Assembly: GCA_023251875.1 (NCBI GenBank)
Contig: JAHEXY010000001.1
Location: 310,001-374,000 of the forward strand
Direction: 5' to 3'
Length of the DNA: 64,000 nucleotides
DNA from: Bacteroidota bacterium
GTDB lineage: Bacteria; Bacteroidota; Bacteroidia; JAHEXY01
Positions within the stretch are counted from its first letter, which is position 1; every line of letters starts with the position of its first letter. Made by a program: the position numbers and the translations under genes. The notes beneath the pieces are model-generated. The model ran no database searches. It worked only from the letters and a program-made list of their open reading frames with translations, and was not told where the DNA came from. Of this stretch, positions 1-64,000 are shown piece by piece.

Positions 1-1137
1 TATACCCAATCTAATTATCGACATTCTTTACTTGAATATATATTGTCTGTTTTTTCCAAAATTTATACCCATTATGGAAATGCAGAGATGGCCTTAATAT
101 GTACAGGAAGGTATGGTCAATTATATTGTAGGCCAACTATTGAATCAATTAATTGTTTTGAAGCACTAGTACAAAAAGATCAAAAGAATTCCTATGATAG
201 TCTGCTCTTACAATCATTCTGGAATAATAACTTCTGGTGGGGAACCAATGATATTTGGATAGAGTGGAATGTAACTAAAGAGTGGCAAAGTAATGAGCAA
301 AATTATAAAAATAGTATTACCAATTTTTGGAGTAATTACAAAATATTGGAATCATATCTTAAAGAATTAAGAGGAACGGTATACTTAGGTGAAGGGAATT
401 TAACTAATGCCCTTAATGAATTTTCTACCGTAAATTATTCGAATATTAATAGAAACACAGATTTTCCTTATGGTGAATATTACAATCATTTTAATTTAGA
501 TATAGATCCATTTAAAGGATATATTAATGATTTGAATGATACAATTGACTGGCATGTAAGCAACAGTAACTATACAAAGTATACTTATACAAAAGAGCTT
601 AAAAAATTATTGGATTTAGAAATCTCCAGTTCGTCTGAAAAGGAAAAAGCAATTACCTGTTTCAAAATTGGCAACGCATATTACAATAGTTCCTTATTTG
701 GTAAAGCCCATCATATACTTTACCAATACCGTTTTAGAAATTACGATAGTTATTTATATAAAGAAATTACTCTACAAAATAATGGTTTTATAAAACAACG
801 AGGCATTAGGATATACGATTGTTATTTTAAAGCAAATGAATATTATAAAAAAGCTCTTGCGTTTGCTAATAGTTCTGGAAACAAAGAGCTAGCTGCTAAA
901 TGTTGCTTTATGCTTGCAAAATGTGAACAAAATGATTTTTACATGTCAGATATTTCTAAAAATATTAAATACAATTATTCTAGCAACGTAAGCTCATTTT
1001 CACAGGAAGAGATAGTAAAGGAAACATCAGGATACCGCAGCAACTTCAAACTCCTCAAAGAAAAATATTCAGATACTCAATTTTATAAAGAAGCAATAAA
1101 AGAATGTAAGTATTTTGAGTATTATGTGAGTAGGTAG
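1..1137 (+). CDS. hypothetical protein, probably TPR-like, 5'-truncated by window edge
   Basis: The frame is open from base 1 through the listed TTG start at 43 (YTQSNYRHSLLEYI upstream). Helical-repeat-like C-terminus (NEYYKKALAFANSSGNKELAAKCCFMLAKCEQ). Confidence 0.6.
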   Translation, partial: YTQSNYRHSLLEYILSVFSKIYTHYGNAEMALICTGRYGQLYCRPTIESINCFEALVQKDQKNSYDSLLLQSFWNNNFWWGTNDIWIEWNVTKEWQSNEQNYKNSITNFWSNYKILESYLKELRGTVYLGEGNLTNALNEFSTVNYSNINRNTDFPYGEYYNHFNLDIDPFKGYINDLNDTIDWHVSNSNYTKYTYTKELKKLLDLEISSSSEKEKAITCFKIGNAYYNSSLFGKAHHILYQYRFRNYDSYLYKEITLQNNGFIKQRGIRIYDCYFKANEYYKKALAFANSSGNKELAAKCCFMLAKCEQNDFYMSDISKNIKYNYSSNVSSFSQEEIVKETSGYRSNFKLLKEKYSDTQFYKEAIKECKYFEYYVSR

Positions 1138-1162
1138 GTTTTTCAAAATTATAGTTTAATGT

Positions 1163-2302
1163 TTATGCTCCAATCCAAGCAAGGTAATTTTCAGGGCTTA
1201 TTATTTGAAACTGTGAATTTGGATATGCTTCTTTCCATGTTTTAGGTTCTTTTACTTTTTTTGTAACACTCCATTTTGCTTCATAGGCATAAAGGTTTCC
1301 AGCCCTTTCTTCAATAAAATCAATTTCTTGTTGCTGATAGGTGCGCCAAAAATAATTGTTAACCAACATGCCTGAATAGTGTTGGAATTTTATTCGTTCA
1401 GCTAAAAGATAATTTTCCCATAATTCTCCAACATCATTTCGCAATGCAATTGCATTATGGTTTGCAATTAAAGTATTGCGTATACCATTATCATAAAAAT
1501 ACCATTTACTACTTTTTGAAATTTCGTTTCGTAAATTTCTACTAAAGCCTTGTAAGCGATAAATTACAAATACTTTTGAAAGTAAATCTAGATAACGCTC
1601 TACCGTATTCTTACCAATAGAAAGTTGTCGGCCCAATTCATCCATCGACACTTCTTTACCCATTTGAAAAGCAAGCAACCTTAATAAATCTAAAAGTTTG
1701 TTTGAATTACGAATATTTTCAAAGGCAAGAATGTCTTTTAAAAGATAAGAATTAACCAATTCTTTTAAATATTGTGTTTTCTCTTCTTTTGATTCATACT
1801 GAAATAGTTCAGGGTAGGAGCCAAATACAAGCCGATCTTCGAGTCTGGCTTTTGTTTGAATTAAATTTTCGGTTTTGGATATTTCCATTTGTGCTAATGG
1901 AAAAAGATGAAATGTAATTTTTCGGCCGGTTAAGGGTTCTCCTAATTTATTATTTAAATCAAACATTGAAGAACCGGTTACCAATATTTTGATTCCATTT
2001 ATTTCATCTATCATTAATTTAAGTGCACTTCCTATTTCTGGTATTTTTTGAGCTTCATCAATAATTAGAAATTTATTTTTTCCTAACAAGCGCTTATAAT
2101 TTTCTACACTGTGTTTTTTTAATGCATCTATCGTTTCAATATCTTCTCCATTTAGTAATAAATAGGGTTCATTACATTTTTCAATAATTTGTTTTATCAA
2201 TGTAGTTTTACCAATCCGCCTAGCTCCTAATAATAAAATAACCTTATTTGAATTGAGTTTGTTCAAAACGGTATTAAAAATGGCCCTATCAAAATAAATC
2301 AT
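1163..2302 (-). CDS. AAA+ ATPase of the ATP-binding/DUF4143 family
   Basis: Walker A GARRIGKTT, Walker B FLIIDEAQKIPEIG, sensor VTGSS, winged-helix-like segment (MDELGRQLSIGKNTVERYLDLL) and a C-terminal nuclease-like QQEIDFIEE...YAYEAKWS. Confidence 0.9.
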   Translation of the reverse strand: MIYFDRAIFNTVLNKLNSNKVILLLGARRIGKTTLIKQIIEKCNEPYLLLNGEDIETIDALKKHSVENYKRLLGKNKFLIIDEAQKIPEIGSALKLMIDEINGIKILVTGSSMFDLNNKLGEPLTGRKITFHLFPLAQMEISKTENLIQTKARLEDRLVFGSYPELFQYESKEEKTQYLKELVNSYLLKDILAFENIRNSNKLLDLLRLLAFQMGKEVSMDELGRQLSIGKNTVERYLDLLSKVFVIYRLQGFSRNLRNEISKSSKWYFYDNGIRNTLIANHNAIALRNDVGELWENYLLAERIKFQHYSGMLVNNYFWRTYQQQEIDFIEERAGNLYAYEAKWSVTKKVKEPKTWKEAYPNSQFQIISPENYLAWIGA

Positions 2303-2315
2303 AAAATAATATTAT

Positions 2316-2373
2316 AGACTAAATTTTAATAAATTCAGTCTGTTTATGGACTAAATTTAGCAAAATTCAGTCT
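2316..2373. promoter_or_regulatory. two tandem 26-bp imperfect palindromes (candidate operators) upstream of the DUF4143 ATPase
   Basis: AGACTAAATTT-taat-AAATTCAGTCT (2316-2341) and GGACTAAATTT-agca-AAATTCAGTCT (2348-2373), 32 bp centre to centre, 14 bp from the start codon at 2302. Confidence 0.65.
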
Positions 2374-2405
2374 ATTTTCGAAATATTGCTTCTGAATTAT
2401 TGCCT

Positions 2406-2555
2406 CTAAGACACTTTTTTAATCCACAAGCGCTGCTTATTAAACAAAATACTATCCAATTCTCTAGTATTTAATAATGCTTTTCCTATCGGAGATACCA
2501 TTGAAACAGCAAAATAAACTTCATTATCAATTACTATTTTTCCTGCATTAATAGA
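2406..2555 (-). pseudogene. C-terminal remnant of a GreA/GreB-family protein
   Basis: Open frame without a start reads SINAGKIVIDNEVYFAVSMVSPIGKALLNTRELDSILFNKQRLWIKKVS*, resembling the GreA/B C-terminal 'SPIGKALL' domain. In-frame stop directly upstream. Confidence 0.55.
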
Positions 2556-2688
2556 TTAAGTATATTTGCGTCATTAATAAACAATAAATTATTAATGACA
2601 TGAAATAGCCAGGCCATGAGCCTGCCCAAATACTGCTGAATACAACATGGGGTATTCCATATGACTCTAAAAATAAAATTATATACAT

Positions 2689-4413
2689 ATGAATTTTTCT
2701 ACACTTTTCAGACGAAAACCTATTTCAGATATTCTTGCTAATCCCGATGAGGGAGAACATTCGCTTGGCCTTGCGCGCCATTTAGGAGTAAAAGATCTTA
2801 CGGCATTAGGTATTGCTGCAGTTGTAGGTGCCGGAATTTTTAGTACTGTTGGTCGTGCTTGTTTTGATGGAGGCCCAGGAGTAATTTTTCTCTTTATGAT
2901 TACTGCTGTTGCCTGTGGCTTTGCAGCTTTCTGTTATGCAGAATTTGCTGCGCGCATACCCGTTGCAGGTAGTGCATACACCTACTCGTATGCAGCATTT
3001 GGGGAAATTATTGCATGGATTATTGGTTGGGATTTAATTATGGAATATGCCGTAGGAAATATTACAGTTGCTATTTCATGGTCTGGAAATTTAACCAGCT
3101 TTTTAAATAATATTGGTGTGCATTTGCCTGCCTATTTAACTTCCAGCTTTTTTGAAGTAATGAATGGGAGCAAAAAATATTTGGAACTTGCAGCTGCTCA
3201 TGATACTTCTGCTTCAGATTATGAAGCCTACAATACTTTATGGAATACCGCTCCTCATCTTGGTTCTGTTCCTTTTATTCTAAATATTCCGGCATTTGTA
3301 ATTACGGCCCTTGTAACTTATTTGGTTTACATTGGCATTAAAGAATCTAAAACGGGAAGCAACATGATGGTCGCTTTTAAGTTGTTGGTTATTTTGGGTG
3401 TTATTGCTGTTGGTGGGTATTATGTAAATCCTGAAAACTGGCATCCCTTTATGCCTAATGGATTTTCCGGAGTGATGAAAGGGGTTTCTGCTGTATTTTT
3501 TGCTTACATAGGTTTTGATGCTATTTCAACTACTGCGGAAGAATGTAAAAATCCGCAAAGAGATTTACCACGGGGAATGATGTATTCACTTCTTATTTGC
3601 ACAGTTCTCTATATTTTAATGGCGCTTGTATTAACAGGAATGGTAAATTACACGCAACTCAATACAAGCGATTTTTTAGCCAATGCTTTTAACGAAAGAG
3701 GCCTTAATGTAATTGGTGGAATTATTGCATTAAGCGCAGTTGTGGCTACTACATCTGTATTACTTGTTTTTCAAATTGGCCAACCCAGAATTTGGATGAG
3801 TATGAGTAGAGATGGTTTGTTACCAAAGAAATTTGGTAAGATTCATCCAAAATTCAGAACCCCATCTTTTTCTACCATCTTAACGGGATTAGTAGTAGGT
3901 GTTCCTGCTTTGTTTTTAGATTCTGCCCTTGTTACAGATTTATGCAGTATTGGAACTTTATTTGCTTTTGTTTTGGTTTGTGCGGGAATTCTTTTTTTAC
4001 CTCAACAAGAAAAAGGCAATGGAAAGTTTCGTGTGCCTTACCTGAACGGAAAATACATTATTCCACTTTTATTAATCGCCACTATCGTATTTGTACAAGT
4101 TGAATTTCCCACTTTCATAAAAACTTTCGTTGGGTTAATTGATACGGAGCATCCTGAATTTACAAGTGTAGAAGTTTTTAGAGAACGTATTCCTTATTTT
4201 GTTTTTTGTTTACTTACTCTTGTGGTTGCCGTTGCAAGTTTTGTAAAAAACTATTCCGTTATTCCTGTATTAGGACTTATCTCTTGCTTTTACTTAATGA
4301 CAGAGCTGGGTACTACTAATTGGATTCGTTTTATAGTTTGGCTGATTATTGGCTTGATAATCTATTTTTCTTATGGGATTAAGAATAGTAGGTTGGGAAA
4401 TAAAAGTAGTTGA
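2689..4413 (+). CDS. APC-family amino acid permease
   Basis: 574 aa multi-TM protein with LGVKDLTALGIAAVVGAGIFSTVG and FFAYIGFDAISTTAEECKNPQRDLPRGM motifs. Confidence 0.92.
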   Translation: MNFSTLFRRKPISDILANPDEGEHSLGLARHLGVKDLTALGIAAVVGAGIFSTVGRACFDGGPGVIFLFMITAVACGFAAFCYAEFAARIPVAGSAYTYSYAAFGEIIAWIIGWDLIMEYAVGNITVAISWSGNLTSFLNNIGVHLPAYLTSSFFEVMNGSKKYLELAAAHDTSASDYEAYNTLWNTAPHLGSVPFILNIPAFVITALVTYLVYIGIKESKTGSNMMVAFKLLVILGVIAVGGYYVNPENWHPFMPNGFSGVMKGVSAVFFAYIGFDAISTTAEECKNPQRDLPRGMMYSLLICTVLYILMALVLTGMVNYTQLNTSDFLANAFNERGLNVIGGIIALSAVVATTSVLLVFQIGQPRIWMSMSRDGLLPKKFGKIHPKFRTPSFSTILTGLVVGVPALFLDSALVTDLCSIGTLFAFVLVCAGILFLPQQEKGNGKFRVPYLNGKYIIPLLLIATIVFVQVEFPTFIKTFVGLIDTEHPEFTSVEVFRERIPYFVFCLLTLVVAVASFVKNYSVIPVLGLISCFYLMTELGTTNWIRFIVWLIIGLIIYFSYGIKNSRLGNKSS

Positions 4414-4487
4414 AATTGCAGGTAATAAAATAAGAACTGCCTAATAGCATTATAGGAAAGGCAATAGTTTTTAGAAATTCTTTAAAA

Positions 4488-4525
4488 GCAAAAAACCGGA
4501 TATCTGAGATATACCGGTTTTGCTT
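4488..4525. terminator. bidirectional hairpin terminator
   Basis: AAAACCGG-a-TATCTGAGATA-t-ACCGGTTTT with A-rich and T-rich flanks, between the + strand permease and a - strand small ORF. Confidence 0.75.
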
Positions 4526-4546
4526 TATGCGTAATTATTGTCAAGA

Positions 4547-4615
4547 TTATTTTTTAGATCTTTTCTTGGCAATTTTTTTTGCGCTTTTTTTAGCAACTGC
4601 TTTTTTAGCTTTCAT
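4547..4615 (-). CDS. 22-aa lysine-rich basic peptide
   Basis: ATG...TAA reads MKAKKAVAKKSAKKIAKKRSKK. Followed by a strong terminator. Too short for the supplied ORF track. Confidence 0.6.
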   Translation of the reverse strand: MKAKKAVAKKSAKKIAKKRSKK

Positions 4616-4905
4616 AAATTTGGTTTGTTTTGGTTAAACATTAATTTTTAATTAAGAGGTTTAACGCAGCTTGAAAGTAAAAGGTTACAGTATTTTGAAT
4701 TATTTTTCTAAAACTAACGTAACTTGCTTATAGTCAGATGAAAAATTTAGTGAAATAAATTTCTTTCAATTCGTCTTCATTTATCTCCCCTATCTATTAT
4801 TTAGACAAAATTTGTTTTTAAATATTATTATGATTATTAGTTGAATAAATGGCAACACTTTTAGCAGACTATCAAAGGGAAAGCCTCTTTTTCAGGAAAC
4901 CCTAA

Positions 4906-5823
4906 CTAGGGTCTTGGAAAATTTATAATGCGTGTTGCCTGTGTTATTTCTTTCTGCAATTCCTTAGTTGTTTTACCATTTCCATCAGCACTCCAACCGG
5001 GGGGATAAAATAAATAACTAAGCTTTTTGCTTATGGTTTTCGTGTTTTTAACATCATTCCAGAGGGCTGCATATTCATGAAAATTAATAGTTACAGGATT
5101 ATATGTTTTAATATTATGAGTTAAACCATAAATCGGTTTGTCATCTTCTTTCTGAAAAGTGCCAAATAATTTATCCCATATAATAAAAATACCGGCATTA
5201 TTTTTATCCAAATATTTAATATTTGAAGCATGATGAACTCTATGGTGCGAAGGTGTATTCATGAACCATTCCAGAAACCCTAATTTTCTAATAAATGTGG
5301 AATGTATCCAGAATTGGTAGATTAAATTGATAGATATCATGGTAAGCACCATTGAAGGTTTAAACCCGATCAATGGCAACCATGTCCAGAAAAAATGATA
5401 ATATAATATAACCGACCACGGTTCACGAAAAGGGGTTGTAAGATTTAACTTCTCTGAAGAATGGTGTACTACATGAGCCGCCCAAAAAAGACGTACTTGA
5501 TGATGTAATCTATGGTACCAATAAAAAGTAAAATCATCAGCAAAAAGTAATGCTATCCAAGCCCAGCCTGAATTGGGAATTTCAAGTAAATGATATTGAT
5601 AAATTTTTTTAAAAAAAACGTAAGCTATACATCTTCCCAGAACAGAAAAAAATAAAAAGCTAAAAGCTATTGATAAGTTAGCTTTAGTATCCTTCTTTTC
5701 ATAAACATGTAATCTGTTTTTTGTGCTATAGTATAATTCTATACATATAAAAATAACATAAAAAGGTATTGCAACTGATGTAGGATCAAAAAAGGAAAAT
5801 GGTTCTTTAAATAAGTTAATCAT
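4906..5823 (-). CDS. sterol desaturase / fatty acid hydroxylase superfamily membrane protein (copy 2)
   Basis: Histidine clusters FYWYHRLHH, AAHVVHHSS and HHRVHHAS with a TM-rich N-terminus. Confidence 0.9.
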   Translation of the reverse strand: MINLFKEPFSFFDPTSVAIPFYVIFICIELYYSTKNRLHVYEKKDTKANLSIAFSFLFFSVLGRCIAYVFFKKIYQYHLLEIPNSGWAWIALLFADDFTFYWYHRLHHQVRLFWAAHVVHHSSEKLNLTTPFREPWSVILYYHFFWTWLPLIGFKPSMVLTMISINLIYQFWIHSTFIRKLGFLEWFMNTPSHHRVHHASNIKYLDKNNAGIFIIWDKLFGTFQKEDDKPIYGLTHNIKTYNPVTINFHEYAALWNDVKNTKTISKKLSYLFYPPGWSADGNGKTTKELQKEITQATRIINFPRP

Positions 5824-6703
5824 TATTTATTTCTTTTTGAAGTTGTTTCGCTGTTTTACTGCTTCCATCATGGCTCCATCCCGGAGGAAGAATTAAATAC
5901 TTAATTTTATTGATAAATGATTCTGTTTTCTGAAAATCCTTCCATATTGAACCATATTCATGAAAATTAATTTTTATTGGATTGTAGAAATTAATGTTGT
6001 TTGTTATCCCGTATAGCGGCTTTTCTTTCTCTTCCTGAAAAGTTCCAAATATTCGATCCCAGATAATAAAAATTCCTGCATGGTTTTTATCAAGGTATTG
6101 CACATTTGAAGCATGATGAACTCTGTGGTGAGAAGGGGTATTCATGAACCATTCCAGAAACCCTAATTTTCCTATAAAGGAAGCATGTGTCCAAAACTGA
6201 TAGATTTGATTAATTGATACCATGCAAATCACCATCCAAGGTTGAAAACCGATCAATGGTAGCCAAAACCAAAGAACATTATAATACAAAGCAATGATCC
6301 ATGGTTCACGAAAAGGAGTTGAAAGATTTAATTTTTGTGATGAATGATGTACAACATGAACAGCCCATAAAATTCGTATTTCATGATGCCAGCGATGATG
6401 CCAATAAAAAGTGAAATCATCTGCAAAAAGCAATAAAATCCATGCCCACCATGTTACAGGTATCTCATAAAATCTGTGTTGATAAAAAAAATCAAAGTAA
6501 TAGTAGATAATAATTCTTCCAAAAAAGGAAAACGCCAAGAGGCCAATGATAAGTGTTATATTAGCATAGGTGTCTTTCTTGTCATATATATCTAAATTAT
6601 TTTTAGTATTAAATAAAATCTCTATGCCCATTAAAATAAACATAAATGGTAGGGCTAAAGTAGATGGGTCAATAAAAGAAAAAGGTTTAAGTAAAAAATT
6701 CAT
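5816..6703 (-). CDS. sterol desaturase / fatty acid hydroxylase superfamily membrane protein (copy 1)
   Basis: Histidine clusters FYWHHRWHH, AVHVVHHSS and HHRVHHAS. Highly similar to the adjacent paralog and overlaps it by 8 bp. Confidence 0.9.
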   Translation of the reverse strand: MNFLLKPFSFIDPSTLALPFMFILMGIEILFNTKNNLDIYDKKDTYANITLIIGLLAFSFFGRIIIYYYFDFFYQHRFYEIPVTWWAWILLLFADDFTFYWHHRWHHEIRILWAVHVVHHSSQKLNLSTPFREPWIIALYYNVLWFWLPLIGFQPWMVICMVSINQIYQFWTHASFIGKLGFLEWFMNTPSHHRVHHASNVQYLDKNHAGIFIIWDRIFGTFQEEKEKPLYGITNNINFYNPIKINFHEYGSIWKDFQKTESFINKIKYLILPPGWSHDGSSKTAKQLQKEINND

Positions 6704-6750
6704 CCTATTGCATTGGTAAATAATTTAATTTTTTAGTAGTTGGATCGTAT

Positions 6751-9700
6751 TCAATCATTCTGAACAACATTAGCATTCATGAATAGGCTCATTTCTTCAG
6801 CCAGAAAGCTAACATTCGGCTCTCTCATCATCGACAAATGATCCCCTTCAATATATACTACATCAACCATAGTTGAGAATTTTTTCCAACCCAAAGTAGT
6901 ATCATTTTTAAATTGCTTTGAAAATGCAAAGTCAGTATTCTCAATGATTTCATTTTTGGCTCGCATTAGAGTTATTGTACCGGCATAAGTTTGCTTAGGA
7001 TAATAATTCATCATACTATTTGCTTTTTGAACATTGAGCAATCCTTTTAGTAATGAAATATCTGAGTTAGCGGGTAATAGCTGAGCTTCTTCTAATTTAT
7101 TTTTAAGTAGCATCATTTGAGACGCTGTACTTAAATCTTTAATGTCATCATTTGATAGTTGAATATTCATATTAAATAAACCATTTAACATAGTTACAGT
7201 TTGCAAGCACCATTTTGTCTCATCCAATTGTTCTGATTGGCTTAATTCAATCTGTTGAGGTGCATTCATGTCAACAATGCCAAGAAGACCCACTTCTATA
7301 TTTTTCTCTTTCAATTGCAATGCCATTTCATACGCAATTAAAGCTCCAAAAGAATGTCCGGCAAGATGAAACTTTGTATTTGGAAACGACTCCATAATTT
7401 CATCAATGTAATATGCTGCAATTTCCTCAATACTTTCTAATGGTTCTGCACTTCCATCAATTCCTATTGCACGCATTCCATAAAAAGGTTGGTCTGCGCC
7501 AAGATAATGGGAAAGTTTCTGCAGATACATAACATTACCGCCTGAGCCGGGAATGAAAAATAATGGTGGTTTATTTCCTTTGGTTTGAACGGGAACAGTG
7601 GCTTTGAATTTATTTTTAATGCAGGAGTTATTATGGCTATCATTAGAAATTGTGGCCTGATTTTTATTAATGGATGCATTTAACTCTTGTGCAAAATCCT
7701 TTAAGTTTATATTATCTAAAAATCGCAATACATTGAATTCTATTCCCAAATCAAGCTTAATTTTATTTTTAATTTCAACGGCCATTAACGAATCTAAGCC
7801 GCATTGATTTAATGGTATGGCTGTATCAATTTCAAATGGTTGTAATCCTAATGATTTAGCCAAAACCCCTATTAAATAATTTTCAATGGATGTTTCTGTA
7901 TTTAAGACTTCTAAAGGATTACTTTTATTAGTTAAATTCTGGCCGGCTGAACTATTTTTATTTTTTTTAGAAGATAAGCTGTCAACCCAATATCTTTTTC
8001 TCTGAAATGGATACGTTGGTAAAACTATTCTATGATAAACAGCCTCTTTATATAAAATATTCCAGTCAATTTCGTAGTTATTAATATATAATTGAGCCAT
8101 AGTTTTTAGTAAGGATTCTCGATCCATTTCAGAATAATCCACTTCTATTGAATTTAAACTCGTATTTGCGTTATTGTTTTTATCAACATTAGCATTACCA
8201 TAGAATATATTCTCAATTGGTATATTGTTTTGATAGGAGATTAAAATTTTTACTGCTTCGTCAACAGAAGTGGCGATCAAAGCTAATTTGAATTTGAAAT
8301 GCGATCGGCCAATATTGGAGGTATAACAAACATTACCAAAATTAACTTTAGGATTATTATTTAAAAATTGAATGTAATGATCCACCATTTTAATTAAAGC
8401 TTGATCAGAGATGGCAGATAATGTTAAAAGATGAAGGCTTTTTTGATTAGCTGATTCGTTAAGTAAATCGGTACTAAACTCTTCTACTATTACATGCGAA
8501 TTTGTCCCACTTATACCAAAAGAACTAATTCCGGCTATTCTCTTCTTATCTTCATCAATTTCCCAATCCATAAGTTGATTAACAACTTTAACAGGCAATG
8601 TTTCCCAAGGTATGTAGGAGTTCAATACTTGGCAATGTAAATTTTTGGGGATTTTCTTTTGTTGTAATGCCAAAACAACTTTTATTAATCCGGCCACTCC
8701 GGCTGCTGATTCCAAATGGCCAATATTTGTTTTAACAGAACCTATCCACAAGGGATTTTCTTTTGTTCTATTTGAAGTAAACATTTTAGCTATTGCCTCT
8801 ACCTCTATAGGGTCTCCTAAAGGAGTTCCTGTTCCATGGGTTTCAATATAAGATAAATCATCGGGGGTTAATCGGGCATTGGCCAGGGCTTTGCTAATAA
8901 GAGCCTGTTGAGCTAAACCATTAGGAGCAGTAAGCCCACTGCTTTTTCCATCATGGTTTACAGCACTACCTTTTATCAAAGCTAAAATATTGTCTTTATC
9001 TTTTACCGCATCAGACAATCTCTTCAATGCAATCATTCCACAACCTTCCCCTCTAACAAAACCATCTGCTTCCTGGCTAAATGTGCTACATTTACCCTTG
9101 GCAGAAAGTACTCTTGTTTTTGAAAGTAATATGCCTATTTCAGGAGTTAACATTAATTGCACACCGCCAGCTAATGCTAAATCACATTCTTTTTGACGTA
9201 AACTTTGGCATGCCAAATGAATAGTTACGAGTGATGATGAACAGGTTGTGTCAATGGCCATACAAGGCCCCTGCAAGCCGAGTACATAAGAAATTCTTCC
9301 TGCAGCAAAAGACAATCCGCCACCCGTAGCCATATAAGAATCTATTTCATCTAGATCTAATAGAGATGCTCCTAAATGTGCATAATCAGCCTGTCCTATT
9401 CCCACAAAAACACCCGTTGAACTTTCTTTAAGTTTTTCCGGAACTATCCCTGCATTTTCTAATGTTTCCCAACAAACCTCAAGCAAAAGCCTTTGTTGGG
9501 GATCCATACATACAGCCTCGCGCGGAACAATACGAAAAAAATCGGCATCAAATAAGTCTACATTAGAAATAAATCCCCCATGTTTAGTGGCCATTTTTCC
9601 GGGCTTATCAGGATCAGGGTCATAGAAAGTATCTATATCCCATCTATCTTCGGGTATCTCAACTATTCCGTCTTTCCCTTCACTTAATAAGTGCCAATAA

Positions 9701-9867
9701 TCTTTTGGAGAATTTACATTACCCGGCAATTTACAGCCCATACCAATAATGGCGATGGGTTCATAAAGCTGGTTTTCTAAAGCAGTAATTTTTGCGCGAA
9801 GTAACTCTATCGCCTGTATGGCTTTCATTGTAGGCGATTCCGGTTGATTGACTTTGCTTACCATCAA
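6751..9867 (-). CDS. type I polyketide synthase, KS-(no AT)-ACP-TE
   Basis: KS: DTTCSSSL, ETHGTGT, KTNIGHLESAAG. Post-AT linker LPTYPFQRKRYW with no GHSxG AT between. ACP: CGLDSLMAVEIKN. Thioesterase: FFIPGSGGN, AGHSFGALIAYEMA, GDHLSMM. Confidence 0.95.
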   Translation of the reverse strand: MMVSKVNQPESPTMKAIQAIELLRAKITALENQLYEPIAIIGMGCKLPGNVNSPKDYWHLLSEGKDGIVEIPEDRWDIDTFYDPDPDKPGKMATKHGGFISNVDLFDADFFRIVPREAVCMDPQQRLLLEVCWETLENAGIVPEKLKESSTGVFVGIGQADYAHLGASLLDLDEIDSYMATGGGLSFAAGRISYVLGLQGPCMAIDTTCSSSLVTIHLACQSLRQKECDLALAGGVQLMLTPEIGILLSKTRVLSAKGKCSTFSQEADGFVRGEGCGMIALKRLSDAVKDKDNILALIKGSAVNHDGKSSGLTAPNGLAQQALISKALANARLTPDDLSYIETHGTGTPLGDPIEVEAIAKMFTSNRTKENPLWIGSVKTNIGHLESAAGVAGLIKVVLALQQKKIPKNLHCQVLNSYIPWETLPVKVVNQLMDWEIDEDKKRIAGISSFGISGTNSHVIVEEFSTDLLNESANQKSLHLLTLSAISDQALIKMVDHYIQFLNNNPKVNFGNVCYTSNIGRSHFKFKLALIATSVDEAVKILISYQNNIPIENIFYGNANVDKNNNANTSLNSIEVDYSEMDRESLLKTMAQLYINNYEIDWNILYKEAVYHRIVLPTYPFQRKRYWVDSLSSKKNKNSSAGQNLTNKSNPLEVLNTETSIENYLIGVLAKSLGLQPFEIDTAIPLNQCGLDSLMAVEIKNKIKLDLGIEFNVLRFLDNINLKDFAQELNASINKNQATISNDSHNNSCIKNKFKATVPVQTKGNKPPLFFIPGSGGNVMYLQKLSHYLGADQPFYGMRAIGIDGSAEPLESIEEIAAYYIDEIMESFPNTKFHLAGHSFGALIAYEMALQLKEKNIEVGLLGIVDMNAPQQIELSQSEQLDETKWCLQTVTMLNGLFNMNIQLSNDDIKDLSTASQMMLLKNKLEEAQLLPANSDISLLKGLLNVQKANSMMNYYPKQTYAGTITLMRAKNEIIENTDFAFSKQFKNDTTLGWKKFSTMVDVVYIEGDHLSMMREPNVSFLAEEMSLFMNANVVQND

Positions 9868-12158
9868 TTTATTTTTAAGTTTTCTAACATTTCAAGAAGT
9901 AGCTGATCTTCTTCTTCTCTTGATAAGGGAAGCCCATGCTTTGCAGATTCTAATTTTTTGTTTTCTGATAATGGAATATCTTGTAATTCTTCAGGTAGAA
10001 ATATTTCACCCAACAAAAATCTAGTTAAAGAACTAATGGTAGGATAATTAAATAATGTAGTAGCCGAAATGGTATATCCCAAGCCTTGTTCTAACTTATT
10101 TTTTAATTCTAAACCCATAATGGAATCAATTCCTAATTCAATAAATCCTGTATCTGCATCCGGTAATTGAGGAGCAGGAAGTTCCATTACTTTTGCTACT
10201 TCAATACTTATTTCTTTTAACAATAGTTGATATCGCTTTTTATTGGGCGCAGATTTTAGTTTATTAATCAGTATAGTTACTGAACTATTTTCTTCTGAGT
10301 TATTCTTTGCGTATTCATTTTTATTTAAAATTTTAGAAGAAGTTAAACCGGTATCTGCAATCCAATATTTTTGTCGCTGAAATGGATAATTTGGAATAGT
10401 TACTTTATTAAGTTTAGCACCATGATAAAATTTTGCCCAATCAATTTCTTTTCCATTAAGATATTTTTCCGCTGAATTTTCTATGGGAGAGTTATTGATA
10501 TTTTTTAATGGAATCTCTGAATTTCCATTTAGAATATTAGATAAAATTTTAACCGCTTCTGTAGACGAATTTGCAATAATGGTCTTTCTATATTTAAAAT
10601 GTGTTCGGCAGGTATTGGCAGTGTAACATATATCCGAAAAATTTAAATCGCTATTTGTGTTAAGATAATTTAAATACATCTCCATTAATTTTTGTAATGC
10701 TTCTTCTGAATGGGCTGAAAGAGCTAGCAATGAAGGCGCATTCTCATTTGTATGGCTCTCCACTTTTCTTTCTATGCCTTCCTCTACAATTAAATGGGAA
10801 TTAGTTCCACTAAAGCCAAATGAACTAAGTGCCCCTATACGTTTTTTATTTCCCTTTTTCCATGGAGTGTTTTTAGTTACTACCTCAATTTGTTCTTCAT
10901 TCCAGGAGAAATAGGGATTAGGATTCACAAAATTTAAATGTGCAGGTATGATTTCATTTTGAAGAGATAAGATTAATTTAATCAAGCCTGCTATACCGGC
11001 AGCCGGTTCCAGATGCCCAATATTGGTTTTAACAGATCCAATTTTTAATCTCTGTTGTTGTTGAGAATTATTTTTAAATATTTTTGCTAAGGTGTCAAGT
11101 TCGATAGGATCTCCTAAGGGAGTTCCAGTGCCATGCGTTTCTATATAATCAATATCATGAGGAGGAATGGCTGCGCTTTTCATAGCCTTTTCAATTACAT
11201 ATTGCTGTGAACTACCATTCGGAACTGTTAAACCACCACTTGGCCCATCATGATTAATTGCAGAACCTTTAATGCAGGCGAGAATCTTGTCATTATTAGC
11301 AATGGCATCAGATAAACGTTTGAGAACAACTACTCCACAGCCTTCGCCACGTACGTATCCATTGGCTGAGGCATCAAATGTGTGGCATAATCCATCAGCC
11401 GAAAGCATTTTTGCATCACAGAGGTTAATATTTACTTCGGGTGAAAAAATGAGATTGGCTCCACCAACTAAAGCTGCATCACATTCTTTGTTCCGCAAAT
11501 GTAAACAAGCAGTATGCAAAGCAACAAGTGAAGAAGAACAACTGGTATCAATTACCATACTTGGCCCCATTAAACCCAAAGCATTTGAAATTCTTCCGGC
11601 AGCCATACACAACACATTGCCTGTTACTACGTAACGATTTATGTCTTTACCGGTGTTTTTTATAACAGAAGCATAATCGAAATTGGTAAGTCCGATATAA
11701 ATACCTGTTAAGGATTTGTAAAGGCTGGAGGGGGCGATATTTGCATTTTCCAATGCATGCCAACAAACTTCAAGCAATAATCGCTGTTGAGGATCCATGT
11801 ACAAAGCTTCCCTTGGCGTAATACCAAAAAAACCGGCATCAAAATATTCAACGCCATCAATAAAGGCCCCATGCTTTGTATAAATTTTACCTTTTGCATT
11901 TACATTAGGATCATAATAATCCTCTATTTTCCATCTGCTCTCAGGCACTTCAGTAACCGCACTTTTATTATTGTACAATAGATTCCAAAACTCTTTTGTA
12001 TTATTTCCTCCTGGAAAACGGCATTCCATTCCTACAACAGCTATAGGCTCATTCTTCAATTTCTTTTCTTCATCCAATTGAGCTTTTAATTTTTTAATCG
12101 CAATTAGCGACTGATGAAGTTTTTCATTTAAATCAATATATTGATCATTGCCAGCCAT
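9864..12158 (-). CDS. type I polyketide synthase, KS-(no AT)-ACP
   Basis: KS: DTSCSSSL, ETHGTGT, KTNIGHLEPAAG. Linker IPNYPFQRQKYW. ACP: LGIDSIMGLELKN. 4-bp overlap with the next gene. Confidence 0.95.
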   Translation of the reverse strand: MAGNDQYIDLNEKLHQSLIAIKKLKAQLDEEKKLKNEPIAVVGMECRFPGGNNTKEFWNLLYNNKSAVTEVPESRWKIEDYYDPNVNAKGKIYTKHGAFIDGVEYFDAGFFGITPREALYMDPQQRLLLEVCWHALENANIAPSSLYKSLTGIYIGLTNFDYASVIKNTGKDINRYVVTGNVLCMAAGRISNALGLMGPSMVIDTSCSSSLVALHTACLHLRNKECDAALVGGANLIFSPEVNINLCDAKMLSADGLCHTFDASANGYVRGEGCGVVVLKRLSDAIANNDKILACIKGSAINHDGPSGGLTVPNGSSQQYVIEKAMKSAAIPPHDIDYIETHGTGTPLGDPIELDTLAKIFKNNSQQQQRLKIGSVKTNIGHLEPAAGIAGLIKLILSLQNEIIPAHLNFVNPNPYFSWNEEQIEVVTKNTPWKKGNKKRIGALSSFGFSGTNSHLIVEEGIERKVESHTNENAPSLLALSAHSEEALQKLMEMYLNYLNTNSDLNFSDICYTANTCRTHFKYRKTIIANSSTEAVKILSNILNGNSEIPLKNINNSPIENSAEKYLNGKEIDWAKFYHGAKLNKVTIPNYPFQRQKYWIADTGLTSSKILNKNEYAKNNSEENSSVTILINKLKSAPNKKRYQLLLKEISIEVAKVMELPAPQLPDADTGFIELGIDSIMGLELKNKLEQGLGYTISATTLFNYPTISSLTRFLLGEIFLPEELQDIPLSENKKLESAKHGLPLSREEEDQLLLEMLENLKIN

Positions 12159-12160
12159 AT

Positions 12161-15100
12161 TTAAATTTCCTTTAGTATTATGTCTAATTCATCACTTACC
12201 TCTTGTAATGTCATATTATTTACTTGCTTTTCTATAGTGTCTTCAATGATGATTTTTTTATCTTCTGAATCAGAAAAATCAAGCGGAATAATATCAGAGA
12301 TAAGGAAATGAACAATTGATTCCAGATTAGGGTAGTTAAATAATAATGAAGAGTTAAGTTTTATGTTTAAATCTTTTTCAAACTTGTTTTTTAATTCAAT
12401 AGCCATAAAAGAATCTAAACCCAATTCAAAAAGTGGCTTGCGTAATGCAATTTGATTACTATCTGATATTCCCAACACATTTGCTATTTCAGCCTGGACA
12501 TAATTAAACAAATAATCTTTTCTATTTTCAATTTCTAAATCAGTTAATTTTTGCAATAGAATTCCTTTATTTTTTTCTTGCTCACTCTCTTGTTCATCTA
12601 TTTCATCAAATAATAATGGATTACCACTTTTTGAAATTAGTTTTAAATGTTTATTCCAATTAATATTAACAATAGCTATTTGTGCTTCGGTTTCATTAAG
12701 TAATTTTTCAAATTGATAAATTGCATCATCCGGTAATAAAAATGCCAGGCCATTTTCCTGCATACGATTTTTACTTAAGGCATTTAATCTAGAGGCCATT
12801 CCTATTTGGTCCCAAGGCCCCCAATTTATACTTAATGCAGGCAAGCCCGTATTCTTTCTATAATTCATTAGGCTATCCATAAAGGCATTTGCGGCAGCAT
12901 AGTTACCTTGTCCGGGAGAAGCCCATATTGAAGTCATGGATGAGAAACAAACAAAATAATCGAGTGGAAGATTTAAAGATATTTGATGAAGGTTCCATAA
13001 TCCATCTATCTTTGGACGAAATACTTTTTCAAATCTTTCTTGTGTTTGCCCCATTAGCAATCCATCATCAACCATACCGGCAAGATGAAATATACCTTTT
13101 AATGGAGGCATGTTATTGCTCATTTCAGTAAATAAAGCTTTCATTTGTTCAAGGTCTGCAACATCGGTTTGCATTAACCTGATTTTTGCGCCTGAAGCTT
13201 CAGCCTTCTCAATTAATTCTTTTGCTTCATTTGAAATACTATTTTTTCTGCTAGTGCATACAATGTTTTTCGCACCTTTCTTTAATAGCCACCTGATGGT
13301 CATAATACCAAGATCTCCAAAACCTCCGGTAACCATATATGTGGCGTTTTTATTTAATTGAAAAATCGCTTCTTCTTTCTTTGATAAGTTTTTTGATTTT
13401 TTCCGGATCAATCTTGCTACATATCTTTTTTCGTTTCTAATAATAACTTCCTTTTCATTATCAGTAGCAAAAAGCTCTTCTGCCAATTTACCTAAAGAAC
13501 CAACTAAGTCAATTAACTTGCAATTAAACTCCGGATATTCATTCATGATAACCTTTCCAAGTGCCCAAAGAGGAGCATGGTAAAAATTGGTAGGAATTTC
13601 CAATGAATTGTAATCATGAACTAAATCAGAAACAATATATAACTTAGGCAAGCTGCTCCACTTTTGGCGGGATAATGCATGAATCAAATATAATCCACTA
13701 TATACACCAGTATTATAGGAATCCTGTATTTGAGTAATAGAAACTAAGTTGTTAATTGGATTGTTAAAGCTCCATAAATGAATTACGCCCTTGCAGTTTG
13801 AGGAGAGAGAAGTTCCATATATTTCATTCAATAATTTTTTATATTGTTGCGGATCGGATGGATTTATATAATATTCATTCTCATTTATACATAGATATTT
13901 ATCTCCTGTATAAACAAAAATAGATTTATAATTTAAGGCTGAAAGATGTTTTGAGATAAGCTCATTATAAGCTCTATTATTAGAAAGGATTAACCAATTT
14001 TCGGAATTTCCATTTTGAGGAACACTTTTTAATTCTTTTTCTTTCCAGCTAAGTTTGTAAAGATAATTTTCTTTCTGATTAATCTCATTTGAACTGAACC
14101 TTACTATCTTTTTATATTCAATTCCTTCTATTAAAAGAATTAAATTCCCTTCCTTATCTAAAAGTTTTACATTAGCAACAGGTTTATTAGTATCATTAGA
14201 TTCCACTTTAGAAACATGGCACCATAATTCATTGCTTTGAGGAGACTGGAAATAACTTAATTTTGAAATAGAAAAAGGGAGATAGGTTTCATCTTTATCC
14301 ATTCCAACGGTGGCAGAAGCGAATTGAACACAAGAATCAATTATACAAGGATGAAGTTCAAAATCCTTTAAATTTTCTATTTTATTTGGATTTTTAAATA
14401 AAGCCCAGGCCTGTTTTTCAGCTTTCCATATTTTGTTGATCCATTGAAATGCGCCTTCAATTTGAACATTAAATTGCGATAAAAGCGAATACAACATATC
14501 TCCATCAAATTCTTCAGAATATTCCTTTTTATCAATATTAATGGACTCTTTAAATAAATGAATTGAACTGTCATTACAAATGATACCCGAAGAATGAAGC
14601 AAGAACTCTTTTGTTTCACGGATATCTTCGGCATTAAAACTAATTATTTTATAGGATTGCTTTTCATCTTTATCTTTTGCAATATTAATTTGCAATTTAA
14701 TTGAAGAATCTTTTGAAGGAATAATAAGTGGTTGATAAAACAATACATCTTGTAAAACACAATGGTTACTTTTATTCTCTTGTATGGCAGCCGCCAATAT
14801 AGTTGAAATATAATAAGCTCCCGGTAGTACAATATTATTGTATACTTTATGATCTTCTAAAAAAGGATACTTTACTAAATTTAATTCGTTTTCATAAATT
14901 ACTTCTTTAAGAATAGGAGAATAAATTTTATTGTCTAACAATGGATGAATTCTTAGGTTGGCATTTAAATTTAAAGGTTTGAAATTACTACTATCAGCTA
15001 TCCAATATTTTTGTTTTTTAAAATCTAGAGGTTTATTATCTATAGGGCTATTTTCTGTTTCAGCTTCCTCCACAATTAAATGAGCATTAGTACCTGTTGC

Positions 15101-18100
15101 TCCAAAAGAACTTACACCTGCTCTACGTTTCCTATCCTGATTTTTAATCCAGGCTTGATTCTTTAAATTGATTTTTATTGGAATATTTTCCCAGGCAATT
15201 TTAGAATTAGGAGATGCTACATTTAAATGGGAGGGAATCAATTTATGTTGTAAAGAAAGAACAACTTTAATTAATCCGGCAATTCCGGCAACAGCCTCTA
15301 AGTGCCCAATATTTGTTTTTACTGAACCAATCAATAAAGGAGATTCGGGATTTCTTCCTTTAGCAAAAGCTGAAGCCATAGCATTTACCTCTATAGGATC
15401 TCCAAGAGCAGTACCTGTTCCATGTGCTTCTATATAATCAATATCATTTGGACTCAGTTTGGCATTTTTAAGCGCTTGTGTAATTAATTTTTTTTGTGAA
15501 GAGCCGCTTGGAACGGTAAAGCCACTGCTGGCTCCATCCTGATTAACTGCCGATCCTTTAATGTGTGCTAAAATAGGATCATTATCTCTAATAGCATCTG
15601 ATAATCGTTTTAAAATAAGAACACCGCATCCTTCTCCTCTTACTATACCATCAGCCGATTCATCAAATGTTTTGCATTTTCCGCTTGGGGAAAGCAGCTT
15701 GGTTTTGGCCATCGCTATAGTAGATTCAGGGCCTAGCATTAAATTTAAACCACCCACTATGGCCATATTGCTTTCTCCTATTCTAAGGCTTTGGCAGGCA
15801 TTGTGTATGGCCACTAAAGAAGAAGAACAGGCTGTGTCAATTGCCATACTTGGGCCTTGTAGGCCTAGCAAATAAGATATCCTGCCCGCTGTTGCATTTA
15901 AAGCATTTCCTGTTATAAAATAAGCATCAATGTTTTTTAAATTGTCTTTTTCCAGAAAAAACTTACCATATTCATTCGAACTTACTCCTATAAATACTCC
16001 TGTTTGAGATCCTTTTAAGGCCTTTTGATTTTGTTTGGCATTATTTAATGCCTGCCAGCTTACTTCCAATAAAATTCTTTGCTGAGGATCCATAGACAAA
16101 GCTTCTCGAGGAGAAATGCCAAAAAACAAGGGATCAAATTGGTCTATGGATTTCAGAAAACTTCCATAACGTGTATATGTTTTACCCGGAGCATCAGGAT
16201 TGACATGATAATATTCTTCCAAATTCCAACGATCTATGGGCACTTCAGTAATTGTATTTTCTCCATTCTTTAATACATCCCAAAAATTTTCAATACTTGT
16301 AGCTTTTCCCGGAAATCTGCAAGCCATTCCTATAATGGCAATAGGCTCATCCAATAAAATATTTGCATTTGTCTCTTTTGATTCAACTTCCTCTTCCAAT
16401 TTTCCAAAATCTAATGGTAATAATTCATCAATTAAAAAATTTGTTACATCAGTAATGGTGGGATAATCAAAGATAGCTGTTGAAGGAATTGTTGCATTTA
16501 GTTTTTTTTCAACCCTATTTTTTAATTCTACAGCCATTAAGGAATCTAAGCCTAGCTGAAAAAAGCCGACATTAACATCAATTAAGCTAATATCATTTAT
16601 ACCCAGTATACTCGCTATCTCTGCTTGGAAGTATTTTATTAAATAAGATCTTCGCTCATCAACAGGAAGTTCTTTAAGCTCTGATAAAAATTGTTCATCA
16701 ATTAAAATACTTTGTTTAATACCGCTATTTTGATTGTCATTAATTTCATTTTGTAAAGCAATGCTCCTTCCGCACCAATACGATTTTTGCTGAAATGGAT
16801 AATACGGAATGTTTATTTTATGATAATTTTTACCATTATAATATTCGTTCCAATTCAGCTCTTCTCCTTTTGAATAGCGTTCTCGCATTTTATTAAATCC
16901 GGAAAATTCGGTAATGCCTAAAAATTGTATATCCTCTCCCTTTTCAACAGCCAAAAGTTTATTTATGGCATCCTCTTTTGATGTTACCTCCAATATGATT
17001 CGTTCTTTATAATGAGCTCTTCCGGTATTTGCGGTAAAACAAAAATCCTGAATAGAACAAGATGTATTGCTTAAATATTTTCTATAGGCGGTTATTATAT
17101 CCACAAGAGCTTCTTTCGTTTTGGCAGAAATTGTTAATATTTCTGATGAAACGGTATTTTTATTTTCTATAGTGGTATTTCCCTCTTCAACTATTAAATG
17201 AACATTTGTTCCGGTGAAACCAAAACTACTAAGCGCTGCTAATCTTTTTTTAGCAGAGGGCCATTCTATTGTAGTTTTAGGAACCTTAACATTTAATGTG
17301 TCCCAGGAAATAAATTTATTGGGAGTATTAAGATGTAAATGTGCCGGAATTTTTTTGTGTTGAAAAGCTAAAAGAACCTTTATAAATCCGGCCATTCCAG
17401 CGGCTGATTCTAAATGGCCAATGTTTGTTTTAACAGATCCAATATATAAAGGTGGGTTATCAAAATTAGAATTATTTCTTTTATAAGCTTCGCTTAAAGC
17501 GCTTACTTCAATAGGATCACCCAATTTAGTTCCTGTGCCATGCGTTTCTAAATAGCTAACTTCATAAGGTGAAACACCTGCTTTTTCCAAAGCATTGAGA
17601 ATAACTTTTTCCTGGGCCTTTTGATTAGGAGCAGTAAATCCATTGCTTTTACCATCTTGATTAACTGAAATACCTCTAATAATGCCTAAGATTCTGTCTT
17701 TATCTTTAACAGCATCAGAAAGTCTCTTTAAAATAACCACACCACATCCTTCACCTCTGACATAGCCATTGGCATTGTCATCAAAAGTTTGACAGAGTCC
17801 ATCCGGAGAAAGAGCATTTAATTTTAATAAGGTTTCAAAAAAAACAGGACTAACCATTGAATTAACTCCAGCGGCAATTGCTACTGAACATGATCCGGAA
17901 ATTAAATTATTACAAGCTGCATCTAAAGCCACAAGTGAGGAAGAGCAGGCTGTATCAATAATCATACTTGGTCCTTCCAATCCTAAGTAATACGATAAGC
18001 GACATGCTGCTGCACTTAAAGTGCCTCCAATAGCCGAATAGGAATTTAGCATCTCTTCACCTTGCTGCTTAACATTTTTGAAAAAATACTCTCCATTGGT

Positions 18101-18541
18101 TGTACCAACAAAAACTCCTGTTGGAGAGCCGCTCAAATTTTTTACGTTTATTCCTGCATTTTCCAGAGCATGGTAGGCGACCTCTAAAAGAAGCCTGTGC
18201 TGAGGATCCATATTATTGGCCTCTAAAGCACCAATATTAAAAAATGGAGCATCAAAAGCAGATATATCCTCTAAGAATCCTCCTCTAATTTTTTTATTAG
18301 GAAATTGTTTATAATATTCTTTCAGTTCTTCTCTATTTTCCGGTATTTCTCTAATAGCGTTTTTCCCATTTGCCAGCACATCCCAATATTGATCAAGATT
18401 ATCTGCTAATGGATAGCGACAAGCCATGCCAATTACTGCAATAGAATCTTTTTGCTTGAGTAAAGCATTTTCTTCCTTTAATTTCTTAATCTCATTTAAT
18501 ACCTTATCAACCGATAACTGTTTCATCTTAATTTGTTTCAA
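12161..18541 (-). CDS. type I polyketide synthase, KS-(no AT)-ACP-KS-(no AT)-DH-KR-ACP
   Basis: Two KS (DTACSSSL twice). ACPs LGLDSLMAVELKN and LGLDSFMAIELKN. DH: HKVYNNIVLPG and HPCIIDSCVQ. KR: TYMVTGGFGDLG, HLAGMVDDG, FSSMTS...GNYAAANAF. No GQG/GHSxG AT motif. Confidence 0.93.
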   Translation of the reverse strand: MKQIKMKQLSVDKVLNEIKKLKEENALLKQKDSIAVIGMACRYPLADNLDQYWDVLANGKNAIREIPENREELKEYYKQFPNKKIRGGFLEDISAFDAPFFNIGALEANNMDPQHRLLLEVAYHALENAGINVKNLSGSPTGVFVGTTNGEYFFKNVKQQGEEMLNSYSAIGGTLSAAACRLSYYLGLEGPSMIIDTACSSSLVALDAACNNLISGSCSVAIAAGVNSMVSPVFFETLLKLNALSPDGLCQTFDDNANGYVRGEGCGVVILKRLSDAVKDKDRILGIIRGISVNQDGKSNGFTAPNQKAQEKVILNALEKAGVSPYEVSYLETHGTGTKLGDPIEVSALSEAYKRNNSNFDNPPLYIGSVKTNIGHLESAAGMAGFIKVLLAFQHKKIPAHLHLNTPNKFISWDTLNVKVPKTTIEWPSAKKRLAALSSFGFTGTNVHLIVEEGNTTIENKNTVSSEILTISAKTKEALVDIITAYRKYLSNTSCSIQDFCFTANTGRAHYKERIILEVTSKEDAINKLLAVEKGEDIQFLGITEFSGFNKMRERYSKGEELNWNEYYNGKNYHKINIPYYPFQQKSYWCGRSIALQNEINDNQNSGIKQSILIDEQFLSELKELPVDERRSYLIKYFQAEIASILGINDISLIDVNVGFFQLGLDSLMAVELKNRVEKKLNATIPSTAIFDYPTITDVTNFLIDELLPLDFGKLEEEVESKETNANILLDEPIAIIGMACRFPGKATSIENFWDVLKNGENTITEVPIDRWNLEEYYHVNPDAPGKTYTRYGSFLKSIDQFDPLFFGISPREALSMDPQQRILLEVSWQALNNAKQNQKALKGSQTGVFIGVSSNEYGKFFLEKDNLKNIDAYFITGNALNATAGRISYLLGLQGPSMAIDTACSSSLVAIHNACQSLRIGESNMAIVGGLNLMLGPESTIAMAKTKLLSPSGKCKTFDESADGIVRGEGCGVLILKRLSDAIRDNDPILAHIKGSAVNQDGASSGFTVPSGSSQKKLITQALKNAKLSPNDIDYIEAHGTGTALGDPIEVNAMASAFAKGRNPESPLLIGSVKTNIGHLEAVAGIAGLIKVVLSLQHKLIPSHLNVASPNSKIAWENIPIKINLKNQAWIKNQDRKRRAGVSSFGATGTNAHLIVEEAETENSPIDNKPLDFKKQKYWIADSSNFKPLNLNANLRIHPLLDNKIYSPILKEVIYENELNLVKYPFLEDHKVYNNIVLPGAYYISTILAAAIQENKSNHCVLQDVLFYQPLIIPSKDSSIKLQINIAKDKDEKQSYKIISFNAEDIRETKEFLLHSSGIICNDSSIHLFKESINIDKKEYSEEFDGDMLYSLLSQFNVQIEGAFQWINKIWKAEKQAWALFKNPNKIENLKDFELHPCIIDSCVQFASATVGMDKDETYLPFSISKLSYFQSPQSNELWCHVSKVESNDTNKPVANVKLLDKEGNLILLIEGIEYKKIVRFSSNEINQKENYLYKLSWKEKELKSVPQNGNSENWLILSNNRAYNELISKHLSALNYKSIFVYTGDKYLCINENEYYINPSDPQQYKKLLNEIYGTSLSSNCKGVIHLWSFNNPINNLVSITQIQDSYNTGVYSGLYLIHALSRQKWSSLPKLYIVSDLVHDYNSLEIPTNFYHAPLWALGKVIMNEYPEFNCKLIDLVGSLGKLAEELFATDNEKEVIIRNEKRYVARLIRKKSKNLSKKEEAIFQLNKNATYMVTGGFGDLGIMTIRWLLKKGAKNIVCTSRKNSISNEAKELIEKAEASGAKIRLMQTDVADLEQMKALFTEMSNNMPPLKGIFHLAGMVDDGLLMGQTQERFEKVFRPKIDGLWNLHQISLNLPLDYFVCFSSMTSIWASPGQGNYAAANAFMDSLMNYRKNTGLPALSINWGPWDQIGMASRLNALSKNRMQENGLAFLLPDDAIYQFEKLLNETEAQIAIVNINWNKHLKLISKSGNPLLFDEIDEQESEQEKNKGILLQKLTDLEIENRKDYLFNYVQAEIANVLGISDSNQIALRKPLFELGLDSFMAIELKNKFEKDLNIKLNSSLLFNYPNLESIVHFLISDIIPLDFSDSEDKKIIIEDTIEKQVNNMTLQEVSDELDIILKEI

Positions 18542-21500
18542 ATTCTTTTAAAAGTAAATTCACATCTGCCTCAGAAAGTTGTGAAACCATTTCTTCTACT
18601 TCTGGTTTATTTTCCGGAGTATTTTCAATTTCTTTATTCTCGAAGTTTTTATAAATAAATTCAGATAAAGCTATGATGGTAGGATATTGAAAAACAACTG
18701 TTGGTTGTAATTTTATATCAAATGCTTTTGATAATACATTTTTTAGTTCCACTGCTGATAAAGAATCAAATCCCAATTCATTAAATGGAATTTCAGTATC
18801 AATTTTATGAGATTCATCATAACCAAGTATTCGGGCTGATTCAGATTGTAAAAATGAAAGAATCAGTTTTTTCTTTTCTTCGTTTCCGGCAGAATTTAAT
18901 TTTGGAATAATATCATAGGTTCTTTCTTGATCTTTTGCGGCCTTTGCTAAATTGGAATTTGCCGGCACAATCCATTGTTGGCCTAAAGGCAAAATCTTCT
19001 TATACTTATCCCAATTTATATCTACGGCAATAATTTGTTCTTGTTCTGTTTTTAAAGCAAAATCCAGAATCTCTTTTCCTTTAGCCGGAGCAATTGCACT
19101 TAACCCAATCTGCTCATATTTTTTAAGATCGCTATTGGCATGCGCCATACCCACTTCCGACCATGGCCCCCAGTTGATAGTAGTACAAGCCATGCCATTA
19201 AATTTTCTGAAAGAAACTAAAGCGTCCAGAAAGGCATTTGCGGAAGCATAATTTCCCTGTGCGGGAGAACCCATACAAGAAGCAATGGAAGAATAAGTAA
19301 GGAAGTAATCTAAATTATAATTCTCGGTTAATTCATGAAGATTCCAGGTTCCCTGTACTTTAGGTTTTAAAACTTTAATAAATCGGCTTTCATCCATATG
19401 TTCAAGGATGCCATCATCCAATACTCCAGCTGCGTGAAATATTCCTTTAACGGCTGGCATTACAGATTGAATTTCATCTAAACTTTTTTTCAATCCTTCT
19501 TTATCGCATATATCTACTGAAAATGTTTGAACATTAATAGAAGCTTTTCTCCATTTATCTAATTGCATATTTTGTTCTGCTGAAGGATGCTTTCTTCCCA
19601 ATAAAACGATGTGCTTAGCTCCTCTTTCAATTAAATATTCTGTGGTAACTAGCCCAACGCCACCTAAGCCTCCGGTAATAATATAAGTAGAATCTCCATT
19701 AATTTTACGGTCATTATTTTTTTGCGTAATTATTACTTTGCCAATATGTTTGGCCTGAGACATAAAACGAAAAGCCTCTCGTGAATTTTCAATTTCAAAA
19801 GATTGATAAGGTAGATAGGCCAGGGCCTCAGCTTCAAACTCCGTATTTAATTCAGTAAACATATTATGAATGAAAGCCGGTTCCTGCTGAGCTACTTCTG
19901 CTAAATCAAACGGTAAATAGTTAAATTCCTTATTTAGTTCTTTAATCTTTTCAGGGCTCCAGATTTCTGCCTTACCCATTTCTAAGAAATATCCATTTTC
20001 TGCAATGCAATTAAAACTACCGGAAAGCGCTTTACCGGTAAGTGAATTTAGAATAATATCAACACCTCTTTCATTAGTGAATTTTTTGATGTAATTCTCA
20101 AAATCTGTATTTCTTGAATCCATTATGTGCTTAACACCTAATTGCTTTAAAAAGGATCTTTTCTTTTCGCTTCCAGCGGTTGCATAAATTTCTGCCCCTA
20201 CTAGTTTAGCAATTTTAACTGCGGCAAATCCAACTCCTCCTGTTGCTGCATGAATCAAAATTTTATCGCCTTTCTTTATTTTAGCAAGATGTTTTAAAGC
20301 ATACCATGCAGTTAAATACACAATAGGCAAAGTAGCTGCTTGATGGAAAGTAAAGTTTTTAGGTTTTCTAATCACAAATTTTTGTTGGGCTTGTACATAC
20401 TTTGCAAAACCACCCATTGTACCAAAGGCCATTACTTCATCTCCCGGCTTTAATTCAGTAACTAACTTACCTACTTTAGTAATAATTCCTGCACACTCGC
20501 TTCCGGGTAAACCCGGATCACCCGGATATTGGCCTAGGCAATTTAAAACATCTCTAAAATTTAATCCCGCAGCTTTAACCAATATTTCAACCTCAGTATC
20601 TTCGATATTTTTTCTTTCACATTTTTCCAATGCCAAATTATCAAAAGTGCCTCGCTGAGTTATGTTTAAATAATAAGATTCAGAGTTGGGTATTGAAAGT
20701 GATTTACGATTTGAAATACTTCTATATTCAATTTTTTGATTGTAAACAGTATTTTGCCTTAGGGCAATATGTTGCTTTTGATTAACATTTAAAATTTCAT
20801 TTACTAATTGGTTTTGTTCTTCTATGTAATTTTCATCTGATATATCTATCATTTGGAAATGAATGTCAGCATGCTCAAGAGGTATAACATTGCCTAAACC
20901 CCAGGCAAGAGAAGATTGAATTGCAGGACGTTGATCAAAAGCTTCTATTGTAAAAGCTCCCTTAGTAACCATATATAAATAAGCTTCAATTTGCTTTTGG
21001 CTTAATGTTTTAACCAGATTTAAACAGCTTAAAACAGAATAATGCAAATTACCATTTACAGTTTCAAATAGAGAATTATCAAAGCTCCAAAGGTTAATTA
21101 TGCCAACTGCGCTTAATTTTAGCTTATTAAATAGTTCATTATAATGACTCAAATTAAGCGGATCAATAACTATTTCAGAATTTAAAATTTTAAATTCCTT
21201 TCCTGCATTTACCAAATAACAAGTTTTACCATAATTTTCTAATTTACTCTTAAGCTGGCTTCCCCAATTGCTTGAGTCATTAAAAATCAAGATGTCATTT
21301 GCTGATAATGGAAGCTTAAAAATATCCTTATCTGTTGCTAAAGCTTTCCATTGAATATTGTAAATGCTTTGCTGCATAAAATCTTTATTCAGATGTTGCT
21401 TTAAGGCAGAATGCTTCATGGCTTTACATGAAAAACCTTGCATAAACAATATCAAATTTCCATCTTCATCTTTAACAGTAATATCACCTTTAATTATGTT

Positions 21501-24500
21501 ATCCTCTTCAAAATGCTCTAAAGAAAAATAAGTCCACACATTTCCCTTCAAATTTTTATATTGAGTCAACGACTGAATATGAATTGGAAGATAAAGGCTG
21601 TTAATTTGTTCAGCCATTCTATGCTTTAATATGTATGCAGCAGGAATTTGAAAACATGCATCCAAAAAAGATGGATGTAGGTTATATTTAGATTCATCTT
21701 CAGGAATGCTCATTTTTCCAATAGCATCTTGATCAGACCACCAAACTTGCTCTACAATTCTAAATTTATTCTTATAAACTAAACCTAATTGATCAGAAAC
21801 TCCGTAAAACTCCATTCCTGATCGGCTGCCATTACTCTTAGAAATTATTTCACTTTCATTAAAAATAGTTACACTTGACTTTTCTGTTTTTACTAACTTT
21901 AAATTAGCATGCTCAATCCAATTCAACTTTTCATTTTCATCAGTTGATTGACTATATAATTTTAACTGATATTTATCCTTCTCTAAAGCTTGTGCAACGA
22001 AATAAACTTTTCTATTCTCTTCTTCCTGAAGGGTAATAGCCTGCAGAATTAACATATCCTGTACAGAGAAATCATTATTATCAAATATTTGATTTCCTAT
22101 TTCAATAGCTGCCTCTACCATTAAAGCACCCGGCACTACATTAGCACCATGCACAACGTGATCTCTTATATATGGATATTTTTCTAAATTAAAATCTGTT
22201 GTAAATTGAATATCTGAAATAGGAGAAGAAATTCTTTGGTCAACTAAAGGGAATTTTGAATTTACAGAAGAAACAGTAGGTTGTATGCTTTTATTAACCA
22301 GCTTCCAAAATTTCTTTTTTTGAAAAGGATATCCGGGAATTTGAATTTTATTATAGGTATTTTCATAAAAATTATTCCATACAACATTAACGCCTTTTAC
22401 ATATAACTGGCTTAAGCTGCTTATAAGTTGACTATTATCTGATAGGCCCCTCTTAAGTGTAGAAATTAAGGTAATTTCTTTATCATCTATATTTTGCTTA
22501 ACCAAGCCTAATAAAGTTGCATTTGGCCCTACTTCAATTAAGGTGTTGATTCCAATTTTTTTTAGATTTAGTACTGATTTCTCAAATTGAACAGCCTGTC
22601 TGATATGATTTCGCCAATACTTAGGGTTTGACATTTCATCTGCCGAAACAATCATCCCATTCACATTTGATATAATTTGTATACTAGGTAGGTTAAATTG
22701 AATTGTTTGTGCGAAGCTCTCAAACTCATCTAAAATAGAATCCATCAGATAAGAATGAAAAGCATGTGATACATTTAAAACTATACATCTTATATTAGAA
22801 GCTCCCAGTAATGACGTTAATTTTTGAATCGCATCTTTTTCCCCTGCCAGCGTAACATTCTCATTAGAATTAATTGCAGCAATATTTATTCGATCATTAA
22901 ATTTTAAAATATAAGGCTGTAAATCTTTTTCACTTAAAAAGACATTAACCATAGCACCATTATTGGGTAGTTGCTGCATTAATTGTCCACGCTTGCAAAT
23001 TAATTTTAATCCGTCTTCCAGACTAAATACTCCTGCAATACATGCAGCCACATATTCCCCAACGCTATGCCCCATCACAGATGAAGGATAAACGCCCCAG
23101 TGCTCCCATAATTTTGCTAAAGAATATTCTACACAAAAAAGTGCAGGTTGAGTAAATTGCGTTTGAGATAGTGTTGATTCTAAAGCCTCAGAAGCATAAA
23201 TTAATTCTAATAACGAAGCATTGCCATAAAGCTGCATTAAACGGTCACACTCATCTAACTGATTTTTAAAAAATGTATTGGCATTATACAATTCTTTAGC
23301 CATTCCAATATACTGAGCGCCTTGTCCGGTAAATAGAAAAGCAATTTTTAATGAAGTATTTACTTTTGTTTCAAGATAATTTTTATTAGGCTTTCCTTCT
23401 TTTTTGGCAAGTAGAGTATTGTATATTTCCTCTTTGTTTTTTCCTTGTATTGCCAACCTATGAATAAAGTTGGGATTAACTACATTAGAAGTAAAACATA
23501 AATCGGTAATATTTAAAGAAGGATTTTTTTCAAAATATACTACATAATTATCAACATATTCTTTTATAGCTTCTTCGGATTTTGCAGAAATAGTTAAAAG
23601 ACAAGGTTTTTTATTTTCATTTAAAGTTTTAATCTTATTATCGGGGGCCTCTTGTAATACTAAGTGGCAATTTGTGCCGCTAAAACCAAAAGAACTAACA
23701 CCCGCAATTCTTGGTTTTCCCTTACTTTCCCATGGAGTTAGTGCTTTTGTAATTTCAATTGGAAATTCACTCCATGGTATATGAGGATTTTGTTGATTTA
23801 AATGTAAATGTGCAGGTATTTGTTTATGTTGAAGCGATAGAATGACTTTAAATAATCCGGCCATACCAGCAGCATGTTCTGCATGGCCAACATTGGTTTT
23901 AACAGCACCTAACAAAAGCTTATTTTTATTATCCCTCTCTTTAAGTAAAACATTACTCAAAGCTTTAACTTCTATCAGATCACCTAAACTGGTTCCTGTT
24001 CCATGAGCTTCTAAATAATCAACCTCTTTGCCTTTAATTCCTGCATTTTTTAGTGCTGTTGAAATAACTTCTTCTTGTGCCTTACCATTAGGCGCAGTTA
24101 AGCCATTACTTTTACCATCTTGATTAGAAGCAGATCCTTTAATGATAGCAAGTATATTATCATTATCTTTTATAGCATCCGACAATCTTTTTAAAACAAC
24201 AATTCCACAACCCTCTCCCCGGCCATAGCCATCGGCATTAGCATCAAAGGTTTTACAAATACCATCAGGTGCTAAAGCTCTCAGCTTTGACAAGCCAATA
24301 GTAGCCTCAGCCGCTAATTGCAATAAAACGCCACCGGCTATAGCCATGTCGGCTTCTTGATTTCTTAAACTTTGACAGGCATAATGAACTGAAACTAATG
24401 ATGAAGAACAGGCTGTGTCAATAGAAATACACGGGCCCTGAAATCCAAATACATAAGAAATTCTACCGGATGCTGTACTGGCAGATGTGCCCGTTAAAGA

Positions 24501-25022
24501 ATAGGCATCAATTTTATTTCTGTCACCGGAATTAATAAAAGCATAATCAGAACTTCCAATTCCTATATAAACGGCAGTCTTACTTCCTTCCAGTTGATTA
24601 ATATTTAGTTTGGCATTTTCAAGAGCGCAGTAAGTAACTTCCAACAAAATTCTTTGCTGTGGGTCTAATGCTTCTGCCTCCATTGGTGACATGCCCCAAA
24701 ATGCAGCATCAAATAAATCTATGTTATCCAAGAAAGCGCCTTTCTTTACATAAGATTTACCTTTTGCATTGGGATCAGCATCATAAAAGCCTTCTAAGTT
24801 CCATCTCTCTGAAGGAATATCAGTAATTGCACACTTGCCATTTTTTAGTAAATCCCAAAATTGTTCAGGAGAATTACTGGAACCGGGAAATTTGCAACCC
24901 ATACCTATAATAGCAATAGGCTCTGGTGTTTTTAATGAACGTAATTCATTCTCTAGTCGTTCAATTTCTATAAAAGCACGCTTAACAACTGAAGTGTTTT
25001 CTTTTGCGTTAGAGTTAGTCAT
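18528..25022 (-). CDS. type I polyketide synthase, fully reducing module KS-AT-DH-ER-KR-ACP
   Basis: KS: DTACSSSL, EAHGTGT, KTNVGHAEHAAG. AT: FTGQGAQYIGM, GHSVGEY, HAFHS (malonyl-type). DH: HVVHGANVVPG, HPSFLDACFQ. ER: HAATGGVGFAAVKIAKLVGAE. KR: YIITGGLGGVG, HAAGVLDDG. ACP: LGFDSLSAVELKN. Confidence 0.95.
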   Translation of the reverse strand: MTNSNAKENTSVVKRAFIEIERLENELRSLKTPEPIAIIGMGCKFPGSSNSPEQFWDLLKNGKCAITDIPSERWNLEGFYDADPNAKGKSYVKKGAFLDNIDLFDAAFWGMSPMEAEALDPQQRILLEVTYCALENAKLNINQLEGSKTAVYIGIGSSDYAFINSGDRNKIDAYSLTGTSASTASGRISYVFGFQGPCISIDTACSSSLVSVHYACQSLRNQEADMAIAGGVLLQLAAEATIGLSKLRALAPDGICKTFDANADGYGRGEGCGIVVLKRLSDAIKDNDNILAIIKGSASNQDGKSNGLTAPNGKAQEEVISTALKNAGIKGKEVDYLEAHGTGTSLGDLIEVKALSNVLLKERDNKNKLLLGAVKTNVGHAEHAAGMAGLFKVILSLQHKQIPAHLHLNQQNPHIPWSEFPIEITKALTPWESKGKPRIAGVSSFGFSGTNCHLVLQEAPDNKIKTLNENKKPCLLTISAKSEEAIKEYVDNYVVYFEKNPSLNITDLCFTSNVVNPNFIHRLAIQGKNKEEIYNTLLAKKEGKPNKNYLETKVNTSLKIAFLFTGQGAQYIGMAKELYNANTFFKNQLDECDRLMQLYGNASLLELIYASEALESTLSQTQFTQPALFCVEYSLAKLWEHWGVYPSSVMGHSVGEYVAACIAGVFSLEDGLKLICKRGQLMQQLPNNGAMVNVFLSEKDLQPYILKFNDRINIAAINSNENVTLAGEKDAIQKLTSLLGASNIRCIVLNVSHAFHSYLMDSILDEFESFAQTIQFNLPSIQIISNVNGMIVSADEMSNPKYWRNHIRQAVQFEKSVLNLKKIGINTLIEVGPNATLLGLVKQNIDDKEITLISTLKRGLSDNSQLISSLSQLYVKGVNVVWNNFYENTYNKIQIPGYPFQKKKFWKLVNKSIQPTVSSVNSKFPLVDQRISSPISDIQFTTDFNLEKYPYIRDHVVHGANVVPGALMVEAAIEIGNQIFDNNDFSVQDMLILQAITLQEEENRKVYFVAQALEKDKYQLKLYSQSTDENEKLNWIEHANLKLVKTEKSSVTIFNESEIISKSNGSRSGMEFYGVSDQLGLVYKNKFRIVEQVWWSDQDAIGKMSIPEDESKYNLHPSFLDACFQIPAAYILKHRMAEQINSLYLPIHIQSLTQYKNLKGNVWTYFSLEHFEEDNIIKGDITVKDEDGNLILFMQGFSCKAMKHSALKQHLNKDFMQQSIYNIQWKALATDKDIFKLPLSANDILIFNDSSNWGSQLKSKLENYGKTCYLVNAGKEFKILNSEIVIDPLNLSHYNELFNKLKLSAVGIINLWSFDNSLFETVNGNLHYSVLSCLNLVKTLSQKQIEAYLYMVTKGAFTIEAFDQRPAIQSSLAWGLGNVIPLEHADIHFQMIDISDENYIEEQNQLVNEILNVNQKQHIALRQNTVYNQKIEYRSISNRKSLSIPNSESYYLNITQRGTFDNLALEKCERKNIEDTEVEILVKAAGLNFRDVLNCLGQYPGDPGLPGSECAGIITKVGKLVTELKPGDEVMAFGTMGGFAKYVQAQQKFVIRKPKNFTFHQAATLPIVYLTAWYALKHLAKIKKGDKILIHAATGGVGFAAVKIAKLVGAEIYATAGSEKKRSFLKQLGVKHIMDSRNTDFENYIKKFTNERGVDIILNSLTGKALSGSFNCIAENGYFLEMGKAEIWSPEKIKELNKEFNYLPFDLAEVAQQEPAFIHNMFTELNTEFEAEALAYLPYQSFEIENSREAFRFMSQAKHIGKVIITQKNNDRKINGDSTYIITGGLGGVGLVTTEYLIERGAKHIVLLGRKHPSAEQNMQLDKWRKASINVQTFSVDICDKEGLKKSLDEIQSVMPAVKGIFHAAGVLDDGILEHMDESRFIKVLKPKVQGTWNLHELTENYNLDYFLTYSSIASCMGSPAQGNYASANAFLDALVSFRKFNGMACTTINWGPWSEVGMAHANSDLKKYEQIGLSAIAPAKGKEILDFALKTEQEQIIAVDINWDKYKKILPLGQQWIVPANSNLAKAAKDQERTYDIIPKLNSAGNEEKKKLILSFLQSESARILGYDESHKIDTEIPFNELGFDSLSAVELKNVLSKAFDIKLQPTVVFQYPTIIALSEFIYKNFENKEIENTPENKPEVEEMVSQLSEADVNLLLKEFETN

Positions 25023-25386
25023 CGGGGGAATTATATTTATTTAATTTCTCAAATTACAATTTCTCTACTTCTTCATTGCTGACATTCATGACAACATTAT
25101 TGCAACAAGAAGTTGCTATACATGAGAGATAGGGGTTTTGGTTCAAATGCCCTCCCTTAAAAGAGAATTTAGAAGCAAAATACCCCGTTCAGATTGCTAA
25201 GAATAATACAAAATTTTTTAAAAATCAGACTCTATAACGGTTGGTGTGGGTAAGAATAAAAATGATTTAAACAACTAAAATATAGCACATTGCATACGCT
25301 AGGCTATGCCTGATGTCTATTATTAATTGGCATCTTGCCAAAATAAAAAAAGATTATTTTATGCAATTCGTGTCTGTAAAAACACA

Positions 25387-26697
25387 CTAAATAATCATCC
25401 CCGCAGCAACGGTTTCATTGGTAGCTTCATCAATTAATATTACACTTCCTGTAATACGATTGGTTTTATAGCTGTCGTAAAATAATGGTTGGGTAGTACG
25501 TAAAGAAACTCTGGCAATATCATTTAAGCCAATAGATTTATCATCTTCGATGCGGCTCAATGTATTAATATTCATTTTGTATTTTACTTCTTTAACCATG
25601 CATTTTGCAGATTTGGTTGTATGCATGATTGCATATTTTCCACCGGGAATCATTTTCTTTTCATGCATCCAACACATCATCATTTCTATGTCTTGGCTTA
25701 CTTTGGGTTGGTTATTTACCCGCACAATCATATCGCCACGGCTAATGTCGATATTGTCTTCTAACACAATAGTAACTGACATAGGGGCAAATGCTTCTTT
25801 TACCGGACCATCAAAAGTATCAACAGATTTAATTTTTGTTGTAAAGCCGGAAGGCAATACCATTACTTCTTCTCCCGGACGATAAATACCACCTGCAATA
25901 CGGCCTGCATAGCCACGGTAATCATGGTATTCTTCTGTTTGAGGGCGAATTACATATTGTACAGCAAAACGAGAATCGATATGATTGGTATCACTGGCAA
26001 TATGTATGGTTTCGAGCAAATACATAAGTGTTAAGCCTTGGTACCAATTCATTTTTTCAGATCTATAAACAACATTGTCTCCTTTTAATGCACTAATCGG
26101 AATGTAATGAATATCCTGAATATCCAATTTTGAAGAAAAAGCCTCAAAGTCTTTCTTAATTTTTTCAAATACTTCTTGGCTGTAATTCACCAAATCCATT
26201 TTATTGATACAAATAGCAATGTGTGGGATTTTTAAAAGCGATGCAATAAAAGCATGTCGTAATGTTTGTTCAACAACACCATGACGCGCATCAACAAGAA
26301 TGATGGCAAGATTTGCAGTAGAGGCTCCTGTAACCATGTTACGTGTATACTGTATATGCCCGGGAGTATCAGCAATAATAAACTTACGTTTAGGTGTAGA
26401 AAAATAACGGTAGGCAACATCAATGGTAATGCCCTGTTCACGCTCTGCACGCAAGCCATCAGTAAGCAATGCAAGGTTGATGGTTTCATCACCTTTTAAA
26501 TCACTTGCACGTTGCAATTCATCTATTTGATCTTGAAAAATAGATTTGCTGTCGTAAAGCAAACGACCTATCAATGTACTTTTTCCATCATCAACACTAC
26601 CTGCCGTTGTAAAACGTAAAAGCTCCATATTTAAATAAGCCTTTGAGTCAAATTCCTCTTGCACTTCAGTTGTTGTATGTCCGTTGGGTTTATTCAT
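25387..26697 (-). CDS. cysN: sulfate adenylyltransferase subunit 1 (GTPase)
   Basis: GSVDDGKSTLIGRLLYDSK, DTPGHIQYTRNMVTGAS and INKMDLV, with cysD immediately upstream. Confidence 0.95.
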   Translation of the reverse strand: MNKPNGHTTTEVQEEFDSKAYLNMELLRFTTAGSVDDGKSTLIGRLLYDSKSIFQDQIDELQRASDLKGDETINLALLTDGLRAEREQGITIDVAYRYFSTPKRKFIIADTPGHIQYTRNMVTGASTANLAIILVDARHGVVEQTLRHAFIASLLKIPHIAICINKMDLVNYSQEVFEKIKKDFEAFSSKLDIQDIHYIPISALKGDNVVYRSEKMNWYQGLTLMYLLETIHIASDTNHIDSRFAVQYVIRPQTEEYHDYRGYAGRIAGGIYRPGEEVMVLPSGFTTKIKSVDTFDGPVKEAFAPMSVTIVLEDNIDISRGDMIVRVNNQPKVSQDIEMMMCWMHEKKMIPGGKYAIMHTTKSAKCMVKEVKYKMNINTLSRIEDDKSIGLNDIARVSLRTTQPLFYDSYKTNRITGSVILIDEATNETVAAGMII

Positions 26698-26724
26698 AAT
26701 CTCAGATATATTTCTAAATTATTT

Positions 26725-26779
26725 TGGGCTAAAGCCCATTCTTACTATTTATTTTCTTTCCACGACCTGAAGGTCGTGG
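26725..26779. repeat. two REP-like palindromes in the cysD-cysN gap
   Basis: TGGGCTAAAGCCCA (26725-26738) and CCACGACCTGAAGGTCGTGG (26760-26779). Confidence 0.75.
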
Positions 26780-26825
26780 CTATTTTTCATTTGCTAATTA
26801 TCACATCAGCTAATCATCCCATTCA

Positions 26826-27734
26826 TTAAAAATATCCTTCCTTCTTTCTATCCTCCATAGCTGCTTCTGAGCGTTTGTCGTCAGCACGAGTAGCACCACG
26901 TTCTGTGATTCTACTAATAGCAATTTCTTGTATAATATCAATTGGATTTGAAGCGGGAGATTCTACAGCGCCTGTGCATGTCATATCACCAATGGTTCTA
27001 AAACGTACTTGGTATTCTTTAATCACTTCATCGGGTTTCATATTGATGAAATCGGATTTAGCATACAGTACATTATCACGTTTAAAACAAAGGCGTTGAT
27101 GCGTAAAATAAATATTAGGCAATTCAATTTTTTCCATGGCTATGTATTGCCATACGTCAAGTTCTGTCCAATTACTAATAGGAAAGCAGCGAAAATGTTC
27201 TCCCACATTTTTTTTGCCATTAAAAATATTCCACAATTCAGGTCTTTGATTTTTTGGATCCCATTGGCCAAATTCATCTCTGTGCGAAAAGAAACGTTCT
27301 TTAGCTCTTGCTTTTTCCTCATCTCTGCGAGCACCACCAATACAAGCATCAAATTTAAATTCTGCAATGGTATCGAGTAGAGTAACGGTTTGTAATTTAT
27401 TTCTACTGGCATTGAATCCTTTTTCTTCAACAGCTCTACCTTGGTCAATAGCATCTTGCACAAATCTTCTAATTAACTTAGCTCCATGTTTTTCAGCCAA
27501 TTCATCCATAAAAACAATGGTTTCAGGAAAGTTATGGCCTGTATCAACATGTACCAATGGGAAAGGGCATTTAGCAGGAAAAAATGCTTTTCTAGCCAAA
27601 TGAAAAACCACAAGGGAATCTTTTCCCCCTGAAAATAAAAGAGCAGGCCTTTCAAATTGTGCAGCCACTTCACGCAAAACATAAATTGATTCTGCTTCTA
27701 ATTCTTTAAGGTGATTGAGGTTGTATGAGTTCAT
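26826..27734 (-). CDS. cysD: sulfate adenylyltransferase subunit 2
   Basis: LFSGGKDSLVVFHLA PP-loop, FPLVHVDTGHNFPETI, EDRKKEGYF C-terminus. Confidence 0.95.
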   Translation of the reverse strand: MNSYNLNHLKELEAESIYVLREVAAQFERPALLFSGGKDSLVVFHLARKAFFPAKCPFPLVHVDTGHNFPETIVFMDELAEKHGAKLIRRFVQDAIDQGRAVEEKGFNASRNKLQTVTLLDTIAEFKFDACIGGARRDEEKARAKERFFSHRDEFGQWDPKNQRPELWNIFNGKKNVGEHFRCFPISNWTELDVWQYIAMEKIELPNIYFTHQRLCFKRDNVLYAKSDFINMKPDEVIKEYQVRFRTIGDMTCTGAVESPASNPIDIIQEIAISRITERGATRADDKRSEAAMEDRKKEGYF

Positions 27735-27740
27735 TTTAAT

Positions 27741-27778
27741 TAATTTGATAATTTGATAATGAGGTAATTTGATAATGG
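27741..27778. repeat. AT-rich short tandem repeat (aatttgataat units)
   Basis: aatttgataatttgataatgaggtaatttgataatgg. Confidence 0.6.
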
Positions 27779-27817
27779 ATGAGAAAATTTTGTGTTTTTA
27801 TTTTCACATTTTCAAAT

Positions 27818-29260
27818 TTATACATTTTCAAATTGAATTGTTTGATACCCCGCTTTAAGTATGGCCAGTGCTTTTTCTTTAGTTGATGATTCTGCATAGG
27901 TACGTAAAATGGGTTCTGTACCAGAAGCACGAATCATAAACCATTCTTCTTCATTTAAAAAATATTTGTATCCGTCTAGGTCTTCAACATGATCAACTTT
28001 GTAATCGCCAAAGGCATGGTATTTTCCATTACGGCAATTTTCTAATACTTTTTGTTTTAGTTGTTCGTCAATATGAAGGTCAGATCGTTCAAAGGCAAAT
28101 GGTCCGGTTATGGCATATACTTCTTCAATTAATTGATCTAAAGATTTACCTGTTTTGGCCATAAATTCCCAAATGGTTAAGCCCATCCAAATACCATCAC
28201 GTTCCGGTATGTGGCCTTTAATAGCAATACCTCCAGATTCTTCACCGCCAAGCAATACATCTTCTTTAATCATAATGCTACAAATATGTTTGAAGCCAAT
28301 TTGTACCACTTCTAATGGTAAATTATAATGCTTGCAAATATTTTTAATTTTTACTGTGGTAGAAAAAGCTGTACAAACTTTTCCTGCATAACCTTTGTAT
28401 TTTACAAGGTAATGGATAAGTAATAAAATGATATGATGAGAGTCAATAAAATTTCCTTTATCATCAAATAATCCAATACGATCAGCATCTCCATCAGTTA
28501 CTAATCCAACACTAATATTGCCTGATTCTTTAATTACTGAGGCAAATTCTTTTAAATTTTTTAAGATAGGTTCAGGCGCAATGCCTTCAAAAGAGGGATT
28601 GTATTCGCAATGCAAAAATGTAATATCCGGAAATAACCTACGCATTACATTTTGTCCTGATCCAAACATGGCATCGTATGCAAATTCAAGTTTTGAATTG
28701 CGCATGGCATTCAAATCAAAATTATTTTCTACATGATTTACATACATGGTTTCAAGATCAACATATTCGATCAAGCTTTTTTGTTGTAATGATTCAATGC
28801 TTGTATTGTCTATATCGTAGGTATTTTTATCCGGAATAAAGGCTTCTACTTCTGTTATTTGTTCGGGTAATAATGGGCCACCATAAGAACCTTTTAATTT
28901 ATATCCGTTATAAGATGGCGGATTATGGCTTGCCGTAATCACAACACCAACATCAGCTTTATACGTTAATGTTCCCAATGAAATCATGGGAGTAGTAATA
29001 AAACCTTTGGCTAAATATACTTTTACGCCATTCAATGCAAAAACCTTGGCTGCCGTTTCAGCAAATAACTCACCGGCAAATCGGCAATCGTGGCCAATAA
29101 CAACACTTGGTGTCTTAGATTGTGTTTTCAACCATGTAGCAGTTGCATGAGAAACACGTGCAACATTTTCTGTGGTGAACTCTTTTGCAATAATGGCTCT
29201 CCAGCCATCAGTACCAAATTTAATTTGGGTCATCTCAAAAATGATTTGAATTTGCTGCAA
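27818..29260 (-). CDS. phosphoglucomutase/phosphomannomutase family protein
   Basis: FGTDGWRAIIAKEF, VGVVITASHNPPSYNGYKLK, VTDGDADRIGLFD, ASGTEPILRTYAES. The start may be at an internal Met (MTQIKFGTDGWR). Confidence 0.92.
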   Translation of the reverse strand: MQQIQIIFEMTQIKFGTDGWRAIIAKEFTTENVARVSHATATWLKTQSKTPSVVIGHDCRFAGELFAETAAKVFALNGVKVYLAKGFITTPMISLGTLTYKADVGVVITASHNPPSYNGYKLKGSYGGPLLPEQITEVEAFIPDKNTYDIDNTSIESLQQKSLIEYVDLETMYVNHVENNFDLNAMRNSKLEFAYDAMFGSGQNVMRRLFPDITFLHCEYNPSFEGIAPEPILKNLKEFASVIKESGNISVGLVTDGDADRIGLFDDKGNFIDSHHIILLLIHYLVKYKGYAGKVCTAFSTTVKIKNICKHYNLPLEVVQIGFKHICSIMIKEDVLLGGEESGGIAIKGHIPERDGIWMGLTIWEFMAKTGKSLDQLIEEVYAITGPFAFERSDLHIDEQLKQKVLENCRNGKYHAFGDYKVDHVEDLDGYKYFLNEEEWFMIRASGTEPILRTYAESSTKEKALAILKAGYQTIQFENV

Positions 29261-29423
29261 ATATAGAAATTTTAGACGAACTTTTGAGTACAGTTTTAGA
29301 GGAGAATAAGGTATATAAAAGTTGGAAGACGGAAGTCCGGAGTCGAAAGATTTCTTATTTCGGGCTTCTTACTCCTGAATTTAAAAATGCAATAATTTAT
29401 TTTGGTTGGGGTATAACATCAGA

Positions 29424-29457
29424 AACCGCCTACAGAACTTGCGTTCTATAGGCGGTT
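29424..29457. terminator. hairpin downstream of gldL
   Basis: AACCGCCTA-c-AGAAC-ttgc-GTTCT-a-TAGGCGGTT. Confidence 0.7.
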
Positions 29458-29484
29458 GGGTCCTAAAAAATTTGGTTTCTTGTT

Positions 29485-30450
29485 TTATGCTGCTTGTCTA
29501 AGCGCATGGTTTGACTCCGTATTTACTGGTGTATGCTGCCCCATGGCTACAAGCATTCCCATGTATACTTTATTCATTGCTGCAATATTTTCTTTCATAG
29601 CTGAAACGCTTTCTGTTAACTGGGTCATTTCATCTTTATAGCGTTTTGTATCGCCAAAGGTAGTATCTAAATCTTTCATTGCTTTAGCTACCGCTGACAT
29701 AGATTCTGCTACTTCTAAGTAGCCTGTTTTTACATTGTCAAGGCTGTTTGACGCTTCATTAGTTTTAACAACATATAAGCTTTTTGCAGCTTTAATATCC
29801 GTCATATCACCCAATTCAGCATTATTTTCACCCATTTTCTTTAGTCGTTCCGACATTTGTGCAATTACCTCTGTAGCTGAGCTATATGCTGTTGACATTT
29901 GCTCCATTTTACCTGTAACCTCGTTTGTTTTTTGTGCAAATGTTTCAGTTGCAACTGCAATATCAGTAACACCGGTTAATTTGGCTATATTATCGCTTAA
30001 AGATTTAAAGTTTTCACCAAATCTTTTTAAATATTCTTCATCAATATTAGCGTTGGTAATCATTTCGTCAAATTTTTCGGCAACAGCGCTATTTGATCCT
30101 GATCCTGAACCTCCGCCACCACCACCGGCAACTTTAAGGTTATCCCCAATTTTATAAAGATCACTTTCCGGATCATCATCAGGCAATACCGCTAAACCTT
30201 TATATACTTTTTCCCAATGGTAAACCTTATGTGGGGGTATAATGGCAAACATTAAAAAGAGAGCCACCTCTGTAAACATACCCACACAAAGCATAATACT
30301 AGCACCCGGCCAGTGCATGATTTTAAATAATGCTCCCAATAACACAATTGCAGCACCAATACAGGTTGCTGTGTTTGAAAAACCTGCGCCTGTATCTGTT
30401 TCAAGCCAGTGTTGTAGTTTTGCGATTCCGCCTTTTTTACCGTGTGACAT
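29485..30450 (-). CDS. gldL: gliding motility / T9SS membrane protein GldL
   Basis: FSNTATCIGAAIVLLGALFKIMHWPGASIMLCVGMFTEVALFLMFAIIPPHKVYHWEKVYKGL is the conserved GldL N-terminus, followed by a Gly-rich linker and long coiled coil. Confidence 0.88.
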   Translation of the reverse strand: MSHGKKGGIAKLQHWLETDTGAGFSNTATCIGAAIVLLGALFKIMHWPGASIMLCVGMFTEVALFLMFAIIPPHKVYHWEKVYKGLAVLPDDDPESDLYKIGDNLKVAGGGGGGSGSGSNSAVAEKFDEMITNANIDEEYLKRFGENFKSLSDNIAKLTGVTDIAVATETFAQKTNEVTGKMEQMSTAYSSATEVIAQMSERLKKMGENNAELGDMTDIKAAKSLYVVKTNEASNSLDNVKTGYLEVAESMSAVAKAMKDLDTTFGDTKRYKDEMTQLTESVSAMKENIAAMNKVYMGMLVAMGQHTPVNTESNHALRQAA

Positions 30451-30715
30451 AATTGTAAAGTTTTATAATGTTTAAGAAATTAGAGTTTACTTGTTTGAAT
30501 TATATTACTCTCTAACGTAAAACAGAATTAGAAGGTTTCACTTTTTTTAAATATTTTTTAATATTTATGAACTTACTTTATATGTTAGTATGTAAATATT
30601 TGAAAATTAATTAATTAAATTTGTATGTGAGCATGGCTTTTCTCTTGATTGTTTTTAATATAACATTGAAATGTTTTGTAGCTAGTAAACAAAGGAAGTT
30701 ATCATTAAATTAAAA

Positions 30716-32152
30716 TCAGGATGCAATTTTATCTAATCGGCTTAAAACTTTACTTATTTCTCCGGATGGGCGTGGGGCATTTGAATCAATAATTTTACCT
30801 TCTTTATCAATTAAAATAAAACGAGGAATAGAATTGATGATATAATCTTTACTTATTGTTGAGGCCCAACCTCCTGCCCAGAGTTGTATACCGCCTAATT
30901 GCTTTTCTTTTACCATGGTTTCCCAATCTGTTTTATTATCATCAAGAGATACTTGCATAAATACAATATTTTTATTTTTGAATTCTTCTTCAAGTGTTTT
31001 CATGTATGGAATTTCTCTTTTACAAGGTCCGCACCAGGATGCCCATACATCTATATATACATATTTACCTTTAAAATCAGACAATGAAACTTGTTTGCCA
31101 TTGATATCTTGATAAGAAAATAATGGAGCAACCGCACCTTTTTCAATGGTTTTCCATTTATTATATTCGTCTGTTATTACTTTTTTATATAAAGCACTGG
31201 AACATTCATTAGAATAAGTTTGCATGACGGATTCCAAACCTGCGGTTCCACTTTGCGAAATTTTGTCTTTTAATAAAACAGATAATGCGTAATTTTTTAA
31301 TTGTTTGTCTTTAAAAACTTCAAGTGCTCTATTGAATAATTTTTCAGTCATCTTAGCTGGATTGGCAGCTAAATCGGGGTCGTTTGTATTCAAATCATTT
31401 TCATATCTCATTAAATAAGTTTGTAAAAAAGCTTCCAGTTCATCTAAACCAATTAAAGAGGTATCATTTAAATCCAATTCATTTATGTAATTATCATAAT
31501 CATCGCCTAAATCAGCTTTTTCATCTGTGGCATAGTAGTGAAAACTAGGATAAGTACCATAAGAGCAAGCCCAATTTAATAATATGACTTGTTTTTCTAT
31601 TTTTAAAAATGCTTCTGAAACATTTGCTTTATTGGCTTCATAAAAATCAGAGAGACGTTTTTCAGTTTCCGCTCTCAGGCCATTTTCTGCAATAACAAAA
31701 GAATCTTTCGACAATTCATTAAAGGCATCTTCTTTGGCAGATTCCATTTCCCATAACCTAATTTCGTTTGCTAAAAAATTATTCATCTCAGCACCTTTTC
31801 CCTGATAGATTAGTGATTCATCAAATGAATCGGTATTCAAAGTAAAATAAAGGCTGTCTCCACCTCTTAAATAAATATTTGAAAATTCTTTACCATGTTT
31901 AAATTTGTATAAACATTCATGAGCAATTTGTTTTACGAATCTGAAACTGCCTGTACTATCTAGTATAGCACTATCTTTAATAATATTAAAACCATCAGAA
32001 TAAGCAAAAGTAATTTTTTTTGAAGTGGGATTGGTTATTTTTCCGCATACTATAACTGTATTGCTTGTTGCAGCATCATTTTTTGTGTGATTGCATGCAA
32101 CACCAAAAAGAGAAATAATAAATAAAATTGGAATTAGGTTCTTCATGTTCAT
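30716..32152 (-). CDS. thioredoxin/TlpA-family lipoprotein (thiol-disulfide oxidoreductase, DUF4369-like N-terminus)
   Basis: MNMKNLIPILFIISLFGVAC lipobox; DVWASWCGPCKREIPYMKTLEEEF. Start placed at an internal Met rather than the ORF-track start at 32206. Confidence 0.85.
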   Translation of the reverse strand: MNMKNLIPILFIISLFGVACNHTKNDAATSNTVIVCGKITNPTSKKITFAYSDGFNIIKDSAILDSTGSFRFVKQIAHECLYKFKHGKEFSNIYLRGGDSLYFTLNTDSFDESLIYQGKGAEMNNFLANEIRLWEMESAKEDAFNELSKDSFVIAENGLRAETEKRLSDFYEANKANVSEAFLKIEKQVILLNWACSYGTYPSFHYYATDEKADLGDDYDNYINELDLNDTSLIGLDELEAFLQTYLMRYENDLNTNDPDLAANPAKMTEKLFNRALEVFKDKQLKNYALSVLLKDKISQSGTAGLESVMQTYSNECSSALYKKVITDEYNKWKTIEKGAVAPLFSYQDINGKQVSLSDFKGKYVYIDVWASWCGPCKREIPYMKTLEEEFKNKNIVFMQVSLDDNKTDWETMVKEKQLGGIQLWAGGWASTISKDYIINSIPRFILIDKEGKIIDSNAPRPSGEISKVLSRLDKIAS

Positions 32153-32218
32153 TGAATTTGTTTGCAAAATAAACATAATACTCCTTTTGTTTGTAAATTC
32201 ATCCATAAATATATTGCC

Positions 32219-32920
32219 ATGGAAACTAAAAAGTGTGTTATCTCCAATAAAAATCTTTCTTTAAATGAATTGGTAGAAGGAAAAAATATAAGAAAACCAT
32301 TATTCGATCTCATACAAAAAGATTATCCTAACATAAAAGAAATTGATTTTGTTTCGAGCCAAGAATTAAACAAATACCGGAAACAATATCTCGAAAACAT
32401 GCTTACCGAAGAAATGGGAGAACTTTCCGGTATTGAAAAACAGGTTGTAGAAAGCATACACAAGCACGAGCTTATTTCTGAAAATATAGAAACAGAAATG
32501 GTAGGTTCATTAACCATTGGACAGCGATTAGCGGATCAGATTGCTGAATTTGGTGGCAGCTGGACTTTTATTATTTTATTTTTCAGTTTTATTTTAGTGT
32601 GGATGCTGATGAATTTAATATTGTTGACACAAAAACCATTTGATCCTTATCCTTTTATTTTATTGAATTTAGTGTTATCATGTTTGGCTGCTATACAGGC
32701 TCCTATTATTATGATGAGCCAAAATAGAAAAGAAGCTAGAGATAGAAAACGTTCGGAACATGATTATAAGATAAATTTAAAAGCGGAATTAGAAATTAGA
32801 TTACTGCACGAAAAAATAGATCATTTATTATTGCAACAAAATCAACGCCTGGTTGAAATTCAGCAAATGCAAATTGATTTGCTGGAAAATATTTTGGAGA
32901 AAGTAAGTGCGAAGGGTTAG
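32219..32920 (+). CDS. DUF1003 family membrane protein
   Basis: GQRLADQIAEFGGSWTFIILFF...LNLVLSCLAAIQAPIIMMSQNRKEARDRKRSEHDYKINLKAELEI. Confidence 0.88.
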   Translation: METKKCVISNKNLSLNELVEGKNIRKPLFDLIQKDYPNIKEIDFVSSQELNKYRKQYLENMLTEEMGELSGIEKQVVESIHKHELISENIETEMVGSLTIGQRLADQIAEFGGSWTFIILFFSFILVWMLMNLILLTQKPFDPYPFILLNLVLSCLAAIQAPIIMMSQNRKEARDRKRSEHDYKINLKAELEIRLLHEKIDHLLLQQNQRLVEIQQMQIDLLENILEKVSAKG

Positions 32921-33105
32921 ATTTTTTGAGCTTTACTTATTTCTGCTGTAAGAATCGAATATTCCATTCCTTCTTTTACTCCTCGTTTTTTCCATTCACC
33001 AGTAAGCTCATCTCTGACGGCAATTCCCCCACTCAGATGAATATGACTCAAGATTTTACTGCTATAGCATATATATTTAGCCGAACGGAGGGTTTTACAG
33101 CTCAC
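32917..33105 (-). pseudogene. fragment resembling a BRO-N/DinD-like protein
   Basis: ILSHIHLSGGIAVRDELTGEWKKRGVKEGMEYSILTAEISKAQ* resembles an internal segment of these proteins; no start-proximal domain. Confidence 0.45.
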
Positions 33106-33119
33106 TGCAGTCTACTCGA

Positions 33120-33419
33120 TTATGCTGCGTTGCGAACGTACTGTTTTATAGCGTTCAACTCTCGCACTTTGCTTGACCTTTCGTCTTCGATGTCAAAGTC
33201 GTCTTGAAGTCCAAGCCAAAATTTTGCAGAGTTGCCGAAATATTTTGATAGTCGCAGCGCGGTGTCTGCCGTTACCCTACGATTACCTTTTATGATTTCG
33301 GAAATTCGAGTCTGTGGAATTCCAATGTCCTTTGATAGTTTGTAGGCTGTGATATTAAGTGGCAAAAGAAATTCCTCTTGCAAAATTTCTCCGGGGTGTA
33401 TGTTTTTTAGCTTTTTCAT
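33120..33419 (-). CDS. higA: HigA-family antitoxin (XRE HTH)
   Basis: MKKLKNIHPGEILQEEFLLPLNITAYKLSKDIGIPQTRISEIIKGNRRVTADTALRLSKYFG. Confidence 0.92.
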   Translation of the reverse strand: MKKLKNIHPGEILQEEFLLPLNITAYKLSKDIGIPQTRISEIIKGNRRVTADTALRLSKYFGNSAKFWLGLQDDFDIEDERSSKVRELNAIKQYVRNAA

Positions 33420-33426
33420 GTTATTA

Positions 33427-33711
33427 TTATTTATGATAGTCCATGATTTCAACTTCTGATGCGTTTCCACCGTCCCATTTGAAAACAATTCTCCACTGTG
33501 AATTAATTCGTATTGAGTAAAATTCCTTTGCCTTACCACTTAGTTTCTCTATTCGATTTGAAGGAGGAACTTGTAAGTCAGTAAGATTTTGTGAATTGTT
33601 TAACATTCTGAGTTTCCGTCTGGCGATTTCTTGAAGGATAGACGACATACTTTTTATACGTTCTCCTTCCCAAATGCTTTTCGTGTTTTTGTCCCCGAAT
33701 GATACAATCAT
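33427..33711 (-). CDS. higB: HigB-family toxin (RelE superfamily)
   Basis: MIVSFGDKNTKSIWEGERIKSM...LQVPPSNRIEKLSGKAKEFYSIRINSQWRIVFKWDGGNASEVEIMDYH; 7 bp before higA. Confidence 0.92.
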   Translation of the reverse strand: MIVSFGDKNTKSIWEGERIKSMSSILQEIARRKLRMLNNSQNLTDLQVPPSNRIEKLSGKAKEFYSIRINSQWRIVFKWDGGNASEVEIMDYHK

Positions 33712-33851
33712 GCTATTGCAATACGTTACTAACGTCAAAGATAAGTATTTTGATTAAAAATTCAAAATTTGCCTACGGAAACGAAAGCGTGAGCAATGAG
33801 GCATAACTTCTATTTATTTTAATAATAAAATTTTTAGTTTATCGGAATCTT

Positions 33852-35807
33852 CTATTCCAATTTTCCCAATTGCTCAGTAAACTCAGCCCATCTTTCCATT
33901 TCTGTTTCTAAATCTTGTTTGAGTTTATTGTATTTGGCAAGTGTATCATTTGATTCAGCACTTTTATAAAAATCAGGATCGAGAAGTTGTTCATCGAGCA
34001 CAGCAATTTCTTTTTCTAATTGAGCAATTTTATTTTCTGATTGGATAATATTATTTTTTATTTTTCTGATATCATTTTCTAATTGCTTTTTTTGATCTTT
34101 ACCGATTTGGCTATTGGTTTTTTCCTGGGTAGCTACTACCCCCTCTCCTTTGGAGAGGGTTGGGGAGAGGCTTTTTGTTTTTTCAATTTCTTGAAAACTT
34201 TCCACTTTTCGGCTTCTTAAAAATTCATACACATCACCAATATGTTCTTTAATATTACCATGCCTGAATTCAAAAACTTTTTGTGTAAGGCCTTGTAAAA
34301 AATCACGATCGTGAGATACAATTAATAATGTACCATCATATTCTAATAATGCTTCTTTAAGAATATCTTTCGAACGCATATCGAGGTGATTGGTAGGCTC
34401 ATCCATAATCAAAAGATTTACGGGTGTAAGCAATAATTTACACAATGCTACTCTGGCTTTTTCTCCTCCTGATAAAACTTTTACTTTTTTATCTGCGTCT
34501 TCACCACTAAATAAAAATGAACCCAATAGAGTTCTCACTCTCGAACGTATTTCATCTGGGGCAATATCATTAATGGTTTCAAAAATGGTGCGTTCTCCAT
34601 CTAAAAAATCAGCTTGGTTTTGTGCGTAATACCCAATATTTACATTGTAGCCAAGGTTTACAGTACCTTCGCAGGTTTCATGATTAACAATAATTTTTGA
34701 TAGGGTAGATTTTCCCTCTCCATTACGGCCAACAAAAGCAATTCTCGCGCCTCTATCAACAATAAAATTAACGTCAGAAAAAACTACATGATCGGCATAT
34801 TGTTTTTTTACATCTTTTCCTTCCACTACAATTTTACCAGATCGTGGGGCAGGAGGGAAGCGAAATCGAATGGCTTTGTTATCTTCATCATCAATTTCAA
34901 TTCTGTCAATTTTGTCGAGTTGTTTCAATTTCGACTGTACTTGCCGGGCTTTAGAAGCCTTGTAACGGAATCGGTCAATAAATTTTTCAGTATCCTCAAT
35001 TTGTTTTTGTTGGTTTTTAGCCGTGGCAATTTGTGTTTCTCTTCTCTCTTTACGCAGCTCAACATATTTTGAATAAGATGCTTTGTAATCATAAATTTTT
35101 CCCATCGAAATTTCAATGGTTCTGTTGGTAATAGTATCTAAAAAAGCCCTATCGTGCGAAACGAGAATAATTGCACCATGATGACTTTTTAAAAAATCTT
35201 CTAACCATTGTATCGATTCAATATCCAAGTGATTGGTAGGCTCATCCAACAATAACAAATCAGGTTTTTGCAATAATATTTTTGCTAGTTCAATACGCAT
35301 GCGCCAGCCACCGCTAAACTCATCGGTAAGCCTGTTGAAATCTTCTCTTTCAAAACCCAGTCCCAATAAAACTTTTTCCATCTCACCTTCTAGCGAATGG
35401 CCGCCAATAATGTGGTAACGCTCACTGGCTTCATTCATATTGTGAATGAGTTTCATGTAGCTGTCTGTTTCGTAATCGGTTCTTTCGGTAAGTTGTTGGG
35501 TATAGGCTTCCATCTTTTTTTCTAGCATACGTGCTTCGGCAAAAGCTGTAGCTGTTTCTTCTAGAACAGTTCTCCCATTATGGTGGGTCATTTCTTGTGG
35601 AAGATAACCAATGGTGGTATTGTTGGGCATTGCAATTTGACCTTCGTCAGCTGCCTGAAGGCCTGCAAATATTTTTAACATGGTTGATTTACCTGCACCA
35701 TTGGCTCCTGTTAAGCCAATTCTATCTTTTTCGGTAACGTTAAAAGAAATATCGTTATATAAATATCTTCCGCTAATTAAAACAGAAACCCTGTTTACTG
35801 AAATCAT
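33852..35807 (-). CDS. ABC-F family ATP-binding protein
   Basis: Two ABC domains (GANGAGKST, DEFSGGWRMRIELAKILL, DEPTNHLDI; GRNGEGKST, SGGEKARVALCKLLL, DEPTNHLDM). Confidence 0.95.
   Translation of the reverse strand: MISVNRVSVLISGRYLYNDISFNVTEKDRIGLTGANGAGKSTMLKIFAGLQAADEGQIAMPNNTTIGYLPQEMTHHNGRTVLEETATAFAEARMLEKKMEAYTQQLTERTDYETDSYMKLIHNMNEASERYHIIGGHSLEGEMEKVLLGLGFEREDFNRLTDEFSGGWRMRIELAKILLQKPDLLLLDEPTNHLDIESIQWLEDFLKSHHGAIILVSHDRAFLDTITNRTIEISMGKIYDYKASYSKYVELRKERRETQIATAKNQQKQIEDTEKFIDRFRYKASKARQVQSKLKQLDKIDRIEIDDEDNKAIRFRFPPAPRSGKIVVEGKDVKKQYADHVVFSDVNFIVDRGARIAFVGRNGEGKSTLSKIIVNHETCEGTVNLGYNVNIGYYAQNQADFLDGERTIFETINDIAPDEIRSRVRTLLGSFLFSGEDADKKVKVLSGGEKARVALCKLLLTPVNLLIMDEPTNHLDMRSKDILKEALLEYDGTLLIVSHDRDFLQGLTQKVFEFRHGNIKEHIGDVYEFLRSRKVESFQEIEKTKSLSPTLSKGEGVVATQEKTNSQIGKDQKKQLENDIRKIKNNIIQSENKIAQLEKEIAVLDEQLLDPDFYKSAESNDTLAKYNKLKQDLETEMERWAEFTEQLGKLE
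34137..34171. repeat. dispersed GGAGAGGG repeat inside the ABC-F gene (encodes LSPTLSKGEGV)
   Basis: taccCCCTCTCCTTTGGAGAGGGTTGGGGAGAGGc, same family as copies near 42315, 42838, 47926 and 57042. Confidence 0.75.
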
Positions 35808-35935
35808 ACTTTATTATTAGTGCTTCAAAATTTAAAAATGCAAATATCCGCTTATTATATGTAAAGAGAAAATTAGTTTGAAAGAAATGAAGGGCTTTTG
35901 TTTACTTTTGTACAGATTTGAAAAATTAATAAGAA

Positions 35936-37066
35936 ATGCAATTTACCCTTGTTGCAAAAGATAAAAATTCAGAAGCTCGTGCAGGAGAGCTTAGTACAGA
36001 TCATGGCATTATTCAAACACCCATTTTTATGCCTGTGGGTACAGCCGGTACGGTTAAAGCTGTTCACCAAAGAGAATTGGAGCATGATATAAAAGCACAA
36101 ATTATTCTGGGTAATACTTATCATTTATATTTAAGACCGGGTTTAGAAGTTTTAAAAGAAGCAGGAGGCTTGCATAAGTTTAATGGTTGGCATTATCCCA
36201 TTCTTACTGATAGTGGAGGGTATCAGGTTTTTTCATTAGCAGATAATAGAAAGTTAACAGAGGAGGGAGCTGTTTTTAAATCGCATATTGATGGATCGAG
36301 TCACCATTTTTCTCCGGAATCTGTAATGGATATTCAACGCATTATTGGAGCAGATATAATAATGGCTTTTGATGAGTGTACTCCATATCCTTGTGAGTAC
36401 AAGTATGCTAAAAACTCTATGGAGCTTACCCATAGGTGGCTGAAAAGATGTTGTACCAGATTTGATGAAACTACGCCATTGTATAATTACCATCAAAGCC
36501 TTTTCCCTATTGTGCAAGGCAGTGTTTATAAAGATTTGAGAATACAATCTGCAGAATATATTGCTTCGCTTAATAGAGAAGGCAATGCCATTGGTGGACT
36601 TTCTGTTGGAGAGCCTGCAGAAGATATGTATGCCATGACAGAACTGGTTTGTGGTATTTTACCAAAAGATAAACCAAGATATTTAATGGGAGTAGGTACT
36701 CCTGCAAATATATTGGAATGCATTGCTTTGGGTATTGATATGTTTGATTGTGTTATGCCAACACGCAATGCGCGTAATGGAATGTTGTTTACATCAGCAG
36801 GAATTATTAATATCAGAAATGAAAAATGGAAAAAAGATTTTAGTGTAATTGATAGTGCTGCAAATTGCTTTGTTGATACACAATATTCAAAAGCCTATTT
36901 GAGGCATTTATTTATTTGTGGAGAAATTTTAGCTTGCCAAATTGCTACTTTGCATAATTTGAGTTTTTATCTTTGGTTGGTAAAAACAGCCAGAGAAAAA
37001 ATTGTGCAAGGTGTTTTTAATGAATGGAAAAATAGGATGGTTCCTAAATTGAGTTCTAGATTATAA
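35936..37066 (+). CDS. tgt: tRNA-guanine transglycosylase
   Basis: TPIFMPVGTAGTVKAV, ILGNTYHLYLRPG, LTDSGGYQVFSL, GGLSVGEP, YLMGVGTP. Confidence 0.96.
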   Translation: MQFTLVAKDKNSEARAGELSTDHGIIQTPIFMPVGTAGTVKAVHQRELEHDIKAQIILGNTYHLYLRPGLEVLKEAGGLHKFNGWHYPILTDSGGYQVFSLADNRKLTEEGAVFKSHIDGSSHHFSPESVMDIQRIIGADIIMAFDECTPYPCEYKYAKNSMELTHRWLKRCCTRFDETTPLYNYHQSLFPIVQGSVYKDLRIQSAEYIASLNREGNAIGGLSVGEPAEDMYAMTELVCGILPKDKPRYLMGVGTPANILECIALGIDMFDCVMPTRNARNGMLFTSAGIINIRNEKWKKDFSVIDSAANCFVDTQYSKAYLRHLFICGEILACQIATLHNLSFYLWLVKTAREKIVQGVFNEWKNRMVPKLSSRL

Positions 37067-37069
37067 CAT

Positions 37070-37155
37070 AGTTATTAGTTGTTCGTTATTGGTTGTTCGA
37101 GTAATAACTAATAACTAATAACCAATAACTAATAACCAATAACTAATAACTAAGT
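37070..37155. repeat. tandem/inverted AATAACTAATAACC repeat
   Basis: gttattagttgttcgttattggttgttcgagTAATAACTAATAACTAATAACCAATAACTAATAACCAATAACTAATAACTAA. Confidence 0.8.
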
Positions 37156-37160
37156 ATGTA

Positions 37161-38237
37161 TTGAAAACAATAGATCTCTATATCATTCGAAAATTTTTAA
37201 GCACGTTTTTTTTTATTATATCTCTCCTAATTGTTATTGCTATTGTTTTTGATGTATCTGAAAAAATTGATGATTTTTTAAGAAGTGAAGCTCCACTAAA
37301 AGCTATCATTTTTGATTATTATCTAAACTTTATTATTTACTACGGTAATATGTTTAGTTTTTTAATTGTGTTTTTGGCCGTTACTTTTTTTACTTCTCGT
37401 ATGGCAGCCAATACAGAGATAATTGCCATTCTTTCAAGTGGAATAAGTTTTAAACGAATGTTGAGACCTTTTATGATGGCGGCAGGTATGTTGGCTGTTT
37501 TGTCATTGTTGTTTAATAATTTTCTTGTCCCTCTGGCAAATACTAAAAGAATTAATTTCGAAAATCAATATATCAGAAATGCATTTAGAAATAGTGGTAA
37601 AAATATTCACAGGCAATTATCTCCAGATACTTATATATCCGTTTCTCGCTTTGACGCTACCAATAATGAGGGCAGAAAATTCACCTTAGAAAAATTTCAA
37701 GGAAGTGAATTAAAATTTATTCTTATTGCTGATCGCATCAAATGGAATGAAAATGATAGCACTTGGGCATTCTATAATTATTTTACCAGAGATATTAATG
37801 GCCTTGAAGAAACCATGAAACAAGGCAATAAGATGGATACATTGATTCAACTTAAGCCGGAAGATTTTGGTCAACGTTTAACCAATATAGAAACCATGAA
37901 TTATTTTCAGTTAAAAGATTTTATTGAGCAAGAAAAATCGAGTGGAGCTGAAAACATAGAATTTTACCTGATTGAATTGTACCAAAGATTTTCATACCCT
38001 ATGGCTACCTTTATCCTTACTATTATTGGTGTTTCTATAGCTTCAAGAAAAATTAGAGGTGGTACAGGCTTGCATTTGGCAATTGGTATTCTACTTTGCT
38101 TTGTTTACTTATTATTTATGAAAATGTTTACAGTAGGTTCTACTAACTCCGGTATTCCTCCTATTATTGCTGTTTGGATTCCCAATCTTATTTTTGGAGC
38201 ATTGAGTATTTATTTGCTTGCTACCGCTCCAAAATAA
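37161..38237 (+). CDS. LptF/LptG-family permease (YjgP/YjgQ)
   Basis: KTIDLYIIRKFLSTFFFIISLLIVIAIVFDVSEKIDDF...YPMATFILTIIGVSIASRKIRGGTGLHLAIGILL. Confidence 0.9.
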   Translation: MKTIDLYIIRKFLSTFFFIISLLIVIAIVFDVSEKIDDFLRSEAPLKAIIFDYYLNFIIYYGNMFSFLIVFLAVTFFTSRMAANTEIIAILSSGISFKRMLRPFMMAAGMLAVLSLLFNNFLVPLANTKRINFENQYIRNAFRNSGKNIHRQLSPDTYISVSRFDATNNEGRKFTLEKFQGSELKFILIADRIKWNENDSTWAFYNYFTRDINGLEETMKQGNKMDTLIQLKPEDFGQRLTNIETMNYFQLKDFIEQEKSSGAENIEFYLIELYQRFSYPMATFILTIIGVSIASRKIRGGTGLHLAIGILLCFVYLLFMKMFTVGSTNSGIPPIIAVWIPNLIFGALSIYLLATAPK

Positions 38238-38441
38238 TTCCTTAAAACTCAAATTTGTTTTCTATCCATTCATTCTTTCTTTCATGTTTCGTGTGTTCAT
38301 ACAATTATTTTATGTATTTGATATTTAGTTATTTGCGATTGTGTATAAAAAAACTTACTTCAATACTATAACCTATTGATATGTTTTTACGTATTGATTG
38401 AAAATTAAATTTTGTTCACTCAATTTCAAAACATATAATTT

Positions 38442-40061
38442 ATGAACACAAAATTACTCATACAAAAATCTAGATTGCTTGCATTAGCATTTGGCTTATT
38501 AGCATTAGCATCATGTCATAAAAAGGATTATGATATGACAAAATTAACAACTCCTGATTGGCATCCTAGCCTTGCCGCTCCTTTAGCATATTCAACGGTT
38601 GTCTTGGATAATTTAATTTCATTTCCGGATACGGGCGATTTACAAATGCAAGAAGATTCAAACCATTTTATGACTCTTTATTATTCGTCAGAAATTTATG
38701 CTGCCTCTGTAGGAGATTTATTAAAATTAGATGACCAACAAGTTTCTGCAACTATTGGCGTAAATGATACCATTGTTACTGCTTGTGCTCTTGCACAATT
38801 ATTTAATATGGATACTGTAATAAGTCTTCCTCCCTATTCTACAACTACTGCAATGGCAATGCCTAATAGTGCAGAAATTGATTCTATAGCTCTTACCGGA
38901 GGAACATTAAATTGGAATATTTCTTCAGATTTTAGACAAGATATTACCATAGATATTGTAATTCTTTCAGCCACAAAAAATGGAGTTCCTTTTTCTCAAT
39001 CTATTTTACTTGATTATACAGGAAGCTCACCTGTTGTATACAATCAAAGTGTAGATTTAAGCGGATATGAATTAGATTTATCCGCTGCTGATAATGGAGG
39101 TAATCCAAATACGGTTAGTGCTTCTTATACGCTTACGGTTAATTATGATCACAATCAAACTGTATTGAGTACAGACAGTATTGATTTAAACATGAGTTTT
39201 TCGAGTTTAGATTTCAAAAATGTATACGGTTATTTAGGCAATCAGGTTGTTGATATTCCTGAAACTGCATCAGAATTTAGTACAGGCGGAATCTCTATGA
39301 GTCTTGTTGATCCTAAACTAACACTAACCATTAACAATTCATTTGGAGTGCCTATTAATGCCGCATTTTCAAAATTAGAAGGTGGTTATGACGGAGGTAC
39401 TATTTCTCTTACGGGTGTTCCTAGTCCCATTCAATTTGAATATCCAAGGGTAGGAGAAGAGGGTCAGATTAAATCAACAGTAATTGCTCTTGATGGTACA
39501 AATTCGAATCTCTCTGATTTTATGGCAAGTGGCTTAACATCTATTGCATTTGCAGGTAGCGCAACTACAAATCCGGATGGAAATACCGGATCCAATTTTA
39601 TTACTTCTGATGGAATGTTTAGTGTTGATATGGCGGTAGAACTTCCACTTTATGGTTCAATAGCCAATATTGGAATTATAGATACGATGGACATGGATTT
39701 AAGTTCACTATCGGGTTTTCAGCAAGCAGATTTTATTTTAAATGTTACAAATGAATTTCCATTTGATATAAGTGTTCAGGCATATTTTGTGGATGACAAT
39801 TTTAATGTTGTTGATTCATTAATGAAATCATCATCAAAACTAATAGAATCATCAAGTGTTGATAATAATGGAGAATTGCTTGCGGCAACTACCAGCCAAA
39901 CTACCATTACCATTAATCAAGCAACATTAAATAATATTAAAAATGCAACCAAAATAATTTTAATGGGAAGTATTGCAACTGCAAACAATGGAACAACTCC
40001 TGTTAAACTTTATTCGAACTATAAAATGGATTTTGCTTTAGGTGCAAAAGCAAAACTGTAA
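38442..40061 (+). CDS. hypothetical lipoprotein
   Basis: Lipobox LLALASCHKKDYD, Ser/Thr-rich beta-type sequence; adjacent to a DUF5723-like protein. Confidence 0.7.
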   Translation: MNTKLLIQKSRLLALAFGLLALASCHKKDYDMTKLTTPDWHPSLAAPLAYSTVVLDNLISFPDTGDLQMQEDSNHFMTLYYSSEIYAASVGDLLKLDDQQVSATIGVNDTIVTACALAQLFNMDTVISLPPYSTTTAMAMPNSAEIDSIALTGGTLNWNISSDFRQDITIDIVILSATKNGVPFSQSILLDYTGSSPVVYNQSVDLSGYELDLSAADNGGNPNTVSASYTLTVNYDHNQTVLSTDSIDLNMSFSSLDFKNVYGYLGNQVVDIPETASEFSTGGISMSLVDPKLTLTINNSFGVPINAAFSKLEGGYDGGTISLTGVPSPIQFEYPRVGEEGQIKSTVIALDGTNSNLSDFMASGLTSIAFAGSATTNPDGNTGSNFITSDGMFSVDMAVELPLYGSIANIGIIDTMDMDLSSLSGFQQADFILNVTNEFPFDISVQAYFVDDNFNVVDSLMKSSSKLIESSSVDNNGELLAATTSQTTITINQATLNNIKNATKIILMGSIATANNGTTPVKLYSNYKMDFALGAKAKL

Positions 40062-40113
40062 ATACATTTATAAATAATTATAAAAATAAATTATGAATTT
40101 AAAATATACCCAT

Positions 40114-41460
40114 ATGAACATAATAAAAAAAATCTGTGGCCTTGTTGTAGGATGCTCAATGGCAACAGGAGTAATGGCTCAACAAGATCTCACTCTTTAT
40201 TTCATGAACAATGTAATGCAATCGAGCGAAGTAAATGTAGTAGCGAATCCTGATAGCACTCAAATATTTTCATTAGGATTACCAGGAATTTCATCAACAT
40301 TTTTGAATGTAGCCAATAATGGATTTGTGATGAGTGATTTGATTAAAAAGAGAGCAGATGATTCGCTCTATCTTGATTTTCAAAATGTATTTTCCAAAAT
40401 GAAAGATCTGAACAGTTTTTCTGTAACCGCTCATACCGATTTGCTTTCGCTGAGAATAAAGGCAGGAAAAAACTTATTCATTTTTAATATTACCGATAAG
40501 GTAAATGTTGAATTGGATTATCCAAAATCGTTGTTTGAATTACTTTATTATGGTAATGGCAATTATGTGGGCGAAACTGTTAATGTAACAGGACTTGGAA
40601 TAAATGAAACGCATTATAGGGAATATGCATTGGGATGGAACAGAACATTTGGGAATTTTACTGTTGGAGTACGTCCTAAAGTATTGTTTGGTAAAAGCAA
40701 TATTTATACAGAAACAAGTAATATAAGCCTGTATACTGATCCAAACAATTATGATCTTACCCTTTCTTCAGCATTTATGGTGCATACAGCTGGTATCCCT
40801 CAAGGTGGTTTCGATCCTGTTTATTATATGTTTTCTACACAAAATATGGGTTGGGCTGTTGATTTAGGAACATCGTATCATTTAAATGATAAAGCTTCGT
40901 TTTCGGCAAGTGTTCAAGATATAGGTGCAATAAAATGGAAAGATGGATTAACGGATTATAGTATGAAGGCCTCAACATTCACATACAAAGGTGTTGATGT
41001 TGCAGAAATGAGTGATTTTGCAACTAATTTAGTTGATTCACTTAAGAATACTTATAAAGTTACCACAGATACGAGTGCCGCATCTTATACAACAAAATTA
41101 CCAACTAAAATTAATTTGAGCGCTTCTTATGATATAACACCACATAATACATTTAGTTTATTGCTTAAAGGAACATCAACTACAAGTGGTTTTACTCCTT
41201 CTTATACTTTAGGCTACGTGCATCAGTTTGGAAGAATATGGAATGTTGGTTTAAGTTATTCAGTTATGAATAAAACATACAATAATGTTGGAGTATGCTC
41301 TTCTCTAAAACTTGGGCCATTTCAATTCTATACTGTAACCGACAATGTTGTGGCCTATTTTTTACCTGAAAAAGCAAAGAGCATCAATCTTAGATTTGGA
41401 ATGAATATAGTTGTTTACCAAAGAAAACATACAGTAGTGCCAGACAAACCCAAATTTTAA
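40114..41460 (+). CDS. DUF5723-like outer-membrane/beta-barrel type protein
   Basis: Signal peptide MNIIKKICGLVVGCSMATGVMAQ; repeated amphipathic strands; NVGLSYSVMNKTYNNVGVC. Confidence 0.7.
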   Translation: MNIIKKICGLVVGCSMATGVMAQQDLTLYFMNNVMQSSEVNVVANPDSTQIFSLGLPGISSTFLNVANNGFVMSDLIKKRADDSLYLDFQNVFSKMKDLNSFSVTAHTDLLSLRIKAGKNLFIFNITDKVNVELDYPKSLFELLYYGNGNYVGETVNVTGLGINETHYREYALGWNRTFGNFTVGVRPKVLFGKSNIYTETSNISLYTDPNNYDLTLSSAFMVHTAGIPQGGFDPVYYMFSTQNMGWAVDLGTSYHLNDKASFSASVQDIGAIKWKDGLTDYSMKASTFTYKGVDVAEMSDFATNLVDSLKNTYKVTTDTSAASYTTKLPTKINLSASYDITPHNTFSLLLKGTSTTSGFTPSYTLGYVHQFGRIWNVGLSYSVMNKTYNNVGVCSSLKLGPFQFYTVTDNVVAYFLPEKAKSINLRFGMNIVVYQRKHTVVPDKPKF

Positions 41461-41602
41461 TATACATACTTTTATTCTTTGCCTAGTGTCTTTAAAATCC
41501 CCCTAATCAGAAAAGGGGGATTTTATTTGTGTGTCAGGCATGATTTTTTAAATACAAATTTCTTGATGACGGATCATTTTGGTGATTATTATTCTAATAA
41601 TT

Positions 41603-42310
41603 TTAATGGCAATGCGAATGCAGCCCAATTTGTGATAGATGAGGGCTTATATAGGGAATTCCTAAATCCAATCCTCTTAAAATAAAAAGTATCCCCATGG
41701 CAACTACAAATACGGGAATAATTTTCCTGATCATTTTTTGATTTTTAAATGTTAGGGAAAAAGTTTTAAATGAACTTAAGGCTAACATTGCGGGTATGGT
41801 TCCCATGCCAAATAAAGCCATATAGAAAGCTCCATTTATTGGTGAACCGGTATTAATGGCTCCTGCAAGAGCAACATAAACCAAGCCACAGGGAAGTAAT
41901 CCATTTATTAAACCTATTCCTACAACAGAATAAAAGGATTTTCTTTTCAGAAAAAATCTAAATTTTTCTTTTAATACGTTAACCAAAAACAAAGATGGGG
42001 TTACTTTTGAGATTTGTTTTTTTAATAAGAAGGGAAACAAAATACTGCCTATTAAAATTATTCCAACTGTTATTGAAACGGCTTGTTGAAAACCTGCTAA
42101 ATGCAATTCTTTTCCTAATGTTCCAAAAATTATTCCTAATAAAGAATAGGTCGTAATTCTAGAAAAATTATATACTAAAATTGAAAATACTCTCGAAATA
42201 TTACTAGTACCCAATACAGGAACAGCCAATGCAATTGGTCCACACATACCAACACAATGAAGGCTTCCCAGCAAGCCGGTAATACATGCTATTTGAAATA
42301 GATTGATCAT
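41603..42310 (-). CDS. sulfite exporter TauE/SafE-family (cytochrome oxidase-associated) membrane protein
   Basis: GLLGSLHCVGMCGPIALAVP...NGLLPCGLVYVALAGAINTGSPINGAFYMALFGMGTIPAMLAL. Confidence 0.85.
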   Translation of the reverse strand: MINLFQIACITGLLGSLHCVGMCGPIALAVPVLGTSNISRVFSILVYNFSRITTYSLLGIIFGTLGKELHLAGFQQAVSITVGIILIGSILFPFLLKKQISKVTPSLFLVNVLKEKFRFFLKRKSFYSVVGIGLINGLLPCGLVYVALAGAINTGSPINGAFYMALFGMGTIPAMLALSSFKTFSLTFKNQKMIRKIIPVFVVAMGILFILRGLDLGIPYISPHLSQIGLHSHCH

Positions 42311-42314
42311 TTGA

Positions 42315-42350
42315 CCTCACCCCTAGCCCTTCTCCCAAGGGAGAGGGGAA
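42315..42350. repeat. dispersed GGAGAGGG repeat copy
   Basis: CCTCACCCCTAGCCCTTCTCCCAAGGGAGAGGGGAA. Confidence 0.75.
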
Positions 42351-42372
42351 GTTTTGAATTATATATAAAACG

Positions 42373-42819
42373 TTAAATAGTAATTCTTTTTTCTACCAAA
42401 TATTTCTTGTTATTATTTGTCCAAGAAATTTCAATATTGTATAATCCTTTAGCTAATTTTTTTACATCCGTTTTATGAATGCCATTGGAATCAATTTGTA
42501 GCTTTTCAATACAATCTTTTTTTTCGTCAGAGGGTCGGTAAAATTGTATTGAACCAATTACCTCATGTTCATTTTTTAAAAATGGTAAATCAATAGAAAT
42601 AATATTTGTGTCGGTTAAAACTTGAATTTGATTTTCAAATTCTTGTCCACTTTTTTTTTGATCAATTATACCTTGGTATTTTATTTCATCCTCGTAATAG
42701 TTTTCAGTTACTAAATCAAATTTTTGATTCGAACTTTTAAATACAAGCGTTAAAATAATAACTACGAATCCTGCATAAAGAACTGCAATAAAATATCCCC
42801 AGTGAATTTTTGTTTTCAT
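42373..42819 (-). CDS. FixH family protein
   Basis: MKTKIHWGYFIAVLYAGFVVIILTLVFKSSNQKFDLVTENYYEDEIKYQ; genomic context next to ccoG. Confidence 0.85.
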   Translation of the reverse strand: MKTKIHWGYFIAVLYAGFVVIILTLVFKSSNQKFDLVTENYYEDEIKYQGIIDQKKSGQEFENQIQVLTDTNIISIDLPFLKNEHEVIGSIQFYRPSDEKKDCIEKLQIDSNGIHKTDVKKLAKGLYNIEISWTNNNKKYLVEKRITI

Positions 42820-42837
42820 AATGTGAGTTTTAATATC

Positions 42838-42900
42838 ACCTCTCCCTAGCCATCCCTCCTTCGACTCCGCTCAGGATAAACTCGGAGAGGAAAGGTTGGG
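42838..42900. repeat. composite repeat: GGAGAGG-type element interrupted by a TTCGACTCCGCTCAGG element
   Basis: CACCTCTCCCTAGCCATCCCTCCTTCGACTCCGCTCAGGATAAACTCGGAGAGGAAAGGTTGGG. Confidence 0.7.
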
Positions 42901-42915
42901 AATTGTTTATATAAA

Positions 42916-44337
42916 TTACCCCGGCCCTAAAAAATTTGTTGAAACGGTTTCTAATTTCTTTCCATTAGAGTATACTCCAATTTTAATTTTTACTTTATAT
43001 GATGAAAGTGCTGTAGAATCAAGTATTACAAACATGCTCCCTTCTGCTACGCTTTGCTTATTTAAATAAATACTATCCTTTACTAATTTTATTTCTCCTT
43101 TGGGTGATTCCAATATAAATTTTACGGGCATTGCATTATTGGTTTTATTAATCACAGAATAATTATACAAATTACTGATGCGTCCATCTTGTTGTGCTTG
43201 GTATAAAGTACCTGAAGAGCGAAGAATAATAGATTCAACAGGTGTTCTTGTAAGAAGTAAAACTATCCATACGGTACTTAATGATAACAGTACAAAAGAA
43301 TAGCCTATTGTACGTGGGGTAACTTTTAGTTTCTCATTTTTAGCAATTCCATCTTCAGAAGCATATCGTATAAGTCCTTTTTTGAGACCAACATTTTCCA
43401 TCATTTCGTCACATGCATCCATACATGCTGTGCAATTAACACACTCCATCTGCAAACCATTTCTAATATCAATACCTGTCGGGCAAACATCAACACAATG
43501 GTGACAATCGATACAATCCCCCAATTTCTTTACCTTTCTATCTTCATTTTTATGAATCTTAGCTCTCTTTTCGCCTCTTATATAATCATAAGCAATAGAA
43601 ATACTTTTTTTATCCAATAATACCCCTTGTAAACGACCATAGGGGCATACCACCAAACAAACTTGTTCTCTAAATCTAGCATATACTCCATAAAAAACAG
43701 AAGTAAAAACCAGTATGGCTATTAAACCTGATATATGATTAGAGGGATAGTCGCTCATAATTTTTATGAGCTCATCACTTCCTATAATATAGGCTAAAAA
43801 AGTATTGGCAATAATAAATGAAATACAGAAAAAAATAAAATGCTTGCTTACTTTTTTACAAATTTTATCTGTATTCCATGCTGTTTTTTTTAATAATCGT
43901 TGTTGTTTAAAATCGCCTTCAATCCAATATTCAATTTTTCTGAAAACCATTTCCATAAAAATAGTTTGTGGGCAAACCCAACCACAAAATAACCTGCCAA
44001 AAACTACGGTAAATAAAATAATGAATACGGCAAAAGTGAGCATGCCAATTGCAAAGAGATAAAAATCTTCAGGCCAAAATATTTGACCAAAAATGATAAA
44101 TTTTCTCTGAACAATATTAATCATCAACAGAGGCTCGCCTCCTATTCGTATTAATGGAACAGAAAAAAACAGGAGCAGAAATAAATAACTTACATATGTA
44201 CGGTACTTGTAAAATTTGCCTTTCGGCTTTTTAGGAAAAATCCATTTTCTGTGACCTTCTGCATCTATTGTAGCAATAGAATCTCTAAAAGACTCATCTT
44301 TTTTAAAATTATTTATGTCATTGTTTGATTCATCCAT
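42916..44337 (-). CDS. ccoG: cytochrome c oxidase accessory protein CcoG (polyferredoxin)
   Basis: RLFCGWVCPQTIFMEMVFRKIEYWIEG, CLVVCPYGRLQGVL, CIDCHHCVDVCPTGIDIRNGLQMECVNCTACMDACDEMM. Confidence 0.95.
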   Translation of the reverse strand: MDESNNDINNFKKDESFRDSIATIDAEGHRKWIFPKKPKGKFYKYRTYVSYLFLLLFFSVPLIRIGGEPLLMINIVQRKFIIFGQIFWPEDFYLFAIGMLTFAVFIILFTVVFGRLFCGWVCPQTIFMEMVFRKIEYWIEGDFKQQRLLKKTAWNTDKICKKVSKHFIFFCISFIIANTFLAYIIGSDELIKIMSDYPSNHISGLIAILVFTSVFYGVYARFREQVCLVVCPYGRLQGVLLDKKSISIAYDYIRGEKRAKIHKNEDRKVKKLGDCIDCHHCVDVCPTGIDIRNGLQMECVNCTACMDACDEMMENVGLKKGLIRYASEDGIAKNEKLKVTPRTIGYSFVLLSLSTVWIVLLLTRTPVESIILRSSGTLYQAQQDGRISNLYNYSVINKTNNAMPVKFILESPKGEIKLVKDSIYLNKQSVAEGSMFVILDSTALSSYKVKIKIGVYSNGKKLETVSTNFLGPG

Positions 44338-44372
44338 AAAACAATTCAGATTCTATGCCACATTCTTCTTTA

Positions 44373-44437
44373 ACCGCTACGCGGTATGTTCATTTGAATT
44401 ATTTTCATTTGCTACAATACTAAAACGCCTATGGCGT
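44373..44437. repeat. pair of short REP-like palindromes between ccoP and ccoG
   Basis: ACCGCTACGCGGT (44373-44385) and ACGCCTATGGCGT (44425-44437). Confidence 0.65.
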
Positions 44438-44452
44438 ATTGCTGCCTAGTAT

Positions 44453-45283
44453 CTATTTTTTTGTTTGCATTTTTAAACTATCAGGGGCAATTTCATTTGT
44501 ATTTTCAGAATACACTTCTCCTTGTTTTTCTTTTCCGTTAAGCGGATTACTACCTTGTAAACTCCAAACGTAACTAGAAACTTGTTGTATTTGTTTTGGA
44601 GTAAGTTGGGTTTCCCAATTTGTCATGCCTTTACCTAAAATACCATATTTTACTGTTTTAAAAATATTTTTTATCCCTCCCCCATGCAACCAATAAATAT
44701 CCGTTAAATTGGGCCCAACACTACCCTCTGCAGATTGACCATGACAAGGCGTACAATTTGTGGTAAAAATTTCTTTTCCTTGATTTAAATTTTCTTGATC
44801 TGAAAAAAGTGTTACGGTTTCTTCATTTACCTTATTGCCTTCCTTTTCTAAAAAAACAGATTTTTCTTTTGCAGCAATTGCCATTTCATCATTGTATTCA
44901 TCAAGGGAAAGTTTTGCCGAATCACTAAAATGAAAATAAATTAAATAGCCAATAGCCCAAATAATGGTTGCATAAAACATGGCTACCCACCATGGAGGAA
45001 GATGATTATCCAATTCTTTTATCCCATCGTAATTATGATCAAGTAATATTTCTTCTTCTCTATCAATGGGCATTGCATTAGTAAGTGAACTTTCAATTGC
45101 ATCAATAAAAGTTTTTTCATTTTCCTTTTTTATCGGTGGAACAATTTCATGTACCAATGATTTTAAAGTATTTAATAATACAATAAGAATAAGGAGGAGA
45201 AATGAAATAAGAGAAATAAGTATCCAATCTCCAAAACTGATATTTATCAAAACGAAGTTTAAAATATGTATTTGCATAAGCAT
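44453..45283 (-). CDS. ccoP: cbb3-type cytochrome c oxidase subunit III
   Basis: DHNYDGIKELDNHLPPWWVAMFYATIIWAIGYLIYFH and CXXCH haem site NCTPCHGQSAEGSVGPNL. Confidence 0.93.
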   Translation of the reverse strand: MLMQIHILNFVLINISFGDWILISLISFLLLILIVLLNTLKSLVHEIVPPIKKENEKTFIDAIESSLTNAMPIDREEEILLDHNYDGIKELDNHLPPWWVAMFYATIIWAIGYLIYFHFSDSAKLSLDEYNDEMAIAAKEKSVFLEKEGNKVNEETVTLFSDQENLNQGKEIFTTNCTPCHGQSAEGSVGPNLTDIYWLHGGGIKNIFKTVKYGILGKGMTNWETQLTPKQIQQVSSYVWSLQGSNPLNGKEKQGEVYSENTNEIAPDSLKMQTKK

Positions 45284-45302
45284 AAATTTTTATTTTTTAT
45301 TC

Positions 45303-45467
45303 CTATTTATCTAATGGCAATTCAGCCATTTTATTAATATCCTTTTCATCAGCTTTTATTACCCACCATCCTAACACAGCAAAAAACGTTACAAATATTG
45401 AGAGTGATATAATGGGATAAATGGCAACATCATGAATGCTTGACAAATGATCTGTTATAAATTTCAT
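45303..45467 (-). CDS. ccoQ: CcoQ-like small cbb3 oxidase subunit (54 aa)
   Basis: Reads MKFITDHLSSIHDVAIYPIISLSIFVTFFAVLGWWVIKADEKDINKMAELPLDK* between ccoP and ccoNO; absent from the ORF track. Confidence 0.8.
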   Translation of the reverse strand: MKFITDHLSSIHDVAIYPIISLSIFVTFFAVLGWWVIKADEKDINKMAELPLDK

Positions 45468-45473
45468 ATGTAT

Positions 45474-47594
45474 TTATTTTTCTTTATAAATATCTGTTCC
45501 TAGTCTTTGCAAATAAGCTATTACAGCAATAATTTCTTTATTGCTCATTACTTTAATTTGATTTTGTTTTAAATCTTGCGCAATACTATCTGCCTGATGC
45601 ATTAAATCTTGATTGGCAATTTTATCATAACCATCAGGATAAGGAACTCCCATTTTTATCATGGCTCTTATTTTAGCTCCTGTGTTACTTGTATCTAAAT
45701 TATCGTCCATTAACCAAGGATAAGCGGGCATAATAGATCCGGGAGAAATAGATTGAGGGTCTCTCATGTGATTAAAATGCCAAGCATTTGGTTTCTTTAA
45801 TTTATCTCCTCCTTCTCTTTGTAAATCCGGTCCGGTACGTTTTGATCCCCACAAAAATGGATGATCGTAAACAAATTCTCCTGCTTTTGAATATTCACCA
45901 TACCGCTCCGTTTCTGAACGAAAAGGTCGAATCATTTGCGAATGACAATTGCTACAACCCTCACGCACGTATATATCGCGACCTTGCAACTCAAGCGGAG
46001 TATAAGGTTTAACACTAGCAATAGTTGGGATATTTGATTTTACAAGAAAGGTTGGAACCAATTCAATAATACCTCCAATGGCTACCATAATTAAACTAAA
46101 TACCAATAATTGAATAGGTCTGCGTTCAATCCATCTGTGCCAATGATCTGTGCTGTGTGAAGTATATTCTCCAACAAGGGCAGGAGCAGACGATTCTTCA
46201 TTTTCCAATAAACTTCCTAGCTGAATTGTTTTTATTAAATTATACAACATTACTAAAGCTCCTACTAAATACATGCTTCCTCCAATAGAACGCATTGCAT
46301 ACATAGGCGCAATACGTGTTACTGTTGATAAAAATGTATTCGCCAATTGACCTTCGGCAGTAAATTCTTTCCACATTAAACTTTGTGTAAAACCTGCCCA
46401 GTATAATGGCAACACATAAAAAATAATTCCAAGTGTTCCTATCCAAAAATGAAAATTGGCTAATTTTTTAGAATACAATTCTGTTCTAAACAAAACCGGT
46501 ATTAACCAATACAAAACACCAAAGGTTAAGAATCCATTCCAACCTAATGCGCCTACGTGAACGTGAGCTATTGTCCAATCGGTATAATGACTAATAGCAT
46601 TCACACTTTTTATGGATAGCATGGGGCCTTCAAAAGTGGCCATACCATAAGCAGTAATAGCAACCACCATAAATTTTAAAACCGGATTTTCTCTTACTTT
46701 ATCCCATGCTCCACGCAAGGTTAACAATCCGTTAATCATACCTCCCCATGAGGGAGCAATGAGCATGATAGAGAAAATCATTCCGAGCGTTTGTGCCCAG
46801 TCGGGTAAAGCAGTATACAATAAGTGATGTGGACCAGCCCATATATAAAGAAAAATTAATGCCCAAAAATGAATAATGGAAAGTCGGTAAGAATAAACAG
46901 GTCTGTTTGCTGCTTTAGGAATAAAATAATACATGATACCCAAATAAGGAGTAGTAAGAAAAAATGCAACAGCATTATGCCCATACCACCATTGCACCAA
47001 GGCATCTTGAACGCCAGCATACCATGAATAACTTTTAAAAAATGTAACAGGTAATTCAAATGAATTAATAATATGTAGCATGGCTACTGTAACCCATGTT
47101 GCAATGTAAAACCAAATGGCTACATACAAATGGCGTTCTCGTCTTTTTAAAATGGTTCCAAATAAATTAATTCCAAAAACCACCCAAATAAGTGTAATAA
47201 GAATGTCTATTGGCCATTCAAGCTCTGCATATTCTTTGCCTGATGTTATACCAGATACCAATGTTAATGCTGCTGCAACAATAATAAATTGCCAACCCCA
47301 AAAATGTATTTTACTAAGTGTGTCATTAAACATTCTTGCTTTACACAAACGTTGAAGCGAATAATAAATTCCCATAAACATACCATTACCAACAAAAGCA
47401 AAAATGATAGCATTGGTGTGGAGTGGCCGTAAGCGGCCAAAAGTAGTACAGGCAATGCCTAAATTAAGAGATGGGAAAACTAATTGCAATGAAATAATTA
47501 AACCGACCAACATACCCACAATACTCCAAAGCATAGTTGCATATGCAAAATTTTTAACAATTTTATTGTCGTACGAAAATGTTTCTAATGCCAT
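45474..47594 (-). CDS. ccoNO: cbb3-type cytochrome c oxidase fused subunits I and II (CcoN-CcoO)
   Basis: CcoN core (WWYGHNAVAFFLTTPYLGIMYYF; HVHVGALGWNGFLTFG) followed in frame by a CcoO domain (GRDIYVREGCSNCHSQMIRPFRSETERYGEYS). Confidence 0.95.
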   Translation of the reverse strand: MALETFSYDNKIVKNFAYATMLWSIVGMLVGLIISLQLVFPSLNLGIACTTFGRLRPLHTNAIIFAFVGNGMFMGIYYSLQRLCKARMFNDTLSKIHFWGWQFIIVAAALTLVSGITSGKEYAELEWPIDILITLIWVVFGINLFGTILKRRERHLYVAIWFYIATWVTVAMLHIINSFELPVTFFKSYSWYAGVQDALVQWWYGHNAVAFFLTTPYLGIMYYFIPKAANRPVYSYRLSIIHFWALIFLYIWAGPHHLLYTALPDWAQTLGMIFSIMLIAPSWGGMINGLLTLRGAWDKVRENPVLKFMVVAITAYGMATFEGPMLSIKSVNAISHYTDWTIAHVHVGALGWNGFLTFGVLYWLIPVLFRTELYSKKLANFHFWIGTLGIIFYVLPLYWAGFTQSLMWKEFTAEGQLANTFLSTVTRIAPMYAMRSIGGSMYLVGALVMLYNLIKTIQLGSLLENEESSAPALVGEYTSHSTDHWHRWIERRPIQLLVFSLIMVAIGGIIELVPTFLVKSNIPTIASVKPYTPLELQGRDIYVREGCSNCHSQMIRPFRSETERYGEYSKAGEFVYDHPFLWGSKRTGPDLQREGGDKLKKPNAWHFNHMRDPQSISPGSIMPAYPWLMDDNLDTSNTGAKIRAMIKMGVPYPDGYDKIANQDLMHQADSIAQDLKQNQIKVMSNKEIIAVIAYLQRLGTDIYKEK

Positions 47595-47702
47595 ATTTAA
47601 AAAATTTATATCTGTTAAATAAATTTGCTTTTCTAAACCTCAGCCTATAAGACTTTCTCAAAAGTCCTCCAACTCGTCATTACGAGTGAGGAACAAATAA
47701 TA

Positions 47703-47879
47703 CTACTGTTCCTTTATTTTATTTGTTGTTGAATTTTGTTTTGTATGATCTAATAATATTCTAACCGAAGGCGTATAAGTGTCATCAAACTGCCCCTTTT
47801 TTACAGAAACAATAAATGTGACTAAGAATCCCAATGCAATAAGCAAACTTGCTCCAATAAGTAAAAAGAGTACACTCAT
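47703..47879 (-). CDS. ccoS: CcoS-like cbb3 oxidase maturation protein (58 aa)
   Basis: Reads MSVLFLLIGASLLIALGFLVTFIVSVKKGQFDDTYTPSVRILLDHTKQNSTTNKIKEQ*; between ccoI and ccoNO; absent from the ORF track. Confidence 0.85.
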   Translation of the reverse strand: MSVLFLLIGASLLIALGFLVTFIVSVKKGQFDDTYTPSVRILLDHTKQNSTTNKIKEQ

Positions 47880-47894
47880 ATAGAATATTCTTAT

Positions 47895-47980
47895 GGGTTT
47901 TCTGAAAAATATTTTTTTACTATCCTTTCCCTTACTCCCTCTCTATGAGAGAGAGCGTAATTTTGTTTTTCAGAAAACCC
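47895..47980. repeat. 86-bp MITE-like element with perfect 15-bp terminal inverted repeats around a GGAGAGGG-family core
   Basis: GGGTTTTCTGAAAAA (47895-47909) and its exact reverse complement TTTTTCAGAAAACCC (47966-47980). Confidence 0.8.
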
Positions 47981-48025
47981 TTGAGTAAAGTTATCTTTTG
48001 TTGAAAAAAGTACAGATGATGGAAA

Positions 48026-50476
48026 TCAGTTTTGCAAATGATGCATATCAGAAACAAGATATTTTTTTGCTAAAATAGTTGTGCCAATTATCCCAAATAG
48101 CACAATACTAATAGAACTCAATGGCATTAAAACAGCAGCAAAAACAGGGCTTAATAGCGCGTGTGTAGCAAACCACAAACCAATGCAATTATAGGTAAGA
48201 GAAATGAAGAAACTTATTTTTACCAATTGCACACTCTTTGCAGAAAAAACAAAGAAGGATGGCAATTGATCAAATTTGTTGGCATCTAAAATGGCATCGC
48301 AAGCCGGGGAGAAAGTATTCACACTTTCAGAAATGGAGATACCCACATTACTTTGTTTTAAAGCGCCTGCATCATTTAAACCATCTCCAATCATTGCTAC
48401 TTTTTTACCATCATTTTGCAGCTTCTTAATGTTATTGAGTTTGTCAATTGGCTTTTGTTGAAATTGAATATTTTTCTCGTTAGCAAAATATTGGGCTAGA
48501 TTCCTTTCTTCAGAAGCATTGTCGCCAGTAAATAAATAGAGTGCATAATTATTAGAAAGATAAGATGTGGTTTTCTTTAAATTCTCCCTGTATTTATTTT
48601 GAATAACAAAACACCCCTGAATCTTATCATTTATTGAAACATAAATTTTAGATCCAGCTTTATGTTCGGCTGAAAATACTTGAGGTGGTATATTTAAGGA
48701 ATTAATAAACTTTAAAGATCCTGCTTTAATATTTTTATTATTAATACATGCTGAAATTCCAGAGCCTATTAATTCTGAATAGGATTTTAGTTTAGCATTT
48801 CCATTTCCGTTAATAAAATTATAAAGTTGTATACTTAATGGATGGGAAGATTGTTTAAATAAAGATTTTAATGCATTAATTTCATCATCTAATAATACGT
48901 TTCCTACATATTGAATATTTGATTCGTTAGACTTGGTAATAGTTCCGGTTTTATCAAAAACAATGGTATCTATTTGTGAAAGTTTTTCGAGCACAGAGGT
49001 GTTTTTAACATACAAGCCATGCTGAGCTAAAATTTTTATTGCATTGCCTAAAGCAAAAGGGGCACTAATAGCCAATGCGCATGGGCAAGCTATTATTAAT
49101 ACAGATGTAAATGCATTTACAGCGTTAGCTGGATTTACATACATCCAATAAAACAGAGAAAAAAAAGCAATTGCAATTATGCCTATCGTAAAACGTTTAC
49201 TCGCTTTATCTGTGATGGATGAGAATTGTTTTTCATTTGCATTTTTTTTATCAAAAATACTGTTGTTCCATAATTGTGTAAGTGTTGATGTAGTTAAATC
49301 TTTATCGGCTACTACTTCTATTATTGAGCCGGTTTGCTTGCCTCCCGCATATATTAAATCACCTGAATGAATTTGTATGGGTAAGCTTTCTCCACTAATA
49401 AAACTATAATCAATGGTGGCATTGCCTTTTAATAAAATAGCATCAGTAGGAATGATTTCATTATTACGAATAATTAAACGATCTCCTTTTCTTACTTTGT
49501 TGGCAGCAACCGTCATCTCCTTTCCATTTTCAATTTTTGAAATGGCAATAGGGATAAATGAATTGTAATCACGATCAAAGGAAATTCTATTGTATGTTTT
49601 CCGTTGAAAATATTTACCTAAGGATAAAAAGAAAAGTAAACCGGCTAAGGAATCGAAATAACCAGCCCCCGTGTTTGATACTATTTCAAATACACTTCTT
49701 AAAAAAAAAGAAATAATACCAAGGCTTAGAGGAATATCAATGTTGATGTTTTTATTTTTTACAGCAATAAATGCTGATCTAAAATAATCAATAGAAACAT
49801 AAAAAATAATGGGTAGAGATAGAATTAAATTAATATATCTGAAAAAGAGTTGAAACTCAGGTTCTACATGTAATGACAAATATTCCGGAAAACTCAACAA
49901 CATAATATTCCCAAAACAAAAACCTGCAACACCAATTTTATAAATTAGGTTTTTATCAATTACTACATCTTGATTTTCACTTTTGTAGATATCGTTTAAT
50001 TGAATTTGTGGTTTGTATCCAATTGTAGTAAGTAATTCGGCAATTGCTCTTAATGAAGTTTTTTGTTTGTTATAAATGATTCTTGCTGTACGCTTAAGAA
50101 AATCTACCTGAACATTTTTTATGTTTGAATTTAAACGGTATAAATTTTCGAGCAACCATATACATGAAGTACAATGAATTTGAGGCAATGAAAAAACGAT
50201 AATTTCATTTGTTTGATCAGAGAACGACAGCAATTTTTTCTTTACATCATCATCATCTAAAAATGAAAATTGATTTTTTAAAATTGTTTTGTTGGGTGAC
50301 TGAATTAATTTTTCGATATTATCACTTTTACCAAGATTGTGATCTTCTAATAATTCAAAAACCAACTTACAGCCTTCGCAACAAAATACTTTGTCTTGAA
50401 AAGCAATTGCTTCTGCAAGGCATAAGTCTCCACAATGAAAACATGCAGTTTGTGTATTTTGCAATGGTTTTATCAT
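48026..50476 (-). CDS. ccoI: copper-translocating P-type ATPase (FixI/CcoI)
   Basis: CFHCGD metal-binding N-terminus, IHCTSCIWLLENLY, CPCALAISAP, DKTGTITKS, MIGDGLNDAGALKQS. Confidence 0.95.
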   Translation of the reverse strand: MIKPLQNTQTACFHCGDLCLAEAIAFQDKVFCCEGCKLVFELLEDHNLGKSDNIEKLIQSPNKTILKNQFSFLDDDDVKKKLLSFSDQTNEIIVFSLPQIHCTSCIWLLENLYRLNSNIKNVQVDFLKRTARIIYNKQKTSLRAIAELLTTIGYKPQIQLNDIYKSENQDVVIDKNLIYKIGVAGFCFGNIMLLSFPEYLSLHVEPEFQLFFRYINLILSLPIIFYVSIDYFRSAFIAVKNKNINIDIPLSLGIISFFLRSVFEIVSNTGAGYFDSLAGLLFFLSLGKYFQRKTYNRISFDRDYNSFIPIAISKIENGKEMTVAANKVRKGDRLIIRNNEIIPTDAILLKGNATIDYSFISGESLPIQIHSGDLIYAGGKQTGSIIEVVADKDLTTSTLTQLWNNSIFDKKNANEKQFSSITDKASKRFTIGIIAIAFFSLFYWMYVNPANAVNAFTSVLIIACPCALAISAPFALGNAIKILAQHGLYVKNTSVLEKLSQIDTIVFDKTGTITKSNESNIQYVGNVLLDDEINALKSLFKQSSHPLSIQLYNFINGNGNAKLKSYSELIGSGISACINNKNIKAGSLKFINSLNIPPQVFSAEHKAGSKIYVSINDKIQGCFVIQNKYRENLKKTTSYLSNNYALYLFTGDNASEERNLAQYFANEKNIQFQQKPIDKLNNIKKLQNDGKKVAMIGDGLNDAGALKQSNVGISISESVNTFSPACDAILDANKFDQLPSFFVFSAKSVQLVKISFFISLTYNCIGLWFATHALLSPVFAAVLMPLSSISIVLFGIIGTTILAKKYLVSDMHHLQN

Positions 50477-50603
50477 AAATAATTTTACATCCTTCTACAA
50501 GGCTCTGGATGAATATTTCATCTGCTGCTATTTGCAAATTTATTTTATAAATGATTTAATTAAAATGAAGTGTATCAATAGTAAATATGATATTACTCAT
50601 ATT

Positions 50604-52352
50604 TTAATTGGGAGAGGAATAAAACATTTTTTTATCCAATGCAAATTGTTGTAATAAAGCAGTATTCTTTTCTTCATTACGTATCATGATTACAGTATAA
50701 TCATCAACATAAATGGGAATCCAAAGTGGATCTTGAATTCTTCTGATTAAAAATGGTTGTCCGTAAGGGGTTTGATCGTAACGATAAAAATAAATGGTGT
50801 TGAAGTGATATTTTTCATCAAATTTATTCCAAGTTATATCTGTAGTATCTTGTTGCATGGGCATAAACATGTCTTTAAAAAAGTCTACACTATAGGCCTC
50901 CGGCCTGTTATCTACAAAAGGTTTATAAGTTGGGAAAAGATGAAAAATAAAATAACCACCAATATCATAATTATTAAAATAAGGTCCCGGTATTTTATTG
51001 GCTTTTATAAATTCTGCTGATTTATTACAATTGTCAATTAAACCCAATCCAAAAGAATATTTGTATGGTGAATAATAATTTCTCAAAGTCCAGCTGGTAT
51101 CTATATCTTGGTATTTTGTTTTAATTTCTTGCACTTCATCCATTATGGCATCTTTTTTTGATGGATTATGCTTGTATTCTTTTTTTAAAACTTCTAATCT
51201 TTTAGGCAATAGTTGCTGACGAAAATATTGTAAACTTGGAAGCGCAAAACCTATAAAGAAAATGAAACAACTCCCAATGGTTAAAAACAAGCGTAAGTTT
51301 CTTTGAAAATTAATGGGTCTAGCTTTTTGATATTCATAAAATGAAATTGAAGACACTATAATAAACATATAGCCAAACAATGGGAAATTTCTGATCATTT
51401 TCCAGGCAAGTATTCCAAAAACAAGAGTAAGTATAACATGAGGAATATTTGATATTCCCTTTTTTAACCAAACAATTACTCCAATTGCCAATAAAGTAAT
51501 AATGGTAATCAACTCTATATGATAATAAATAATTCTATCCGGAAAACGGCCTTGCATAAAAACCACCGACATATTCTCCACTATCATCATACCATAATTA
51601 TTTAAAATGGTAAAGGGTTCAATAATTCCTTGTATACCCCAGAAATTTACTAAACAGGCTAATGCAGATAAAAGAAATATAATAGCTAGTTTTTTTAATT
51701 TTTCACTTTTTAAGCTATTGGGATACGCATTTATTAATTCTCCCAAACCAAATACACCCATTAAAAATGGACCTAATGGAAAAAGAATATGAATGTTGAC
51801 CCAGAAAACTTGAACAACAGGAAGCACTAATAAATACTGCCATTTTATTTTATCATCCGTAAACCTACTAAGTAAATAAAAATAAATAGCTACGAAACAA
51901 TAGCTAAAAACTTCTGGTCTTATCTCTAAACGATCTGTAATAAGAGGCATTCCCAGTAAAGTAAAAAAAATGGAGAAAATATAATTCGATTTTTCTATTA
52001 CAATTTTAAAAAACAAAATAAAAGTGATGATGTATAGAAAAACATTTAACAAACTCAAGAGATCAAAACCTCCGATATTGTACAACACATAATAAATTAC
52101 ACCCGCTCCCCAGTGGTGGGCTCGCGTAGGAAAATCCGGCTGGGTATAGGAATAATAATTAGTAGTTATAGGCTCATGATGTTGAATAAAATATTCTCCA
52201 TTTTTAATATGCCTTCCTAAATCAGCAGTAATTAAATTTTGTTTTTGAGCATATGAAAATAGGAGATAAATGAAAAGCAGAATGGTAAGAATAATTTTCC
52301 ACGTCTTAGAAATATCATTTTCAATAGAAACTTGCTTTTTAGTATTGTTCAA
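50604..52352 (-). CDS. polytopic membrane protein, possibly GT-C-like
   Basis: 582 aa with many TM segments; N-terminal loop with ADLGRHIKNGEYFIQH and AHHWGAGVIYYVLY. Confidence 0.6.
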   Translation of the reverse strand: MNNTKKQVSIENDISKTWKIILTILLFIYLLFSYAQKQNLITADLGRHIKNGEYFIQHHEPITTNYYSYTQPDFPTRAHHWGAGVIYYVLYNIGGFDLLSLLNVFLYIITFILFFKIVIEKSNYIFSIFFTLLGMPLITDRLEIRPEVFSYCFVAIYFYLLSRFTDDKIKWQYLLVLPVVQVFWVNIHILFPLGPFLMGVFGLGELINAYPNSLKSEKLKKLAIIFLLSALACLVNFWGIQGIIEPFTILNNYGMMIVENMSVVFMQGRFPDRIIYYHIELITIITLLAIGVIVWLKKGISNIPHVILTLVFGILAWKMIRNFPLFGYMFIIVSSISFYEYQKARPINFQRNLRLFLTIGSCFIFFIGFALPSLQYFRQQLLPKRLEVLKKEYKHNPSKKDAIMDEVQEIKTKYQDIDTSWTLRNYYSPYKYSFGLGLIDNCNKSAEFIKANKIPGPYFNNYDIGGYFIFHLFPTYKPFVDNRPEAYSVDFFKDMFMPMQQDTTDITWNKFDEKYHFNTIYFYRYDQTPYGQPFLIRRIQDPLWIPIYVDDYTVIMIRNEEKNTALLQQFALDKKMFYSSPN

Positions 52353-52493
52353 TGTTTAAAGGTTGAGAGTTCAAGACTGTAAAATACAAAATAGTTTAAG
52401 CTTAAGAAATTGGGGATATATAAAAATGAAAATTGAAAAATGGTATCAAACCATACTTTTGAACAATAAACTTTAGAATATTGAACCACAAAA

Positions 52494-53723
52494 TCAAATT
52501 GAACTTTGAATTTTCAAACCTTGAACTAAAGTATTCCCCGGATAAACATGTAAAGCTTTCTCTAAACATTCCATTGCATTTTTCAAAGACTCCAAGTTAA
52601 GTACGTAAGCAATACGCACCTCATTTGTTCCGCTACCTTTTGTAGAATAAAATCCGGTTGCAGGGGCAAGCATAACAGTTTGGTTCTTGTATTCAAAATC
52701 TTCAAGTAACCACTGGCAAAATTTATCGGCATTATCAATGGGCAATCTCACCACGGTATAAAAAGCCCCTTGAGGTGTTGGGCAAATTACACCTTCCATT
52801 TTATTTAATGCTTCAATAATTAAATTTCTGCGTTTTACGTATTCTTTTGTTACACCTTCAAAATAAGTCATGGGAGTTTGCAATGCAGCTTCGCTGGCAA
52901 TTTGTCCAAATGTTGGTGGGCTCAAACGCGCCTGCGCAAATTTCAAAGCAGTGCTAATAATATTTTTATTTCTAGAAACCAAAGCTCCTATACGCGCACC
53001 ACACATGCTATAGCGCTTAGAAACAGAATCAATCAACACCGTATTTTGCTCAATACCTTCTAATTGCATAATGGAGAAAAATTCTTTTCCGTTATAGCAA
53101 AACTCTCTGTATACCTCATCAGCAAAAAGAAAAAGATTGTATTTTTTTACGATATCCCTTAAGGTTTCTAACTCATTTTTAGAATACACATAACCCGTAG
53201 GATTATTAGGATTGCAAATTAAAATAGCCTTTGTTTTAGAAGTAATCAATTTCTCAAATTCACTTACAGGAGGTAATGCAAATCCATTTTCAATTTTGGC
53301 TGTAATGGGTTTTACTATAACTCCTGCAGTACATGCAAAGCCATTGTAATTGGCATAAAATGGTTCCGGAATAATAATTTCATCGCCAGGATTAAGGCAA
53401 GAAAAAAACGCAAATAACAATGCTTCTGATCCTCCGGTAGTAATTAGCATATCATGATGTGTAACATCAATGCCCTTGCTATTATAATACTGAGCCAAAC
53501 CTTTACGGTACGATTCAATACCGGCAGAATGGCTATATTCAATAACTTTTACTTTGGTGTTTTTTATTGCAGATAGGGCTACTTCAGGTGTTTCTATATC
53601 AGGCTGACCAATATTTAAATGGTAAACAGTTCTTCCTTTTCGTTTTGCTTCTTCTGAATAAGGAACCAATTTACGAATAGGAGACTCAGGCATTTCATTG
53701 CCTCTTTGTGATAGTGTGATCAT
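52494..53723 (-). CDS. pyridoxal phosphate-dependent aminotransferase (class I/II)
   Basis: VYHLNIGQPDIETP, ITTGGSEALLFAF, CNPNNPTGYVYS, DSVSKRYSMCGARIGAL. Confidence 0.93.
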   Translation of the reverse strand: MITLSQRGNEMPESPIRKLVPYSEEAKRKGRTVYHLNIGQPDIETPEVALSAIKNTKVKVIEYSHSAGIESYRKGLAQYYNSKGIDVTHHDMLITTGGSEALLFAFFSCLNPGDEIIIPEPFYANYNGFACTAGVIVKPITAKIENGFALPPVSEFEKLITSKTKAILICNPNNPTGYVYSKNELETLRDIVKKYNLFLFADEVYREFCYNGKEFFSIMQLEGIEQNTVLIDSVSKRYSMCGARIGALVSRNKNIISTALKFAQARLSPPTFGQIASEAALQTPMTYFEGVTKEYVKRRNLIIEALNKMEGVICPTPQGAFYTVVRLPIDNADKFCQWLLEDFEYKNQTVMLAPATGFYSTKGSGTNEVRIAYVLNLESLKNAMECLEKALHVYPGNTLVQGLKIQSSI

Positions 53724-53922
53724 GTTAGTCTAATTTAATTACAAAAATACACAAAAAAGCTCCTTTGTTTTCTGTCATTGTTACTTTTTTAATATTTGAG
53801 GGTTGTAATTTTCTTTTTTTAAGTAAAGTAGATTATATAAAAGATTTTGAACGGAATTTATGATATAAGTGAGTCGGGGGTAATGCTAAACTGTGATTTT
53901 AGAAATAAGCCTGGTTATATTT

Positions 53923-54309
53923 TTACACAAGTAATTTTTCAATTTCATGGATAAACAATTCTACTTTATTTGGTAAAGGCAAAATTGTTTCCGCATCAAA
54001 TTCTGCAAAATCGGCATAATCACCTTCTTGTCTCCAATCAAATAAATCTGAATAGAGTTTACTATATTCTTTATCGATAATGCCAGTACGAATAAAGTCG
54101 TGAAAAAATTTAATTCTTGCCCCATTATGGGTATGTGTTTTTATATTATTCTTGAGTAGTAAGGCATGTACAGCATAAAAACATGCATAGTATAATCTGT
54201 TAATAGTAGAATTCCAACTTTTATTAGACGCTAAAGTTCTCGCATCAAGCAAGGTTTGCTTGGCTCTTTCAAGTCGGTACTTGATATAATCTTCTTTACT
54301 TCCCTTCAT
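53923..54309 (-). CDS. HEPN domain protein
   Basis: YRLERAKQTLLDARTLASNKSWNSTINRLYYACFYAVHALLLKNNIKTHTHNGARIKFFHDFI; overlaps the MNT gene. Confidence 0.88.
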   Translation of the reverse strand: MKGSKEDYIKYRLERAKQTLLDARTLASNKSWNSTINRLYYACFYAVHALLLKNNIKTHTHNGARIKFFHDFIRTGIIDKEYSKLYSDLFDWRQEGDYADFAEFDAETILPLPNKVELFIHEIEKLLV

Positions 54310-54628
54310 TTAAATGTATGCCTTCTTTATTAACGCTTTCGTAAAGAGAAGAAAGATGAAATTTATTTTCCCAATCTGACTTAGAATAAACAAATGTAGA
54401 TATAACCTCTCCAATTTCAATTTCAACATCAATAAGAGAATATCTAAACTCTTGCTCTGTTTTACGAGATACATTTAATTGATTTAATAAAATTAAAATA
54501 TCCCAATCAGAATCAGGGGTAGCAGTTCCTTTAGCATGAGAGCCAAACAGAATAATATCAGCCATTGGATCTTTTTTGATAATGGCATTTTTTATCTTAT
54601 CAATTATATCTTTTTCTTTTGTTGTCAT
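54296..54628 (-). CDS. MNT-type minimal nucleotidyltransferase
   Basis: ILFGSHAKGTATPDSDWDILILL. Confidence 0.9.
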   Translation of the reverse strand: MTTKEKDIIDKIKNAIIKKDPMADIILFGSHAKGTATPDSDWDILILLNQLNVSRKTEQEFRYSLIDVEIEIGEVISTFVYSKSDWENKFHLSSLYESVNKEGIHLNEGK

Positions 54629-54759
54629 AAGTGTTACATAGATAATAATTTCATTTCATTTTAGCAATAATTCTATCAATTCCCAAATTCGCGAAGAAAT
54701 AATCCTCAGGGCAAGCCCCGAGCTATTCATATCCTTAAATATTGCCAGAAGAAAAAATA

Positions 54760-54797
54760 AAAGCCAAGCGATATGATACACTATCATACTTGGCTTT
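54760..54797. terminator. hairpin between the MNT/HEPN pair and the degraded helicase locus
   Basis: AAAGCCAAG-cgat-ATGATA-cac-TATCAT-a-CTTGGCTTT. Confidence 0.65.
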
Positions 54798-54895
54798 AGT
54801 ATTTATTGTTGTTGGGTTTTTATTTCAGTTTGGAGCTAATGTTATTTCTTTTCTTGATAAAATTTGAAACAAAGATTCTTATCTATTGGAAAAGT

Positions 54896-55976
54896 TTATT
54901 CTTTCCCCAAAAAATCATTCCAGCCCTTCCACTCATTTTTATAGGTCCTTTCTAATTTCATAGGAATGTCATTTGGCTTTTTTCCAGTTTTGCAATATGC
55001 GCGCCATTCTTTTTGAGAACTAATATTAATTTTTTTAACAAAGAGTTTTGCTTCAACATATGATCTATATTTTCGAAATTGAGTAGCAGTTATTCCTGTA
55101 CCTAAAAAATCACCCATTCCCTTTCCATTTCTTTTCGTAAGTTTTATGAGGTGCATTAGGAATATCATCCTTTTTACCAATGCCTTCATCGCTACAAACA
55201 CAAAGCCATTCAATGCTTTCTTTATTGGCTACAGTTTCTCTGAGATAAACTTCCAATGTTTGTTTTACCAATGATAAACTGGGTACTGCAACAATAATAT
55301 GCTGTGGTTTTAATTCTTTTGTAATCCAATAACCGGTTAAACTTTTACCTGCGCCACAAGGAAAAACCAGTTTCCCCTTTTTGTTTTTATTTTTTACAAA
55401 ATAATCTTTGGCTTCTTTTAATGCTTTTTGTTGGTGAAGTTTTGGTTTGTATGGAACAAGTGATTTTTCTTTACCCGAAAGTTTTTTTCTAAGCCAATCG
55501 AAAAATGATTTATTTAATTTTCTCCACTCATCTGAATTGCAAAAACCAATTTTGTTTTTTCCTTTATAGATGTCGGCATATTCATCAACTGTGGTACAAA
55601 CCAAACAATAGGATATATCATTTGCAATGCCCGAACTAAGAGAAATAAAAGTTGAGATTTTGCGATGCGAAAGTTTTTGATCTTCGTCTTGCAAATATTT
55701 GCATTGTATGGCCCAATATTCTCCGTTATTGGTTTCAGCAATTAAATCAATGCCTTGGTCGTTAAGTGGTAGGTTTAATTTTTTAATTACAGCACTTGGC
55801 ACTTCCTTTTGTAACCAAACATTTTTTAGTTTCGATTTGTATTTTGGATCATAACTTAAATAATATTTGGTAAGCTGTTCAAAGGCTTCGCCTTTTTCGA
55901 GTTTGGTTTTACTTTGCAGTATATTCTTAAAATCGTTCCAAGAATTAACAGACGAGACAAGTGCTTTTAGATTCAC
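54896..55976 (-). pseudogene. degraded restriction-endonuclease-like/helicase protein with C-terminal phage-integrase-type repeats
   Basis: N-terminal nuclease-like GEAFEQLTKYYL...GIDLIAETNNGEYWAIQCKYLQDED; Walker A FPCGAGKSLTGYW; no DEAD box or later helicase motifs. C-terminal DDIPNAPHKTYEKKWKG//MGDFLGTG...YRSYVEAKLFVKKINISSQKEWRAYCKTGKKPNDIP continues in another frame after about 55120. Confidence 0.75.
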
Positions 55977-56065
55977 CGTATTTTTGAATTTATAATACTG
56001 CTAAGTTATTATTTATCTATAATTAATTGCGAAGTATTAAAAGGCATCATTTCAGGAAGTAAAAT

Positions 56066-56131
56066 AACCGCCAACAGTAAGAGATTTTACTCTTATTCTC
56101 ACGTGTGGTTGAGGTTCGCAGCCTGGCGGTT
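56066..56131. other. structured intergenic sequence (nested inverted repeats), unidentified
   Basis: AACCGCCA...TGGCGGTT enclosing AGTAAGAG-attttа-like loop-CTCTTATT. Confidence 0.4.
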
Positions 56132-56255
56132 TCGGCTCTACTAACAACGTTGTATTACATGGATCCTAATTAGATGAACTGTGTGTGTACAAAAATAGAA
56201 ATAATACATTATAAAGCCTTGTTTTTACATTTACCGAACGGATAATACCCAATAA

Positions 56256-56288
56256 AAAAGCCCCGCAATGTAATATTACGAGGCTTTT
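56256..56288 (-). terminator. terminator of the DUF1573 gene
   Basis: AAAAGCCccg...cgaGGCTTTT. Confidence 0.7.
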
Positions 56289-56311
56289 AAAAATCAATCT
56301 AAATTAAACCA

Positions 56312-56860
56312 TTAATGTTTTTCAACCGGAGAACCATCAGGAGTTGTTGTTTTAACCGGAGTTAAATCTTCTGCCGGTGTGGCATTAGGATCCGGCAATA
56401 CTTTTCCTGTAATTTTTAATACTCTAGTTGGAGTTTTAGCATTAGAAGTTACCGTTACTGTTTTTGTAAACGGACCAACTCTATCTGTTGCATACTTTAC
56501 TTTAATAGAAGCGCTTGCTCCCGGAGCAATAGGCTCCTTAGGCCAAGTTGGAACTGTACACCCACAAGATCCTTTGCAATTGGTAATAATCAAAGGACTT
56601 TTACCTGTGTTTTTAAATTTAAACTCTCTGTTGCCATCGGCATTGTGTTCAACCGTACCATAATCAATTGTTTCAGTTGCAAAATTAATATCTGGCGCAT
56701 TTGGATCGTCAACAACTGGAGCCGTTTGTGTTGTTGGGGCTACTGTAGGTGCCGGTGTAGGCGTTGTTGTTTTTTGTTGCGCAAATAGGGTTTGCGTAAA
56801 TAAAATTGCAAGTGCTACAATAAACACTCTTAACATTGAACTTAGTTTCATAATTTTCAT
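56312..56860 (-). CDS. DUF1573 domain secreted protein
   Basis: Signal peptide; DINFATETIDYGTVEHNADGNREFKFKNTGKSPLIITNCKGSCGCTVPTWPKEPIAPGASASIKVKYAT. Confidence 0.92.
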   Translation of the reverse strand: MKIMKLSSMLRVFIVALAILFTQTLFAQQKTTTPTPAPTVAPTTQTAPVVDDPNAPDINFATETIDYGTVEHNADGNREFKFKNTGKSPLIITNCKGSCGCTVPTWPKEPIAPGASASIKVKYATDRVGPFTKTVTVTSNAKTPTRVLKITGKVLPDPNATPAEDLTPVKTTTPDGSPVEKH

Positions 56861-57020
56861 AATTAAATTGTTTAGTAAATTTTTTGCTTAAACATTTGTA
56901 ATGCTTGAATTACAATATTAGAAATGTTCTTCAATAAAATTAAACTATTTTAGATATTTTATGGTAAATAGGGTGCAAATTAGTGTTAATGATTTGTTAA
57001 TGATTAAAAATACAAGGAAG

Positions 57021-57097
57021 AAGTTTTAAAAAATTTATTTTTTACCCTCTCCCTTACCCTCTCCAAAGAGGGATAAAATGCTAATTTTTTAAAACTT
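57021..57097. repeat. 77-bp MITE-like element with perfect 15-bp terminal inverted repeats around a GGAGAGGG-family core
   Basis: AAGTTTTAAAAAATT (57021-57035) and its exact reverse complement AATTTTTTAAAACTT (57083-57097), flanking TACCCTCTCCCTTACCCTCTCCAAAGAGGGATAAAATG. Confidence 0.8.
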
Positions 57098-57099
57098 AT

Positions 57100-58371
57100 A
57101 TGACAAGAAACACATTTAGGCTGGTTATTTTATTTGGGGCACTCACCATTATTGGTATTATTGTAATTCAAACGTATTGGCTACGTAAGGCCTTTGATAA
57201 TAGTGAAAAGCAGTTTAACCAAAGCATACATATTGCATTGCAAAATGTAGCTGAAAAAATGATGACTTATAACGAGCATTCCCCCACCAATCAAAATCCG
57301 GTAAGCCAGCTTTCCTCTAATTATTTTGTAGTAAATGTAAATAGCGTTATTGATGCCAATGTATTGGAATATTACCTTAAAACAGAATTTGCTTTACGCA
57401 CTATTAGTATTGATTACGAATACGGTATATACGATTGTTCGAGTGATAAAATGGTATACGGCAATTACATCAGTGCAGATAGTACCCAAATAAAGGAAAA
57501 AATAAAACATCCTTTGCCTAAGTATAGCGAGTATATCTATTACTTTGGAATCAATTTCCCCAATAAAAGATCTTACCTCATTAACCAAATGGGAATATGG
57601 TTGTTTTCGTCAGTGATTCTTTTTTTACTCATTGTATTTTTTACGTATACGCTGTTTGTTATTTTTCGTCAAAAACGTTTATCTGAAATTCAAAAAGATT
57701 TCATTAATAATATGACGCATGAATTTAAAACGCCCATCTCAACAATAGCTATTTCTGCTGATGTATTGATGCAAAAAGAAACTGTAAATAACCCACAGCG
57801 CTTGCTTAATTATGCCAGCATTATTAAAGAAGAAAATGAAAGATTGCGTTCACAAGTAGAGCGGGTGTTGCAAATGGCAAGTATTGAAAAAAATGAATTT
57901 AAACTCAAGAAAGAAAAGCTAGATATACATGATGAAATTAAAAAAGTGGTACAGAATTTTGACGCTACTTTAAAAAAACAAGAAGCCATAGTACATTTTA
58001 ATTTTAATGCAAACAATACCCTTATTGAAGCAGATAAAGTTCATTTTGTAAATGTAATTTACAACTTACTCGACAACGCTCTTAAATACACCGAAAAAGT
58101 ACCGGAAATAACTATCAGTACCGAAAATGTAGAAAAACAATTATTATTAAAAATTAAAGACAATGGTATTGGTATTGCTCCTGAACATCAAAAAAAAATA
58201 TTTGATAAATTTTATAGAGTACCTACAGGAAATATACATAATGTAAAAGGCTTTGGTTTGGGATTAGATTACGTTAAGAATATTGTAAAATCTCATAAGT
58301 GGAAAATTAATTTATTAAGTGAGATTGGCAATGGGACGGAGTTTGTGATTACGATATTGCAAGGGCAATAA
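57100..58371 (+). CDS. sensor histidine kinase
   Basis: Two TM segments, H-box FINNMTHEFKTPISTIAIS, N-box YNLLDNALKYT, G-boxes DNGIGIAPEHQKKIFDKFYRV, GFGLGLDYVKNIV. Confidence 0.93.
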   Translation: MTRNTFRLVILFGALTIIGIIVIQTYWLRKAFDNSEKQFNQSIHIALQNVAEKMMTYNEHSPTNQNPVSQLSSNYFVVNVNSVIDANVLEYYLKTEFALRTISIDYEYGIYDCSSDKMVYGNYISADSTQIKEKIKHPLPKYSEYIYYFGINFPNKRSYLINQMGIWLFSSVILFLLIVFFTYTLFVIFRQKRLSEIQKDFINNMTHEFKTPISTIAISADVLMQKETVNNPQRLLNYASIIKEENERLRSQVERVLQMASIEKNEFKLKKEKLDIHDEIKKVVQNFDATLKKQEAIVHFNFNANNTLIEADKVHFVNVIYNLLDNALKYTEKVPEITISTENVEKQLLLKIKDNGIGIAPEHQKKIFDKFYRVPTGNIHNVKGFGLGLDYVKNIVKSHKWKINLLSEIGNGTEFVITILQGQ

Positions 58372-58374
58372 GTA

Positions 58375-58407
58375 AACTTTTCCAAAGTTTTAAACTTTGG
58401 AAAAGTT
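58375..58407. terminator. 16-bp perfect-stem palindrome between convergent genes
   Basis: AACTTTTCCAAAGTTT-t-AAACTTTGGAAAAGTT. Confidence 0.75.
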
Positions 58408-58430
58408 AGGTTAGACCAAAGGATTTTTGT

Positions 58431-59474
58431 TTAAAACTCCCAATTAAACTTATCCAAATCTTGAAGACAATTTTTAAGTAACTCAATACTTCCTTCAATA
58501 TCCTTTTTGTGAGCTGTTTCAATTACTTGGTGTAAATGGCGTGTAGGGATAGAAATAGCTCCGGCAATAGAACCTCCCGGCACCATACGCTGTACACCAG
58601 CAGTATCAGTACCTCCGGCAGTTAATACCTCAGGTTGCCATTTGATTTTATATTTATCTGCCGTTTGTTTCATGTATTTAATCATGCGGTAGTCACAAAT
58701 AACGGATGAATCCATAATTTTTATTGCGGTACCACTACCTAACTTGGTTACCATTTCAGAATTTTTGGCCGATGGTAAATCATATGCAATAGTAGTATCT
58801 AAACCAAATCCAAAATCGGGTTGTATTTTTAAAGCCGCAACAGAAGCTCCTCTTATTCCTACTTCTTCTTGCACAGTAAATACTCCATAAACATCATAAG
58901 GCGTATTTTTTAATTTCTTGAGTGTTTCAATTAATATAAACACAGAGATTCGATTGTCAATAGATTTTCCATTTACGCAATCTCCAATTTCGATGAGTGT
59001 ACGCTCTCGTGTTATGGGATTTCCAACTTCAACATATTTATCAATTTCTTTTTTTGTCATTCCTAAATCAATAAAATAGTCGCTTAATTTAGGTAATGTG
59101 TTTCTTTCTTCAGGTGTCATCACGTGAATGGGTTTTGAACCCATTACACCAACCAAGTCTTTTTTGCCATGAATAATTACTCTTTGTGCTGTTAATGTTT
59201 TAGGATCAAATCCTCCTAAGGTATTAAAACGAACAAAGCCTTCGTCTTCTACATGCGTAACCATAAAACCAATCTCATCCATGTGAGCCGCTATCATTAC
59301 TTTTTTATCTTTTTTCCCTTTTTTAAAAGCGGTAACATTACCCATGTTATCAATATCAATACGATCGACAAGAGGTTTTATTTCTCTTAAAACTACTTCT
59401 CTAATGCGTTGTTCATAACCTGGAGCTCCAGCTGTTTCGCAAATTTCTCTTAGTAAAGGAATGTTTAATGCCAT
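58431..59474 (-). CDS. M42 family metallopeptidase
   Basis: MIAAHMDEIGFMVTHVEDEGFVRF, VFTVQEEVGIRGA, GTDTAGVQRMVPGG, TRHLHQVIE. Confidence 0.93.
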   Translation of the reverse strand: MALNIPLLREICETAGAPGYEQRIREVVLREIKPLVDRIDIDNMGNVTAFKKGKKDKKVMIAAHMDEIGFMVTHVEDEGFVRFNTLGGFDPKTLTAQRVIIHGKKDLVGVMGSKPIHVMTPEERNTLPKLSDYFIDLGMTKKEIDKYVEVGNPITRERTLIEIGDCVNGKSIDNRISVFILIETLKKLKNTPYDVYGVFTVQEEVGIRGASVAALKIQPDFGFGLDTTIAYDLPSAKNSEMVTKLGSGTAIKIMDSSVICDYRMIKYMKQTADKYKIKWQPEVLTAGGTDTAGVQRMVPGGSIAGAISIPTRHLHQVIETAHKKDIEGSIELLKNCLQDLDKFNWEF

Positions 59475-59476
59475 AT

Positions 59477-59586
59477 TTTAGTTGTTCGTTATTAGTTGTT
59501 CGTTATTCGTTATTCGTTTTTTCATATTGATTGTTAGAATTTTTTCATTTGTTTATTTCTTCTAATAACTAACAACCAATAACTAA
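59477..59586. repeat. second copy of the TTAGTTGTTCGTTATT / AATAACTAACAACC repeat
   Basis: ttttagttgttcgttattagttgttcgttattcgttattcg ... ctaataactaacaaccaataactaaa. Confidence 0.7.
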
Positions 59587-59589
59587 ATT

Positions 59590-61020
59590 TTATACTGCGC
59601 TTAATTTAACTACATTCGATTGGCCTTTTTCCATTATGGGAATGCTAGCAATATTGATAATTAAATCACCTTCTTGCAGCCAACCTTCTTCTTTTAATTT
59701 AAATTTAATATCTGCAATGGTATGATCGGTACTTACATATTTATTATAATAAAACCCCTGTACACCCCAAACCAAATTTAAGGTGTTAAGCATGCTTTGG
59801 TTTTCTGTAAAAATGAATATCATGCAATTGGGGCGATGACTTGCTACTTTAAAAGCAGAATAGCCTGAATTGGTCATGGTAACAATTGCTTTTGCTTGTG
59901 ATTGTTCAGCTAACGTACAAGCAGTGTAACAAATAGAATCTGATATGTAGCGATCTTTTGCAAATTCAGGAGTGTGTTTAAGATTATACAATTCATTATC
60001 TTGTTCAATGCATAAAATAATGCGTTTCATGTTTTCAATAACCTGAATAGGATGTTTTCCTACAGAGGTTTCTCCGCTTAGCATTAAAGCATCGGCTCCA
60101 TCCATAACAGAATTGGCAACGTCATTTACTTCCGCTCTGGATGCGCTTAAGTTTTCAATCATGCTTTCCATCATTTGTGTAGCAATAATTACCGGCTTAC
60201 TCACGCGCATACACTTTTTTACAATCATTTTTTGGATAAGCGGCACAGATTCCATTGGCATTTCTACCCCCAAATCACCACGGGCCACCATTATACCATC
60301 TGTTTCTTTTATTATTGCATCAATATTTTTAATAGCTTCCGGTTTTTCAATTTTAGCTATTACACGGCATTTTTTATGATTATTTGCAATAATATGTTTT
60401 AACTCTATGATATCTCTTGCTGATCTTACAAATGAAAGTCCTATCCATTCCACATTTTGCTCTAAGGCAAAATTCAAATCTTTTAAATCTTTTTCTGTTA
60501 AACAGGGAAGCGATACTTTTGTATTCGGTAAATTCATGCCTTTATTAGACGATAATTTACCCCCCTGAATTATTTTTGCAATAACCTCATTTTGTTTATT
60601 GGTTTTTAAAACTTCTAACATTATTTTACCGTCATCAAGCAAAACTTTATCTCCCACTTTTACATCATCAGGAAATTTTTCGTAATTAGTATATACTTGC
60701 TCAGCCGTTCCAATACATTTTTCTGTAGTAATTCTTATTTCTTTTCCGGCTTTAAGCTCCACACTTCCGTCCTTCATTTCACCCACTCTTAGTTTGGGCC
60801 CTTGTACATCTGCAAGAATTGCAATGTGGGTTCCTAATTTTTTATTTAGTTCACGTACATTTTCAATAACTTTGGCATGATCTTCATAACTGCCATGAGA
60901 AAAATTAATTCTACAAACATTAACCCCTGCCTGTATCATATCTTCTAATACCTTTTTAGAGGAGGAGGAGGGGCCTATAGTTGCAATAATTTTAGTTTTA
61001 GTATAAATCGAACAATCCAT
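59590..61020 (-). CDS. pyk: pyruvate kinase
   Basis: TKIIATIGPSSSSKKVLEDMI, INFSHGSYEDH, MVARGDLGVEMP, ATQMMESMIENLSASRAEVNDVANSVMDGADALMLSGETSVGKHP. Confidence 0.97.
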   Translation of the reverse strand: MDCSIYTKTKIIATIGPSSSSKKVLEDMIQAGVNVCRINFSHGSYEDHAKVIENVRELNKKLGTHIAILADVQGPKLRVGEMKDGSVELKAGKEIRITTEKCIGTAEQVYTNYEKFPDDVKVGDKVLLDDGKIMLEVLKTNKQNEVIAKIIQGGKLSSNKGMNLPNTKVSLPCLTEKDLKDLNFALEQNVEWIGLSFVRSARDIIELKHIIANNHKKCRVIAKIEKPEAIKNIDAIIKETDGIMVARGDLGVEMPMESVPLIQKMIVKKCMRVSKPVIIATQMMESMIENLSASRAEVNDVANSVMDGADALMLSGETSVGKHPIQVIENMKRIILCIEQDNELYNLKHTPEFAKDRYISDSICYTACTLAEQSQAKAIVTMTNSGYSAFKVASHRPNCMIFIFTENQSMLNTLNLVWGVQGFYYNKYVSTDHTIADIKFKLKEEGWLQEGDLIINIASIPIMEKGQSNVVKLSAV

Positions 61021-61083
61021 TATAATGATTAATTTCTATTGGTAAGTCGGCAAGATAATAAAATAGATATAATTAGCGAAGAA

Positions 61084-63708
61084 CTATTTAACAAGAGAAC
61101 AAAAACCAGAATAGTTTTTGACAAGATTGTTTTTTGGATCAGTGACTGTAATTTTCCAGGTATAGGCAGCGTCTTCTGCTTTTGTTGAACCATCATTTAA
61201 AGTGCCATTCCAACCTTGTTTAGGATTATTGGTAAAAAATAATTTTTCTCCCCATCGGTTATAAATTGAATATGAGTAATCATACCATTTTAAACCAATT
61301 CCTTTAGGCTTTAAAACATCATTTAAGCCATCATTATTGGGTGTAAAAGCGGTAGGCATAAAAAAATCATAATCACGCATCACTTTTATTGATTTCTCTA
61401 TACTATCTGCACAGCCATATTGATTTGATACAACTTGTTTAATCATAAACAAACCGGTATCACTAAAAGAATGAAAAGGACTATTATTTATTAGTACTGT
61501 TCCATCACTAAAGTACCAATAAAAAGTAGAAGCCCCTGTTGAATTATTTTTAAAATTAACTTCAGGTTCTGTTAATGTAAGTTCTGTTTTATCCATATCA
61601 AAACCAGCTTTTGGCAAAGGATAAACTTCTATCAAATTATCTTTTTTTAATTGTGTATAACAACCTTCTTGGCTAATTACAGTTAAAGAAACGGAATACA
61701 ATCCCGAATCTTTATAAGTATGAGTTGGCATTTGTTTGATGGAATATTTTCCATCACCAAAATCCCATTTGTATTTTTTGCCCATAGATGAAGTATCACT
61801 AAATTCAATATCAAGGGGCATACAACCTGAAACAATATTGGTCTCAAAACTTACTTTAGGTTTAGAATATACTGTAAGGATAGATTGCACACTATCTATA
61901 CAGCTGTTTTTTTCAACAACCAATACAACATTATAATTACCGGCTTGTGCATAAGTATAAACAGGATTTAAGTCTGATAAATTATTACCATCTCCCATAT
62001 TCCATGAATAATTACCCGAAGAAGAAAAGTTTTTAAATGAAACTTCATCTCCTTCACAAACATTATTGGCTACAAAACTTACTACAGGACTAGGCATTTC
62101 TTCTATCAGTATTGAATCAGAAGTGGTGCACATATTGCTATCTATTACCTGTAAACTGTATAGGCCGGCTGTAGTAATTTGAATTGTATTTGAACTAGAA
62201 CCTGTTGACCATTCATAACTTGAAAACCCAATAGGAGCATTAATAATTAAATTACTTCCGGAACAAAATGAAGTATCATTACCAAGACTCAATATTGGAG
62301 ATGGGGTTATAGCAACTACAATAGAATCTGATGCGGAACATCCATTTTGATCTTTTACTTCAACAAAATATTTTCCGGATGTTGAAACGTTTATTGATGA
62401 AGCAATTGAATTATTTGACCATAAATAAGAAGCATATTGACCAGGATATAATACCACATTTTTATTTTGGCAAATAGAAGTATCATTACCAAGAGAAACA
62501 ATCGGAGATGTGTTATAGGTAATATTTATGGTGTCAGAAGCTATACAACCGTATTGATTACTTGTTTTTACATAATACTTACCTGTTGATTGTACTTTCA
62601 ATGAAGAGGCTGTTGATTGATCGTTCCATAAAAAAGAGATTCCATCATAGGCTTGTAAAATTAAATTACTAGTTCCCATGCAAACAGAAGTATCATTTCC
62701 TAAATCAAATTGAGGTAATGCAGCAACTTTAATGGTTTTTACAACACTAGTAACCAGGCTTCCGTATGCAACTGAAGCTGTAATTATATATTTTCCTGTA
62801 TCAGAAAAAAGATGTTGAACATTTACCCCAGTAGTATCAATATTTGAATTTCCACTATTAAGATCTCCAAAATTCCATCTTATTAAATAAGTTCCACAAA
62901 AAGTATCTAATGGAAGATAAAAATTCAAATCTTGACCGAAACAAACAGTATCATTGCTATTAATAGCAGAAATACTCATATTGTAATTTTGCAAACCGGG
63001 GCTATTCATATATAACAAACTATTATCAGCATCTCTTTCATAGCCACCAATATTGCTATAGGGGGCTGAAGAATGCCATCTAAACACACAATCTTTATCT
63101 CTTTGCAAAGAAAAGCCCTCTTTTTGAGAATTGTTTTTCCATGAAACACTATCAATAAGTGTACTTTGCAAGGCTGTTGGATTTCCATTATATATTTCTA
63201 CAATATCTTCTGTATTGTATAAAAGTCCGTTTGACGTAGTTGTTGAATTCGTAGAACCAAAATTTTGAAAAACTTTGATTGTTAAAACTATGGTTGAATC
63301 GGGGATGTCGATGTTGGCATAGCCAGGCGAATTATAGGTAGGATCAAGAAGAAGTGCAATTTTTCCGGGAGGAATTTTTGTTGAATTAATAATATAGGGT
63401 TTTTGATTAGGAATTAAATCATACGGCATAATACCAGGATTTCTGGTACTCCATGCTACAAGCTCATCATCTCCAAAAACAGGAGAACTAATAGTATTGC
63501 TTACATCCGTTCTTAAATACCATCCTGCAATATCAATAGTATCTGTATTGGATTGATTGTAAATCTCTATCCATTCAAAATTAGATTGGGCATTTGTTCC
63601 ACAACAAGGATTAAGATTTACCTCATTAATTACGAGCGATTGCGCAAAACCATTTGTGATTCTCGATAAACTAAATAAAAGAAAAATAAAAAGTATAATT
63701 TTCTTCAT
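61084..63708 (-). CDS. secreted T9SS (type B CTD) protein with lamin-tail-like, Ig-like and PKD domains
   Basis: SLVINEVNLNPCCGTNAQSNFEWIEIYN; three LGNDTSxC repeats; PKD YKWDFGDGKYS...THTYKDSG; C-terminal FMPTAFTPNNDGLNDVLKPKG...YSIYNRWGEKLF...AYTWKI. Confidence 0.9.
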   Translation of the reverse strand: MKKIILFIFLLFSLSRITNGFAQSLVINEVNLNPCCGTNAQSNFEWIEIYNQSNTDTIDIAGWYLRTDVSNTISSPVFGDDELVAWSTRNPGIMPYDLIPNQKPYIINSTKIPPGKIALLLDPTYNSPGYANIDIPDSTIVLTIKVFQNFGSTNSTTTSNGLLYNTEDIVEIYNGNPTALQSTLIDSVSWKNNSQKEGFSLQRDKDCVFRWHSSAPYSNIGGYERDADNSLLYMNSPGLQNYNMSISAINSNDTVCFGQDLNFYLPLDTFCGTYLIRWNFGDLNSGNSNIDTTGVNVQHLFSDTGKYIITASVAYGSLVTSVVKTIKVAALPQFDLGNDTSVCMGTSNLILQAYDGISFLWNDQSTASSLKVQSTGKYYVKTSNQYGCIASDTINITYNTSPIVSLGNDTSICQNKNVVLYPGQYASYLWSNNSIASSINVSTSGKYFVEVKDQNGCSASDSIVVAITPSPILSLGNDTSFCSGSNLIINAPIGFSSYEWSTGSSSNTIQITTAGLYSLQVIDSNMCTTSDSILIEEMPSPVVSFVANNVCEGDEVSFKNFSSSGNYSWNMGDGNNLSDLNPVYTYAQAGNYNVVLVVEKNSCIDSVQSILTVYSKPKVSFETNIVSGCMPLDIEFSDTSSMGKKYKWDFGDGKYSIKQMPTHTYKDSGLYSVSLTVISQEGCYTQLKKDNLIEVYPLPKAGFDMDKTELTLTEPEVNFKNNSTGASTFYWYFSDGTVLINNSPFHSFSDTGLFMIKQVVSNQYGCADSIEKSIKVMRDYDFFMPTAFTPNNDGLNDVLKPKGIGLKWYDYSYSIYNRWGEKLFFTNNPKQGWNGTLNDGSTKAEDAAYTWKITVTDPKNNLVKNYSGFCSLVK

Positions 63709-63942
63709 TTATTAAATTTAGAAGGTTGAATATTTAAATGGGGTTTATCAGAATTTAGTAATCGCTTATTTAAAAAAGAGGTACATTTTAAGGATAAAAT
63801 CACATTATATTATTTACAACAAAAACGTAAGTTACTGTAAATCATAATGTAATAGTGTTTTTGCTTTTGCAATTGTTTTTTTGGCAAGGCATTTGATAAA
63901 TTGCGGTTCTATTTTTAATTCCAATCTTAAAAACATTTTAGT

Positions 63943-64000
63943 ATGATGAAAAATGCGATAATGCTAGTAATGGTTTTAATAAGCCAACTAGCAAATGCTC
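63943..64000 (+). CDS. 5' end of a secreted protein (truncated by window edge)
   Basis: ATG reads MMKNAIMLVMVLISQLANA, a signal-peptide-like start, open to the window end. Confidence 0.5.
   Translation, partial: MMKNAIMLVMVLISQLANA

Follow-up and report, generated by a model that had tools for sequence, protein, structure and literature searches.

Among the described systems closest to the element reported here are the IS5-derived MITEs BrickBuilt, MITE293, and MITE700 of Porphyromonas gingivalis (PMC4596501), which likewise are non-coding, multicopy sequences of a Bacteroidota genome with terminal repeats matching IS5-family elements. A lineage-specific burst of an IS-derived MITE within a Bacteroidota genome has also been described in Cardinium (PMC9769881), and the REP and GTAG/CGTC-tagged palindromes (PMC3733652) resemble our element in being short intergenic G+C hairpins, the core of ours occurring also by itself, in a repeat some 40 bp long. 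The feature that we analyzed lies at 57021–57097 of a stretch of 64,000 nucleotides (G000:C11:310001-374000; hereafter, the window) of a 4.81-Mb draft genome. From sequence comparison we consider it highly probable that this feature represents one degenerate member of a family of non-autonomous MITEs of about 85 bp, for whose movement in trans IS5-family (NF033581-type) transposases were responsible; the family, though apparently undescribed in the literature searched, is of an ordinary kind—i.e., an IS5-derived MITE.

The two 15-bp arms, AAGTTTTAAAAAATT (57021–57035) and AATTTTTTAAAACTT (57083–57097), proved on re-check to be exact complements, as the original prediction had stated, and enclose a spacer of 47 nt; the string quoted there as lying between the arms is indeed inside that spacer, but its 30 nt are merely the middle. 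Between the right 15-bp arm and the kinase ATG stand only the 2 nt "AT" (57098–57099), and not the 3 bp formerly given. The other perfect-arm repeat of the window is the copy at 47895, of 86 bp overall, whose arms (GGGTTTTCTGAAAAA) are also exact, so that the two copies do have, as had been claimed, unlike arms that are complementary in each. Two repeats in the window with perfect arms of at least 15 bp and a spacer of 15–110 nt compare with a mean of 0.07 and a maximum of 1 among 60 dinucleotide shuffles. The RNA of 57015–57115 has a predicted fold of −22.6 kcal/mol (z = −3.9), wherein the upstream pyrimidine block, rather than the block of the core hairpin, is paired with AGAGGG. The ends of the 57021 copy are far from the family consensus, its arm sequence is common to no other copy, and its flanks, AGGA and ATGA, are identical in three of four bases and would be unconvincing by themselves as a target duplication; the 17-nt length assigned to its terminal repeats in Table 1 was taken from the target-duplication offset of the whole family.

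Table 1. Features of the 57021 locus and its twin in the window.
Feature	Position in window	Strand	Remarks
Left terminal inverted repeat, 17 nt, AGAAGTTTTAAAAAATT	57019–57035	+	inner 15 nt (57021–57035) match the right arm exactly
Interior, 47 nt, with CT-rich core	57036–57082	+	
Core hairpin CCCTCTCCAAAGAGGG	57057–57072	+	second pyrimidine block CCCTCTCC ahead, at 57045–57052
Right terminal inverted repeat, 17 nt, AATTTTTTAAAACTTAT	57083–57099	+	adjoins the kinase ATG
Histidine kinase (HisKA + HATPase_c), 423 aa	57100–58371	+	start codon conserved in orthologues
DUF1573 protein	56312–56860	−	divergent neighbor
Second copy of the MITE family	47895–47980	+	independent model match, E = 7e-10

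A covariance model built from eight arm-flanked copies on other contigs found about 100 copies in the genome—this figure being the count of the model search, with part of the first-look candidates scored—and both window copies were independent matches (E = 1.1e-7 for the one at 57021; for the other, cf. Table 1). Nearly all the copies were retrieved together with 1.5-kb flanks, 93 of which copies could be anchored reliably (loci L049–L144, L006, and the window). The members are about 85 bp long and have no coding capacity. The genome contains, moreover, 192 CCCTCTC..GAGAGGG cores, some of them flanked by long arms, against none in a reversed control. That the feature were simply a chance inverted repeat in A+T-rich intergenic DNA, a reading to which the A+T-rich arms would lend themselves, has next to no probability in view of the excess of perfect-arm repeats over the shuffled expectation and of the independent model match; the existence of a multicopy family refutes such an origin. 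As side observations, three copies (L133, L135, L139) have near their centers, inside the core, a further small palindrome, CCCGA..TCGGGA, and a copy in another genome (L153, in G026, at about 1500–1580) lies within an open frame of 685 codons that continues beyond the element, which arrangement may represent an in-frame insertion, the flanking peptide resembling by eye a class III nucleotide cyclase.

The extent of the terminal repeats was deduced from the target duplications. Identical 4-mers flank 26 of the 93 copies at an offset of 17/17 versus 4.9 with shuffled partners, and 50 copies versus 24 match in at least three of the four bases; since these duplications occur at 17/17 from the inner end of the arm, we took the terminal inverted repeat to be 17 nt long, with the consensus GGGnAGTTCnAAAAATT or GGGCTTTCTAAAAATT. 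The duplicated words consist almost wholly of A+T (TTAA eight times, ATAA five, TTAT three, along with others). Related MITEs in other families of the class possess other matched ends—GGGCACTTC, GGGCATCTC, and GGCACCTC in G026—with GGGCATCTC constituting the matched ends in G095 and G342 as well. In G095 one such end adjoins an IS5 transposase, which protein, used as a query across the class, led to further IS5 elements with ends of the MITE type. Thus, elements of the IS5 family (NF033581) elsewhere in the class bear the ends of the MITE, one of them with the 17-nt sequence GGGCGGTTC(C/T)AAAAATTG: in L311 the ends GGGCGGTTCCAAAAATTGATTTTTT and GGGCGGTTCTAAAAATTG, separated by 1304 bp, enclose a transposase with a score of 273.8 bits against NF033581 (cut-off, 140), while 4-bp duplications like those of the MITE border two other elements, TATA in L312 and TTAA in L317. 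What the MITE and these elements have in common is confined to the ends and a few adjacent bases, the MITE interior not being that of an internally deleted IS. The earlier description of the repeat as MITE-like is therefore borne out by some 100 copies, by terminal inverted repeats and target-site duplications, and by the match to autonomous IS5 elements in other genomes. Elements of about 125–260 bp with the same IS5-type ends and different interiors were also observed in G026 and G095 (L279, L295, L303) and are further MITE types with those ends in common.

Within the draft assembly of the window's own genome, a profile search recovered no DDE_Tnp_1 transposase above the cut-off, nor was there any match to the G095-type IS5 transposase; the family therefore looks orphaned. 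A helper transposase in the same genome is usual for active MITEs, but is not required for old ones. Unless a helper sits in an assembly gap, the family is, on these searches, probably no longer mobile there. The only trace of DDE_Tnp_1 in that genome, the 57-codon fragment L320 (G000:C14:168302-168430), was rejected as a helper because it reads by eye like the C-terminus of an IS982 transposase and has no pair of MITE-type ends around it; and an isolated matching end at G000:C18:118801 was discarded as the end of an IS, the transposase being absent at that place.

The arm complementarity that the original prediction expected throughout the genome was found: within the 93 copies an arm differs from its own partner by a mean of 1.15 of 15 positions versus 3.68 for shuffled partners, though this set, having been assembled with a structural model, still leans toward pairing. 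Perfect arms are not the rule, occurring in 26 of the 93 copies. Seven pairs among the eight seed copies, which seeds were chosen for having arms, change on both sides, so that "covariation-like" was an apt description; a selected RNA structure, however, is not demonstrated by covariation itself. Since a single transposase binds the two ends of a transposon, these resemble each other, and that circumstance, too, would match the arms. Much of the variation is held in shared arm classes (C, G, or T at position 14; AGTTC or CTTTC), which classes suggest that matched ends were inherited from several source lineages, and one-sided differences, often C/T, are frequent. Most of the pairing, as read from the aligned arms, fits several such lineages followed by one-sided drift.

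A different reading, concerned with the maintenance of the arms and not with the identity of the MITE, is that quasipalindrome correction, a template switch made at the hairpin while the DNA is being replicated, keeps diverse arms matched after insertion, with one arm being copied onto the other and paired changes arising in single events without selection. That hairpins arise and are preserved through template switching is known (PMC8794818). In its favor, the two arms of 13 of the 93 copies, including the one at 57021, are each other's closest counterparts among all the arms of the genome, with a few of those 13 being affected by one-base anchoring shifts, and six copies have at least six inverted matches outside the terminal repeat, where 0.4 would be expected. 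Against its routine operation, pairing is at the background level beyond position 22, the changes in many copies are one-sided, and part of the flank excess stems from palindromic targets such as CTTAAG. We thus consider this process unlikely as the general keeper of the arms; the private matched arms of the 13 copies could derive from either lost source lineages or homogenization by template switching.

With respect to the kinase, orthologues of 50–58% identity start at the same residue, with MTRNT(I/F)RL, and in 66 of 67 cases the region upstream of the orthologue is free of any similar inverted repeat or core. These relatives belong to the same class only, which sampling does not permit a direct empty-site reading at the kinase. 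Since the starts agree and those upstream regions are devoid of the repeat, the present ATG is ancestral, and the element would be an addition upstream within this lineage. The possibility that the MITE had created the start codon was rejected because the orthologues already begin at the present ATG. A direct repeat, ACAAG (57012–57016 and 57103–57107), and an in-frame ATG at 57000 are present, so that an empty site would read MIKNTRNTFRL. The position directly ahead of the ATG, together with the strong predicted fold, might suggest a selected cis-regulatory structure, in RNA or DNA, that controls the kinase through occlusion of the start region or as a promoter. But the same element occurs at about 100 unrelated sites and is missing ahead of nearly all the orthologues, a simple scan of the element found no Bacteroidota promoter consensus (TTTG or TAnnTTTG), the window gave no Rfam match at the gathering score—sub-gathering matches to a microRNA family and whalefall-1 being weak and taken as chance—and the orientation relative to the kinase is the one disfavored in this genome, all of which makes such control highly unlikely. 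A degenerate IS5-type MITE copy would instead have inserted directly upstream of a pre-existing start codon. Should transcription of the kinase begin ahead of the element, the leader would contain a foldback that stops 2 nt short of the ATG and has its pyrimidine-rich strand in the RNA, and that structure would most likely lower kinase expression.

To describe orientation, we wrote the CT-rich strand as plus and called genes simply as the longest open reading frames. For copies between genes of the same direction, 48 have a minus-strand gene on either side and 6 a plus-strand gene on either side (binomial p = 3e-9); of the remainder, 20 lie between convergent and 11 between divergent genes, while 8 fall within a called minus-strand ORF. 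This bias of 48:6 implies that the purine-rich strand of the MITE is nearly always in the mRNA in this genome. The 57021 copy, in the disfavored orientation relative to the kinase, is in the common one relative to the divergent DUF1573 gene. As a general feature the bias was rejected, the counts in G342, G026, and G095 being together 13:8, which ratio is not significant. Neighboring copies within 100 kb agree in orientation in 53 of 80 pairs, and on contig C19 copies separated by a few kb are oppositely oriented, in each case along with the surrounding genes; replication was consequently set aside as the driver, gene direction being the better predictor. Since the orientation of neighbors is only weakly shared, transcription predicts it better than the chromosomal domain does, some effect of which—for example, on C11—is possible. 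The kinase-sense strand of the 57021 copy contains 15 C and 6 G, and we conjecture that a pyrimidine-rich RNA, C-rich and G-poor, could load Rho, that being a possible reason for the bias.

The CT-rich core also occurs outside the MITE. A second repeat of about 40 bp, without terminal repeats, has the form AATTCCAAAC-nn-CCCTCTCC..GGAGAGGG-TTAGGGWGAGG and is found between co-directional genes, often 9–17 nt ahead of the start codon and mostly in one orientation (L007, L012, L013, L017, L021–L024, L026, L028, L047); cores similar to that repeat are present at 34141 and 42341 of the window. In G342 (L281, L290, L330, and others) the whole unit, ACCTCTCCCTGACCCTCTCC..GGAGAGGGnnTGTTTGGAA, is contained within IS5-type ends (GGGCATCTCTAATAA), as if, from its sequence, it had been captured by a MITE. 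In L154 and L258 (G029:C12:48187-48271) a core of the MITE type is placed within unrelated arms of about 24 bp (ACTATTTGCAATTATAAAATAGCC), which shell is not of the IS5 kind. The core's shells thus comprise several IS5-type ends (G000, G026, G095, G342), the unrelated arms of G029, and the free repeat. That the core palindrome would be an element of its own, travelling in different end-shells, with its strand under transcription-coupled selection in this genome, is an idea that we hold to be quite unlikely; such selection might act, for example, if a pyrimidine-rich RNA resembling a Rho-loading site were to stop transcription inside operons.

Still less credence can be given to the unit's being a REP-type palindrome that a RAYT (Y1) transposase, and not an IS5 enzyme, would have moved in the form of single-stranded DNA. 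The core does resemble an abundant, free REP-like repeat, as the hairpin count above indicates, and the genome has seven Y1_Tnp matches; but a core-type repeat is present at one of those seven loci only, the aligned copies show neither a GTAG nor a CGTC tag at the foot of the hairpin, and the 4-bp target duplications and terminal repeats are those of IS5 elements, which last two features strongly disfavor that mechanism for the whole unit. For the core alone, movement of that kind is possible.

The preferred account is, then, that the copies would descend from several source lineages, their ends matched because one transposase must bind both, and would have drifted after insertion on one arm side at a time. 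An IS5-MITE origin names the source of a repeat that could otherwise be read as a regulatory hairpin before a signalling gene. About 100 natural insertions of one element are thereby available within one genome, through the 48:6 bias the influence of a small foldback on transcription in Bacteroidota can be addressed directly, and homogenization by template switching has its test sites in those copies whose matched arms are private.

Compared with the known systems, the present family is much shorter than the P. gingivalis MITEs, has ends that vary between copies, has for its interior a CT-rich palindrome that occurs outside the element as well, and is without a parent IS found in the same genome. 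The REP elements differ from our unit in that the latter has terminal repeats and target duplications, shows no tag, and is without a consistent linkage to Y1 genes. The NF033581-type IS5 elements, for which L311 is an example, are complete insertion sequences of about 1.3 kb with a transposase, whereas the MITE has none. The Cardinium MITE, finally, derives from a different IS family, IS982, and there intact parental copies are present.
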